38,688 nt of DNA, from IMG/VR virus record IMGVR_UViG_3300025009_000248, positions 1 through 38,688 of that record, one strand, 5' to 3'. The translations under genes were made by a program, and so were the position numbers. Source of the DNA: a virus. This document shows, piece by piece, positions 1 through 38,688 of this stretch (its first letter is position 1; each line of letters starts with the position of its first letter). A model generated the notes under the pieces. It did not search any database, had not been told where the DNA came from, and saw only the letters and a list, made by a program, of their open reading frames with translations.

Positions 1-608
1 GTCCCTATACCGACGTTGCCTGATATTATCATTCCATTGGAAGGCGCTGCTGTAGCAGAATATGTTCCAGCAGATATCCCACCATTCACACTCAACTTTG
101 ATCCGGGTGCTACTTGTCCGATCCCAACATTATTACTGGAAGCAATATAAAAGGAGTTTGAAATTGATGCGGTTGTACTCGTTAAATTTAACATACCAGT
201 ACTGCCGACCGTAAATCCTAGACTATCTGAAGCAAGCTCATACATTCCTGTATTGGTATCGGTTCGGAAGGTAAACCCTGGTGCGGCCTTCGAACCTATA
301 TTTACCTTAGCAACGCCATTTACGGTTAAGTCTCCACTGGTGACCGATCCAATTGTTAAGGTGCCAATATTTGCAGTCGTCGCATCAAGATCAGTAAACC
401 ATCCTTTAGTTATCCTGACAGCCGATGAACCAAGGTGCCACGTTGACACTCGAGGAAGCATGTTAATGCCATTTAGATTAAAGGGAGACACCGTGCTTAT
501 TGTGTTACCAAAGTTCGGAGTAATGTTTCTCGAGACTCCAAAGACGAGTAGTACAAAACCCATAGTACCGATAACTATATTGATAATTATTTTAGTCCTC
601 TTTTTCAT
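1..608 (-). CDS. Tail fibre / surface adhesin, N-terminal part (gene continues at the right edge)
   Basis: This is the first 202 codons of a fibre-like protein that runs off base 1. Its last two bases complete a Thr codon with base 38688, so the rest of the gene is 36732..38688. Total length would be 854 residues. Residues 1-26 are a basic start followed by a hydrophobic segment (MKKRTKIIINIVIGTMGFVL), which looks like a signal peptide or signal anchor. A beta-rich stalk follows, with 'F(R/T)TDTNTGMYE' and the first 'NVGIG' modules typical of trimeric fibres. The ATG at 608 overlaps the end of the upstream gene by 17 bases, which suggests coupling. A membrane segment is unusual for a virion fibre, so a cell-surface adhesin encoded by the phage is an alternative. 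Confidence 0.8.
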   Translation of the reverse strand, partial: MKKRTKIIINIVIGTMGFVLLVFGVSRNITPNFGNTISTVSPFNLNGINMLPRVSTWHLGSSAVRITKGWFTDLDATTANIGTLTIGSVTSGDLTVNGVAKVNIGSKAAPGFTFRTDTNTGMYELASDSLGFTVGSTGMLNLTSTTASISNSFYIASSNNVGIGQVAPGSKLSVNGGISAGTYSATAAPSNGMIISGNVGIG

Positions 609-1416
609 TTGTGTTTATTGCTACCGTGAACGCCGACGTGAACTTAGATATTTTATCTAGTTGCTCTTTTACGAAATCCATATCGTCGGCAAAGAATGTT
701 TTAATCTTGTCCAATGTATTGTTCAATATTTTAGCGATACCCTGAATATCATCTACTGCTTTTTGATTAACAGATTTATTTGTATCGGCCAATTCCTCTC
801 GCAAGATATCGAGACGATCATATATCACCGTAAAGTCGATAGGTTTGGGTTGGGGCAAGTTTTTAATCATTTCGTGCATTATTCCCTGTTTTACTCGCAT
901 AATCTCAAATAATTGTGCCAAATTGATCAAAGATTTGTCTATTGGCAATATATCTAACTCTTTCCTCTCCTTAAGATCGTCGAGAGTGCCCCTAATTTCG
1001 TTTAGAGGCTTAGTAAAGTCTATTTGCCTAGGGATTGCTTCAAAGAGTGGTTTAAGTGCGTCACGAACCATATTTGGCGTCATACCACTTCCTCCTCCAC
1101 CAAAATATTGAGGAAAGGCCCTGACTAAATATTGTGTCTCCTCAATTTGATAATTCGGACTCAAAGTTGTATATCCAGAGTCGGTATACACCTTAACTGT
1201 GACCGTGATATAAGACCCAGAATTATTACCGTCTGCCGGGGCCACGGCTGTACTGCGAAACCGTTGATCGCCCTTATCTGTCAGATTAATCGTGTCCAAG
1301 AGTTTGTCTGTCATCGCATCACGAATCTTTGCTTGAACATAATATGTACCGGTATCAGACGGATCACTTAACTGATATGCAATAGCAAATATTTCTTGGG
1401 GTTGTAATTGAAGCAT
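592..1416 (-). CDS. Two-domain structural protein: beta domain, glycine linker, helical C-terminus
   Basis: Unrecognised 274-residue protein. Residues 1-100 look like an Ig-like or beta-sandwich module ('SDPSDTGTYYVQAKIRD', 'ITVTVKVYTDSGYTTLSPNY'). A flexible GGGGSG linker lies near residue 105. The remainder is charged and helical, probably coiled coil ('LKPLFEAIPRQIDF', 'YDRLDILREELADTNKSVNQ'). It lies between the small membrane proteins and the fibre and overlaps the fibre start by 17 bases. A role as fibre attachment, neck or tail accessory protein is inferred from this position only. Confidence 0.75.
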   Translation of the reverse strand: MLQLQPQEIFAIAYQLSDPSDTGTYYVQAKIRDAMTDKLLDTINLTDKGDQRFRSTAVAPADGNNSGSYITVTVKVYTDSGYTTLSPNYQIEETQYLVRAFPQYFGGGGSGMTPNMVRDALKPLFEAIPRQIDFTKPLNEIRGTLDDLKERKELDILPIDKSLINLAQLFEIMRVKQGIMHEMIKNLPQPKPIDFTVIYDRLDILREELADTNKSVNQKAVDDIQGIAKILNNTLDKIKTFFADDMDFVKEQLDKISKFTSAFTVAINTNEKED

Positions 1417-1433
1417 ATGACTACGGTGTTAAA

Positions 1434-1838
1434 TTATTTTTCTATACAAGAAATTCGCGCACTTAAACTGGCAACATCATCTGGTATCCTCGCAGTAATA
1501 ATACCAAGATATAAATTATTTTGATCTATTGAAAACGACTGTGAGGCCCAAATAGGCATTCCCCACGATCTTGAGGCGGTTGATCCAAATGCCACGTCCA
1601 TACGCACTGGCCCCATATTAGTACATTTTGCATATTGGCGGGCAGAGTTTTGAGCCAATACCGTTGTTGACGTGCTAGCTATTCTAGCAACAGAACTTAT
1701 GGTTGAATTTTGAAAGATATTATCAAATCCTCCACCGCCCAACGGAGCCACCGGAGCTGGCAGAATGGCATAGAGAAGCAAGGCCCCGACTGCCCCTCCT
1801 ACTACCACCAAGACCAGATTTTTTAATACGTTTTTCAT
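1434..1838 (-). CDS. Small protein with N-terminal membrane segment and exported beta domain
   Basis: Unrecognised 134-residue protein. Residues 1-27 form a Lys-containing start and a hydrophobic helix (VLVVVGGAVGALLLYAIL). A Pro/Gly linker (APLGGGGF) follows, then a beta-rich domain with two cysteines (C72, C131) that could form a disulphide outside the cytoplasm. The layout repeats that of the upstream 1916..2437 gene: membrane helix, glycine linker, beta domain. It sits in the head/fibre block, so it may be a surface decoration or an exported adhesin subunit. No strong ribosome binding site is visible. Confidence 0.7.
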   Translation of the reverse strand: MKNVLKNLVLVVVGGAVGALLLYAILPAPVAPLGGGGFDNIFQNSTISSVARIASTSTTVLAQNSARQYAKCTNMGPVRMDVAFGSTASRSWGMPIWASQSFSIDQNNLYLGIITARIPDDVASLSARISCIEK

Positions 1839-1883
1839 AAGTTTAATTATTTATCCCGAGGGATTATTCTTTCTCCCTTTGGT

Positions 1884-1920
1884 TTTGGCAAAAGGAGAAA
1901 AGTAAGCCCTCGGCTTTACT
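1884..1920 (-). terminator. Rho-independent terminator-like hairpin
   Basis: On the minus strand AGTAAAGCC-GAG-GGCTTACT forms an 8-bp stem with one bulged base (1901-1920), followed by TTTTCTCCTTTT. It overlaps the TAA stop (1918-1916) of the upstream gene. It would end or attenuate the capsid transcript before the 1434..1838 gene. The U tract is interrupted, so termination may be partial. Confidence 0.6.
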
Positions 1921-2437
1921 GATGTTTGTACTCGTCAAACTGTACGCTGACTGACGATCCCTCGAGGCGAATAAATCTTGTCCATACCCCCTTATTCGTT
2001 GGGATTTCAACAGTTGTTCCTGCTGAACCGGACGCAATTAACACGTCTATCGTTGTTCCGGCCGCAATCGTGGGGTTTTCGTCCACGGATAAGTTGAGCC
2101 AGAATACGTCGCGATAGTCGCCTTTATTCGGCAAACAACCCTTAATCAAATTAGCCGCGCTTGGTAGCACCTGTGCTTGCTCAGAGGCGTAACTGTCGCC
2201 GTCTAATGTAATTACAGAGTTTTCGCAGATTTCGGGTGCGGTAAAATGTCGCGATCCGCTTGCAACAGTCAATAATCCGCCGGAGAGATTGTCAGCAACA
2301 ATGCTGGAAAATCGCTCTTGGGTATTATGAACCAGTCCTCCCAAAGAGGGTAACTGTTGACCGTTGCCGCCAAACAACATAACTGCCAACGATACAACAA
2401 GGGCTACTATGCCTCCCACAAATGAGTTTTTAACCAT
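1916..2437 (-). CDS. Protein with N-terminal membrane segment following the capsid gene
   Basis: Unrecognised 173-residue protein. The ATG at 2437 (MVKNSFVGG) is preferred over the in-frame GTG at 2452 because it begins directly before the hydrophobic helix. Residues 7-24 are membrane-spanning or signal anchor (VGGIVALVVSLAVMLFGG). A linker follows, then a beta-rich domain containing 'TAAGTTIDVLIASGSAGTTVEIP' -like repeats of short strands and two cysteines. It is the first gene after major capsid protein and is separated from it by a structured spacer. Decoration protein or exported accessory protein are both possible. Confidence 0.7.
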   Translation of the reverse strand: MVKNSFVGGIVALVVSLAVMLFGGNGQQLPSLGGLVHNTQERFSSIVADNLSGGLLTVASGSRHFTAPEICENSVITLDGDSYASEQAQVLPSAANLIKGCLPNKGDYRDVFWLNLSVDENPTIAAGTTIDVLIASGSAGTTVEIPTNKGVWTRFIRLEGSSVSVQFDEYKHQ

Positions 2438-2463
2438 TGTGATTGTTAGCACCGATTGACCGG

Positions 2464-2508
2464 GCCGGGGGTTTAAGCTTTCGCTCGGCCGTTAGGCCAG
2501 TCCCCGGC
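2464..2508 (-). ncRNA. Compact three-way-junction RNA element after the capsid gene
   Basis: Read on the minus strand, an outer 7-bp stem (GCCGGGG 2508-2502 with CCCCGGC 2470-2464) encloses GGCC-TAAC-GGCC and AGC-GAAA-GCT. The second inner hairpin has a GNRA tetraloop. No U tract follows, so it is not a normal terminator. It lies between the capsid stop and the next start, where it could protect or process the abundant capsid mRNA. The role is inferred. Confidence 0.5.
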
Positions 2509-2528
2509 TATCCGATCAAGCAGTTATG

Positions 2529-3734
2529 TTAGAAGCTGGACGAATTAACCTTAACATCAACGAGCATTTTTGCTCCTTCTGCAAAGGTCTTTTTACCGTA
2601 GAAAGTGTAAGGCAGGAAGTTTTGACCGAGCTTGTCGGGTACTTCTTTGGTTACAAGTTTTGGCTTGGCTTGGATAACGACGTCAATAGCACCTTTCTTA
2701 CCAAAAAGATTGTGCTGGATTTGAAGTCCTGAAGTCCAAACGTCGGCGGTCGCAGTCAAGACTTCCGATACGACAACATTACCCCAACCCTTTGAGGCAA
2801 TAGTCATATAGGTCGTACCGTCAGTTGCGGTAATACCGGAAAGCAAAGCTTGGTTAGCGGCCGAAAGAGCTACGAAGTCGCCGGATACAGAAGTACCCGG
2901 AGCATTGATAGACGCAACAAGCGTATCAATCTGCACGGCGGCGGTTGTTTCAACATCAACATCACCGGCGGCAGTTGGGGTAGCGGCGGCAGTCAAAACG
3001 ACGCCGTTAATTGTAATAGTATCAGCGGCCGTCATAGCCGATCCCATTTCCAATCTCGCCGTGTGATACACGGAGTTTGATACATAAATATCAAAGCCGT
3101 AGTATTTGCCGATATGTCCGGCAACACCGGTACCGTCGCCCAAAGTGGACTCTTTACCGGCAAGATACTGCAAAAGGGTATCCTCCATTTCGGGAGAGAT
3201 AACCGCAAACAAGTCGCCGTTTCCGGTAAACTTGATATTTTGCTTTCTCAATCTCCTCTTAGCGAGAGAAAATATCTTTTGGATATTTGAGGTTGAGATC
3301 GTAATACCGTCGCCGGAAGTTCCGGAGAAGTCGGCATTATCCACAACTGACGTAGCGTTTGCGGCTTCCGCCAAAACGTCGCCGTCAATTATGTTAGACA
3401 ACTTAACGGCCGCGTCGTCCGCGTATTCGTTAGCTGTCTTATAATTACTCTGTAATGCGTCAAGGTCGTCAACGTAAAACGGAATAATTTTTGCAGTTGC
3501 AACTGTCAACTGCTCGTTAGTATCAGTAATGTCCTGAATAGTAACGGCGGTTCCCGGCGTGTAGGTTTGAACTACCAGCGAGGAACGATACGGTCTATTA
3601 ACCACGTCGCCGTGTTTGAGTTGGGCTTCCTCCTCAAAGTTGGCGATCTGCCTGTAAACATCAACTCGGTAATGTATTACCTGCATACGGTTAGACCAGT
3701 ATTCTTTGAAGCTTGCGCTCAAGGAATTAGCCAT
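2529..3734 (-). CDS. Major capsid protein
   Basis: A 401-residue coat protein candidate. It begins MANSLSASFKEYWSNRMQ, a common start in capsid proteins of podovirus-like phages, and continues with an N-arm-like segment and an 'ADEYADDAAVKL' -type helical spine ('NYKTANEYADDAAVKLSN'). A predicted inserted beta domain lies around residues 228-330 (TITINGVVLTAAATPTAAGD). The C-terminal part 'KKGAIDVVIQAKPKLVTKEV' looks like the P-domain end. It lies downstream of portal and scaffold in the standard head order. AGGA sits about 10 bases before the ATG. Assignment rests on composition, size and gene order. Confidence 0.85.
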   Translation of the reverse strand: MANSLSASFKEYWSNRMQVIHYRVDVYRQIANFEEEAQLKHGDVVNRPYRSSLVVQTYTPGTAVTIQDITDTNEQLTVATAKIIPFYVDDLDALQSNYKTANEYADDAAVKLSNIIDGDVLAEAANATSVVDNADFSGTSGDGITISTSNIQKIFSLAKRRLRKQNIKFTGNGDLFAVISPEMEDTLLQYLAGKESTLGDGTGVAGHIGKYYGFDIYVSNSVYHTARLEMGSAMTAADTITINGVVLTAAATPTAAGDVDVETTAAVQIDTLVASINAPGTSVSGDFVALSAANQALLSGITATDGTTYMTIASKGWGNVVVSEVLTATADVWTSGLQIQHNLFGKKGAIDVVIQAKPKLVTKEVPDKLGQNFLPYTFYGKKTFAEGAKMLVDVKVNSSSF

Positions 3735-3799
3735 TATCGTAATATCCTACTGTTTCGGCCAATCCCCAAACATGTTGGAAATAGATCGGACAATAGGGT

Positions 3800-4945
3800 T
3801 TAATTTATTGGTTTACCTCTACGCGTGATCGTGGACTTGCTCTTTGAGGCCATTTCGTTTGAATACTTTTCAAACTCTGGGATAGTCATTGCCGCGATTT
3901 CAGCCGCCGTCTTGAGGCGATCGTCTTGGGTTTCGCCCGAAGTTGATCCTCCCCGGCTATGTTCTGCTGATTTCTTTTTTTCCGGGACAAACAACGATCG
4001 CTTGAGAGTAAATAATTCTCCGAGTGGGACGCCAGCGTATCTCACGCCAGCTTCGCTATAAACAAAGCTTTGGATTTTGGCCTTAACTTCGTCCATAGTC
4101 AGTCCGCTATCGGCGACTATCTTTTTAACGTCCTCGTTATCGGCAATTTCGTGCTTAAACTCGTCGTTAAAGTGTTGAGTTTCGGTAGCAATAGTATCTT
4201 GCTCCTCTTTTTGAGCGGTTAATTCTGCCTCTCGCTTGTCAAACTTTTCCAATTTCTCGGTAAGTTCGGGCGATAACTGATTGCCGGAGGCAACCAACTG
4301 TTTCGCCGCTTCAAGGATAGATTTAACAACGCCCGGCTCAATCGCACCCTCGGCTTGCTCAACAATGGTATTAACCAGTTGCTCAAGCTTTTCTGCGGAG
4401 TTGTCTATCTTGGCTTTGGTATCCGGGGCCTTTCCGGAGCCGCTATTGATCTGCGTAGTTAATTTTTCAATCTGCTGTTTCAGCTCTGCGGTTTCAGTTT
4501 CAATTCGCTTTTCAAGCTCCTTGATCTGTCGCTTTTGAGCTACGATAAGAGTTTCCTTTGGATCGCCTATTGGCTTCTCCTCTGGCTTCTTACCGTTCTG
4601 CTGGCCGGCCTCCAAGTCCGCTTTCGCTTTCGCGTCAGCCTCCTCTTTGACCTTTTTATCTGCTTCTACTTTGGCCTCGTCAGCTTTGGATTTCTCCTCG
4701 GCTTCCTTTGCGGCTTTTTCGTCGTCAGATAATTCGTCGTCGTCTGCGACCGGGGGCTTGTTGGCCTGTGGGTCTTTCTTTTCAAACGGCAACTTATGTC
4801 CCTCTGCTTCTAATTTCTCGGCTATCTGCTGGGTTTCCAGATCAGGATAGCGCGGATCAGTAGCAGGGGTCATTTTTATACTTTCCATATCCTTTGAAGC
4901 AACGTCGGATATAAAACGCCAAATATCATTTGACGGTTGATACAT
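3800..4945 (-). CDS. Capsid assembly scaffold-like protein
   Basis: This 381-residue protein is highly charged. Residues 65-120 are a Lys/Glu/Ala coiled coil (DDEKAAKEAEEKSKADEAK), followed by more predicted coiled coil at 130-170 (KRQIKELEKRIETETAEL). A helical C-terminus ends in basic residues (ITRRGKPIN). This composition and the place between portal and major capsid match a head scaffolding protein. It would direct shell assembly and leave before packaging. The start at 4945 is uncertain; internal Met residues 20 and 25 are alternatives. The putative attenuator RNA lies just upstream. Confidence 0.7.
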   Translation of the reverse strand: MYQPSNDIWRFISDVASKDMESIKMTPATDPRYPDLETQQIAEKLEAEGHKLPFEKKDPQANKPPVADDDELSDDEKAAKEAEEKSKADEAKVEADKKVKEEADAKAKADLEAGQQNGKKPEEKPIGDPKETLIVAQKRQIKELEKRIETETAELKQQIEKLTTQINSGSGKAPDTKAKIDNSAEKLEQLVNTIVEQAEGAIEPGVVKSILEAAKQLVASGNQLSPELTEKLEKFDKREAELTAQKEEQDTIATETQHFNDEFKHEIADNEDVKKIVADSGLTMDEVKAKIQSFVYSEAGVRYAGVPLGELFTLKRSLFVPEKKKSAEHSRGGSTSGETQDDRLKTAAEIAAMTIPEFEKYSNEMASKSKSTITRRGKPIN

Positions 4946-5033
4946 ACCGGGCCACTTGATTAGAGAGGGTTAGCTACCCTCCAAGACGGTTTATCCTACA
5001 CCGCAAAAGGGGATTTCTTTTTTGCTTTTTACG

Positions 5034-5060
5034 ACAAAAAAGAGGTCTGTTAGAACCTCT
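5034..5060 (-). terminator. Intrinsic terminator upstream of scaffold gene
   Basis: On the minus strand AGAGGT (5060-5055) pairs with ACCTCT (5046-5041) across a short loop and runs straight into a TTTTTT tract (about 5040-5035). It would end the short transcript carrying the genes at 5449..5649 and 5183..5410. Its upstream arm also belongs to a longer competing helix (see the entry for 5041..5158), so termination may be conditional. Confidence 0.75.
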
Positions 5061-5158
5061 CCTTTGGCCCCCAATAGATCGCGCGCACGGCCTGTTGGGG
5101 GACTCGGAATGGGGCGGTAAAGCACCAAAAGAGAGGCCCTAACTAATTGCGCGCGATC
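5041..5158 (-). promoter_or_regulatory. Putative pseudoknotted attenuator (terminator/antiterminator switch)
   Basis: Four pairings are visible in the minus-strand RNA. A' (5143-5125) pairs with A (5067-5049) over 19 bp, 16 Watson-Crick and 3 G-U. B' (5158-5148, GATCGCGCGCA) pairs perfectly with B (5087-5077). Hairpin C pairs 5101-5095 with 5074-5068 and holds B in its loop, so B'-B makes a pseudoknot. Helix C abuts A exactly at 5068/5067. A contains the first arm of the 5034-5060 terminator, so the A'-A helix and the terminator exclude each other. It lies in a 237-base gap before scaffold and capsid genes. No known riboswitch class is recognised. Confidence 0.6.
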
Positions 5159-5182
5159 GGGTTAAAGGTACAAAACTCGGTA

Positions 5183-5410
5183 CTACTTAACTATTGCTCT
5201 ATCGGCTGGACGTTTTGAGATAAACCCTGCGGCTTTCGCTTTCGCGTCTTTGCCGGTGTAAGTGCGTGTCTGTCCGCCCTCAAAACTAACAACAACACCC
5301 TTGCCGACTTTTTCCTCGTCAGCTTCGTCTGCGGCGGCTTCGTCCTCCGCTTTCTTAGCGGCCGCTTCTGCGGCGGCGGCTTTCTGTTCCTCTGTTAATG
5401 CTTTTGTCAT
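5183..5410 (-). CDS. Small Ala/Glu-rich protein with basic C-terminus
   Basis: Unrecognised 75-residue protein. Residues 1-35 are an Ala/Glu/Asp helix (EEQKAAAAEAAAKKAEDEAA). Residues 36-75 appear to form a small beta unit with 'VVVSFEGGQTRTYTGKDAK' and a basic end. It lies directly before the structured RNA and terminator and downstream of a good extended -10 promoter, so it may be made from a short separate transcript. Head accessory protein is possible but unsupported. Confidence 0.6.
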   Translation of the reverse strand: MTKALTEEQKAAAAEAAAKKAEDEAAADEADEEKVGKGVVVSFEGGQTRTYTGKDAKAKAAGFISKRPADRAIVK

Positions 5411-5448
5411 ATATTTGAAAATTATATTTTATTTACACTACGCCCGAC

Positions 5449-5649
5449 CTATGCGTAGCGGCGATATTTAACTGTATTTGCCTTACCGGATTTGCTCATC
5501 ATTTTTTCAACTGTTTTGTGGACTTCGCCCATATCTTTGCAAACCATTTTCATTTCGCCGTGCTTCTCGTCATACATTGAAACCATAAAACCGTTTGAGG
5601 CTTCCTCAACGGTTACTCTCTTTGGCATTTTTGGCATTGAAGCTTCCAT
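5449..5649 (-). CDS. Small Met/Lys-rich protein
   Basis: Unrecognised 66-residue protein, MEASMPKMPKRVTVEEASNG at the start, rich in Met and Lys, with a predicted strand pair (FMVSMYDEKHGEMKMVCK) and then a helix. Met5 is an alternative start. It is the first gene after the extended -10 motif at 5679-5687, with a leader of about 25 bases. Its function is unknown. Confidence 0.6.
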   Translation of the reverse strand: MEASMPKMPKRVTVEEASNGFMVSMYDEKHGEMKMVCKDMGEVHKTVEKMMSKSGKANTVKYRRYA

Positions 5650-5678
5650 AATTTGAGTTGACTTGTTTAGTTAATTTT

Positions 5679-5687
5679 ATTATACCA
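5679..5687 (-). promoter_or_regulatory. Extended -10 promoter (TGGTATAAT)
   Basis: The minus strand reads AAAAAATGGTATAATA, a perfect TATAAT with a TGn extension and an A tract upstream. It overlaps the TAA stop of the 5680..6033 gene. The same core recurs at 14034-14042 and 31210-31218. It would start a transcript of about 640 bases reaching the terminator at 5034-5060. No good -35 is seen. Confidence 0.55.
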
Positions 5688-6033
5688 TTTTTTCGCTGTA
5701 ACGTTTGGTAATGTCATTGTTGATAACTTCCACATTCCTTTCGGCTACCGAAAAGAAGCGTATAAAAGTTTCAATCGCTCTCTTTTCTCCGAACCACCGG
5801 GCGCGTTGCTTGTCTGTTAATTCCTCGTCCTCTTGGAGTAATCCGTTAATCCCCTTGAGCTTACGTTCACACATTGTCAAAAGCATTGAAACTCCGGGGT
5901 GCTTGGCTAGATTTTCTTTAATAAGCGCCTTTTTTAGAATATCCCTCGCGCCGTCCAATATCCGGACTGTTTCCGGATCGTTACCCTCGGCTTGCTCTCT
6001 TAATTCCTCAATTTTAGAAAATGTATCACTCAT
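5680..6033 (-). CDS. Helical protein downstream of portal
   Basis: Unrecognised 117-residue protein, almost entirely helical by composition (KIEELREQAEGNDPETVRIL, RARWFGEKRAIETFIRFFSV). It lies between portal and the small genes before scaffold, a position where phages carry small head-assembly or packaging proteins. The gap to the portal stop is 29 bases. No motif allows a firmer call. Confidence 0.65.
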   Translation of the reverse strand: MSDTFSKIEELREQAEGNDPETVRILDGARDILKKALIKENLAKHPGVSMLLTMCERKLKGINGLLQEDEELTDKQRARWFGEKRAIETFIRFFSVAERNVEVINNDITKRYSEKMV

Positions 6034-6062
6034 AAAATCTACTCATTTATTACAAAACCTAC

Positions 6063-8093
6063 TCATTGCATTGGATTGGGTGGATTGCCTCCGGGAGTAG
6101 GCGGCGTAGGCCTCTCCGGTGCGCCCATTCCGGGCGTAGGCACGTTGTTTGGGAACATTCCGGGTAATACCAGCGTTGGGCCTCCGTTCATTGCTCTGCG
6201 TGTCATATTTCGCACCACGATAGGTTGCATTTTATTGAAATAGGCAAACAGTTTAACCTCTTTGTCCAAGTCTAACTCTTGCGTTGCCAGAAAGTCCTCA
6301 ATCTTGCTCAAAAAAGCTAACGTCGCCTTGCGGTACATTCGCGGTTCTTTGCCCTCCAAAACGTCTTGGATAGCTTGAGCGGCGTTAATCAGCGAGTCCT
6401 CGTCGCCTAAATTATTCAAATCCATAAAGCGTTTAATAGTTTCCTCGTCCCAGCCACCGTTACGCAAGGTTTCCTCGGCAACAAGTCGTGGATTAAGTAA
6501 CCGGCCATAAAGCGGAGAGTTAGCCATTGCGCCAAGTGAGTCGGCTTTAGTTTTCTTTTTTAACTCGTCGGCTTGAAGTTCGGAGGATCCGCCTCGGACA
6601 ATAATTGCAAAATCAGGTTCGGTATCCTCTTTCAAAAGTTCCTCCCATTCCACGCCCTCCTCGCCGATAACTTTAACCATAAGCTCTTGGGGCATATGCT
6701 CCCACAACCCCCAAGCAAACAAATATCCTAAATCGTGCCAAGCTTTTGCGTAGTACTTATTCGTCAATCCGAACCGGGCCGCTACTCTTTGCAGATCGCC
6801 AAAGTAAACACCAACCTTAATGTCGTTGGGAGATTGACCCTGCGTGCCGGGGGTAATGCCGGTCTTTTGACCCACGAAGTTATCAAGGAAGTTCATTAAA
6901 TTGACCGTGATTGCCGTATTGTCCTCGGTCTTAAACTCATAAATACCCGAGCTGATAGCTTTACCGGCTGGGACTGTCGCCGGCACTAATCCGTCCGGGC
7001 GCCATTGTAGTAATTCTGGTTCCTCAAAGATTTCCGGATCATAAGCGCGCGAACCAGAATTGCGCTTATTGATGTTATACATTGCCTCGTTAAAAATCCG
7101 CCTCATACCAATCGCAATCGGGCGAATATCGTCAGCCGGGGCCTTTGATAAAAAGTTGAAAGCGTCGCGGTGTGTCTGCCAACCAACAAACATCGGCTTA
7201 TTGGACTTAAATACTTCTTTTAACGGCTCAATCCTTACCCAAATACCGGTCTGCAAATCCATAAAGACATACCATTTTTTACCTTGATAAGTCGTAAAGC
7301 CCTCCGTCAGCCGGTAATTGTTGTCGCCTTGATAATCGGCCACCGCGTCGTATTTCAATCCCATTGCCGCGAAGCGGTTGAGCTTGGCCCGGTGTTCTAG
7401 TTTATTAAGTTTTGAGGTATCAGTTGAAGCGCAAGCGGCAATCAATCTCTTTACCTGCTCGGCGTTGTAATGCTTGGAGTTCTCAAGTTCGTATTTTGAG
7501 CGAAAGATGTTGTCTTGGAAACCGCAATTATGCTTCCATAAATCCCCACCGCCCAACGGCTCCGGGAGATAATCAAACGGATCAATGGCCTCAAGGTAAC
7601 CATTGAAACCCGGATCGCTTTCAAAAAACATTTTGTAAATACCAACTCCGGTAAAATGAGCAATCTTTTTTACGTCCAGATCAACTGTCGCCCAATCCAT
7701 TTGCGAGGGCGAGGAGTAAAACCTCCAAGCGGCCGTAACCTTTTTAGCACGCTTTTTATCGGCAAAGGAAACGTGATCGTATTCAATAATCGGCTCGTCC
7801 TTGATATTGGACATTGAGGTATCAATAAAGCCCGACATAATCGGGAGGGGATAATCAAAACGACCGTCGGCAGTTTCTTTGGCCTTAACGCCGTCGTAAA
7901 GATTGATGTTCTCGTTCCAATCCTGTACGCGTCTTTCTTTGTATTTTAGGGACGCCTGCGCTTGCTTAACACAAAGAGCGGCGATACTATCGCGAGTTTT
8001 TAGTTCCTCTGATCGTTCCGCGTCGTCCGCGTAAAGAGAGGTGGCATTGTTTGGTTGATCTGTTTTTAATGGTAATGCTGTCGGACTTGGCAT
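6063..8093 (-). CDS. Portal protein
   Basis: This 676-residue protein would form the dodecameric portal ring through which DNA enters and leaves the head. It has the size and layout of P22/podovirus-type portals: a helical N-terminal region (YKERRVQDWNENINLYDG), 'FTGVGIYKMFFESDP' in the wing, 'IDPFDYLPEPLGGG' after it, and a long helical part with 'AVNLMNFLDNFVGQKTGITPGTQGQ'-type stem features. The end is Pro/Gly/Asn rich (PTPPTPGGNPPNPMQ). It follows large terminase after one small gene, the usual order. The extended -10 at 8130-8135 and a hairpin just before the ATG may control it. Confidence 0.9.
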   Translation of the reverse strand: MPSPTALPLKTDQPNNATSLYADDAERSEELKTRDSIAALCVKQAQASLKYKERRVQDWNENINLYDGVKAKETADGRFDYPLPIMSGFIDTSMSNIKDEPIIEYDHVSFADKKRAKKVTAAWRFYSSPSQMDWATVDLDVKKIAHFTGVGIYKMFFESDPGFNGYLEAIDPFDYLPEPLGGGDLWKHNCGFQDNIFRSKYELENSKHYNAEQVKRLIAACASTDTSKLNKLEHRAKLNRFAAMGLKYDAVADYQGDNNYRLTEGFTTYQGKKWYVFMDLQTGIWVRIEPLKEVFKSNKPMFVGWQTHRDAFNFLSKAPADDIRPIAIGMRRIFNEAMYNINKRNSGSRAYDPEIFEEPELLQWRPDGLVPATVPAGKAISSGIYEFKTEDNTAITVNLMNFLDNFVGQKTGITPGTQGQSPNDIKVGVYFGDLQRVAARFGLTNKYYAKAWHDLGYLFAWGLWEHMPQELMVKVIGEEGVEWEELLKEDTEPDFAIIVRGGSSELQADELKKKTKADSLGAMANSPLYGRLLNPRLVAEETLRNGGWDEETIKRFMDLNNLGDEDSLINAAQAIQDVLEGKEPRMYRKATLAFLSKIEDFLATQELDLDKEVKLFAYFNKMQPIVVRNMTRRAMNGGPTLVLPGMFPNNVPTPGMGAPERPTPPTPGGNPPNPMQ

Positions 8094-8099
8094 TGAGTG

Positions 8100-8118
8100 A
8101 ACCCTGCGCGAAAGGGTT
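8100..8118 (-). promoter_or_regulatory. Hairpin next to the portal start codon
   Basis: The minus strand has AACCCT-TTCGCGC-AGGGTT, a 6-bp perfect stem whose 3' arm ends about 7 bases before the portal ATG. It would lie in the leader of a transcript from the 8130-8158 promoter. It could affect translation initiation; no U tract follows, so it is not a terminator. Confidence 0.4.
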
Positions 8119-8129
8119 TATGTGCTTAA

Positions 8130-8158
8130 ATTGTAACATATTCTCAAATAGATCATAA
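8130..8158 (-). promoter_or_regulatory. Candidate promoter for the portal gene
   Basis: The minus strand has TACAAT at 8135-8130 preceded by TGT (an extended -10). A weak -35 (TTATGA, 8158-8153) lies 17 bases upstream. It falls in the 93-base gap between the 8187..8600 gene and portal, one of the few real gaps of the structural block. Confidence 0.4.
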
Positions 8159-8186
8159 CGAAATAAAAAGTGGATAAGTCAAAGTG

Positions 8187-8600
8187 TCAAACCCGGGACG
8201 GCCATAGCTTCTCAAATAGATTGACAACCCAACTTTCCTTATGGACTGGCTTGATCTCCTCTGGTAACTCTGTAATCCGTCCTCGCACTAAATCTAATTC
8301 AAGTTGTGCAAAGCCCAAAGTCAAATCTTCTTTTTCCACAAGGTGTTTTTTACCAAGTTCTTTGGCCTCAATCCGGAGGGCCATTTGCTTTTCGTGGAGA
8401 GGTCTTATCTCCGAGGCGTGCCTAATATCTAAAACTTTTTGGGAGCGCTCAAAGTTACTGTGTAATATCTTAATCTTATCGGCAATTTCGTGGGGGGTTA
8501 TGTGATGTTCCTCGTACCAATTCGCTAACCGTTTCATTGTTTTATAAAATGGTTTCTGTTCCTCAATGGCTCGGTGGATCGCTAAAATTGATTTTGGCAT
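8187..8600 (-). CDS. Helical protein between terminase and portal
   Basis: Unrecognised 137-residue protein, rich in charged helices (RAIEEQKPFYKTMKRLANWY; ASEIRPLHEKQMALRIEAKE). It starts two bases after the terminase stop, so it is almost certainly cotranscribed. It may be a small packaging or head-completion factor by position. No family motif seen. Confidence 0.7.
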   Translation of the reverse strand: MPKSILAIHRAIEEQKPFYKTMKRLANWYEEHHITPHEIADKIKILHSNFERSQKVLDIRHASEIRPLHEKQMALRIEAKELGKKHLVEKEDLTLGFAQLELDLVRGRITELPEEIKPVHKESWVVNLFEKLWPSRV

Positions 8601-8602
8601 AG

Positions 8603-10003
8603 TTATAATTCAAACTCACTACTTTGCTTGCGACCGCCCTCATAAGGATCGCGAGCTTGGTACGGAGCTTGGCGTTTAATTGGCTTTTTATTTTCGTTAG
8701 TCATTTTCTTTTCAACCAACGCGGCATATCTCAATACGTCCGCAAAATGAGAAGTCCAATCGTGATACGCTTTGAATATCTGCTTTTGCTCAACAAACTC
8801 TTGTCTGTGCTGACGCACCGCGTCCAAAAACTCCTCGCCACCGTAAGCATTGTTAATCCAAAGCTTTGTAAACATTATGCGCACCTGCTCCCGGCCGTCC
8901 TCAATTCCGATATTCGGCACAAGATCAAAATCTATACCGAGCTTCTTTGCAAGTTGTAGCCGGGTCAATCCGCTACTCAATTCTCTCACGTTTATATCGT
9001 GCGGTGCAAAGTGTTTACCATAGACGTATCCTCTTTCCGTTTGAAGCTGTTGGAGGTAAGCGGAGTAATGGTTCAATCCGTAATTTTCGTTTGAGTAAGC
9101 GGCAATCAATCTCAACTCGGTACTGATCCTCTGAAAGAAACCTATCGCCATTGAGTCCGAAACGCCCAAATCCCAAACCGTGTGGACTTTAAGCAAAGGA
9201 TCAAACGGCACAAATCTAAATCTATTCTCTCTCTGCATTTGCCTGATCTCGTTGGTGTAAAAAGCTCCCCTGATATTATAATCGTCCCAACTTCCCTGTC
9301 GCCATTGCTCACGAAGTCCGTCTGGTAGGCCCTCCAAGAATGAAACATACGAGGGGTCATTCTCCATAAGGTACCTGTTATCCTCAATCTTTGACGGAAC
9401 GTACACGCGCCAGCGCCCGGTTACGTCGTCATACGTCCTAATCGGAGTCGTCGGGATACCGGATAACTTCCAGCGTTTCTTTACCCAGACGTGGCCGGGG
9501 CCGTCCGGATTGGTAGTTGCAAACACTTGGGGCATAAGTTCCGGAATAGACGAACGGCAAGAAGCAATTAACATCAAGTATTGCTGTTCGGTAGAAATAT
9601 GCGTTAGCTCCTCAATCAACTGTCTTTGGTATTCGTGGCCTTGATATTTTCGGTAAGCGTTCTCGTCTTTCAAGTGGCCGGTTCTTATCACGGCCCCAAT
9701 ATCGCTTCGGTTATAGATATTCGGAAACCTTATCTCCGGCGGATTGCCGACGATCTCGGCTTTCTTGGGACGGAAAAAACCGCGCGCACGGTCAATCCAG
9801 TCCTTGAGGTCGTCGGCATTACGTCGGACAACTAAAGCTCGATACAATGGGTTGAGGTGGTAGTCGTCTTTGATTAGAAAACCGAAGCCGGCCTCTGTCT
9901 TGCCACCGCCACGGCCTCCGCCCATAAGCGTTTCAAAAGCCGGCATTGAGATTGCTAACGACTGGACTGGTTGTGGTTCCCAATATGGTTTAAGTTTAGG
10001 CAT
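8603..10003 (-). CDS. Terminase large subunit (packaging ATPase/nuclease)
   Basis: This is the motor that pumps DNA through the portal and cuts the concatemer. Walker A is GGGRGGGKT at residues 28-36. Walker B with the catalytic acid is QRQLIEELTHI (about 126-136, E131/E132). The coupling motif is TTNPDG (163-168). The C-terminal RNase H-like nuclease has VWDLGVSDS (D278), PHDINVRE (D336) and HFADVLRYAAL (D422) as metal-ligand candidates. At 466 residues it is normal for the family. Its start overlaps the methyltransferase end by 8 bases. A small terminase lies upstream at 11467..12237. Confidence 0.95.
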   Translation of the reverse strand: MPKLKPYWEPQPVQSLAISMPAFETLMGGGRGGGKTEAGFGFLIKDDYHLNPLYRALVVRRNADDLKDWIDRARGFFRPKKAEIVGNPPEIRFPNIYNRSDIGAVIRTGHLKDENAYRKYQGHEYQRQLIEELTHISTEQQYLMLIASCRSSIPELMPQVFATTNPDGPGHVWVKKRWKLSGIPTTPIRTYDDVTGRWRVYVPSKIEDNRYLMENDPSYVSFLEGLPDGLREQWRQGSWDDYNIRGAFYTNEIRQMQRENRFRFVPFDPLLKVHTVWDLGVSDSMAIGFFQRISTELRLIAAYSNENYGLNHYSAYLQQLQTERGYVYGKHFAPHDINVRELSSGLTRLQLAKKLGIDFDLVPNIGIEDGREQVRIMFTKLWINNAYGGEEFLDAVRQHRQEFVEQKQIFKAYHDWTSHFADVLRYAALVEKKMTNENKKPIKRQAPYQARDPYEGGRKQSSEFEL

Positions 10004-10877
10004 TTTGTATTCCTTTCAAAATATGGGCTACAACTTCGGCATTAAAAGCATTACCAATAACTCCGCCTCGTTTCTCTGTCCTGTTTTCGTTTTCCAAGTC
10101 AGTATATCCAACTGGTAATGATTGAAGTTTCTCAATCTCGTCCCAGTTCATTACCCCAATACGTCCGTCCTCAAAAAGAAAATTAACTTTTGTATTTGTC
10201 CGGGCAGTTGGTATCGTCGGAAACTTGCCAAGAATTGAATAGGCCCGATCCTGTTGCGAAAAGTATCCTTTTCCGCTTGTGTCCCACCGGATACCATTTT
10301 TGGTTTTCATTGGGCTACTAACGGTTCGGTACTTTCTATCGGCTTTTTCGTTAATAATATCTTTAAGAATAATGCCACGGTCTTGAGGTTCCTTAACCGG
10401 TATGTTTGTCCAAAATAAACGCTTACGATTTTGAGCAGAAACAAGAGCCGCATTTATCATTATCGGATCAACCCCTAACGCTTCTGTTATAACCTGCCTT
10501 GCTTCTTTAGGCATACTGTTGACATTCTCAAGAATAAAATACTTTGGTTTCACTTCCTTGAGGATACGGACATATTCCCAAAATAAACTACTCCTGTTTC
10601 CGGCCAGTCCTGTACGTTTTTGTTTAGCGATACTTAAATCTTGGCAAGGACTTCCACCTATCAGTAAATCAATTCTTGGCCGGGATATTCCGTGAAATGT
10701 TTTACCGTTTAAATCCTTGACGTCCCCGACTTGAATAATATCGGGCCAATTTTTGTTGCTGATTTTTATCGCATACGGTTCAATCTCTGACGCCCAATAG
10801 CTTTCAACCGGAATACCCACCCTTTCAAGGGCTACTCTCGCACAGGATATACCGTCAAAGAGTGATAGTATTTTCAT
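9996..10877 (-). CDS. DNA (cytosine-5) methyltransferase
   Basis: This enzyme transfers methyl from S-adenosylmethionine to C5 of cytosine. The motifs run in order: I FDGISC (7-12), IV GGSPCQ with nucleophile Cys78, VI ENVNSM (117-122), VIII QNRKRLFW (149-156), IX GVMNWDEIEKLQSLPVGYT (241-259) and X GGVIGNAFN (271-279). At 293 residues it is a compact monospecific enzyme. No partner restriction enzyme is seen, so it is an orphan, probably protecting phage DNA from host restriction or marking it for packaging. It sits between packaging genes, joined to 10874..11083 by an ATGA overlap. Confidence 0.93.
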   Translation of the reverse strand: MKILSLFDGISCARVALERVGIPVESYWASEIEPYAIKISNKNWPDIIQVGDVKDLNGKTFHGISRPRIDLLIGGSPCQDLSIAKQKRTGLAGNRSSLFWEYVRILKEVKPKYFILENVNSMPKEARQVITEALGVDPIMINAALVSAQNRKRLFWTNIPVKEPQDRGIILKDIINEKADRKYRTVSSPMKTKNGIRWDTSGKGYFSQQDRAYSILGKFPTIPTARTNTKVNFLFEDGRIGVMNWDEIEKLQSLPVGYTDLENENRTEKRGGVIGNAFNAEVVAHILKGIQNA

Positions 10878-11083
10878 TGCCTCGGGTTTAATCCAAACCT
10901 CAATCTGATCGTATCTAAAATAACTTCTCGTCTATGCTCTCCGGAATATCCCCGGCCAAAAAACTCACAAGCCCAACGATAATTCTGACCGCCTTTGTAT
11001 AACGCCTTACCGTCAACTCCGAATGGATAAATCTTGTAAACCTTGAAGCCGGGCAGATAAGTTGTAGTTTCTCTGATAATCAT
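10874..11083 (-). CDS. Small protein coupled to the methyltransferase
   Basis: Unrecognised 69-residue protein starting MIIRETTTYLPGFKVYKIYP. The ATG at 11083 is chosen because the 52-residue membrane protein upstream ends at 11116; the longer frame to 11179 would overlap it almost completely. It has aromatic beta-like segments and a basic end (FGRGYSGEHRREVILDTIRL). Its stop overlaps the methyltransferase ATG by four bases (ATGA), so translation is probably coupled. Confidence 0.65.
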   Translation of the reverse strand: MIIRETTTYLPGFKVYKIYPFGVDGKALYKGGQNYRWACEFFGRGYSGEHRREVILDTIRLRFGLNPRQ

Positions 11084-11115
11084 TGTTTTTAGCCATTTAT
11101 TAAAAACCCGACACA

Positions 11116-11274
11116 CTACATTGACCCTAGACGCGAGCAAAACAGCTCTTGAATAGTACGGCACGTCTGATACTCCCAAATGTCCTGTACTACATCATAA
11201 TGCCCGAACAGGACGATAATTAACCCCACTCCGCATACCCCCAAAATCAATCCGTAAATAAAATCATTTTTCAT
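11116..11274 (-). CDS. 52-residue membrane protein
   Basis: A small gene starting ATG at 11274 and ending TAG at 11116. It starts MKNDFIYGLILGVCGVGLII and has one membrane helix at about residues 5-24, followed by a short polar tail with two cysteines (CRTIQELFC). Its ATG overlaps the TGA of the upstream zinc-ribbon gene (ATGA), which is good evidence that it is translated. It is one of three 52-residue membrane proteins in this operon. Function unknown. Confidence 0.7.
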   Translation of the reverse strand: MKNDFIYGLILGVCGVGLIIVLFGHYDVVQDIWEYQTCRTIQELFCSRLGSM

Positions 11275-11504
11275 TGCTCTGACATTTTCTTAATTTTGCT
11301 TTCGTCAAACGTATCAGCCAGCTCAATCGGATCAAGACGTATTCGTTCTGGGTGTAAGCTCGGGGTTAGCATTGTTGGGGCGTACTTTGGTAAGGGCAAG
11401 ATTGATCCGCACTTCCAGCAACACTCCTCCTCGTACTGCTTCCGGGACATTATCGCGCCACAGATACTATTCGGGCATTTTATCAATTCCGTTGGGTTTT
11501 TCAT
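11271..11504 (-). CDS. Small zinc-ribbon protein
   Basis: A 77-residue protein with KCPNSIC near residues 9-15 and CCWKCG near 28-33, a likely four-cysteine zinc-binding site. The C-terminal half is Pro-rich then charged (LDPIELADTFDESKIKKMSE). It overlaps the end of the small-terminase gene by 38 bases and is coupled to the next gene by ATGA. It may bind nucleic acid or packaging proteins; nothing more specific is visible. Confidence 0.7.
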   Translation of the reverse strand: MKNPTELIKCPNSICGAIMSRKQYEEECCWKCGSILPLPKYAPTMLTPSLHPERIRLDPIELADTFDESKIKKMSEQ

Positions 11505-12237
11505 TTGTTGGTGCCGGCCACGGTGCTTGAGTCGCCGGTAAAACTATATTGCCAAGTTCCTTACCACCGGAAGTTATGTCTGTTTCGGTCTTGTCGCGCA
11601 TATCGGTTGTGTTCTTTAAGACAAAGATTGCGAACGGCGAGGGGGATAATCCGGCGAGGCCATTTTGCACAATAAATTCTTTGTATAAGTCCTGCGCGTG
11701 CGTAAAGTGCTGAAAAAACTCAAACAGCTTGGGCTTCTTAGCGTTCTTGACTGTAAGCGGTTTCTCCTCGTCAATTCTTTCTTGACCCTCATTAACCCAA
11801 TTCTCTAACGTCGTCCTATGTACTCCAATCTTCATAGCAAACCTTGTTAGGGTTGGGAGCTTGTTAGCTAATAGCATAAACTCCTCCCGCTCAAAGTTTT
11901 GACTTCCAGATTTTCCGAAACCCTTTGAGCTAGATTTCAACTCTTTCCGAAATGGTGCTATGTCCATAAACTCAATCAACATTGGGCCATACTTCGGATT
12001 AAACTTTGTCGGACGGCCGCCGCCTTTGTTGCCTACGGCGTTCTTGTTGCCAGCCGGCGCACCACTTCCAGACTTTCTCTTACCATTAGCCAACTTCGTC
12101 AATCTTTTACCGGCCGGGGACTTCGGATCAATCTTAATGACCATACCCACCTTGTCAGCTTTCTCTAACTTCTTTTTAGCCCCCTCAAAAACTTCTTGGA
12201 CATTATCTTGATTTATTGTGATCTCATTTTCTACCAT
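11467..12237 (-). CDS. Terminase small subunit-like DNA-binding protein
   Basis: This 256-residue protein is the best candidate for the DNA-recognition subunit of the packaging motor. A Gly/Asn/Lys linker precedes GGGRPTKFNPKY (residues 72-83), an arrangement common in gp3-type DNA-packaging proteins. A helix-turn-helix follows at about 128-150 (TRFAMKIGVHRTTLENWVNE). The N-terminal 50 residues are helical and charged. It lies a few genes before the large terminase in the same operon. A transcription factor is the main alternative. Confidence 0.75.
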   Translation of the reverse strand: MVENEITINQDNVQEVFEGAKKKLEKADKVGMVIKIDPKSPAGKRLTKLANGKRKSGSGAPAGNKNAVGNKGGGRPTKFNPKYGPMLIEFMDIAPFRKELKSSSKGFGKSGSQNFEREEFMLLANKLPTLTRFAMKIGVHRTTLENWVNEGQERIDEEKPLTVKNAKKPKLFEFFQHFTHAQDLYKEFIVQNGLAGLSPSPFAIFVLKNTTDMRDKTETDITSGGKELGNIVLPATQAPWPAPTNEKPNGIDKMPE

Positions 12238-12266
12238 TCAAGCTTTTTGATTGCGCGTAATCCATT

Positions 12267-12500
12267 TTAATTTCCAATCGGTTGCTCTCCGGCCAGTGGT
12301 TGTACCACGAACCGCAAAGGATACTCGGCGATTATTTCTTTTTTCAACTCCTCAAGGTGGTCTAATACGCTTGTTATAATTTCTTTGTAGGTATCAATGT
12401 GTTTAAGCACGTCCGGGGTAATGGCAAAACTGACGCTAAAGTTTACTCCGTCTTTCTCAATAATGATCGTCTTGGTTGTGGCCTTTTTAATTTGCTCCAT
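12267..12500 (-). CDS. Small alpha/beta protein
   Basis: Unrecognised 77-residue protein starting MEQIKKATTKTIIIEKDGVN. The ATG at 12500 is preferred because the longer frame overlaps the upstream zinc-finger gene by 80 bases. It shows two strands (KTIIIEKDGVNFSVSFAI) then helices (LDHLEELKKEII). It overlaps the upstream gene by 14 bases and precedes the small terminase. Confidence 0.6.
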   Translation of the reverse strand: MEQIKKATTKTIIIEKDGVNFSVSFAITPDVLKHIDTYKEIITSVLDHLEELKKEIIAEYPLRFVVQPLAGEQPIGN

Positions 12501-12684
12501 TTTTATTCTTAGCTTTTTTAACTCCTCCCAATACAACTTTCTTGGAGGGCATTTGTTTAACTTCAAGCATTAAAACTTCGTTGAGGCAGATACCGCACTT
12601 CTCCGGTATGCCAATGGCCGGCCGGGGGCGGACAAATCGGGTGCGACACTCCGGGCATAAAACAAATACCTGTTCTGTTTTCAT
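12487..12684 (-). CDS. Zinc-finger microprotein
   Basis: A 65-residue protein starting MKTEQVFVLCPECRTRFVRP. It carries CPEC and CGIC pairs, a typical four-cysteine zinc ribbon, and a very basic C-terminus (SKKVVLGGVKKAKNKNGAN). The ATG at 12684 follows the upstream TAA by one base. Nucleic acid binding is likely from the fold and charge; its role is unknown. Confidence 0.7.
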   Translation of the reverse strand: MKTEQVFVLCPECRTRFVRPRPAIGIPEKCGICLNEVLMLEVKQMPSKKVVLGGVKKAKNKNGAN

Positions 12685-12685
12685 T

Positions 12686-13081
12686 TTATAATCCAAATCG
12701 GCTTGGAGTCGGAGTCGGCTTTGCGCCGGCTCTTTCTTTAAGCTGGTTAGTTAATTGCTGTAATTCACGGATCAATCTTATGGAATAAGGCACGGCCGGA
12801 GTAAAAGTCTTATCCTCAAGCTGTAAGAGGGGCAATTCTCCCTTAACAACCTTTTCCAATACTTGATCGTGGACAGAGATAACCTTTTGGAGATTTTTAA
12901 CTTGAGAGGTTAGTACCCACACGGCGGCAAATGATCCGAGGGCAACCACGATAGAGCTAATCGCGGCCCAACGCAGAAAGTCCGGGCGATCAAACAAAAC
13001 CTTAACCTTGAGCCAAATTACTTTTGCCTTACTCTCCGGAGAGATTGGCGTTACCTCAAATTGTGGTTCGTTTTTATTCAT
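12686..13081 (-). CDS. Single-pass membrane protein with coiled coil
   Basis: Unrecognised 131-residue protein. Residues 1-36 are polar and basic, 37-59 form a membrane helix (RWAAISSIVVALGSFAAVWV), then a coiled coil (SQVKNLQKVISVHDQVLEKV) and a Pro-rich tail. The N-in orientation follows from the positive residues before the helix. It is coupled to a 32-residue membrane peptide by ATGA. Its place among packaging genes is unusual for a membrane protein. Confidence 0.7.
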   Translation of the reverse strand: MNKNEPQFEVTPISPESKAKVIWLKVKVLFDRPDFLRWAAISSIVVALGSFAAVWVLTSQVKNLQKVISVHDQVLEKVVKGELPLLQLEDKTFTPAVPYSIRLIRELQQLTNQLKERAGAKPTPTPSRFGL

Positions 13082-13176
13082 AAAATGTTGGCTATGGCAC
13101 TGACCAGAAGTACGAGGCCGGCGACGATAGGAGTTATCATTAAAACTACCCCGATAATATCAAGCGTTTTTTGCAT
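13078..13176 (-). CDS. 32-residue hydrophobic peptide
   Basis: A very short frame, MQKTLDIIGVVLMITPIVAG at its start, with almost the whole length a single membrane helix. Its ATG overlaps the upstream stop (TAATG) and its own TGA overlaps the downstream ATG (ATGA). Two tight overlaps around a purely hydrophobic frame make translation plausible. It may act with the membrane protein encoded immediately downstream. Confidence 0.55.
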   Translation of the reverse strand: MQKTLDIIGVVLMITPIVAGLVLLVSAIANIL

Positions 13177-13403
13177 TATGCTTGGCCGATCCGCTCATTC
13201 TTTGGGCTTGAAACGGCCGGATTATTTCTGATTGCGTCTAAATGCGAGTTAAGAAACATCACGTCCCTTGCACCCAGTTTATCGGTTTTAGTTTCCAGCC
13301 GAAACGTAATTGATTTGGACTTTCTCTTACAGACAACCTCCCAGCCGTCCGGATCGTCTGTTACCACTCCGACTATGAAGAATGATTTTTTAGGTTTAGC
13401 CAT
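13176..13403 (-). CDS. Small basic beta-rich protein
   Basis: Unrecognised 75-residue protein (MAKPKKSFFIVGVVTDDPDG at the start). It has strands including 'WEVVCKRKSKSITFRLETKT' and a helical end. It overlaps the upstream 54-residue gene by 8 bases and the downstream peptide by TAATG. It is clearly part of the same coupled string of small genes. Confidence 0.65.
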   Translation of the reverse strand: MAKPKKSFFIVGVVTDDPDGWEVVCKRKSKSITFRLETKTDKLGARDVMFLNSHLDAIRNNPAVSSPKNERIGQA

Positions 13404-13560
13404 TGAGGGTGTCGTTAAAACTCTTTTTGCAATATGGTACGAATACTGGGCTGGCCTGACTGCCGGTTAATACGAATATCCAACCGCCGGGGACTCTAGT
13501 AACCTCCCACGATCCGACGCTAGTTACTTCTCCCAATGTCATTGTAAATAGTTTTTCCAT
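13396..13560 (-). CDS. 54-residue beta-rich protein
   Basis: A short gene with start ATG 13560 and stop TAA 13396. It reads MEKLFTMTLGEVTSVGSWEV at the start, then alternating hydrophobic strands (GGWIFVLTGSQASPVFVPYC) that suggest a small beta barrel. Its ATG overlaps the HNH gene stop as TAATG, and its end overlaps the next gene by 8 bases. Both junctions support a real gene. No family recognised. Confidence 0.6.
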   Translation of the reverse strand: MEKLFTMTLGEVTSVGSWEVTRVPGGWIFVLTGSQASPVFVPYCKKSFNDTLNG

Positions 13561-14006
13561 TAAAACTGTCGGGACTTTGCTAATTCTTGACGCAAGGCTT
13601 TTGCGACAACTAAAGCAAGTTTCCGATCCTTTCTGCCTAGTGTATGCGCTCGCATTTCCAAAATGTTGTATCCATTCTGGCCGAGCTGTTTAATTTTGAA
13701 AGCTTTGTATTGCTCCCTCTCGTCGCCGTGGCCCCAAAGATTGTGGCACCCAGTACAGAGAGCGTCGCAATTTTCCGGATCAAATCTCGTTGACTCTTTC
13801 CCCCTGCCCCAATAGTGCGAGCATTGGAGGCCGATACTTCCGGGAGGGTATCGCTTATGGCATCTGTTACAAGTCCACAAATCACGCTCGCGGACAAACA
13901 AGGAAAACTCACTATCCGCTTTACATAATTTTATTCTGCCAAACGACATTCTGTTTTTTTGAAATGACGAGGGAGGCAGGGTCAAGCCCCTATGCTTTGC
14001 GGACAT
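13560..14006 (-). CDS. NinG/HNH-like endonuclease
   Basis: A 148-residue nuclease candidate. It has CNRCHKRYPPGS, then the core LQCSHYWGRGKESTRFDPEN followed by CDALCTGCHNLWG. This matches the zinc-bound HNH arrangement and resembles lambda NinG and phage packaging HNH proteins. Such proteins cut branched or terminal DNA during recombination or packaging. Its position before the terminase genes favours a packaging or recombination role. GGAGG lies 13 bases upstream of the ATG, a rare clear Shine-Dalgarno here; Met20 is an alternative start. An extended -10 promoter precedes it. Confidence 0.75.
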   Translation of the reverse strand: MSAKHRGLTLPPSSFQKNRMSFGRIKLCKADSEFSLFVRERDLWTCNRCHKRYPPGSIGLQCSHYWGRGKESTRFDPENCDALCTGCHNLWGHGDEREQYKAFKIKQLGQNGYNILEMRAHTLGRKDRKLALVVAKALRQELAKSRQF

Positions 14007-14033
14007 TAGCCGCGTAGCTCCTCCCTCTGCCTA

Positions 14034-14042
14034 ACTATACCA
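14034..14042 (-). promoter_or_regulatory. Extended -10 promoter (TGGTATAGT)
   Basis: The minus strand reads AAAAAATGGTATAGTTAG in the 77-base gap between 14084..14440 and the NinG-like gene. The 13 bases AAAAAATGGTATA are identical to the 5679-5687 promoter. TTAAGA lies 17 bases upstream as a weak -35. It would start transcription of the packaging block. Confidence 0.5.
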
Positions 14043-14083
14043 TTTTTTAAGTTTTTTCTTAACAAGAGAAAGTGTTGATAACT

Positions 14084-14440
14084 TCAACCGAGAAGCGAGG
14101 CCTGCCTTGGTTGTCGTGGTTCTTGTACTTGAGCCGGAGTCAATCCGTTCCGGGCCAGTTGATCCAGTATAAAACTGGATACATAAGCCGGGACGGTATC
14201 AAATACCCTTTGCAAGTTCTCAAATCTGAAACGGCGCTCAAGGTATTTTAGGTTATCAATCTTTTTGCGACTCTCAAACATTTCGGGATAGGCCTTTGCT
14301 AATTCAGAAAATCGGGCCGAGGCCCCATACCCGACAAATAGTTCTCCGCCTTGCATAAAATCCGGCGGATAAAACCACTCCTGCTTATCAAACAACTGGA
14401 TCATATGGGCGATAATTTTTTCTTGTTGACTTAATTCCAT
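14084..14440 (-). CDS. Possible winged-helix protein of the replication block
   Basis: Unrecognised 118-residue protein. The N-terminus QQEKIIAHMIQLFDKQEWFY begins a helical region that could be a winged helix (SELAKAYPEMFESRKKIDNL). A flexible Gln/Pro/Arg-rich tail follows (QVQEPRQPRQASLLG). It starts two bases after the stop of the DLPF-tailed protein, so they are cotranscribed. DNA binding is only a guess from composition. Confidence 0.6.
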   Translation of the reverse strand: MELSQQEKIIAHMIQLFDKQEWFYPPDFMQGGELFVGYGASARFSELAKAYPEMFESRKKIDNLKYLERRFRFENLQRVFDTVPAYVSSFILDQLARNGLTPAQVQEPRQPRQASLLG

Positions 14441-14442
14441 AA

Positions 14443-15153
14443 TTAAAATGGCAAGTCGCTGGCCTTGATTACGCCTCCGTCCTCAAAGCTAACTTCTGGC
14501 GATATTTCTTGTTTTAATGCCTGCGCGTCTTGAGTTTCTGCCGATATACTTCTCACTACTCCGCGCGGTATATTGAACCCGGCCGTCGGGTGGCAAAACT
14601 TACAGGGATTTTTCTTATCCAAAGGGCATTTTTCAAGCTTTAAGGCCTCCAATTCTCCTAAATGCTCTTGCTTCTTGGCCCAAAATCTGCGCTCCCGGAG
14701 AGAGTCCAGAGCGTTTTTAATAGCCACCGCCTCGTTTGCGTTCTGCCTTACCGAGTAATTTTCCGGTCTTTTGTACCAATGAGGTGTACCCCCAAATGCT
14801 CCGGAGTAAAAAATCCTCTCGGTTTTCGCCTTAATGTAATATCCTCTTTCAACACACCACCAATCAAAAGCATATTGAGCTTTTTCCGGATCGCGTTTGC
14901 CTATTGCCTCAAGCTCTCTTTCAACTTTTTTAACCATTTCACGGACAATAGGATCGTTTAAGTCCAACGCTCCGGGCTTCCTATCGCCAAACTCAATGTT
15001 GACTATCTGATTTTTCAATTCAAATCTCCCGGGCATAACTTCAAGCGCCGTCGTCCCGGAGATAGTCCGATCAAGCCAGCTTTTATTCAAGACTTCGGCC
15101 CAGCCGTTATCTACCTCAAAATTATCTCCGTTTCGTAATTTAATTTTTGCCAT
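14443..15153 (-). CDS. Replication/recombination protein with SSB-like DLPF tail
   Basis: A 236-residue protein starting MAKIKLRNGDNFEVDNGWAE. The ATG at 15153 is chosen over 15243 because it overlaps the replication gene by only 14 bases. It has an N-terminal beta region, a middle helical region (YAFDWWCVERGYYIKAKTER), a cysteine cluster (CPLDKKNPCKFCHP) that could bind zinc, and an acidic end finishing in ASDLPF. That ending resembles the DDIPF docking tail of bacterial single-strand binding proteins. An ssDNA-related role fits the context but the fold is not recognised. Confidence 0.65.
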   Translation of the reverse strand: MAKIKLRNGDNFEVDNGWAEVLNKSWLDRTISGTTALEVMPGRFELKNQIVNIEFGDRKPGALDLNDPIVREMVKKVERELEAIGKRDPEKAQYAFDWWCVERGYYIKAKTERIFYSGAFGGTPHWYKRPENYSVRQNANEAVAIKNALDSLRERRFWAKKQEHLGELEALKLEKCPLDKKNPCKFCHPTAGFNIPRGVVRSISAETQDAQALKQEISPEVSFEDGGVIKASDLPF

Positions 15154-16012
15154 AGTTGTATCTCTTAGGGAGCATATCCGGCGTAAGATTTTCCACCGTG
15201 ATAAACTTCTCGCAAGTTTCAAGCGTCCACGCAAACTTTGCATTTTCTTTTAAGAACGCCATAACCCTATCAATTCTTTCCTCGTCAAAAGCTTTGGCTA
15301 ACCGAGAGGCGGCCTTAGAATGCCTCCTTGCCTCAAACTCAAATTGCTTTTTGGTCTGGTAATTCGTGAGAGATACCCCTTTCATAATCATAAAGTTTCC
15401 AACGACTCTTAAATGTTTTGATGTTCCGGATCGGAGAGATTGCAGATATTCAAACATTGCCTTTGAGTTCCACTCGTTAGGGATCTGTTCTCTTTTCTTA
15501 ATTTCTATCATTTCGTCAAGCACAGCCGGCGCGTCCGGCGAAGCCGCGCGCAATGTATTTATTGGTTTAGTTATATCTATGAGTTTAATTAGTGTTGCAC
15601 CGGTGCTACACGGTGAATGGCCCATTTGCAACACGGGTAGCCGTGTTGCACCCTTGCAACTTGGCTTGATAGGCATAGCCCACTCGGAACTATCAAGCAG
15701 AGTATAGACATTATGTCTAAACTTACCCCTTTCATTGCGAGGTTTTTCAAGAGAAATGATATTTAATTTTCGGAGCAGATTGATTGCCCGGATAACCGTA
15801 AAACGAGAACAACCAAGACGCTCGGCCAAGTTGTCCTGCGAGGGGAAAGAGGTTTGCTCTTTATCGGTATGCCGACAGAGAGCGATATAGACCATAGCAC
15901 CTGCTGGCCCCACGATCTTGACGTATTTATCAATGAAAACATTGACGACCGCAAAATATGGATTTTTCCTTAAATCTCTGACCTTAAATAACTGTGGCTG
16001 ATTTTTAGACAT
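15140..16012 (-). CDS. Helix-turn-helix replication initiation protein
   Basis: A 290-residue protein. The ATG at 16012 (MSKNQPQLFKVRDLRKNPYF) is chosen because it begins just after the upstream stop at 16017. Residues 20-50 lead into a winged helix at 54-88 (TSFPSQDNLAERLGCSRFTV) of the kind found in phage replication organisers. The C-terminal half is helical and may bind helicase or loader. Neighbours are recombination and ssDNA-linked genes, supporting a replication role. No helicase or primase motif is visible in the window, so host replisome recruitment is likely. A regulator is the alternative. Confidence 0.7.
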   Translation of the reverse strand: MSKNQPQLFKVRDLRKNPYFAVVNVFIDKYVKIVGPAGAMVYIALCRHTDKEQTSFPSQDNLAERLGCSRFTVIRAINLLRKLNIISLEKPRNERGKFRHNVYTLLDSSEWAMPIKPSCKGATRLPVLQMGHSPCSTGATLIKLIDITKPINTLRAASPDAPAVLDEMIEIKKREQIPNEWNSKAMFEYLQSLRSGTSKHLRVVGNFMIMKGVSLTNYQTKKQFEFEARRHSKAASRLAKAFDEERIDRVMAFLKENAKFAWTLETCEKFITVENLTPDMLPKRYNYGKN

Positions 16013-16016
16013 ACGA

Positions 16017-16277
16017 TTATAAATCGTCGTCAGTATGGTGGTAGCGTTCCAACGCGGCCAACGTATTGTCGCGAGCGATTTCTTTATACGGATCGGGTTC
16101 GTCTTTGACGTCAAAGTATTTAATCCAGCATAGAGCGTCAATCTCGCCGGTTACGGTACAAAACGTCCCGACTTTAGGTTCTCTTTTGTCAATTATAACA
16201 TACTCTCCCTTTGGTAGTTCGGCCCCACATTGTTGACAAGTTGTGTCCTTGTCGTTGATAACTGTTTCGTAGCTCAT
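16017..16277 (-). CDS. Small cysteine-containing protein
   Basis: Unrecognised 86-residue protein with TTCQQCGAELPKGEYVIIDK near the N-terminus and two more cysteines near residues 40 and 50, which together could bind zinc. The C-terminus is acidic (HHTDDDL). It overlaps the upstream gene by an ATGA four-base overlap. It may be a regulatory or adapter protein. Confidence 0.65.
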   Translation of the reverse strand: MSYETVINDKDTTCQQCGAELPKGEYVIIDKREPKVGTFCTVTGEIDALCWIKYFDVKDEPDPYKEIARDNTLAALERYHHTDDDL

Positions 16278-16603
16278 TTTTTTGATAATTCTTCGTATTT
16301 TTTATTTGGAATGTCCCAACTAATACCATACTCTCCAAAGTGGGTTAGCTTAATTGATTTCAGTAATAGTGCTAACTTTTCCTTACTGTAAGTTTTTAAG
16401 TAAACCCAAAGACAGATTTTTAAGTTTTCCTCAACTTGGAGCATAAGAGTTCTCATTTCCTCCTCGGTTATTCTTGAATAGGATAGGTACTCCATTGGTA
16501 GCTTCTTGCCGGCGTGTAGTTCCTCAAGGATCGTATTATTTCTAACCGACTTTAATGCAATTTGCCGAGCCAAGAGCCGATACTTTCCTAATCTATTACT
16601 CAT
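16274..16603 (-). CDS. Helical protein of the early operon
   Basis: Unrecognised 109-residue protein starting MSNRLGKYRLLARQIALKSV. The ATG at 16603 lies one base after the NinB-like stop, so the longer frame is not used. It is mostly helix (EEEMRTLMLQVEENLKICLW). Its stop overlaps the next ATG by four bases. No family motif seen. Confidence 0.65.
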   Translation of the reverse strand: MSNRLGKYRLLARQIALKSVRNNTILEELHAGKKLPMEYLSYSRITEEEMRTLMLQVEENLKICLWVYLKTYSKEKLALLLKSIKLTHFGEYGISWDIPNKKYEELSKK

Positions 16604-16604
16604 T

Positions 16605-17042
16605 TTATTTTTCTCCGCCCCATTCGTAGTCAATGACTACTTCGTTGGGATCGGGGATATTAAGGTTTAATTGGCTGGCCGCCCACACCCGGATACTCTC
16701 AATAAAATCAGTAAATCTTATCCTTGAGAGCTGGGCCGTTGACCTTGCGACTCGTACCTCTTTGCCGAGGATATTTACTATAATGGCATTAAACTTGTCT
16801 TTCAAAAAATGGTGGGTTAAGTCGTGATCCAGCCCCATTTCCTCCGCTATCATTTCCACCAAAACACCGTGGTAATAAGCGTTCTGTTTGAGGGAACGTG
16901 TGTCTTTTTCCTTGCGACAAACCAAATCAATCGGCAGGCCCTCAAGCTTGGCAACGTAGGCGGCAAAATCTTTAGGATTTCTCAATCTTATTTTGCCACC
17001 CTCAACAGTGCCTTTCCACACAGGAATTATATTAGCTTTCAT
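16605..17042 (-). CDS. NinB-like recombination protein
   Basis: A 145-residue protein. The signature is RSLKQNAYYHGVLVEMIAEE (residues 49-68), matching the RSL-x-QN start of the lambda NinB (Orf) helix. Later 'ARSTAQLSRIRFTDFIESIR' corresponds to the STS...F.ELLE.I part of that family. NinB-type proteins bind ssDNA and help annealing recombination. Context agrees: an annealing-protein candidate, an exonuclease-like protein and a NinG-like protein lie nearby. It is joined to the sigma-like gene by an ATGA overlap. Confidence 0.75.
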   Translation of the reverse strand: MKANIIPVWKGTVEGGKIRLRNPKDFAAYVAKLEGLPIDLVCRKEKDTRSLKQNAYYHGVLVEMIAEEMGLDHDLTHHFLKDKFNAIIVNILGKEVRVARSTAQLSRIRFTDFIESIRVWAASQLNLNIPDPNEVVIDYEWGGEK

Positions 17043-17305
17043 TGGTTTTCATAAACCCTTATTATTTCAATCGCCTTTGCCTCAATCTGCCTCACGCGCT
17101 CGCGAGTAACAGAGAAAACTTTACCGACCTGCTCAAGTGTCTTGTGTTCCTTAAACCTCATTTTTAGTATCCCATATTCTCGCGGCGATAGCTTTGTCCT
17201 AACCGATCTAAGGACATTCCATAACTCATTTCTAAGCTCGGAGCGTTTGCGAGATAAAACACTTAACTCGTCAACAATATCTCTAAACGATCTACTGTTT
17301 GCCAT
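17039..17305 (-). CDS. Sigma-70 region 4-like protein
   Basis: An 88-residue protein. After a helical N-terminus, residues 38-85 match sigma-70 region 4: LSPREYGILKMRF, then the helix-turn-helix KTLEQVGKVFSVTRERVRQI. In sigma factors this domain reads the -35 box and contacts the polymerase flap. Regions 2 and 3 are absent, so it cannot be a complete sigma. It may redirect host polymerase to phage promoters or act as a simple activator. It overlaps the nuclease gene by 14 bases and is coupled to NinB. Confidence 0.85.
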   Translation of the reverse strand: MANSRSFRDIVDELSVLSRKRSELRNELWNVLRSVRTKLSPREYGILKMRFKEHKTLEQVGKVFSVTRERVRQIEAKAIEIIRVYENQ

Positions 17306-17879
17306 ATCGTTTATACGCCTCCTTGATCTCTTTCCACGCTTTCGTAGCGCGGCCAGACATTCGGAGAACGTCGGTTAGTGTTATTTTTTTCTCAAAACTG
17401 AATACCCGGCCGTAATGCTTTTGATTGGTGCAGAAGTAATGAAGCATAACCTTGCGCGGAAGCTTGCCCTCTTTCAGATAGACGAGCAAGCTGTAAAAAT
17501 CAAGCTGGCCGTGCTTATTGACTTTGGCTTGAGTCCACTCTATTTTTCCGCTTTTGTACTCGCCTATATCCGGCCCTTTTGGATCGTAGCCGTCCAAACT
17601 TCCAAGCAGGGGACAATTAGTGCCTCCAATCTCAATTCTATGCTCACGGAGGGGATACTTCGGGAGGAATATCATAGCTTGAGCCAACGCCGGATCGGGG
17701 TTAGCCATATCGTTGTCCTCTAACGCTTTTGCCATTTCCGAGCCAAACAGATTTGACAGAAAGGTTAAATCCCGGCCCTCAAAATATCGTTGCGCGTAAT
17801 ACTTTGGGCTCTGCTCCCACAGCCATAACTGCGACCAAGAAAGGTAGGGTTTCGGGGTTTTAGTCGTAGTATTTTTCAT
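17292..17879 (-). CDS. PD-(D/E)XK nuclease (RecB/exonuclease-like)
   Basis: A 195-residue protein. It starts with 'YLSWSQLWLWEQSPKYYAQR', the usual entry helix of RecB/Cas4-like nucleases. The catalytic residues are D96 (LLGSLDGYD), E107 and K109 (IGEYKSGK), followed by Q125 (GQLDFYSLLVYL) as the motif III glutamine. It probably resects DNA ends for the adjacent annealing-protein candidate. No helicase domain or four-cysteine cluster is present, so it is not Cas4/AddB-like. It overlaps the upstream small membrane gene by 20 bases. Confidence 0.85.
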   Translation of the reverse strand: MKNTTTKTPKPYLSWSQLWLWEQSPKYYAQRYFEGRDLTFLSNLFGSEMAKALEDNDMANPDPALAQAMIFLPKYPLREHRIEIGGTNCPLLGSLDGYDPKGPDIGEYKSGKIEWTQAKVNKHGQLDFYSLLVYLKEGKLPRKVMLHYFCTNQKHYGRVFSFEKKITLTDVLRMSGRATKAWKEIKEAYKRYGKQ

Positions 17880-18018
17880 TGGTTAAGATATTAGCGAGAA
17901 ACAATCCGGCAATCGCCCCAACAACTACATTTCCAGCAAATATCAAGCTTACAATAGTGGTGGTAATCGCAAAGACAATAAGCCAGTCCTTAATTCTTTG
18001 GTAATTGTATTTTTGCAT
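17860..18018 (-). CDS. 52-residue membrane protein
   Basis: A short gene with ATG 18018 and TAA 17860. The sequence starts MQKYNYQRIKDWLIVFAITT and continues with a second hydrophobic stretch (VVVGAIAGLFLANIL), giving two membrane segments. It overlaps the end of the upstream gene by 29 bases and the nuclease start by 20, and otherwise fills the gap between them. Length equals that of the other two small membrane proteins of this operon. Function unknown. Confidence 0.65.
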   Translation of the reverse strand: MQKYNYQRIKDWLIVFAITTTIVSLIFAGNVVVGAIAGLFLANILTNEKYYD

Positions 18019-18811
18019 TGATTAGTTTGGTTAATTGTAGTTTTTGAGCGACCGTGTATCTCTCCGAAGTGTCTATCTTTTCTTTCCAATCGGCCAGCGT
18101 AGTTGGGTCTTTCTGTTCTTGGATCATTGCCTTTGCTTCGGCAAAAAGCTTTTCGCTTTCAACTTTGACCTCTGTTTTTGTTTTGGCCGGTGCCGGAGCT
18201 TTGGGGAGATTATCAACTGCGTCGGCCGGGGTATCCTCCAAGTCCTGCGTAAAGAAGTCGGACAAAGCCCCGGTTCTTAATACTGCGTCAATCTGCGCTC
18301 TCTTTTGAGCAATTTTGATTGCGTTATTCGGAGTCCAACTTTCTTTTTCCTTGATCGCGGCCGCCCCTCGGCCCTCGCCCACCACCTCGCCCTTGAGAGT
18401 ATAGAGTTCGCAAACATAAGCAACTATGCCCTGCCCCTGCAACATTTCTAAAGTTTCGGTGTCTTTCTTGAATACTGGGCGAAGCTTAAACAGAGATACA
18501 AACTTTTCTGATCCCGGCTTAAATAGATTGGGCCGGCTCCAATGCGAACCGTCTTTGCAGTTGCCTAGTTCGTACTTGTACTGGCAATTTCGGGAGATAT
18601 GAATACGGCCGAAGTCAACGCCGTCTTTCATATGAAACGCAACATACTGCGTTATCAACTTCCTCCGGGCCGCTTCAAGCGTCATTGCTTGTTGCATTTG
18701 CTCGGCCGACATTGACTGCACGTTGTAATTTTCCGGGATTATTGCCAGCGCTACCGCCTCTTTCTTTTTTGGCTCTTTGACTTTTACTGTTGTGGTTTCT
18801 TGTTTATCCAT
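17990..18811 (-). CDS. Single-strand annealing protein candidate (Rad52/Erf-like)
   Basis: A 273-residue protein starting MDKQETTTVKVKEPKKKEAV. The ATG at 18811 is preferred; the longer frame overlaps the CxxC microprotein. The core has 'LFKPGSEKFVSLFKLRPVFK', then 'GEGRGAAAIKEKESW' and 'AIKIAQKRAQIDAVLRTGAL' before FTQDLED. This set recurs in phage proteins encoded beside recombination nucleases and resembles Rad52/Erf-type annealing proteins. The C-terminal third is a Pro/Ala linker and helices. The role in pairing complementary strands is inferred from the motif set and neighbours. Confidence 0.65.
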   Translation of the reverse strand: MDKQETTTVKVKEPKKKEAVALAIIPENYNVQSMSAEQMQQAMTLEAARRKLITQYVAFHMKDGVDFGRIHISRNCQYKYELGNCKDGSHWSRPNLFKPGSEKFVSLFKLRPVFKKDTETLEMLQGQGIVAYVCELYTLKGEVVGEGRGAAAIKEKESWTPNNAIKIAQKRAQIDAVLRTGALSDFFTQDLEDTPADAVDNLPKAPAPAKTKTEVKVESEKLFAEAKAMIQEQKDPTTLADWKEKIDTSERYTVAQKLQLTKLINAKIQLPKN

Positions 18812-18894
18812 TTTTGTTGTGGCCGACACGCCTTGCATAAGCCATTTTTAGTTTTCCTATGCTTTCGGCATTGTTGGCATTTTTGGTTACTCAT
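18784..18894 (-). CDS. 36-residue CxxC zinc microprotein
   Basis: A very short gene, ATG 18894 and TAA 18784. It has C6-x2-C9 and C20-x2-C23 with many basic residues (CRKHRKTKNGLCKACR). Its ATG overlaps the upstream stop as TAATG, and its 3' end overlaps the annealing-protein start by 28 bases. Four spaced cysteines in such a short frame are unlikely by chance. Nucleic acid binding is plausible. Confidence 0.6.
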   Translation of the reverse strand: MSNQKCQQCRKHRKTKNGLCKACRPQQKWINKKPQQ

Positions 18895-19502
18895 TATCGG
18901 ATCATAAGCGAGTCCTCCTCCCAAATCCTTACTCCGGGGATTTCTTTTACACCGGCCCGTACTGCGTTCCAAATCGCACCGGCGTTGGGTTGGATATACT
19001 CAACTGGTAATTTAGTTACATCAACGACCTCGTACTTAGGGACTTTCTTTGAAGTAGCCGCGCCTTTTTCTGCGGTTACAGTCTGCTTGGGTTGCTCAAT
19101 TTTCTCAAGCTTCTTTTCTGCGGTGCTAAACTTCATTTTGCCCTGCTCAACCTTTTTCTGTATCTTGGCTTCCTCCTCGGCCACTTTCCTTGCTTGTACC
19201 GCCCGAAAATCTAATATCTTGCCCTTGAGTAAAGCAATGGCGTTAGCACAATCCGCCTTAAAAGGTGCGAAAAAAGCACGCGTACTTTTAAGCGTTTGGT
19301 TAGCCGGATCGGTTATTGATTTTTCTATGGCCTCAATTCTCTTGGCTCTATCGGATAAATCCTTGCCAAGATCAATGGCCGCTTTTTCGTCGTCGGAGTT
19401 GAGGATAACGACGGAGCTTGTCTTTGAAACTATAATACTTACGTTCTCCTGTATCTCTTGGAGTTCTTGCGGTTTTACTAATTCTGCTGTGGATTGTTCC
19501 AT
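18894..19502 (-). CDS. Coiled-coil recombination accessory protein
   Basis: A 202-residue protein. It has a charged helical N-terminal two-thirds (KDLSDRAKRIEAIEKSITDP; ARKVAEEEAKIQKKVEQGKM). The conserved end reads 'VVDVTKLPVEYIQPN' and 'VKEIPGVRIWEEDSLMIR'. That C-terminal pattern is common in phage proteins encoded just before annealing recombinases, where they are thought to be accessory factors. The biochemical role is not established. It is the first gene after the palindrome region at 19521-19572. Confidence 0.65.
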   Translation of the reverse strand: MEQSTAELVKPQELQEIQENVSIIVSKTSSVVILNSDDEKAAIDLGKDLSDRAKRIEAIEKSITDPANQTLKSTRAFFAPFKADCANAIALLKGKILDFRAVQARKVAEEEAKIQKKVEQGKMKFSTAEKKLEKIEQPKQTVTAEKGAATSKKVPKYEVVDVTKLPVEYIQPNAGAIWNAVRAGVKEIPGVRIWEEDSLMIR

Positions 19503-19520
19503 TGTCTATCATAACGATTG

Positions 19521-19572
19521 GTGCTATATTGTAGGTAGCGTTCCAACAATAGAGCATAGCCAATCGGCTATG
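19521..19572. promoter_or_regulatory. Operator-like palindromes before the coiled-coil gene
   Basis: Two inverted repeats lie in this 72-base gap. CATAGCC-AATC-GGCTATG (19555-19572) is a perfect 7-bp palindrome. GTGCTATATTG (19521-19531) and CAATAGAGCAT (19547-19557) match inversely at 9 of 11 positions. The second carries ATAGAGC, the half-site also seen at the 20 kb promoter. A plus-strand T run follows the first palindrome, but there is no plus-strand gene for it to terminate. Confidence 0.4.
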
Positions 19573-19574
19573 TT

Positions 19575-19733
19575 TTATTTTATAATGAGTCGTAGCAATG
19601 CGTCCCAATAGGGGACGTGAACTACTATCTCGGGCTGGACTAAAAGAGCTAAAACCATAAACGAGAGAATGAGAACGTGGATACCAACAATTAGCGCGAT
19701 ACTATATCCGATATAGTTAATTATTCTTGGCAT
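19575..19733 (-). CDS. 52-residue membrane protein
   Basis: A short gene, ATG 19733 and TAA 19575. It begins MPRIINYIGYSIALIVGIHV and holds one long hydrophobic segment (residues 9-32) followed by 'VPYWDALLRLIIK', a possible amphipathic helix. It overlaps the HTH regulator end by 17 bases. As the second gene after the main promoter it is likely expressed early. It could alter the host membrane, for example in superinfection exclusion, but that is a guess. Confidence 0.65.
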   Translation of the reverse strand: MPRIINYIGYSIALIVGIHVLILSFMVLALLVQPEIVVHVPYWDALLRLIIK

Positions 19734-19971
19734 TTTTGGTTCCTTTCTTTCTCCTTGCGGCGTTTCCGGCTTCTTGCCACTTCTTGATATTGCCGAGTTT
19801 CTTGTTTACTTCTGCGGCTCTTTTACCAAGCGCACTAGCGGCCTTGCTGACAGAGAGTTGGTACCATACTGCACTTCTTGAGCAACCGATCTCCTGCGCG
19901 ATTGCCCTTTCGCTTTGTCCTTTTACAGATAAAGCTTTGATCTTTGCGATTTGTGTTTTGGATAATTTCAT
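19717..19971 (-). CDS. Helix-turn-helix regulator
   Basis: An 84-residue protein. Residues 5-38 form a homeodomain-like or resolvase-type helix-turn-helix (KALSVKGQSERAIAQEIGCS then RSAVWYQL). The rest is basic and rich in Lys/Asn/Ala (AARRKKGTKNAKNN), suited to DNA contact. It is the first gene after the strong promoter at 20033-20061, whose -35 lies inside an inverted repeat. Autoregulation through that repeat is the obvious model. Confidence 0.75.
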   Translation of the reverse strand: MKLSKTQIAKIKALSVKGQSERAIAQEIGCSRSAVWYQLSVSKAASALGKRAAEVNKKLGNIKKWQEAGNAARRKKGTKNAKNN

Positions 19972-20008
19972 AGTAGAAAGATTTGATTATTTTTTATTCT
20001 GTACGACC

Positions 20009-20023
20009 GGGGTTACGCACCCC
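20009..20023 (-). promoter_or_regulatory. Leader hairpin of the first early gene
   Basis: GGGGT-GCGTA-ACCCC forms a 5-bp GC-rich stem in the 5' leader between the promoter at 20033-20061 and the ATG at 19971. No U tract follows. It might stabilise the leader or be incidental. Confidence 0.3.
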
Positions 20024-20032
20024 CACAGCCCT

Positions 20033-20061
20033 ATCTTATTACACCGCTCTATAAGAGTCAA
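20033..20061 (-). promoter_or_regulatory. Main early promoter (TTGACT-17-TAAGAT)
   Basis: On the minus strand TTGACT (20061-20056) and TAAGAT (20038-20033) are spaced by 17 bases. This is the best full sigma-70 type promoter found in the window. It lies in the longest noncoding stretch (19972-20223), upstream of the HTH regulator and the whole early operon. Confidence 0.65.
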
Positions 20062-20068
20062 TAGAGCG
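20045..20068. promoter_or_regulatory. Operator-like inverted repeat over the -35
   Basis: CGCTCTAT (20045-20052) and ATAGAGCG (20061-20068) form a perfect 8-bp inverted repeat with an 8-base centre that contains most of the -35. A protein bound here would block polymerase. The nearby HTH protein is the likely ligand. Confidence 0.55.
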
Positions 20069-20119
20069 TTCTGTTGATAACTTTTAATACTGGCCTGTCC
20101 GTGAGTAGGTTAGTGCAGT

Positions 20120-20140
20120 AGATAGAGATTATCTCTATCT
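20120..20140. promoter_or_regulatory. Second operator-like palindrome
   Basis: AGATAGAGA-TTA-TCTCTATCT is a perfect 9-bp inverted repeat about 60 bases upstream of the early promoter. It shares the ATAGAG core with the 20045-20068 repeat, suggesting the same regulator binds both, perhaps cooperatively. Confidence 0.5.
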
Positions 20141-20172
20141 TGGGACTTTCTCCAAAGCGGCAGTTTGGTAAT

Positions 20173-20200
20173 ATAAAACTCCCCCAAAAGGGAGTTTTAT
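20173..20200. terminator. Bidirectional terminator-like hairpin
   Basis: ATAAAACTCCC-CCAAAA-GGGAGTTTTAT is a perfect 11-bp stem with AT-rich base, so U-rich ends arise on either strand. It lies 24 bases after the HNH gene stop and separates the lysis/HNH end of the late transcript from the early promoter. AATTGT-TG-ACAATT (20201-20214) adjoins it. Confidence 0.7.
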
Positions 20201-20223
20201 AATTGTTGACAATTAGACGACAA

Positions 20224-20706
20224 TTAAAGTCGGTAGTTGCGCTTCATATTATAAATGCCAATACCCCAAGTCGGGGTCTTTTTGTGGCACGGCCGACAAA
20301 GTGTCCGGCCATTTGAAACGGTAAAACGTAGATCGGGATATAAAGATTGGGGCTTAATATGATCGGCGTTAAGAGTGCCTCCGTGTTGGCCGCAATCTTG
20401 GCAAGTCCAGTTATCTCTTTTAAATACGGCGGTTCGCCAATCTCTATATTCTTGAGTATGCTTCCAGCTTATCCTGCCTTTAGCCCTTTCAATAGCAAGG
20501 AGTCGGGCCTGCTTCTTTCTTTCCGGAGTCCATAGGGCCTTTAACTTAAATATAGTAGTCGCCCTGTGGTGTTTTCCTTTATTCCACGGTGTATGTCCGA
20601 CTCCAAACTCCGACAATGGAGAGTGTCGCATACCCTTTTGTTTATTATTCCAGTCCACCGAAAATTGAGGGTGGCCTTTTTGAAAACCCTTAATACCTTT
20701 TGGCAT
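20224..20706 (-). CDS. HNH homing endonuclease (intact zinc cysteines)
   Basis: A 160-residue protein starting MPKGIKGFQKGHPQF. The ATG at 20706 begins after the lytic transglycosylase stop, so the longer frame is rejected. The N-terminal 'KGFQKGH' and 'WNKGK' resemble NUMOD3-like DNA-binding repeats. The HNH core has CQDCGQHGG, ADHIKPQSLYP and NGRTLCRPCH, with both zinc CxxC pairs intact. It lies at the end of the lysis operon before the terminator, a free-standing mobile gene. It is a clear paralogue of 33096..33602. Confidence 0.88.
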   Translation of the reverse strand: MPKGIKGFQKGHPQFSVDWNNKQKGMRHSPLSEFGVGHTPWNKGKHHRATTIFKLKALWTPERKKQARLLAIERAKGRISWKHTQEYRDWRTAVFKRDNWTCQDCGQHGGTLNADHIKPQSLYPDLRFTVSNGRTLCRPCHKKTPTWGIGIYNMKRNYRL

Positions 20707-20720
20707 ACTCTCATTATACA

Positions 20721-21236
20721 CTAATAAGGGCCAGAACCCCATAGACCCTTGGGATCCTCCCAATGCCCGATCCCCTCCTGTTCCAATAAATAGATACCGC
20801 AGTCAATGGAGTCATACGGATTGGCTCGATCAATTTCTCGGCCTAATTTTTCCTCGCAATGTTTCTCGGTACTGACGATAAGCATAATCAACCCCTGCCC
20901 CGATCCGCACCCAAACTCCCGGTTGCATATCCCATAATCAATCCCTGTATCAAACTCACCCCACTTGCTCTCTCGGCGGATTACTTCCGATAATTGATCG
21001 GCGAGATTAACTGTCCGGCATTTTTGTTTTGTTGAATATCCGCAAACCTTAACCTCTCTGTCGGCTTGCTGTTTAAGATATTCTCTCGGTTCCGGTGTCG
21101 GCAATGGTGGCAACTCCGCTATAACCGGGGACTGAATAAATAATCCACTTGAATTAACCGCGACGTGAGCCGTGGGATTTGATAAAGACGTAACCGACAG
21201 AACTAAAACCGCCAACGCTTGTGAAAATATACTCAT
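20721..21236 (-). CDS. Secreted lytic transglycosylase (endolysin candidate)
   Basis: A 171-residue protein. Residues 1-25 form a signal-like hydrophobic segment (ALAVLVLSVTSLS), then a Pro-rich spacer. The SLT/GH23-like fold is indicated by the catalytic Glu89 (VIRRESKW), GSGQGLIMLI (111-120) and 'ANPYDSIDCGIYLLEQEGIG' near the end. Four or more cysteines suggest disulphides. It would cleave peptidoglycan between MurNAc and GlcNAc. With the holin-like gene just upstream it forms a lysis cassette; the signal segment could allow Sec export. Confidence 0.8.
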   Translation of the reverse strand: MSIFSQALAVLVLSVTSLSNPTAHVAVNSSGLFIQSPVIAELPPLPTPEPREYLKQQADREVKVCGYSTKQKCRTVNLADQLSEVIRRESKWGEFDTGIDYGICNREFGCGSGQGLIMLIVSTEKHCEEKLGREIDRANPYDSIDCGIYLLEQEGIGHWEDPKGLWGSGPY

Positions 21237-21263
21237 AAGATATTGGCCGCTTGTTAGACGGTA

Positions 21264-21530
21264 TTATTCCTGCGGTGGAAAGTGCTGTGCTATGTATCTG
21301 CGCCCGAGTTCAAGGAACCCGGAAATTACAGGCATAAGCATTGGCCCATAGGGGCCGAGATCGGCTCCGGTAAGGAACTTGGTTATAAAGTCCAATGCGG
21401 CTGTTGCGGCGGCGCCGGCTACGACTACCGCGAGCAGTCGTCCGGTCTTTTGTAAGTCTAACGCATTTAACGTCCCGGCTGGACTGTTGCTTTCCGGCAA
21501 TGCCCCAAAAAGAAATTGCTTTGTTTTCAT
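21264..21530 (-). CDS. Holin-like membrane protein
   Basis: An 88-residue protein starting MKTKQFLFGALPESNSPAGT. The ATG at 21530 lies just after the protease stop, so the longer frame is rejected. Hydrophobic segments occur at about 30-50 (RLLAVVVAGAAATAALDFIT) and weakly at 55-72, with a polar C-terminus. Its place directly before the lytic transglycosylase supports a holin or holin-like role. No specific holin family is recognised. Confidence 0.6.
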   Translation of the reverse strand: MKTKQFLFGALPESNSPAGTLNALDLQKTGRLLAVVVAGAAATAALDFITKFLTGADLGPYGPMLMPVISGFLELGRRYIAQHFPPQE

Positions 21531-21534
21531 ACGT

Positions 21535-22608
21535 TTACTCGGCTTCCACAATATCCTTGAGAAGTGGTAAGCGATCTTTGAAAAACACATATGCGTCTTT
21601 CACAAACTGATCGCCGACGACGCTTGGCATTGATTTGCCAACTACCAAAGCGTCAAACTCCGCTTTCTCAACGACTTCCGGAGAGCCGGTTATTATTTTT
21701 ACTTCGTCCCGGAGATACTCAAATGTTGAGAAGTCCGGTACTTTCATTTTGCGACCACCCTCAACAACGTAAACGTCTTGAGAGTCCACCAACTTAATTA
21801 TTCTTTTCATATTTATAATCTCTTGTCGGTTGTTAGGAAGATCGGCCAACGTCATTGCGTTGAACGCCCAGCCACCGGTAAGATATTCCTCGGTTATAAA
21901 GTAAAATCCATTCACGCCCCAGCTTTCGCCCCAACTATTTAATCCCCAAAACATTTTCTTTCCGGATATCTCCTTAAATCCGGTCAATACAAGGAAGTGG
22001 CCCCACGGTGTCGCGCTCTTTGGCGGTACCGGATAACCGGTCTGCCAGCCCTCGTTATCGCCCAATGCCCCAAATACCGCACCGTGATTTTGTTGGATCG
22101 CATAGGCCAGTTCGTCCGGGTTAGACATATCAATATAAGCATACCCTCTGGCTTTCCGGATTAAGGCGTTTTTAGTTACCGTGTCGGAGTCGTCGCGTAA
22201 GCGCATATACGCCTCGCTAGGAGGCTGTCCACCCTCATTTGAGGGTACGAGTGTATCTTGGGCTATTCCGCGCGCTGTAATGGCAGATAGGCCCTTGTAG
22301 CCATACGCTCCACCCTCCGGGCCGATATAGATACGAGAGTAAATGTCCTTTGCCGATAATTCAACGTGATTTTTGGTTTCCACAAACTCTTGGATTTGAG
22401 CAAGATAGGCCGAAGCTTGACCAACGCAAGACAATGAACCGTTCTGATTTTTAACCGGCATATCATACCCGAGGGCCTTGAGTACGTCGTAACCGTGAGT
22501 CCAATCTATCGTATATGCTTTAGGGATTAGCGCGCTGAAAGGCACGTCGCGAGCGTCAAGCGATCTTGGCTTTGCACCGGGGTTAAAATTAGGTGGAAAT
22601 ATAAACAT
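21535..22608 (-). CDS. Papain-like cysteine peptidase (C1 family)
   Basis: A 357-residue protein. The catalytic set is Q55, C61 (NQNGSLSCVGQASAY), H204 (PWGHFLVLTG) and N224 (WGLNSWGESWGVNGFYFI), all classic for papain-fold enzymes. A C-terminal domain from about 265 (KLVDSQDVYVVEGGRKMKVP) may bind the substrate or cell wall. No signal peptide is seen. It lies between the giant polyvalent protein and the holin-like gene. It may process virion proteins or cut peptide bridges in the wall during entry or lysis. Confidence 0.85.
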   Translation of the reverse strand: MFIFPPNFNPGAKPRSLDARDVPFSALIPKAYTIDWTHGYDVLKALGYDMPVKNQNGSLSCVGQASAYLAQIQEFVETKNHVELSAKDIYSRIYIGPEGGAYGYKGLSAITARGIAQDTLVPSNEGGQPPSEAYMRLRDDSDTVTKNALIRKARGYAYIDMSNPDELAYAIQQNHGAVFGALGDNEGWQTGYPVPPKSATPWGHFLVLTGFKEISGKKMFWGLNSWGESWGVNGFYFITEEYLTGGWAFNAMTLADLPNNRQEIINMKRIIKLVDSQDVYVVEGGRKMKVPDFSTFEYLRDEVKIITGSPEVVEKAEFDALVVGKSMPSVVGDQFVKDAYVFFKDRLPLLKDIVEAE

Positions 22609-22648
22609 AATTATATTGTATCAATTCCTTGACAATTACTTATCAACA

Positions 22649-25600
22649 TTACTTACTAACACTATGAAACACCTCCGGACTCACTAACTCCTCCTCTTTT
22701 ATTTTCTGCATAAGCTCCTTAAACTTTTCCGGGTTCATATCTGATTTGAAAGCTTTGAGCAATACCTTTTTTTCGTCATTTGTCGGCGCGTCCAATAGGG
22801 CTGTCAGCCGGGGATCACTCAAGCTTTTGGTTCGGGCTAACTTAAACTTCTTAACCAATCTGTTTGCGTCAGCTAGTTCGTCTTTATTTTCTGGCTCGTG
22901 GCCTAAAAGTTCGGTTACGATCTGGTGGTGGTACTCTTTTAGTTTTAACGCGCCGTTCTTGTCCTCGTTAAACTTCTCAACATATTTATTAACGACTTCT
23001 TTCTCTTTGAGCCGGCGTCTTGCCGCCTCCTGTTCTAATGGTCGAAGTTGGGCGCGATACTTCTCCCGGAGGCCATAGTCGGATACTCTGATCCAGCGCC
23101 CCACGATATTGCTTACTAAAGGCATTGCCAAGATTTTTTCTCCGGCAGTTTTTTGAGCCGGTGGTACACCGTTAGAGTAAAACTTCATAAATATACCTCC
23201 GCCTAATTGTTCCCATTGCCAGCCCAAAAATGGAGAGATTGAGTCCCAGCCACCGGCTTTGTATTGATCGTCTGTTAAAACATTGCGTCCTCTAAAAAAG
23301 TCATAAGGATTTGCTCCGGTTATGAATTGGCTTGTCGCATATCCGGACGTAATGATAGGAGATAGGCTCGGCACCTGCCCTCCCAACAAAGAAACAACAT
23401 CTATCGCGTCGCGCGCAAAACCTTGGTCGTTGCTAAACGCCGTCAATCCTTTCCAAAATATCCCAGCGAAAAGCCGGCCGGTTTCGTCCTGCGGTATTCT
23501 TAAATAAATTGTTTTGCCATTTTCGTTTACCCAGAAAGGTACAACAATATAGTTTGTCTTGTCGTATTCGCTCACGCCGTCCATTGCTTCTTTGAGCCAG
23601 TCTCCGAGAAAACCGGCCGCCGCCGCGTACATTACAAGCTTTGGTAAGAAGTTTATTTTAGCCGTTTTCCACCAGTAACCAGCTCTTGTTTTCGGATCAG
23701 TAGCAACTTCAATATCCGAACGGATACCTTGTATAATCGCATTTGAAAATAGGAATACTGCATTAGTGTTGGGCGTGATGTGTCCACCGGCCAAGAAGTC
23801 CGGAGAGCCGACTTTACGTCTGATATAGCTTCTCATTTCCTTTGAGGCCACTTGATCTTTGAGTTCGTAGTAACCGGCCGCCTTTGGGATTGTTTCTATG
23901 GCGTCGCCGAGATTGGAGATAAAATTAAGTATCGGGCGGAGAGCTTTCATTGCGATATTATCTTTTGTTTTTGCTTCTCTTAATCCGACTTGGCGCATAA
24001 TCGCGTCTATCTGCAAGTCCTCGGGTTGCTGGCCCATAATTAAATGGTTGTAGGTTGTAGAGAGTACCTGTTCGTATTCCATTTGTTGAATAAGTTTTGC
24101 GGACTCAATGTTTTTTTGACTGGCCCCCTCTTTCAATCCGAAGCCCCTCACTAACGCCGGGCGGATTGCCGGTATGTATCTCTTAACCGTTCCGAGTAAT
24201 GATCTTGTTGGAGAAGCTTTATAATATCTCCAAAAATCTCGCCATAGGTTGAAGCTTTGAAAGCCAACGTTGAATGTGATAAATAGCGGTCGGAAAAACT
24301 TTGTATTAAACAAGCGGAATGTTTGAATTACAGCCGAGTTTTGGCCGACGCTATCTCGGTTTATTGAGGTGGCAATGTAGGGGTCAACGTAATGGCCCTT
24401 GAGCGAACCGTCCCGATATACGGTAATGAGTTCTCTGTCGGGTCTGCCGGCCTTGATTGCCTCAAGCGGTATTCTCACTTTTCCGGTAAATAGATATTTT
24501 GACTCCTCAATTTCGTCAGAAAAATTACTCTCCATAAAATCAATCACGCTTCGGGATACTTTATTTCTTTCAATGGCCCGAATTGTAGCAATCATTTTAA
24601 GCAACGAGGAATTGGCCGGATTGTTAATATCTTTGAGAGTTCCGATTTGGTGGGCTATCTTTGCCGATACGCCCTCGTCAATATGATCCAATACTTGAAA
24701 AGTTACATAGGACGGATTGCCACGCATTTTTTCGTAGAGTTCGGGTTTATAAAGACCCTCATTAAAAGCTTCGTCCGCAATAGCCCTCATTTTGCCCCTA
24801 AACGCGACCATTTGCTCTTGGAGTATCTTTACTCGTTCCGGGCCTAATTCTGTTTGTAGTGCCTCGTATAGCTCGTTTACGGCGGTCGGAGTAAGGCCTC
24901 TCGGATTGGCTATGTCGGATCGGTCGCCGGAGATTATGCGTTCATAGAACAGTCCCTCGCCAAATTGAGTCCACGTTATATCGTTTTTAACCAGATCCTC
25001 ATATACCGGCTGGAAGTCGCGCTCAAATATGGCTTTGATTTTTCCGCCAAGATAATTTCGTTCCTCAAGGGTATAGCGTGGATCGTCGTCGGGGTTTATG
25101 TGCTTGCCCTGTTTTTTAAGCTCGTTGACTTTATCAATAATTTTCTGGTTGCGATCAACCACCTCAAACTTGAAACGGAAAAAAAGATTTTTCTTTTTTT
25201 CCTCGCGTTCAGCCCTCTTTCTTGCCTCAAGGTCTTTGGCTTTGTAGTCAGCCGTATTAAACATTTCCTGCACCCCGGCCCGACGGTGCGCGATAACATC
25301 AATACGCTCTCCGCTTAATAAAGATTGGATTTCAAAATACGCGTCTTTGACTTCTGCTTTTTGATCTAACTGCTCAAAAAACGTGTTGTAAAACTTTGGG
25401 GCCATTTTCTCAACAGTCCCGGGGGAGTTGAATAACACCGAGATAGCGTCGGCGTAGAGTTCCGGTGCAGAGTATCGGTATCGGGTAAAACTCGGCTTGT
25501 CTTGATCGTCAAAGGGTTTCCAGTATTGAGTCAGCGCTTTTAGTTCGGTTCTTAATTCTTTGTCGGTGGCGATTATGTCCTCAAAAGTATTTTTTCTAAA

Positions 25601-28576
25601 ATCTTCTAACGTTAAAAGCCGGGCCAGTAAATTGCCCCTCTTGAGATTTTTTGTAGGTAGCCAGTCAGCCAAATGTCCTATTTCGTGGGCCAAAGTTTTT
25701 GCCGCTTGATCCGGAGAGGATATTTTGGGATTAAATAAATCTGCTCTCAATCTTATTTCGCCCTCGCCTTTGCCTATAAATACCCCTAGCGCCGTACCGC
25801 CAAAATGTCGGCTTACTTTGTTTTTAATCTCCGGGGCGGATCCCATTAACTCTCTGGCAAGATCAACAAGCTCTGGAAGCTCAATCGGTTTTATATCTTT
25901 CAAATGCCCCAGTTCAACGGTTGTATTCTCTGCAAAGCCCCCGGCGGAAGCATAGCCGCTTGGAGTTCCGCCCTCATATTTGTTTACCACAAATCCCTTG
26001 CCTTTGGCCTTGAGTGTTTGAGCGTCCAATGTTATCACGTCGCCAATTTTTAAGTTCTCCACCTTGAGGCCTAATGCGTTGGCTTGGATAGTAAACTTCA
26101 TTTTGCCTTTATCGTAAGAAAGGTATTTGTCGCCGTCTTTTTCTATGACTTCAAAGGTAGGATTGGCCGCAAACTCCGGAGAAGCTTTTACCAAGTCGGC
26201 AAGATCGCCTCGGCTAAATGAGGGTTCTGTCCCGGCTTTTTTTGGAGCCGTGCTTTCAAGTGTTGCAAATACTCCGCTATCGGTTATAACGTCAAAACCT
26301 TTTGATGTTTGTTTTAGTTCAAACTTGCCGGCTCGGGTCTGATTGCGTGCCTTTTCTCCGAGGACATTAAGCTTATCCTCAAGTTTTTTAGGAAAATTAA
26401 GCTCCTCATTTTGAGCTTTTTCGTAACTTGATTTTACTGGAAACTTATTACGATTTTTATAAAACGTATCTCTTAATTTTTCGGGGATAGAGTAATAATC
26501 CTCAACATCTAATTTGATCCACAACTGGCCTCCGGTATAATCCCTCATTGGGCTTTCCTCTCGCGTGGCCCGGCCAGTCATAGCATTAACCACGTCTTGT
26601 TTGGTAATGGTTAGTCCCTCTTTAGTTTTGGCCTCAAGAAATAGGCCCTCGCGTTTTCCGGGTACCTGCTGGGTTTTTTTAACCTGCTGGGCCGCTTCCC
26701 GGACTCTCGGCTTGATAACTTCCGCCTGTCCGCCTCCCCGATAAAATACCGTTTCTTTCGGCAACTTTCCCTTAAACTCCTCCTCCGGTGTCTTGGATAA
26801 TGCCGTTCTTAAATCCTCGGCCGACAATAAAATCTCTTTCTCGCTACCACCAATAAATACCTTAATCTGCCCGGGATCAATTTGAGTTTCAGCAATGGGG
26901 ACATTGACTCCCTCGGAAGTTTGCCCGGCTACAAAGTCCTCGGCGGCTTGCCTTGTAAACGCAACCGAAGTCAAACGATCTCCCTCTGGAACGGCCCCGG
27001 CTCGGAATACGGTTATGGTGCCGTCGTCATTAACCGGCAACTCTTTTGACTGTATGGCTTTTTCAACATCAAGTTTTGTTTTACTTTGGACGGCCGGCAG
27101 ATTTGAAAACTCTTGTAATCGCAACAATGAAGCATTGAGGGGTTGTTGATCGCCCTCAAACGATATACCGCTTGATTGATAGCTTTGTATGTCTTTATTA
27201 AACTCGCCAATAATTTGATCCTCCGGAGCATTGGCAAACTTTTGCTCTATACCAAAATGCGCCGGGCCTAAATCGCCTTTCTTAAATTGGTCATAAACGC
27301 TTCCGGGTTCAGCTTCTATGGCGGTTGGCCCTCCTCCGGCTAATTGTGAGGTATCAACGGAACCTCCCATTTTTGAAACAGCAAAACCTCCGGCGGCAAC
27401 ACCGGCGCCGATTACGCCACCAACAAGAAACTCTTGGATCATATCCCCGGAGAGTACATACCCTTTGGCTTTATCAATAACGTCTTGCTTCTCTTGGTCG
27501 GTTTTGGCGTTGGCGTAGTCGTTGGAGAGCTTTAAGAGGGTCTGCGATACTTCTGTGCCACCCTCAATACCAAATGACTGCACCATTGACTTAACAAGGG
27601 CTTTGGCTGGTTGTTTGAATAGTCCCTCAATGGTTCTACCCAAGAGCTGATCTCCGACGGTATCAATGCCGATATTGAGTAAACTGGAAACTTTGCCTTT
27701 CTCTCGTAATTGTTCATCGGCCGAGAGTGATCCGAAATAAGCGGTTGATACGGCAGTACCAACGGCCGGGGATTTTGTGGCGTTGGTTAATCCTACGCTC
27801 AACAACACACCAATCGCCGTCTGTGGCCCAGTATTACCAATATTGATTAAAAACTTTTTCCATTCCGGATTATCCGGGTTCTCGCTGGCTTTTTGGTATT
27901 TATCGTAGGCCTCTTGGTAGGTATCGTCGCCAAGAGATTTTATTCGGGCCAAGATAGAGCTTCCGGACGACTCGCGCGCGACAGTAGTAACAATCTTTTT
28001 TCCTGTTTTGGTATTGAGGGCTTTGACGATTGGAGCGTCGGCCTCGTACTCCTCTTTGGTTGCATAGGGTTTATATTTATCCGGGACTGGCAAATTGCGT
28101 TCTTTATAAAAGCTAGCGTTCATCTCACGCATTTTGTTTTCGTTATCAAAATTAAGCTCTCCGTAGAAGTTTTTAACCTTGCCGACCTTATCTAAAACAT
28201 ATTTGAGCGCGGGGCCAACTAAACTCAATCCTTTCTCGGCAACTTCTTGAGCAAAGTTTTTGCCGTCGTCTTTCTCTGCTCCCGGTGTTGGAAGCGTCGG
28301 TTTTGTTTCCAAAACAGGAGTACCGGCAAACGCGCCGGTCTTGCTCTTAAACTGATCGTAAATAGAGCCAGTTATTTTTGGCTCTTGGGTTGGAGTAATC
28401 GGAACTGGTGCGCTTGGTTTCGGCCCAACGATTTTATCCTCAACAAACTTTGGTAAAACAGCCCTCGCTATTTTCTTAAATATGCCCTCGGATTGAGGCG
28501 TTGGTTGCGGTTGTGGCGTGGGAGCCGGCGAACTGAATACTCCGGTTTTCTTTTGAAAATCCTCATATAATCCCAT
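22649..28576 (-). CDS. Giant polyvalent internal virion protein with metallopeptidase and LPD38-like regions
   Basis: A 1975-residue protein. Short repeats LYEDFQKKTGVF (3-14), IYDQFKSKTGAF (72-83) and VYDQFKKG (427-434) lie in a Pro-rich N-terminal part. Hydrophobic and helical segments follow. Around 515-600 'VFRAGAVPEGDRLTSVAFTR' resembles an ADP-ribosyltransferase fold. HEIGH at 964-968 with ELYADA downstream indicates a zinc metallopeptidase. From about 1420 the sequence resembles LPD38 of polyvalent proteins (RPLFITFNVGFQSFNLWRDF). Such proteins are injected with DNA and act early in the host. It lies between an internal protein and the C1 protease. Confidence 0.75.
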   Translation of the reverse strand: MGLYEDFQKKTGVFSSPAPTPQPQPTPQSEGIFKKIARAVLPKFVEDKIVGPKPSAPVPITPTQEPKITGSIYDQFKSKTGAFAGTPVLETKPTLPTPGAEKDDGKNFAQEVAEKGLSLVGPALKYVLDKVGKVKNFYGELNFDNENKMREMNASFYKERNLPVPDKYKPYATKEEYEADAPIVKALNTKTGKKIVTTVARESSGSSILARIKSLGDDTYQEAYDKYQKASENPDNPEWKKFLINIGNTGPQTAIGVLLSVGLTNATKSPAVGTAVSTAYFGSLSADEQLREKGKVSSLLNIGIDTVGDQLLGRTIEGLFKQPAKALVKSMVQSFGIEGGTEVSQTLLKLSNDYANAKTDQEKQDVIDKAKGYVLSGDMIQEFLVGGVIGAGVAAGGFAVSKMGGSVDTSQLAGGGPTAIEAEPGSVYDQFKKGDLGPAHFGIEQKFANAPEDQIIGEFNKDIQSYQSSGISFEGDQQPLNASLLRLQEFSNLPAVQSKTKLDVEKAIQSKELPVNDDGTITVFRAGAVPEGDRLTSVAFTRQAAEDFVAGQTSEGVNVPIAETQIDPGQIKVFIGGSEKEILLSAEDLRTALSKTPEEEFKGKLPKETVFYRGGGQAEVIKPRVREAAQQVKKTQQVPGKREGLFLEAKTKEGLTITKQDVVNAMTGRATREESPMRDYTGGQLWIKLDVEDYYSIPEKLRDTFYKNRNKFPVKSSYEKAQNEELNFPKKLEDKLNVLGEKARNQTRAGKFELKQTSKGFDVITDSGVFATLESTAPKKAGTEPSFSRGDLADLVKASPEFAANPTFEVIEKDGDKYLSYDKGKMKFTIQANALGLKVENLKIGDVITLDAQTLKAKGKGFVVNKYEGGTPSGYASAGGFAENTTVELGHLKDIKPIELPELVDLARELMGSAPEIKNKVSRHFGGTALGVFIGKGEGEIRLRADLFNPKISSPDQAAKTLAHEIGHLADWLPTKNLKRGNLLARLLTLEDFRKNTFEDIIATDKELRTELKALTQYWKPFDDQDKPSFTRYRYSAPELYADAISVLFNSPGTVEKMAPKFYNTFFEQLDQKAEVKDAYFEIQSLLSGERIDVIAHRRAGVQEMFNTADYKAKDLEARKRAEREEKKKNLFFRFKFEVVDRNQKIIDKVNELKKQGKHINPDDDPRYTLEERNYLGGKIKAIFERDFQPVYEDLVKNDITWTQFGEGLFYERIISGDRSDIANPRGLTPTAVNELYEALQTELGPERVKILQEQMVAFRGKMRAIADEAFNEGLYKPELYEKMRGNPSYVTFQVLDHIDEGVSAKIAHQIGTLKDINNPANSSLLKMIATIRAIERNKVSRSVIDFMESNFSDEIEESKYLFTGKVRIPLEAIKAGRPDRELITVYRDGSLKGHYVDPYIATSINRDSVGQNSAVIQTFRLFNTKFFRPLFITFNVGFQSFNLWRDFWRYYKASPTRSLLGTVKRYIPAIRPALVRGFGLKEGASQKNIESAKLIQQMEYEQVLSTTYNHLIMGQQPEDLQIDAIMRQVGLREAKTKDNIAMKALRPILNFISNLGDAIETIPKAAGYYELKDQVASKEMRSYIRRKVGSPDFLAGGHITPNTNAVFLFSNAIIQGIRSDIEVATDPKTRAGYWWKTAKINFLPKLVMYAAAAGFLGDWLKEAMDGVSEYDKTNYIVVPFWVNENGKTIYLRIPQDETGRLFAGIFWKGLTAFSNDQGFARDAIDVVSLLGGQVPSLSPIITSGYATSQFITGANPYDFFRGRNVLTDDQYKAGGWDSISPFLGWQWEQLGGGIFMKFYSNGVPPAQKTAGEKILAMPLVSNIVGRWIRVSDYGLREKYRAQLRPLEQEAARRRLKEKEVVNKYVEKFNEDKNGALKLKEYHHQIVTELLGHEPENKDELADANRLVKKFKLARTKSLSDPRLTALLDAPTNDEKKVLLKAFKSDMNPEKFKELMQKIKEEELVSPEVFHSVSK

Positions 28577-28587
28577 AATTTTTAAGC

Positions 28588-29862
28588 TTAATACCCGGTT
28601 GTTACAGGTTTATAGAAATCGCCGTCAATCGCTTTTTGGAGAACGGTATAGAAAAACGACGAGTCGGTTTCTAATGCGTTGAGATCGGACTGCTTGAAGC
28701 CGGGGAGGGATTGCAAATAACGTGCCGCCGCCGATTTTTCGTCCGCAGAGGGCTTAAAGAAGTTGTCGCTTGGGTCTTTCGGGGCCTTAAACTTCCTGTC
28801 GCCATAGATTAAGAGCTGATCCTTAATCGGTTTAGTTGTGTCAAAAGTTTTTGGAGTAAGAATAAGCGTACCGTCCGGGGCTATTACCTGTGTATATTCC
28901 GTGCTTTTAGCCGGAGCAAAACCAGCCGGGAGGTCTGATTGTTGAGTTACGATTTTCCCGGTCTTGGGATCAAGCCCATAGGCAAAGACTTTGTTGCCAG
29001 AAATCTCGTACTTGTAATCAATCTTATCCTCCTCTTTCTTGTTGGCGTTATAAAAAGCTTCCAGTCCGAACTTGTCAAAGCCGGTTGAGTCAAGGAGTTT
29101 TGTATATTGGTCGCTTGAGAGTTTATCTAATGACACTCCGCCTTGAGCAAGGGTTTTTATATCCTCGCGAGATTTATCAACAGTGGCCGCAAGATATTTT
29201 AGATATTTTTCGGTATTCCCTAGTGCTTCGGCTTTTTTGGCTTTAACTTCTTCTTTTGCACGATCGTCGATTTTACCAAATACCTCTTGTATCTTTAACC
29301 CCTTTTCTGCTTCTAGCGCGGCGACTTCTTTTTGGTTTAATTGTCTGGTCTTTTCCGTTTGAGCCGCTCCCATTGGAGAACCGAGCAAGCCTCCGCGAGC
29401 TTGGGTTGCTCTTGTTTGTCCCAAGCGATCCTCTCCGGCTACGGCCACATTTTCAAATAGTGAAACATAACTTTGACTGATAGCGTCAATTTGCGACTGC
29501 ATTTGCTGTCTTATTTTTTCCCTGATCGTGGACTCCTCCTCTGCCGTCGGAGCCGTGCGATCAAGGCCCTCGTAGTAGTTTTTAGCGGCAGTATCATAGG
29601 GCGAGGTTCCGGTGTAACGAGCAAAATCAATTACCGGATTGCCACTATTTCCGCTATCCCCCCCTCCGCCCGAAGTTTTTAATGAAGCAAAAGGTAAAGC
29701 ATTTCCGACACCTTGAGGCAAGGAAGCTAAATCAATACCGCTCAAAACGGAGGGATCAACTTTTTCAATGTCAGCGGCAGTACCGGTCTTTGTCTGATAA
29801 TAAACTGGCTCGGTTGTTCCGCTTGGCGTTGCCTTAAAGTATTTGTATAAATTGTCTGTCAT
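28588..29862 (-). CDS. Internal virion-like protein
   Basis: A 424-residue protein. The start at 29862 (MTDNLYKYFKATPSGTT) is preferred because it follows the upstream stop; the longer frame overlaps 29889..31202. A Gly/Ser/Asn linker (SGGGGDSGNSGN) is followed by a long helical region with 'GLLGSPMGAAQTEKTRQLNQ'. The N-terminal LYKYFK resembles the LYEDFQKK motif at the start of the downstream giant protein. Position and composition resemble podovirus internal core or ejection proteins. Confidence 0.6.
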   Translation of the reverse strand: MTDNLYKYFKATPSGTTEPVYYQTKTGTAADIEKVDPSVLSGIDLASLPQGVGNALPFASLKTSGGGGDSGNSGNPVIDFARYTGTSPYDTAAKNYYEGLDRTAPTAEEESTIREKIRQQMQSQIDAISQSYVSLFENVAVAGEDRLGQTRATQARGGLLGSPMGAAQTEKTRQLNQKEVAALEAEKGLKIQEVFGKIDDRAKEEVKAKKAEALGNTEKYLKYLAATVDKSREDIKTLAQGGVSLDKLSSDQYTKLLDSTGFDKFGLEAFYNANKKEEDKIDYKYEISGNKVFAYGLDPKTGKIVTQQSDLPAGFAPAKSTEYTQVIAPDGTLILTPKTFDTTKPIKDQLLIYGDRKFKAPKDPSDNFFKPSADEKSAAARYLQSLPGFKQSDLNALETDSSFFYTVLQKAIDGDFYKPVTTGY

Positions 29863-29888
29863 TGGGTTAGTTTTAAGTTGAGGACGGA

Positions 29889-31202
29889 TTATTTGTAGAA
29901 ATAGGCCGTGCAGTATGGACCTAACTGGCATACATTCGTCGGCCCACTTATTGTTATTTTGTTTGTAGCAGGGTTCCAAGAAGCCGTAATTGATTTGCTG
30001 TCAGCCCCGCCGTCCTCAACGATTGTCCCGGAAGTTTTGCCAGTTGGGAAAATTGTAACCTCTCCGCCGAATTGTATATCTGGATTCTCGTTCTGATCGC
30101 CCACCATAGTAACGATCGCGGCTTTCGCCCCAGTCGGAGCAGTTATATTTGCCGAACTCCAAACCGAGGTGTCGCCAGTAGCCACCGATCCGATATACTC
30201 CCACCTTACAATTGGCCTCCAAGTCATTTCGGTTACGAAAGAGCTTGAAGAAATGAGAGCATAACCGTCTGCACCGGCCGAGGCCAAGCGTACAAAGTTA
30301 CCACTCCCCTTAACAATCAAATCTCCGGAGGCAGAGGCGGTCATAGTTAAACCGGTAACGCCAAGCTTTAATCCGGTAGGCAAAGCCGTGCCATTCAAAC
30401 GTACAATCTTTCCGGAAGCACCGGCGTTGGATACGTCGTCGGCAGTTATGTATAAATTGCCGGCCCCCGGCGTTCCACTTGATCCGGCTAAAGCGTCTTT
30501 CTGTCCGGTGCTTGGTAGAAATGTAGAATAATTTGAGGAAGCGAGATAAGAGGGATTGATAAATAACCTTGCGGCCGATCCGCCTAATCCTGTACCAGCG
30601 TTAATCTCGGCGACTGTTGCCAATTCGGAACAACCTTTTACCGTTTCGCTACCATTGGCACACCCAGCTAAGATACCGGTATCAACATAGTTTTTATCCA
30701 CCAAAACGCTTGAGCTGGCCGTAGTAAAATCTTTGGCCGCCGGATAGTACATTATGTTAGGCAACGATTCTTGGCCGTTCAGAATCCTGCTTAAAATCGC
30801 GAGTTGTGGGTAGTTAGTAACCTTAATTGAAGCGCCGCGCCTGTGGGTCTTTTGCAGAGCAGTTACGGCCGTTTTGCCGTCTGTAACACTAATTCCGCGA
30901 GTACAAGAGGTTAGGGCCGTAGTAGAAACGGTGCAAAGCACAAACTCCTCCGAAGCGCTACCCTCGTCAATTATAAATCCGTAAGTCCCAGAGAGTGCGG
31001 TTCCGGCCTTGTCAGTCCCGGATACCAGCGTCATTGAGGTTGCCGTTGAGGATACCGAGGAAGCTAAAGACGTTTCAAACAAGGCAACCACAGTTGGGAT
31101 CGTGGCCCCGAAGTTCAAACTCTTAATTGAGTTGATTTCGTATTGCAGAAACCCAACAGCCGACAGTAGTACGATTGTAATTATTGAGAGTATTTTTTTC
31201 AT
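29889..31202 (-). CDS. Exported adhesin-like or tail accessory protein
   Basis: A 437-residue protein. Residues 1-20 look like a signal peptide or anchor (MKKILSIITIVLLSAVGFLQ). The remainder is Ser/Thr/Gly-rich beta structure with paired cysteines. 'YPQLAILSRILNGQ' and 'TNVCQLGPYCTAYFYK' bracket the middle and end. Similar proteins follow the tail genes of some phages, but a signal peptide is unusual. It has its own extended -10 promoter with almost no leader. A role in host attachment or surface alteration is inferred. Confidence 0.65.
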   Translation of the reverse strand: MKKILSIITIVLLSAVGFLQYEINSIKSLNFGATIPTVVALFETSLASSVSSTATSMTLVSGTDKAGTALSGTYGFIIDEGSASEEFVLCTVSTTALTSCTRGISVTDGKTAVTALQKTHRRGASIKVTNYPQLAILSRILNGQESLPNIMYYPAAKDFTTASSSVLVDKNYVDTGILAGCANGSETVKGCSELATVAEINAGTGLGGSAARLFINPSYLASSNYSTFLPSTGQKDALAGSSGTPGAGNLYITADDVSNAGASGKIVRLNGTALPTGLKLGVTGLTMTASASGDLIVKGSGNFVRLASAGADGYALISSSSFVTEMTWRPIVRWEYIGSVATGDTSVWSSANITAPTGAKAAIVTMVGDQNENPDIQFGGEVTIFPTGKTSGTIVEDGGADSKSITASWNPATNKITISGPTNVCQLGPYCTAYFYK

Positions 31203-31209
31203 ATAGTTT

Positions 31210-31218
31210 ATTATATCA
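31210..31218 (-). promoter_or_regulatory. Extended -10 promoter (TGATATAAT) close to a start codon
   Basis: The minus strand reads AAAATGATATAATA, with TATAAT only 7 bases before the ATG at 31202. The likely start of transcription is at or next to the start codon, implying a leaderless message. It shares AAAATGRTATA with the motifs at 5679 and 14034. Confidence 0.5.
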
Positions 31219-31246
31219 TTTTGAGCGGTACTTGACTTGTGGCTAA

Positions 31247-33124
31247 TTATCCACTCGTCCTGTATCGTTCAGCGATTTTGTTGCCCTTACTGCGAATATC
31301 TTTATACCTTTCCGTTGATACCGAAGCGTAACCGATTGCCAATGCCTCATATTTGATTTTGGCTCGCTCAAACTTGTCGCTATCTATTCGGAACTCTCGC
31401 ATATAGTGATAGGCCGGGATTGATCCTTGTGTGCCGCCGCCGCCAATTTCTGTACGACCAACAGTAATGGCACCAACATTTACGGACTGGCTTTTATCAA
31501 CATAGGTGCCATTCCCAGCGATTGTACCCAATGGAGCAAAAGCTCCGCTATCGTAAGAGATATAAACTTGAATTGTTTGATCCGGGCCAATTTCTCCCTC
31601 TACAATAAACCTCTTGCACCGTTTCAATCCGGCAACTTCAATATCCGACAAGGCACCCTCAAAATAATTTGTAATAATTGAACCGTCGTCGTCCAAGCCA
31701 GAAAAAATCTGATAGACATTGTTTGAGAGAGAGTCCCCGATTGTTAGTGCGCCATTATAGACAACACCACAAGACGAGTAATAATCAAGATAGTCAAGCG
31801 ATTTCCAGATTTTGTTATAAAGTATTATGCGATTATTCACGGTTGAGCCGGAAGTCCTGCACCCAAAGACGATATACTCGTTCCATTCAAGGCACCACGC
31901 CGCGTCAAACCGATAATCCTCAAGATCAAGGTTAAGGGATATTGAAACTGGAATAACCTCGGAGGAGTTAGCAGAAAGCGTAAGTAAGCGGAGTTGGGGT
32001 TTTGATTTGTCAGTATCGTCAATGTAGAAAATACCGTCCCCGGTCGGTACCGCCGCGCGCCAATTAGGAATACCGACTTTTTCCCGATAGATAAGATTAG
32101 TTGCGGCCGTATCAGTTGAGGTTACGGTCAAGGCCCACGACTTCTTTTCGTGCAAGCAATACTCTGTATCGCCATAGGATTGCACAGCCATTGCCTTGCC
32201 TCCGCCGTCGTCCTGTCGGAATACGTTACCTTGTCCGGCCGTCCTTGTGCCGGAATAGGTATAGTCGGAAATACCGGTATTGTTGGAGTTCTCCCATTGG
32301 TAAGTTGCCGTGCCTGCTCCTGAGCCGGTAGTAGTAAATACCCCGGACGTGTAGTTGATCGTTCCAGTATTGGTGCCAAGCGAACCGGTCAATATGCCGT
32401 TATAGTCGTCGGTAAATACTTCTCCGGTACTCGTAATGGTAATGGCTACTCCGAAACAGGTACGCGTTGCGCCACCGGCCTTGAAAGCCAACGTCCCAGA
32501 AGCACAACTGCCTAACGCTTCGGCTGTTACAGTTGTATAGGCCGCCGCGTCAATATAGCTCATATAAATACCAGTCGGGTCTTGCTGGGTTCCCGATCCG
32601 GAAGCGCCACGATGCCACAAGGTTGTACGATTTTGCTTTATTCGGATATAACCTTTGTAATTCTTCGTCGCGTCGTACATATCCGTAATACTCCCCGGAT
32701 TGGCCGCCATAATCTTAAACAAAGAACCGTTAGGCGAATTGATCCATATTTGCGCTCCGGCCAAAGAGTTATAGTTTGAGAAACTAATATCCTCTCCGGA
32801 AGCAGTCGCCGGCAATGTGTTTGTGCCATTCTCTATCCAGTCAAGCGTATTTCCAAGTAGTGCGTCGTCGTAATACTTTATTTTTCGCAGATAAGTTTTG
32901 AAAAGAACCTCGGTAGCGTCAGCTTGAAGCCCGACGTGCAGGCCGGTTATTTTCCCGGTGCCTGTATTTTCGGTACCCATTAAGACGCGTCCTCGCGCCA
33001 GCTCAATTTTATCTCCTCTGGTAAGCCAATTAAGCGAACGCGAAGCCGCACCGTGGGGGATAGAATGGGCTTCAATCGTATCTATTATTCCAAACTTAAA
33101 GTTGCGGTACTCTTTGACTATCAT
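31247..33124 (-). CDS. Tail nozzle/hub-like protein
   Basis: A 625-residue, beta-rich protein without a signal peptide. Repeated beta blade-like segments occur (EYIVFGCRTSGS, NNRIILYNKIWKSLDYLDYY), and the C-terminal half contains 'FIVEGEIGPDQTIQVYISYD'. This pattern and the place after the adaptor fit podovirus tail nozzle or tubular B proteins (T7 gp12 or P22 gp10 type). The N-terminal 'IDTIEAHSIPHGAASRSLNW' resembles the start of such proteins. It overlaps the HNH gene by 29 bases. Confidence 0.65.
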   Translation of the reverse strand: MIVKEYRNFKFGIIDTIEAHSIPHGAASRSLNWLTRGDKIELARGRVLMGTENTGTGKITGLHVGLQADATEVLFKTYLRKIKYYDDALLGNTLDWIENGTNTLPATASGEDISFSNYNSLAGAQIWINSPNGSLFKIMAANPGSITDMYDATKNYKGYIRIKQNRTTLWHRGASGSGTQQDPTGIYMSYIDAAAYTTVTAEALGSCASGTLAFKAGGATRTCFGVAITITSTGEVFTDDYNGILTGSLGTNTGTINYTSGVFTTTGSGAGTATYQWENSNNTGISDYTYSGTRTAGQGNVFRQDDGGGKAMAVQSYGDTEYCLHEKKSWALTVTSTDTAATNLIYREKVGIPNWRAAVPTGDGIFYIDDTDKSKPQLRLLTLSANSSEVIPVSISLNLDLEDYRFDAAWCLEWNEYIVFGCRTSGSTVNNRIILYNKIWKSLDYLDYYSSCGVVYNGALTIGDSLSNNVYQIFSGLDDDGSIITNYFEGALSDIEVAGLKRCKRFIVEGEIGPDQTIQVYISYDSGAFAPLGTIAGNGTYVDKSQSVNVGAITVGRTEIGGGGTQGSIPAYHYMREFRIDSDKFERAKIKYEALAIGYASVSTERYKDIRSKGNKIAERYRTSG

Positions 33125-33602
33125 ACAATCTTATGGCGTTTACCCCATATGTATCGGTTGCCCTATGGCAATCCTCACATAGAGTTCGGCCGTTATTAAC
33201 ATCAAATCTTAATTCCGGATACAGAGCAAAAGGTTTTATGTGGTCGGCTTCTAACTTGGTTCCGTGGGCATTGCCACCTAATACGCATTGGTAGTTATCC
33301 CTCTTGAAAACTCTGGTGCGCCACAACTTATATTCCAAAGAACAACGTATCAACTGTGTTTCTTCCGTTTTGCCGTTTTTCCAAAAGTTACATTTTGGCC
33401 CACTACGCGCTTTTCCAATCTTTTTTCTGGTTTCAATCGTATGCTTGCGGCCGGTTTGAGCCAAGGCCATTCTTAATTTTGTTTTTGTACTTACTTTTCT
33501 ATCTTTATTTTTAAGCCCGTTTTTCCTGCTAATTTCGCGCATTAAAACTGTCTTGTTTCTTGCTGATAAATCTGGTCTTTTTTTCCCGTTATTTCCGTGC
33601 AT
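33096..33602 (-). CDS. HNH homing endonuclease with a lost zinc cysteine
   Basis: A 168-residue paralogue of 20224..20706. Shared blocks include FKRDN, ADHIKP, ALYPELRF and NNGRTLCEDCH. The N-terminus has NUMOD3-like motifs (RKHTIETRKKIGKARSG). The first zinc pair reads CVLGG where the other copy has CQDCG, so one ligand is missing. It sits between the head-tail adaptor and nozzle genes, interrupting a normally adjacent pair. That is typical for a mobile homing gene. It may be losing activity. Confidence 0.85.
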   Translation of the reverse strand: MHGNNGKKRPDLSARNKTVLMREISRKNGLKNKDRKVSTKTKLRMALAQTGRKHTIETRKKIGKARSGPKCNFWKNGKTEETQLIRCSLEYKLWRTRVFKRDNYQCVLGGNAHGTKLEADHIKPFALYPELRFDVNNGRTLCEDCHRATDTYGVNAIRLYDSQRVPQL

Positions 33603-33606
33603 ATTT

Positions 33607-34275
33607 TCATAACTCGTCCCGGCCGATCACGTCCGGCACCGCCGAACTATCGCGTCCAAGACCGGTTGCTTTATAATTCCTTGCCCTTGATCTTAATTTT
33701 GCGTCCATATTAACCGCTCTTTTTCTCAAAATTGCGTACTCTGCCTTATGTTCTGGGGCCATTAACTTTGTTACGTTGTCCGCGTCAGTTCCGGCCAACC
33801 ACAATTCAGCCGCCTTATAAACAAATATCTTATGGAGCTTCGCAGGCCAGCCAAGCGGAGAGTCGGCCGCAACTAAATCTCCTTGATCTTTTATGTAGGC
33901 GAGGTAAACCGCCCGGGCCTGTGAGGTTGTACCAGAAAAATGTATTTTGCTATTGTAAAAATCTATCGCAAACAGATTGGATAAGTTCCTAAATCTGTAT
34001 TTATGCTCCCACGGAAACTCATCAAACGGAAACTCAAATCCGTCAACATAAACCGCGACTTGTCTTAAAAATCCGGTAGGCAAAGAGTGTTGCGTGGTAT
34101 AGACATCAGAAGCGGCCCAAGTGATTGAGCTGTCGTGCTGGATCAGCCAGTACCAGTCGCGCTCCAAATCTAACTCGTCTTTGGCGCTATTTATAAAATC
34201 TAATGCTATCTCGTCGGAGATAGACGAGTCGTCAATTATCCTCTTTAACATTGCGATCATTTCTGTTCCTGTCAT
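33607..34275 (-). CDS. Head-tail adaptor / tail tubular A-like protein
   Basis: A 222-residue protein. It begins 'MLKRIIDDSSISDEIALDFI', the helical entry seen in phage adaptor proteins, followed by 'AKDELDLERDWYWLIQ' and a beta portion. 'WPAKLHKIFVYKAAELWLAG' and the C-terminal helices (LRKRAVNMDAKLRSRARNY) fit T7 gp11/P22 gp4-type connectors. These sit below the portal and join the tail. It is coupled to the upstream protease by ATGA. Confidence 0.7.
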   Translation of the reverse strand: MTGTEMIAMLKRIIDDSSISDEIALDFINSAKDELDLERDWYWLIQHDSSITWAASDVYTTQHSLPTGFLRQVAVYVDGFEFPFDEFPWEHKYRFRNLSNLFAIDFYNSKIHFSGTTSQARAVYLAYIKDQGDLVAADSPLGWPAKLHKIFVYKAAELWLAGTDADNVTKLMAPEHKAEYAILRKRAVNMDAKLRSRARNYKATGLGRDSSAVPDVIGRDEL

Positions 34276-35165
34276 AGAAGTTTTTTAATTAAGTTCCAAA
34301 TTGCTTGAAAGAAATTAGTATTAGGTGTGGTTTTTATCATTCTCTTTTCCTCAACCTTTCCGGTTACACCGATACTCTGCAAAGGAGAGAGAATACACTT
34401 GTAGGCATAGGGAATACGGAAGTTTTTAGCCAACCTCTTTAGAAACGGCTCGTATTGGTCAAAATCAAAATAAACTCCGTCGCCCACTTTATAAATCATT
34501 GTGGCGTGGTTCGGAGTGTCCAAGCACATAGGCACAACCCCTCCGGCCCACGGAGAGCAGGTCGCTGTTCCAATCTGAATAGGAGCGTGCTTGAGGGCTT
34601 GAGGAATATCTTTTTGATTGACCTTTTCGTAGCCGGCTTCAAAGTATTTTAGAAACTCTTTACCCAAATCCTTTACGGCTTGAGGAATATCGGCGTAGTA
34701 TTCGTCCCGGCCAAGTTCTTGTAAATTATTCGGCCACGCTCTCTCGGGTACGATACCGTCCTTGCGGATTGAGTCCCACACGTTTTGAAAAGAATTACCA
34801 CGGCCCGGCACAGTTTTAGACATAACCACAGTAAAGCGATCAGAGCAGTTAGGCCGGCCGTTCTCGTCAAGGTATCCGTTATCGGTAAGAAACTTCATAG
34901 CTTCGGGAGTTAAAAGATTGTTGTTAATCAACCATTGGAGCTGACACTCAATACCATTAAGCCCGGAGAATGAAACGCAACCAAATGTTTCAAATAACCC
35001 CTTTTGACGTTCCGTGTTAGGTAAAAACTGCTCCCAGTCGCCGGTAGTATTGCGATTTTCGTGCTTAATTTGGGTAACGCCCCCAAACTCAAAGTCGGCT
35101 TCTCTGATTTCAATAATCAAACCTGTATTGACTTCTGGCGTTAATTGTAGTTTTTGTTTAAGCAT
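34272..35165 (-). CDS. Second papain-like cysteine peptidase
   Basis: A 297-residue protein with a papain-like core: Q54 and C63 (RQKGLFETFGCVSFSG) and H220 (TPNHATMIYKVGDGVYFDFD), where an Asp replaces the usual Asn as third residue. A C-terminal helical tail (FFQAIWNLIKKLL) may contact membrane. It is unlike the 21535..22608 protease outside the catalytic core. It lies at the start of the tail block and is joined to the adaptor gene. Processing of virion proteins or wall digestion are both possible. Confidence 0.75.
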   Translation of the reverse strand: MLKQKLQLTPEVNTGLIIEIREADFEFGGVTQIKHENRNTTGDWEQFLPNTERQKGLFETFGCVSFSGLNGIECQLQWLINNNLLTPEAMKFLTDNGYLDENGRPNCSDRFTVVMSKTVPGRGNSFQNVWDSIRKDGIVPERAWPNNLQELGRDEYYADIPQAVKDLGKEFLKYFEAGYEKVNQKDIPQALKHAPIQIGTATCSPWAGGVVPMCLDTPNHATMIYKVGDGVYFDFDQYEPFLKRLAKNFRIPYAYKCILSPLQSIGVTGKVEEKRMIKTTPNTNFFQAIWNLIKKLL

Positions 35166-35501
35166 TTAGTTATTCCCATTACCTATTTTTCCGCGAATAT
35201 ATGCAATGTCTTGACTGTTCCGGCTGACTTCTTTTTGCAAATCAGAAATTGTTGTCCAGATTTTCTCGTTGTCATTCAGCAGTCGCTCAAGGTCTGTAAA
35301 ATGATTGGTTTCGGCTTTGACCTTAAATTGTTGAAGTTCGGCTACTTGCTTTGCGACGGTCGCGCCACTCTTATTTTCTCCATTCTTGGTATTAAACTTT
35401 GATAAAAATATAGGAATAAACGGCCTCATTGCAAGAGCTACCACGGCCACCGCTCCGGGCCAAGAAATGTCTTTGACTAATTGTATGATTTGGGTTTCCA
35501 T
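35166..35501 (-). CDS. Membrane protein with coiled coil (holin or spanin-like)
   Basis: A 111-residue protein starting METQIIQLVKDISWPGAVAV. The ATG at 35501 overlaps the upstream stop as TAATG, so Met4 of the longer frame is used. A membrane helix at about 14-33 is followed by a coiled coil (VAELQQFKVKAETNHFTDLE). This layout occurs in some holins, spanins and membrane anchors. It lies beside a protease, which may suggest a second lysis or entry module. Confidence 0.6.
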   Translation of the reverse strand: METQIIQLVKDISWPGAVAVVALAMRPFIPIFLSKFNTKNGENKSGATVAKQVAELQQFKVKAETNHFTDLERLLNDNEKIWTTISDLQKEVSRNSQDIAYIRGKIGNGNN

Positions 35502-35866
35502 TATTGGCAATTGTCTAACTCTAATTTCTCGTTAATTTTGTCTATAATATTTTGATTGTTTACATTACCCATGTTCCAATTACCACATTTTTTTATTTCT
35601 ATATTCACCACATCGAACCATTGATTAACTTCTTTTGAGGATACTTCGACTTTCTTTCTGTTTCGGATTTTATCCATAAGATTAATTTTAAGTGCCAAAT
35701 ATTGAACAAGATTTAATTTTTCACCATTGACGAGCAACTCACTTACTCTTAGATCAATAGGATCATTACCAATAGCTTCAGTATCCGGTATAGATACTAG
35801 ATAGGCATAAACTATTATTAAAATTGTGCCGATTATTTTGACCATTGCTTTATGTTTATCGTTCAA
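35501..35866 (-). CDS. Exported or membrane-anchored small protein
   Basis: Unrecognised 121-residue protein with a hydrophobic segment (VKIIGTILIIVYAYLVSI) at about residues 9-26, then a polar, Asn/Lys-rich domain with cysteines near the end (KKCGNWN, LDNCQ). Met8 is an alternative start. The base composition looks more AT-rich than the head genes. It is the first gene divergent from the recombinase. Confidence 0.6.
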   Translation of the reverse strand: MNDKHKAMVKIIGTILIIVYAYLVSIPDTEAIGNDPIDLRVSELLVNGEKLNLVQYLALKINLMDKIRNRKKVEVSSKEVNQWFDVVNIEIKKCGNWNMGNVNNQNIIDKINEKLELDNCQ

Positions 35867-35879
35867 CTACTATCCTGAC

Positions 35880-35889
35880 TGCGTACGCA
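35880..35889. promoter_or_regulatory. TGCGTACGCA palindrome in the divergent gap
   Basis: This is a perfect 10-bp palindrome in the 47-base gap between the recombinase and the divergent 35501..35866 gene. It could be an operator or part of a recombination site. No second copy of a longer surrounding sequence was noticed. Confidence 0.3.
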
Positions 35890-35913
35890 CTAACAAATTA
35901 ATTTAATTATTAC

Positions 35914-36735
35914 ATGGAACAAATTTATCCAAAATTTGAATGTTTTTTGTTTACTCAGAAAGGACTTCAACCAATAACTGTTTCTGGCCATATTTCAGCA
36001 ATTAAGCGTATTCATCGCAGAATAGGAACCTTAAGCAAGGAATCTGCTGATAACTATGTCTTAAATCTATACCAGTCTGAATACTCTTATTCTCACAAAG
36101 CCAATCAAGTGAAAGCGCTTGAATACTGGTTCGAGCATCTAGGCGAACGTGTCTTTTATGCTCGCCAGAGAAAGCCCAAGCCGATTGTTAAACAAACTCT
36201 CACCGAAGCTGAAGTAACTCGACTTATCTTTGTCTGCAAAAATATCAGAGAAAGAGCCATCGTTACTCTCCTTGCCTATTCCGGACTAAGACCGAAAGAA
36301 ATAATGAACCTACGATTGAGAGATATAAATTTTGGAACTAACGAAATTCGTGTCATTCAAGGTAAAGGTATGAAAGACGGAATAATCTATATCTCCTCGG
36401 TCTGTACTCGGATTCTCCTAGAATATCTTACTAGGTATCCACATCAGTCGGACGACTTAATGTTTATGACCCACAATACTCTTAGGCCGTTTAGACAAGG
36501 TTGTCTACGTAAATTGATCAAGGTACTAACTCGTCGGGCCGGTATGAATAAACGTGTTTATCCCTACTTGCTCCGACATTCTCTCGCTACTGCGATGTTT
36601 AATCGAGGAGCCGACATCCTAACCGTCAAACATCAACTACGACACGCTTGGACTGAAACCACTGAACATTACATTCATTCTCTTGGATACTGTCCTCGTA
36701 ATAAATATGAATTATTCGTTCCGTCATATGTCTAA
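35914..36735 (+). CDS. Tyrosine recombinase (integrase/Xer-like)
   Basis: The only plus-strand gene, 273 residues. An N-terminal SAM-like core-binding domain precedes the catalytic domain. R126 (SGLRPKEI), K151 (QGKGMKDG), R221 (YPYLLRHSLAT), H244 (LRHAWTET) and nucleophile Y253 (EHYIH) are in order. The usual HxxR is YxxR (Y218-R221), a variant seen in some recombinases. It could integrate or resolve the circular genome, or rearrange the fibre gene with whose end it overlaps by four bases. Its AT-rich composition suggests separate origin. A promoter (TTTAAT) lies just before the ATG. Confidence 0.9.
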   Translation: MEQIYPKFECFLFTQKGLQPITVSGHISAIKRIHRRIGTLSKESADNYVLNLYQSEYSYSHKANQVKALEYWFEHLGERVFYARQRKPKPIVKQTLTEAEVTRLIFVCKNIRERAIVTLLAYSGLRPKEIMNLRLRDINFGTNEIRVIQGKGMKDGIIYISSVCTRILLEYLTRYPHQSDDLMFMTHNTLRPFRQGCLRKLIKVLTRRAGMNKRVYPYLLRHSLATAMFNRGADILTVKHQLRHAWTETTEHYIHSLGYCPRNKYELFVPSYV

Positions 36736-38688
36736 TTAAACTTTTTCATTATCCAAGGAACCAAACCCAACAATCCAAACAACCCAAAGAGTCCATAGTT
36801 TCCAGAACTGTTATCAGTTTTAGTATCTAATGATCCACCCAATAATAGTGGGTTAGTTTTTGCGTTTTCTAAAACCACAACTCTTTGATCTAATTGTTGT
36901 ATGGCTCGGACATCCATAGAAAGCATATTGCCTATGTTTCTTTCGGTTACTATTTTTGTCCCTGTTTGAATGTCCTTTTCAACCATCTGGTCTATGCTTT
37001 TGCTTGTTTTTTCATCAAAAACTGGCTCGGTTACGAGTTGTTTTTCATAAACTGGTATTTGTCTTTCTACTTTCACAAACTCTGGTAGGGTGGAGTGGTC
37101 TATTTCCCCATCTTTTCCTTGTATTCTATTGATTTCAACTAAGGCATCTCCTTCAAAAATTGGTGTTCTATCTGTAAAAGTAAGAGCCGAAACATCACCG
37201 GTTGCGTATAGTGCCGAAACCGAGGCCGTGCCAACTACCTCGAACTTTGTTTCCGGGCTCGTCGTCCCAATACCGAGGTTGCCGGAGGAAGTGATGCGCA
37301 TAGTCTCATTCCCAGTCGTATTTCCACCAGTGGTAAACTTTATTATCCCGCTCGTACCGATTGCTGCTAAGTGCAGGGTCCCAGATGCTAATTCATTGGC
37401 AAGAACTAATTCATTACCACCAAAAGCTCCAGAAGAGAAAGTTGATCCAGATAGAATAAACTGTCCAACTAATCCAGATGGACTATTAAAATCTATACCT
37501 GCGTAACTACCTGCACTGGTTAGTCTTAATCCCATACCAGTATATGCTCCGCCAGAGGAAGAAACTTCAAATTTATTTGCCGGCGCCGTCGTCCCTATAC
37601 CAACATTGCCTCCTTTAAGGATAGAGAGGTAGGATTGGGAGGCAGAACCTAGGATATCTAGTCTATCTGATGCTCCTACAGATCTGAAGGTAAAGTTAGA
37701 ATCTTCACTGGTGGTAGATTTTAATGTTAGATCTACATTACCTGAAGATGAAGCTAGGATGTTACCTGTTATATCTAGTTTAGAGTCTGGGGAGATGTTG
37801 CCGATGCCGACGTTGCGAGAATCTGCGAATGTAGCAATAACACTAGTTCCGTCATCCCAAATCTGGAACATACCACTCGATGGAGCTTGCACGTAACCTA
37901 TGGTTGAAGTGTATTGTCCGAAAATTGGACCAATAGGATTTGTAGTGTAGCCTGAGCCGGTGGCTAAAATTCTACCACTAACGTATAATTTTTCGCTTGG
38001 CGCCGTCGTCCCAATACCAACATATCCAGTAGATGCAATAGACATTCTGACAGTAGAGTTAGATAGGATATCTAACCTATCTGATGTACCGGCTGATCTT
38101 AGGATAAACTTACCATCTGTACTGGTAGCATTGGTAGCATTGAGTATTAGATCTACATTACCTGAGGCAGAAGCTATGATGTTACCTCCTACTTCAAGCT
38201 TTTGTTCAGGGGTAGTGGCGGAGATACCGACGTTGCCGCCAAAATAGCTCGTACCACCTTGTACATATACAGGATAATTCCCTACGGCTCCACGTGTTGG
38301 AGTCGCAATATAAATTCCATATTGATTATTTGTAACAGATGCGCCAGCTCCTAATGCTACATTGTCTATACGCATTCCAGCAAAATCTGTCACCGCAGTA
38401 GCTGCAGTAATTGTTCCGCCTGAATAAAAGTTATTGCTTTGCGTCGTTCCGCCAATTGTTGCGTCAGCCATTATCCCATATCTATAGGTACCCGCGGACA
38501 GGGTCCCACTTGATCTAATTGTCCCGACAACATCTAGTGTTGATGTCGGCACCCCCGTCCCTATCCCCACATTCCCAGCAAAGTAGTTGATGCCTGATCC
38601 TGTTTGAGTGAAGTTGGATGCTCTGAGACCTTTAGATATATCTAATGAACCTAGGAAAGAGTTAGAACCAGTTGAGTTTCCAGTTAAG
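36732..38688 (-). CDS. Tail fibre / surface adhesin, C-terminal part (gene begins at 608)
   Basis: This is the larger part of the fibre, in frame with 1..608 across the ends. It holds most of the eight 'GNVGIGT-x-PxxKLEV' modules that build the shaft. The end has a linker (STLPEFVKVERQIPVYEK), a coiled coil (VRAIQQLDQRVVVLENA) and a C-terminal hydrophobic stretch YGLFGLFGLLGLVPWIMKKF. That end looks like a Gly-patterned C-terminal membrane anchor followed by two lysines, similar to WGxxGxxG-type sorting tails. No S74 chaperone catalytic core is evident. A true virion fibre and a host-surface adhesin are both possible. Confidence 0.8.
   Translation of the reverse strand, partial: LTGNSTGSNSFLGSLDISKGLRASNFTQTGSGINYFAGNVGIGTGVPTSTLDVVGTIRSSGTLSAGTYRYGIMADATIGGTTQSNNFYSGGTITAATAVTDFAGMRIDNVALGAGASVTNNQYGIYIATPTRGAVGNYPVYVQGGTSYFGGNVGISATTPEQKLEVGGNIIASASGNVDLILNATNATSTDGKFILRSAGTSDRLDILSNSTVRMSIASTGYVGIGTTAPSEKLYVSGRILATGSGYTTNPIGPIFGQYTSTIGYVQAPSSGMFQIWDDGTSVIATFADSRNVGIGNISPDSKLDITGNILASSSGNVDLTLKSTTSEDSNFTFRSVGASDRLDILGSASQSYLSILKGGNVGIGTTAPANKFEVSSSGGAYTGMGLRLTSAGSYAGIDFNSPSGLVGQFILSGSTFSSGAFGGNELVLANELASGTLHLAAIGTSGIIKFTTGGNTTGNETMRITSSGNLGIGTTSPETKFEVVGTASVSALYATGDVSALTFTDRTPIFEGDALVEINRIQGKDGEIDHSTLPEFVKVERQIPVYEKQLVTEPVFDEKTSKSIDQMVEKDIQTGTKIVTERNIGNMLSMDVRAIQQLDQRVVVLENAKTNPLLLGGSLDTKTDNSSGNYGLFGLFGLLGLVPWIMKKFN
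37651..37768 (-). repeat. Fibre internal repeat, copy 1
   Basis: Clearly similar DNA to 38065..38188, offset by about 414-420 bases, including GATCTACATTACCTGA and GATATCTA...CTATCTGATG. Both encode the module 'ASGNVDL...SDRLDIL'. This points to a duplication of one shaft module. Confidence 0.7.
38065..38188 (-). repeat. Fibre internal repeat, copy 2
   Basis: Partner of 37651..37768. The conserved pieces are interrupted by short in-frame length changes, so the duplication is old or under diversifying selection. Confidence 0.7.

Follow-up and report, generated by a model that had tools for sequence, protein, structure and literature searches.

Tailed-phage particles are held to be assembled in the cytoplasm. 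The virus contig analysed here (the window, 38,688 bases) nevertheless encodes a tail-fibre-type protein with a membrane segment at its N-terminus and a hydrophobic tail at its C-terminus, and the question is why a fibre should have either. The explanation to which we would give an even chance is that this is a late tail-fibre-type protein that is routed through Sec and held in the envelope, one of several structural-module proteins that its clade exports. If true, a lineage in which several structural proteins have export leaders would be an exception to the rule of cytoplasmic assembly; alternatively, it would have a new way to dress infected cells with phage adhesins.

A fibre gene divided by the record ends

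The fibre gene lies on the minus strand and runs off both ends of the contig. Its 5′ part (3–608) encodes residues 1–202 from an ATG at 608, its 3′ part (36732–38688) encodes residues 204–854 and the stop, and codon 203 is split across the record ends. Joining the ends in frame gives a single fibre of 854 residues with no internal stop, a length that presupposes a circular record. While the earlier note rightly described an 854-residue fibre, it placed the protein at 36732–38688, which holds residues 204–854 only and leaves the N-terminus at 3–608.

The gene would be an artefact if two contig ends, broken within a repetitive fibre gene, had been falsely joined, in which case leader and tail would come from different proteins. 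Comparison of the contig ends revealed no terminal repeat, the break falls within a GIGT repeat, and the junction motif is atypical, reading GIGTLTGN in the window but GIGTTSP in comparable blocks of other contigs. Because these related blocks continue differently, the exact join sequence is unproven and a short stretch may have been lost at the junction. An identical contig from another assembly (L002) has its end at position 1733 of the window and leaves the junction uncovered. Against a false join, the junction is in frame, and the best support for the predicted join is an independently cut relative, G003 (IMGVR 3300020202_000146; identity to the window 58% for terminase and 62% for capsid). 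The cut in its record corresponds to the interval between genes 29889 and 28588 of the window, the circular gene order is otherwise identical, and its fibre is one contiguous gene at the site where the window record is cut. We consider a false join highly improbable.

The fibre gene sits in a conserved virion module between capsid and tail genes, syntenic in relatives such as G003. The major capsid protein of the window is encoded at 2529–3734 (minus strand; phrog_267, 4e-29) and the terminase large subunit at 8603–10003 (minus strand; phrog_979, 9e-32). This position favours a structural gene over a surface adhesin that was simply captured. The fibre matches PHROGs tail fibres (phrog_9942, 5e-16; phrog_18345, 1e-12), largely via its repeats, and the LPRVSTW.LGSSAVRITKGWFTDLD motif (384–455, minus strand; about residues 52–75) is recurrent in tail fibres. 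A tRNA search of the window returned none.

Towards its C-terminus the fibre contains a domain of about 110 residues (36861–37190, minus strand; residues about 703–812; SALTFTDRTP..GDAL..GKDGEIDH..LPEF...RNIGNMLSM), placed by alignments and AlphaFold2. The same domain, with the consensus S-x-L-x-F-T-D-R-T-P...G-D-A-L...G-K-D-G-E-I-D-H...L-P-x-F...R-D-L-G-A-M-x-S, is C-terminal or almost so in 26 fibre or tail proteins encoded on diverse viral contigs (L188–L213). Identity to phage proteins is mostly 30–44%, higher values being confined to 40-residue segments. The domain corresponds to no Pfam family. Membership of Peptidase S74 was considered and rejected, as there was no Pfam S74 match and profile-profile comparison with one S74-like sequence gave a probability of 0.3%. 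The AlphaFold2 model of the domain (pLDDT about 90) weakly resembles L-shaped tail fibres (Foldseek E 2.5e-3), and Foldseek against the PDB matched no solved structure. With GIGT-repeat/S74 fibres and T5-like L-shaped fibres the window fibre shares a repeat body, a small C-terminal domain with a helical end and a gene in the tail module; it differs in lacking an S74 match and in possessing both a hydrophobic tail and a leader for export.

The two ends of the fibre

The N-terminal leader (528–608, minus strand; residues 1–27) consists of a basic n-region, MKKRTK, and a hydrophobic core at residues 7–25. The mean hydropathy of the core (KD19 = 2.58) was equalled in 5 of 20,000 shuffles, and AlphaFold2 predicts a helix at residues 2–27, so the N-terminal membrane segment proposed from the sequence was borne out. 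In the model of residues 1–202 (mean pLDDT 39) the leader helix alone is readable. A basic n-region followed by a hydrophobic core at the N-terminus is the pattern by which Sec export was judged, and the fibre has it; no clear signal-peptidase site was found in the window leader.

At the other end, the glycine-periodic tail (36747–36797, minus strand; residues 834–850, then KKFN) reads YGLFGLFGLLGLVPWIMKKFN, a 17-residue uncharged run followed by KK that reached P 0.0001 by shuffling. The fibre end, NYGLFGLFGLLGLVPWIMKKFN, likewise contains 17 residues in succession that have no polar side chain when Y and W are counted as apolar. Its hydropathy is modest (KD19 1.37, shuffle P about 0.09; KD15 2.1, P 0.02) and AlphaFold2 gives a pLDDT of about 43 here. 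The tail is real but weak as a transmembrane segment. None of the 967 genes of related viral loci offers a credible parallel to it, the fibres of relatives lack it, and a hydrophobic tail follows the C-terminal domain in 0 of the 26 other phage proteins that end in that domain. Judged from these comparisons, the tail is a private addition, found only in the fibre of this phage.

The tail had been likened to WGxxGxxG C-terminal sorting tails. Its presence and the 17-residue run were confirmed, but membership of that family did not survive comparison with the CTERM models: NF041742 gave 17–20 bits against a curated cut-off of 35, and NF038039 (WGxxGxxG-CTERM, cut-off 24 bits) gave no match. A composite of the two ends of the phage-contig protein L257, used as a positive control, scored 75.8 bits with NF041742 and 33.9 bits with NF038039. 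The likeness to WGxxGxxG proteins (NF041742, NF038039) comprises a glycine at every third residue of an apolar stretch, basic residues thereafter, a polar linker before the tail and an N-terminal leader. The window tail has Y in place of W, and the proteins of the family are small and otherwise different. The tail may therefore work like a WGxxGxxG tail while lying outside the family. Two viral contigs, L257 and L269, encode small leader-bearing proteins of the WGxxGxxG type (NWAWLGLLGLVGLFGLRKK).

Sorting tails have a tripartite architecture, with a signal sequence, a polar linker, a hydrophobic segment and a basic end (PMC11980579). The window fibre has this layout in common with LPXTG, PEP-CTERM, GlyGly-CTERM with rhombosortase and MYXO-CTERM proteins, but no such family model scored above its cut-off and no sorting enzyme or host partner for the tail was found. 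Assignment to a known sorting tail was rejected, since the curated models were not matched at their cut-offs and NF041742 matched 0 of 188 Paceibacteria genomes; weak matches to the tail within Paceibacteria proved to be unrelated proteins.

The charges at the two ends (MKKRTK...body...MKKFN) are consistent with a positive-inside orientation of both. Together with the leader and the tail, this pattern makes export or surface topology of the fibre plausible.

Leaders across the structural module

The earlier note had regarded an N-terminal segment as foreign to ordinary tail fibres. This view is contradicted by the orthologous fibres of G003 and G759, which carry leaders, and by fibre-like genes of several other phages; the fibres of G025 and G026 have leaders too. 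Plausible signal-peptidase sites are present in the leaders of G759, G025 and G026. The fibre of G760 has no leader and begins directly at the post-leader motif.

Leaders extend beyond the fibre, with at least three further structural-module proteins bearing them in the window clade. A 134-residue protein (1434–1838, minus strand) and a 178-residue protein encoded after the capsid gene (1916–2452, minus strand) both have N-terminal leaders, as do their counterparts at the same positions in G003, G759 and G760. A 437-residue structural protein (29889–31202, minus strand) has a leader of about 34 residues, and its family is leader-bearing in the window, G003, G759 and G760 and leaderless in several other viral contigs. 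In addition, a 121-residue protein with an N-terminal membrane segment (35501–35866, minus strand) adjoins the fibre. In G003, six or more proteins encoded nearby start with leaders, as the orthologous fibre does; in G759, leaders are found on the fibre, a 534-residue protein, a 596-residue protein and several small proteins; and in G760, on two small post-capsid proteins and the homologue of 29889–31202.

The 29889–31202 family is informative in that its leaderless members begin at residue 36, where the leader ends. The leader is thus an add-on to a virion-type protein, and leaders were gained by, or lost from, conserved structural proteins. Among sampled genes of at least 250 residues, a custom heuristic called leaders in 17 of 63 fibre-like genes vs 29 of 627 others (Fisher P 6e-8), a ratio biased upwards because some loci were found with a leader-containing query.

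Outside the clade, downstream of the capsid gene in contig L127, five genes in succession bear leaders (L127:5896–12147); a Laminin_G_3 lectin domain is present in one of them and a phage depolymerase C-terminal domain in another. L130, L147 and L158 show a similar tendency. Lectin genes similar to that of L127 have been described as adhesion-enhancing auxiliary genes of Patescibacteriota phages (PMC12911398). Leader-bearing lectin-like phage genes reported in this way may be fibre genes. We found nothing directly on point concerning exported virion proteins in the open-access literature. A further contig encodes a leader-bearing fibre of 994 residues (L118:4430–7414) with a Fib_succ_major domain (3e-26) within its repeat body.

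These observations bear on whether the fibre could be an ordinary, cytoplasmically assembled one, its N-terminal helix packing into the tail or baseplate and its C-terminal tail forming a fibre tip or trimer seal in contact with the host membrane during infection. Such a fibre would account for the gene's place in the virion module, the PHROGs matches, the terminal position of the C-terminal domain in phage fibres and the slight resemblance in structure to L-shaped tail fibres. It fits poorly with the basic n-regions of the leaders, with signal-peptidase-like sites in the leaders of relatives, with leaderless homologues of 29889–31202 that show the leader to be dispensable for the fold, and with leaders on several unrelated neighbouring proteins. 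On our reading, ordinary assembly is rather unlikely.

The similar leaders on other structural-module proteins instead suggest that the fibre is one of several particle parts that are exported, and they hint that the particle may be assembled partly at the host membrane or beyond it. For the fibre, we infer the following about export itself, its topology, the host, the timing and the function. The phage would be temperate-looking and tailed, probably infecting ultra-small Paceibacteria, and the gene would be of the late tail-fibre type. The added Sec leader or signal anchor would direct insertion into, or passage across, the cytoplasmic membrane of the host and leave the fibre body on the outer side, and the fibre-specific C-terminal tail would serve as a second, stop-transfer-type anchor or as a sorting tail. 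Late in infection the exported parts would be kept in the envelope, to be incorporated into the particle at lysis or else to work on the cell surface. A more far-reaching version, which we regard as improbable, is that a phage clade of ultra-small bacteria exports decoration-like proteins, a tail protein and the receptor-binding fibre through Sec and completes the particle in the envelope or after lysis, the fibre being double-anchored until release.

Modules shared with Paceibacteria and the probable host

The C-terminal domain has its closest relative (63% over 104 residues) inside an 1842-residue protein of a Paceibacterota genome, G001, where an S74-like end, read from the sequence by eye, follows it. 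The domain was present in 1 of 380 genomes of the phylum and is mainly phage-borne. At the DNA level, the fibre gene matches 5 of 68 Paceibacteria genomes, the best being G001 (E 1e-24) and G033 (E 5e-19), the latter in a 3330-residue repeat protein; a control search of the same DNA against 50,697 phage records yielded a single 40-base match. The GIGT-repeat giants of G001 and G033 are far longer than the window fibre and lie outside phage modules. These matches of fibre body and C-terminal domain to Paceibacteria surface proteins support an exchange of modules with the likely host, in one direction or the other. On the shared fibre modules, the host is probably a member of the Paceibacteria. 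If it is an epibiont, such exported proteins could alter attachment to the epibiont's own host. As to the suggestion that a host surface protein had been captured, module sharing is supported in the DNA, but the place of the gene in the virion module speaks against capture alone.

The shared modules also bear on whether the fibre could be a lysogenic-conversion adhesin, displayed on the host surface to serve cell-cell contact, attachment of an epibiont or the control of superinfection, an idea close to that of the earlier note. A tyrosine integrase gene adjoins the fibre gene (35914–36735, plus strand; PF00589, 1e-27), converging on it and overlapping its stop by 4 bases; the modules are common to Paceibacteria surface proteins; the anchor-like tail is confined to this phage; and phage-encoded adhesion genes have been proposed for groundwater Patescibacteriota phages (PMC12911398). 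We nevertheless favour this reading less and hold it to be unlikely, because the gene lies within the late structural module and G003 has the fibre while lacking a detectable integrase homologue at E 1e-4; a sorting enzyme and host partner were likewise not found. The Sec-routed structural fibre remains our preferred reading. In G003, the place of the integrase gene is taken by several leader-bearing genes. A search for an attachment site in the fibre–integrase region (35840–36000) gave chance-like short matches only and no useful repeats.

Other routes to the host were considered. No prophage or CRISPR spacer linking the phage to a host was found, and a capsid homologue on one 3.7-kb contig of a Patescibacteria genome was weak and unconvincing alone. 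The rest of the phage DNA gave no comparable match to Paceibacteria genomes except for a sigma-70 region-4-like gene, which was set aside as host evidence because it is generic. This gene encodes a small protein (17039–17305), and its DNA at 17060–17140 matches 9 of 68 Paceibacteria genomes at 73–89%.

Copies of the block KLSVNGGISAGTYSxTAAPSNGMIISGNVGIGT are present in the fibre genes of otherwise different phage contigs (L082, L083, L085 and L090), with 67–78% identity except in L090 (48%), a recurrence that points to module shuffling.
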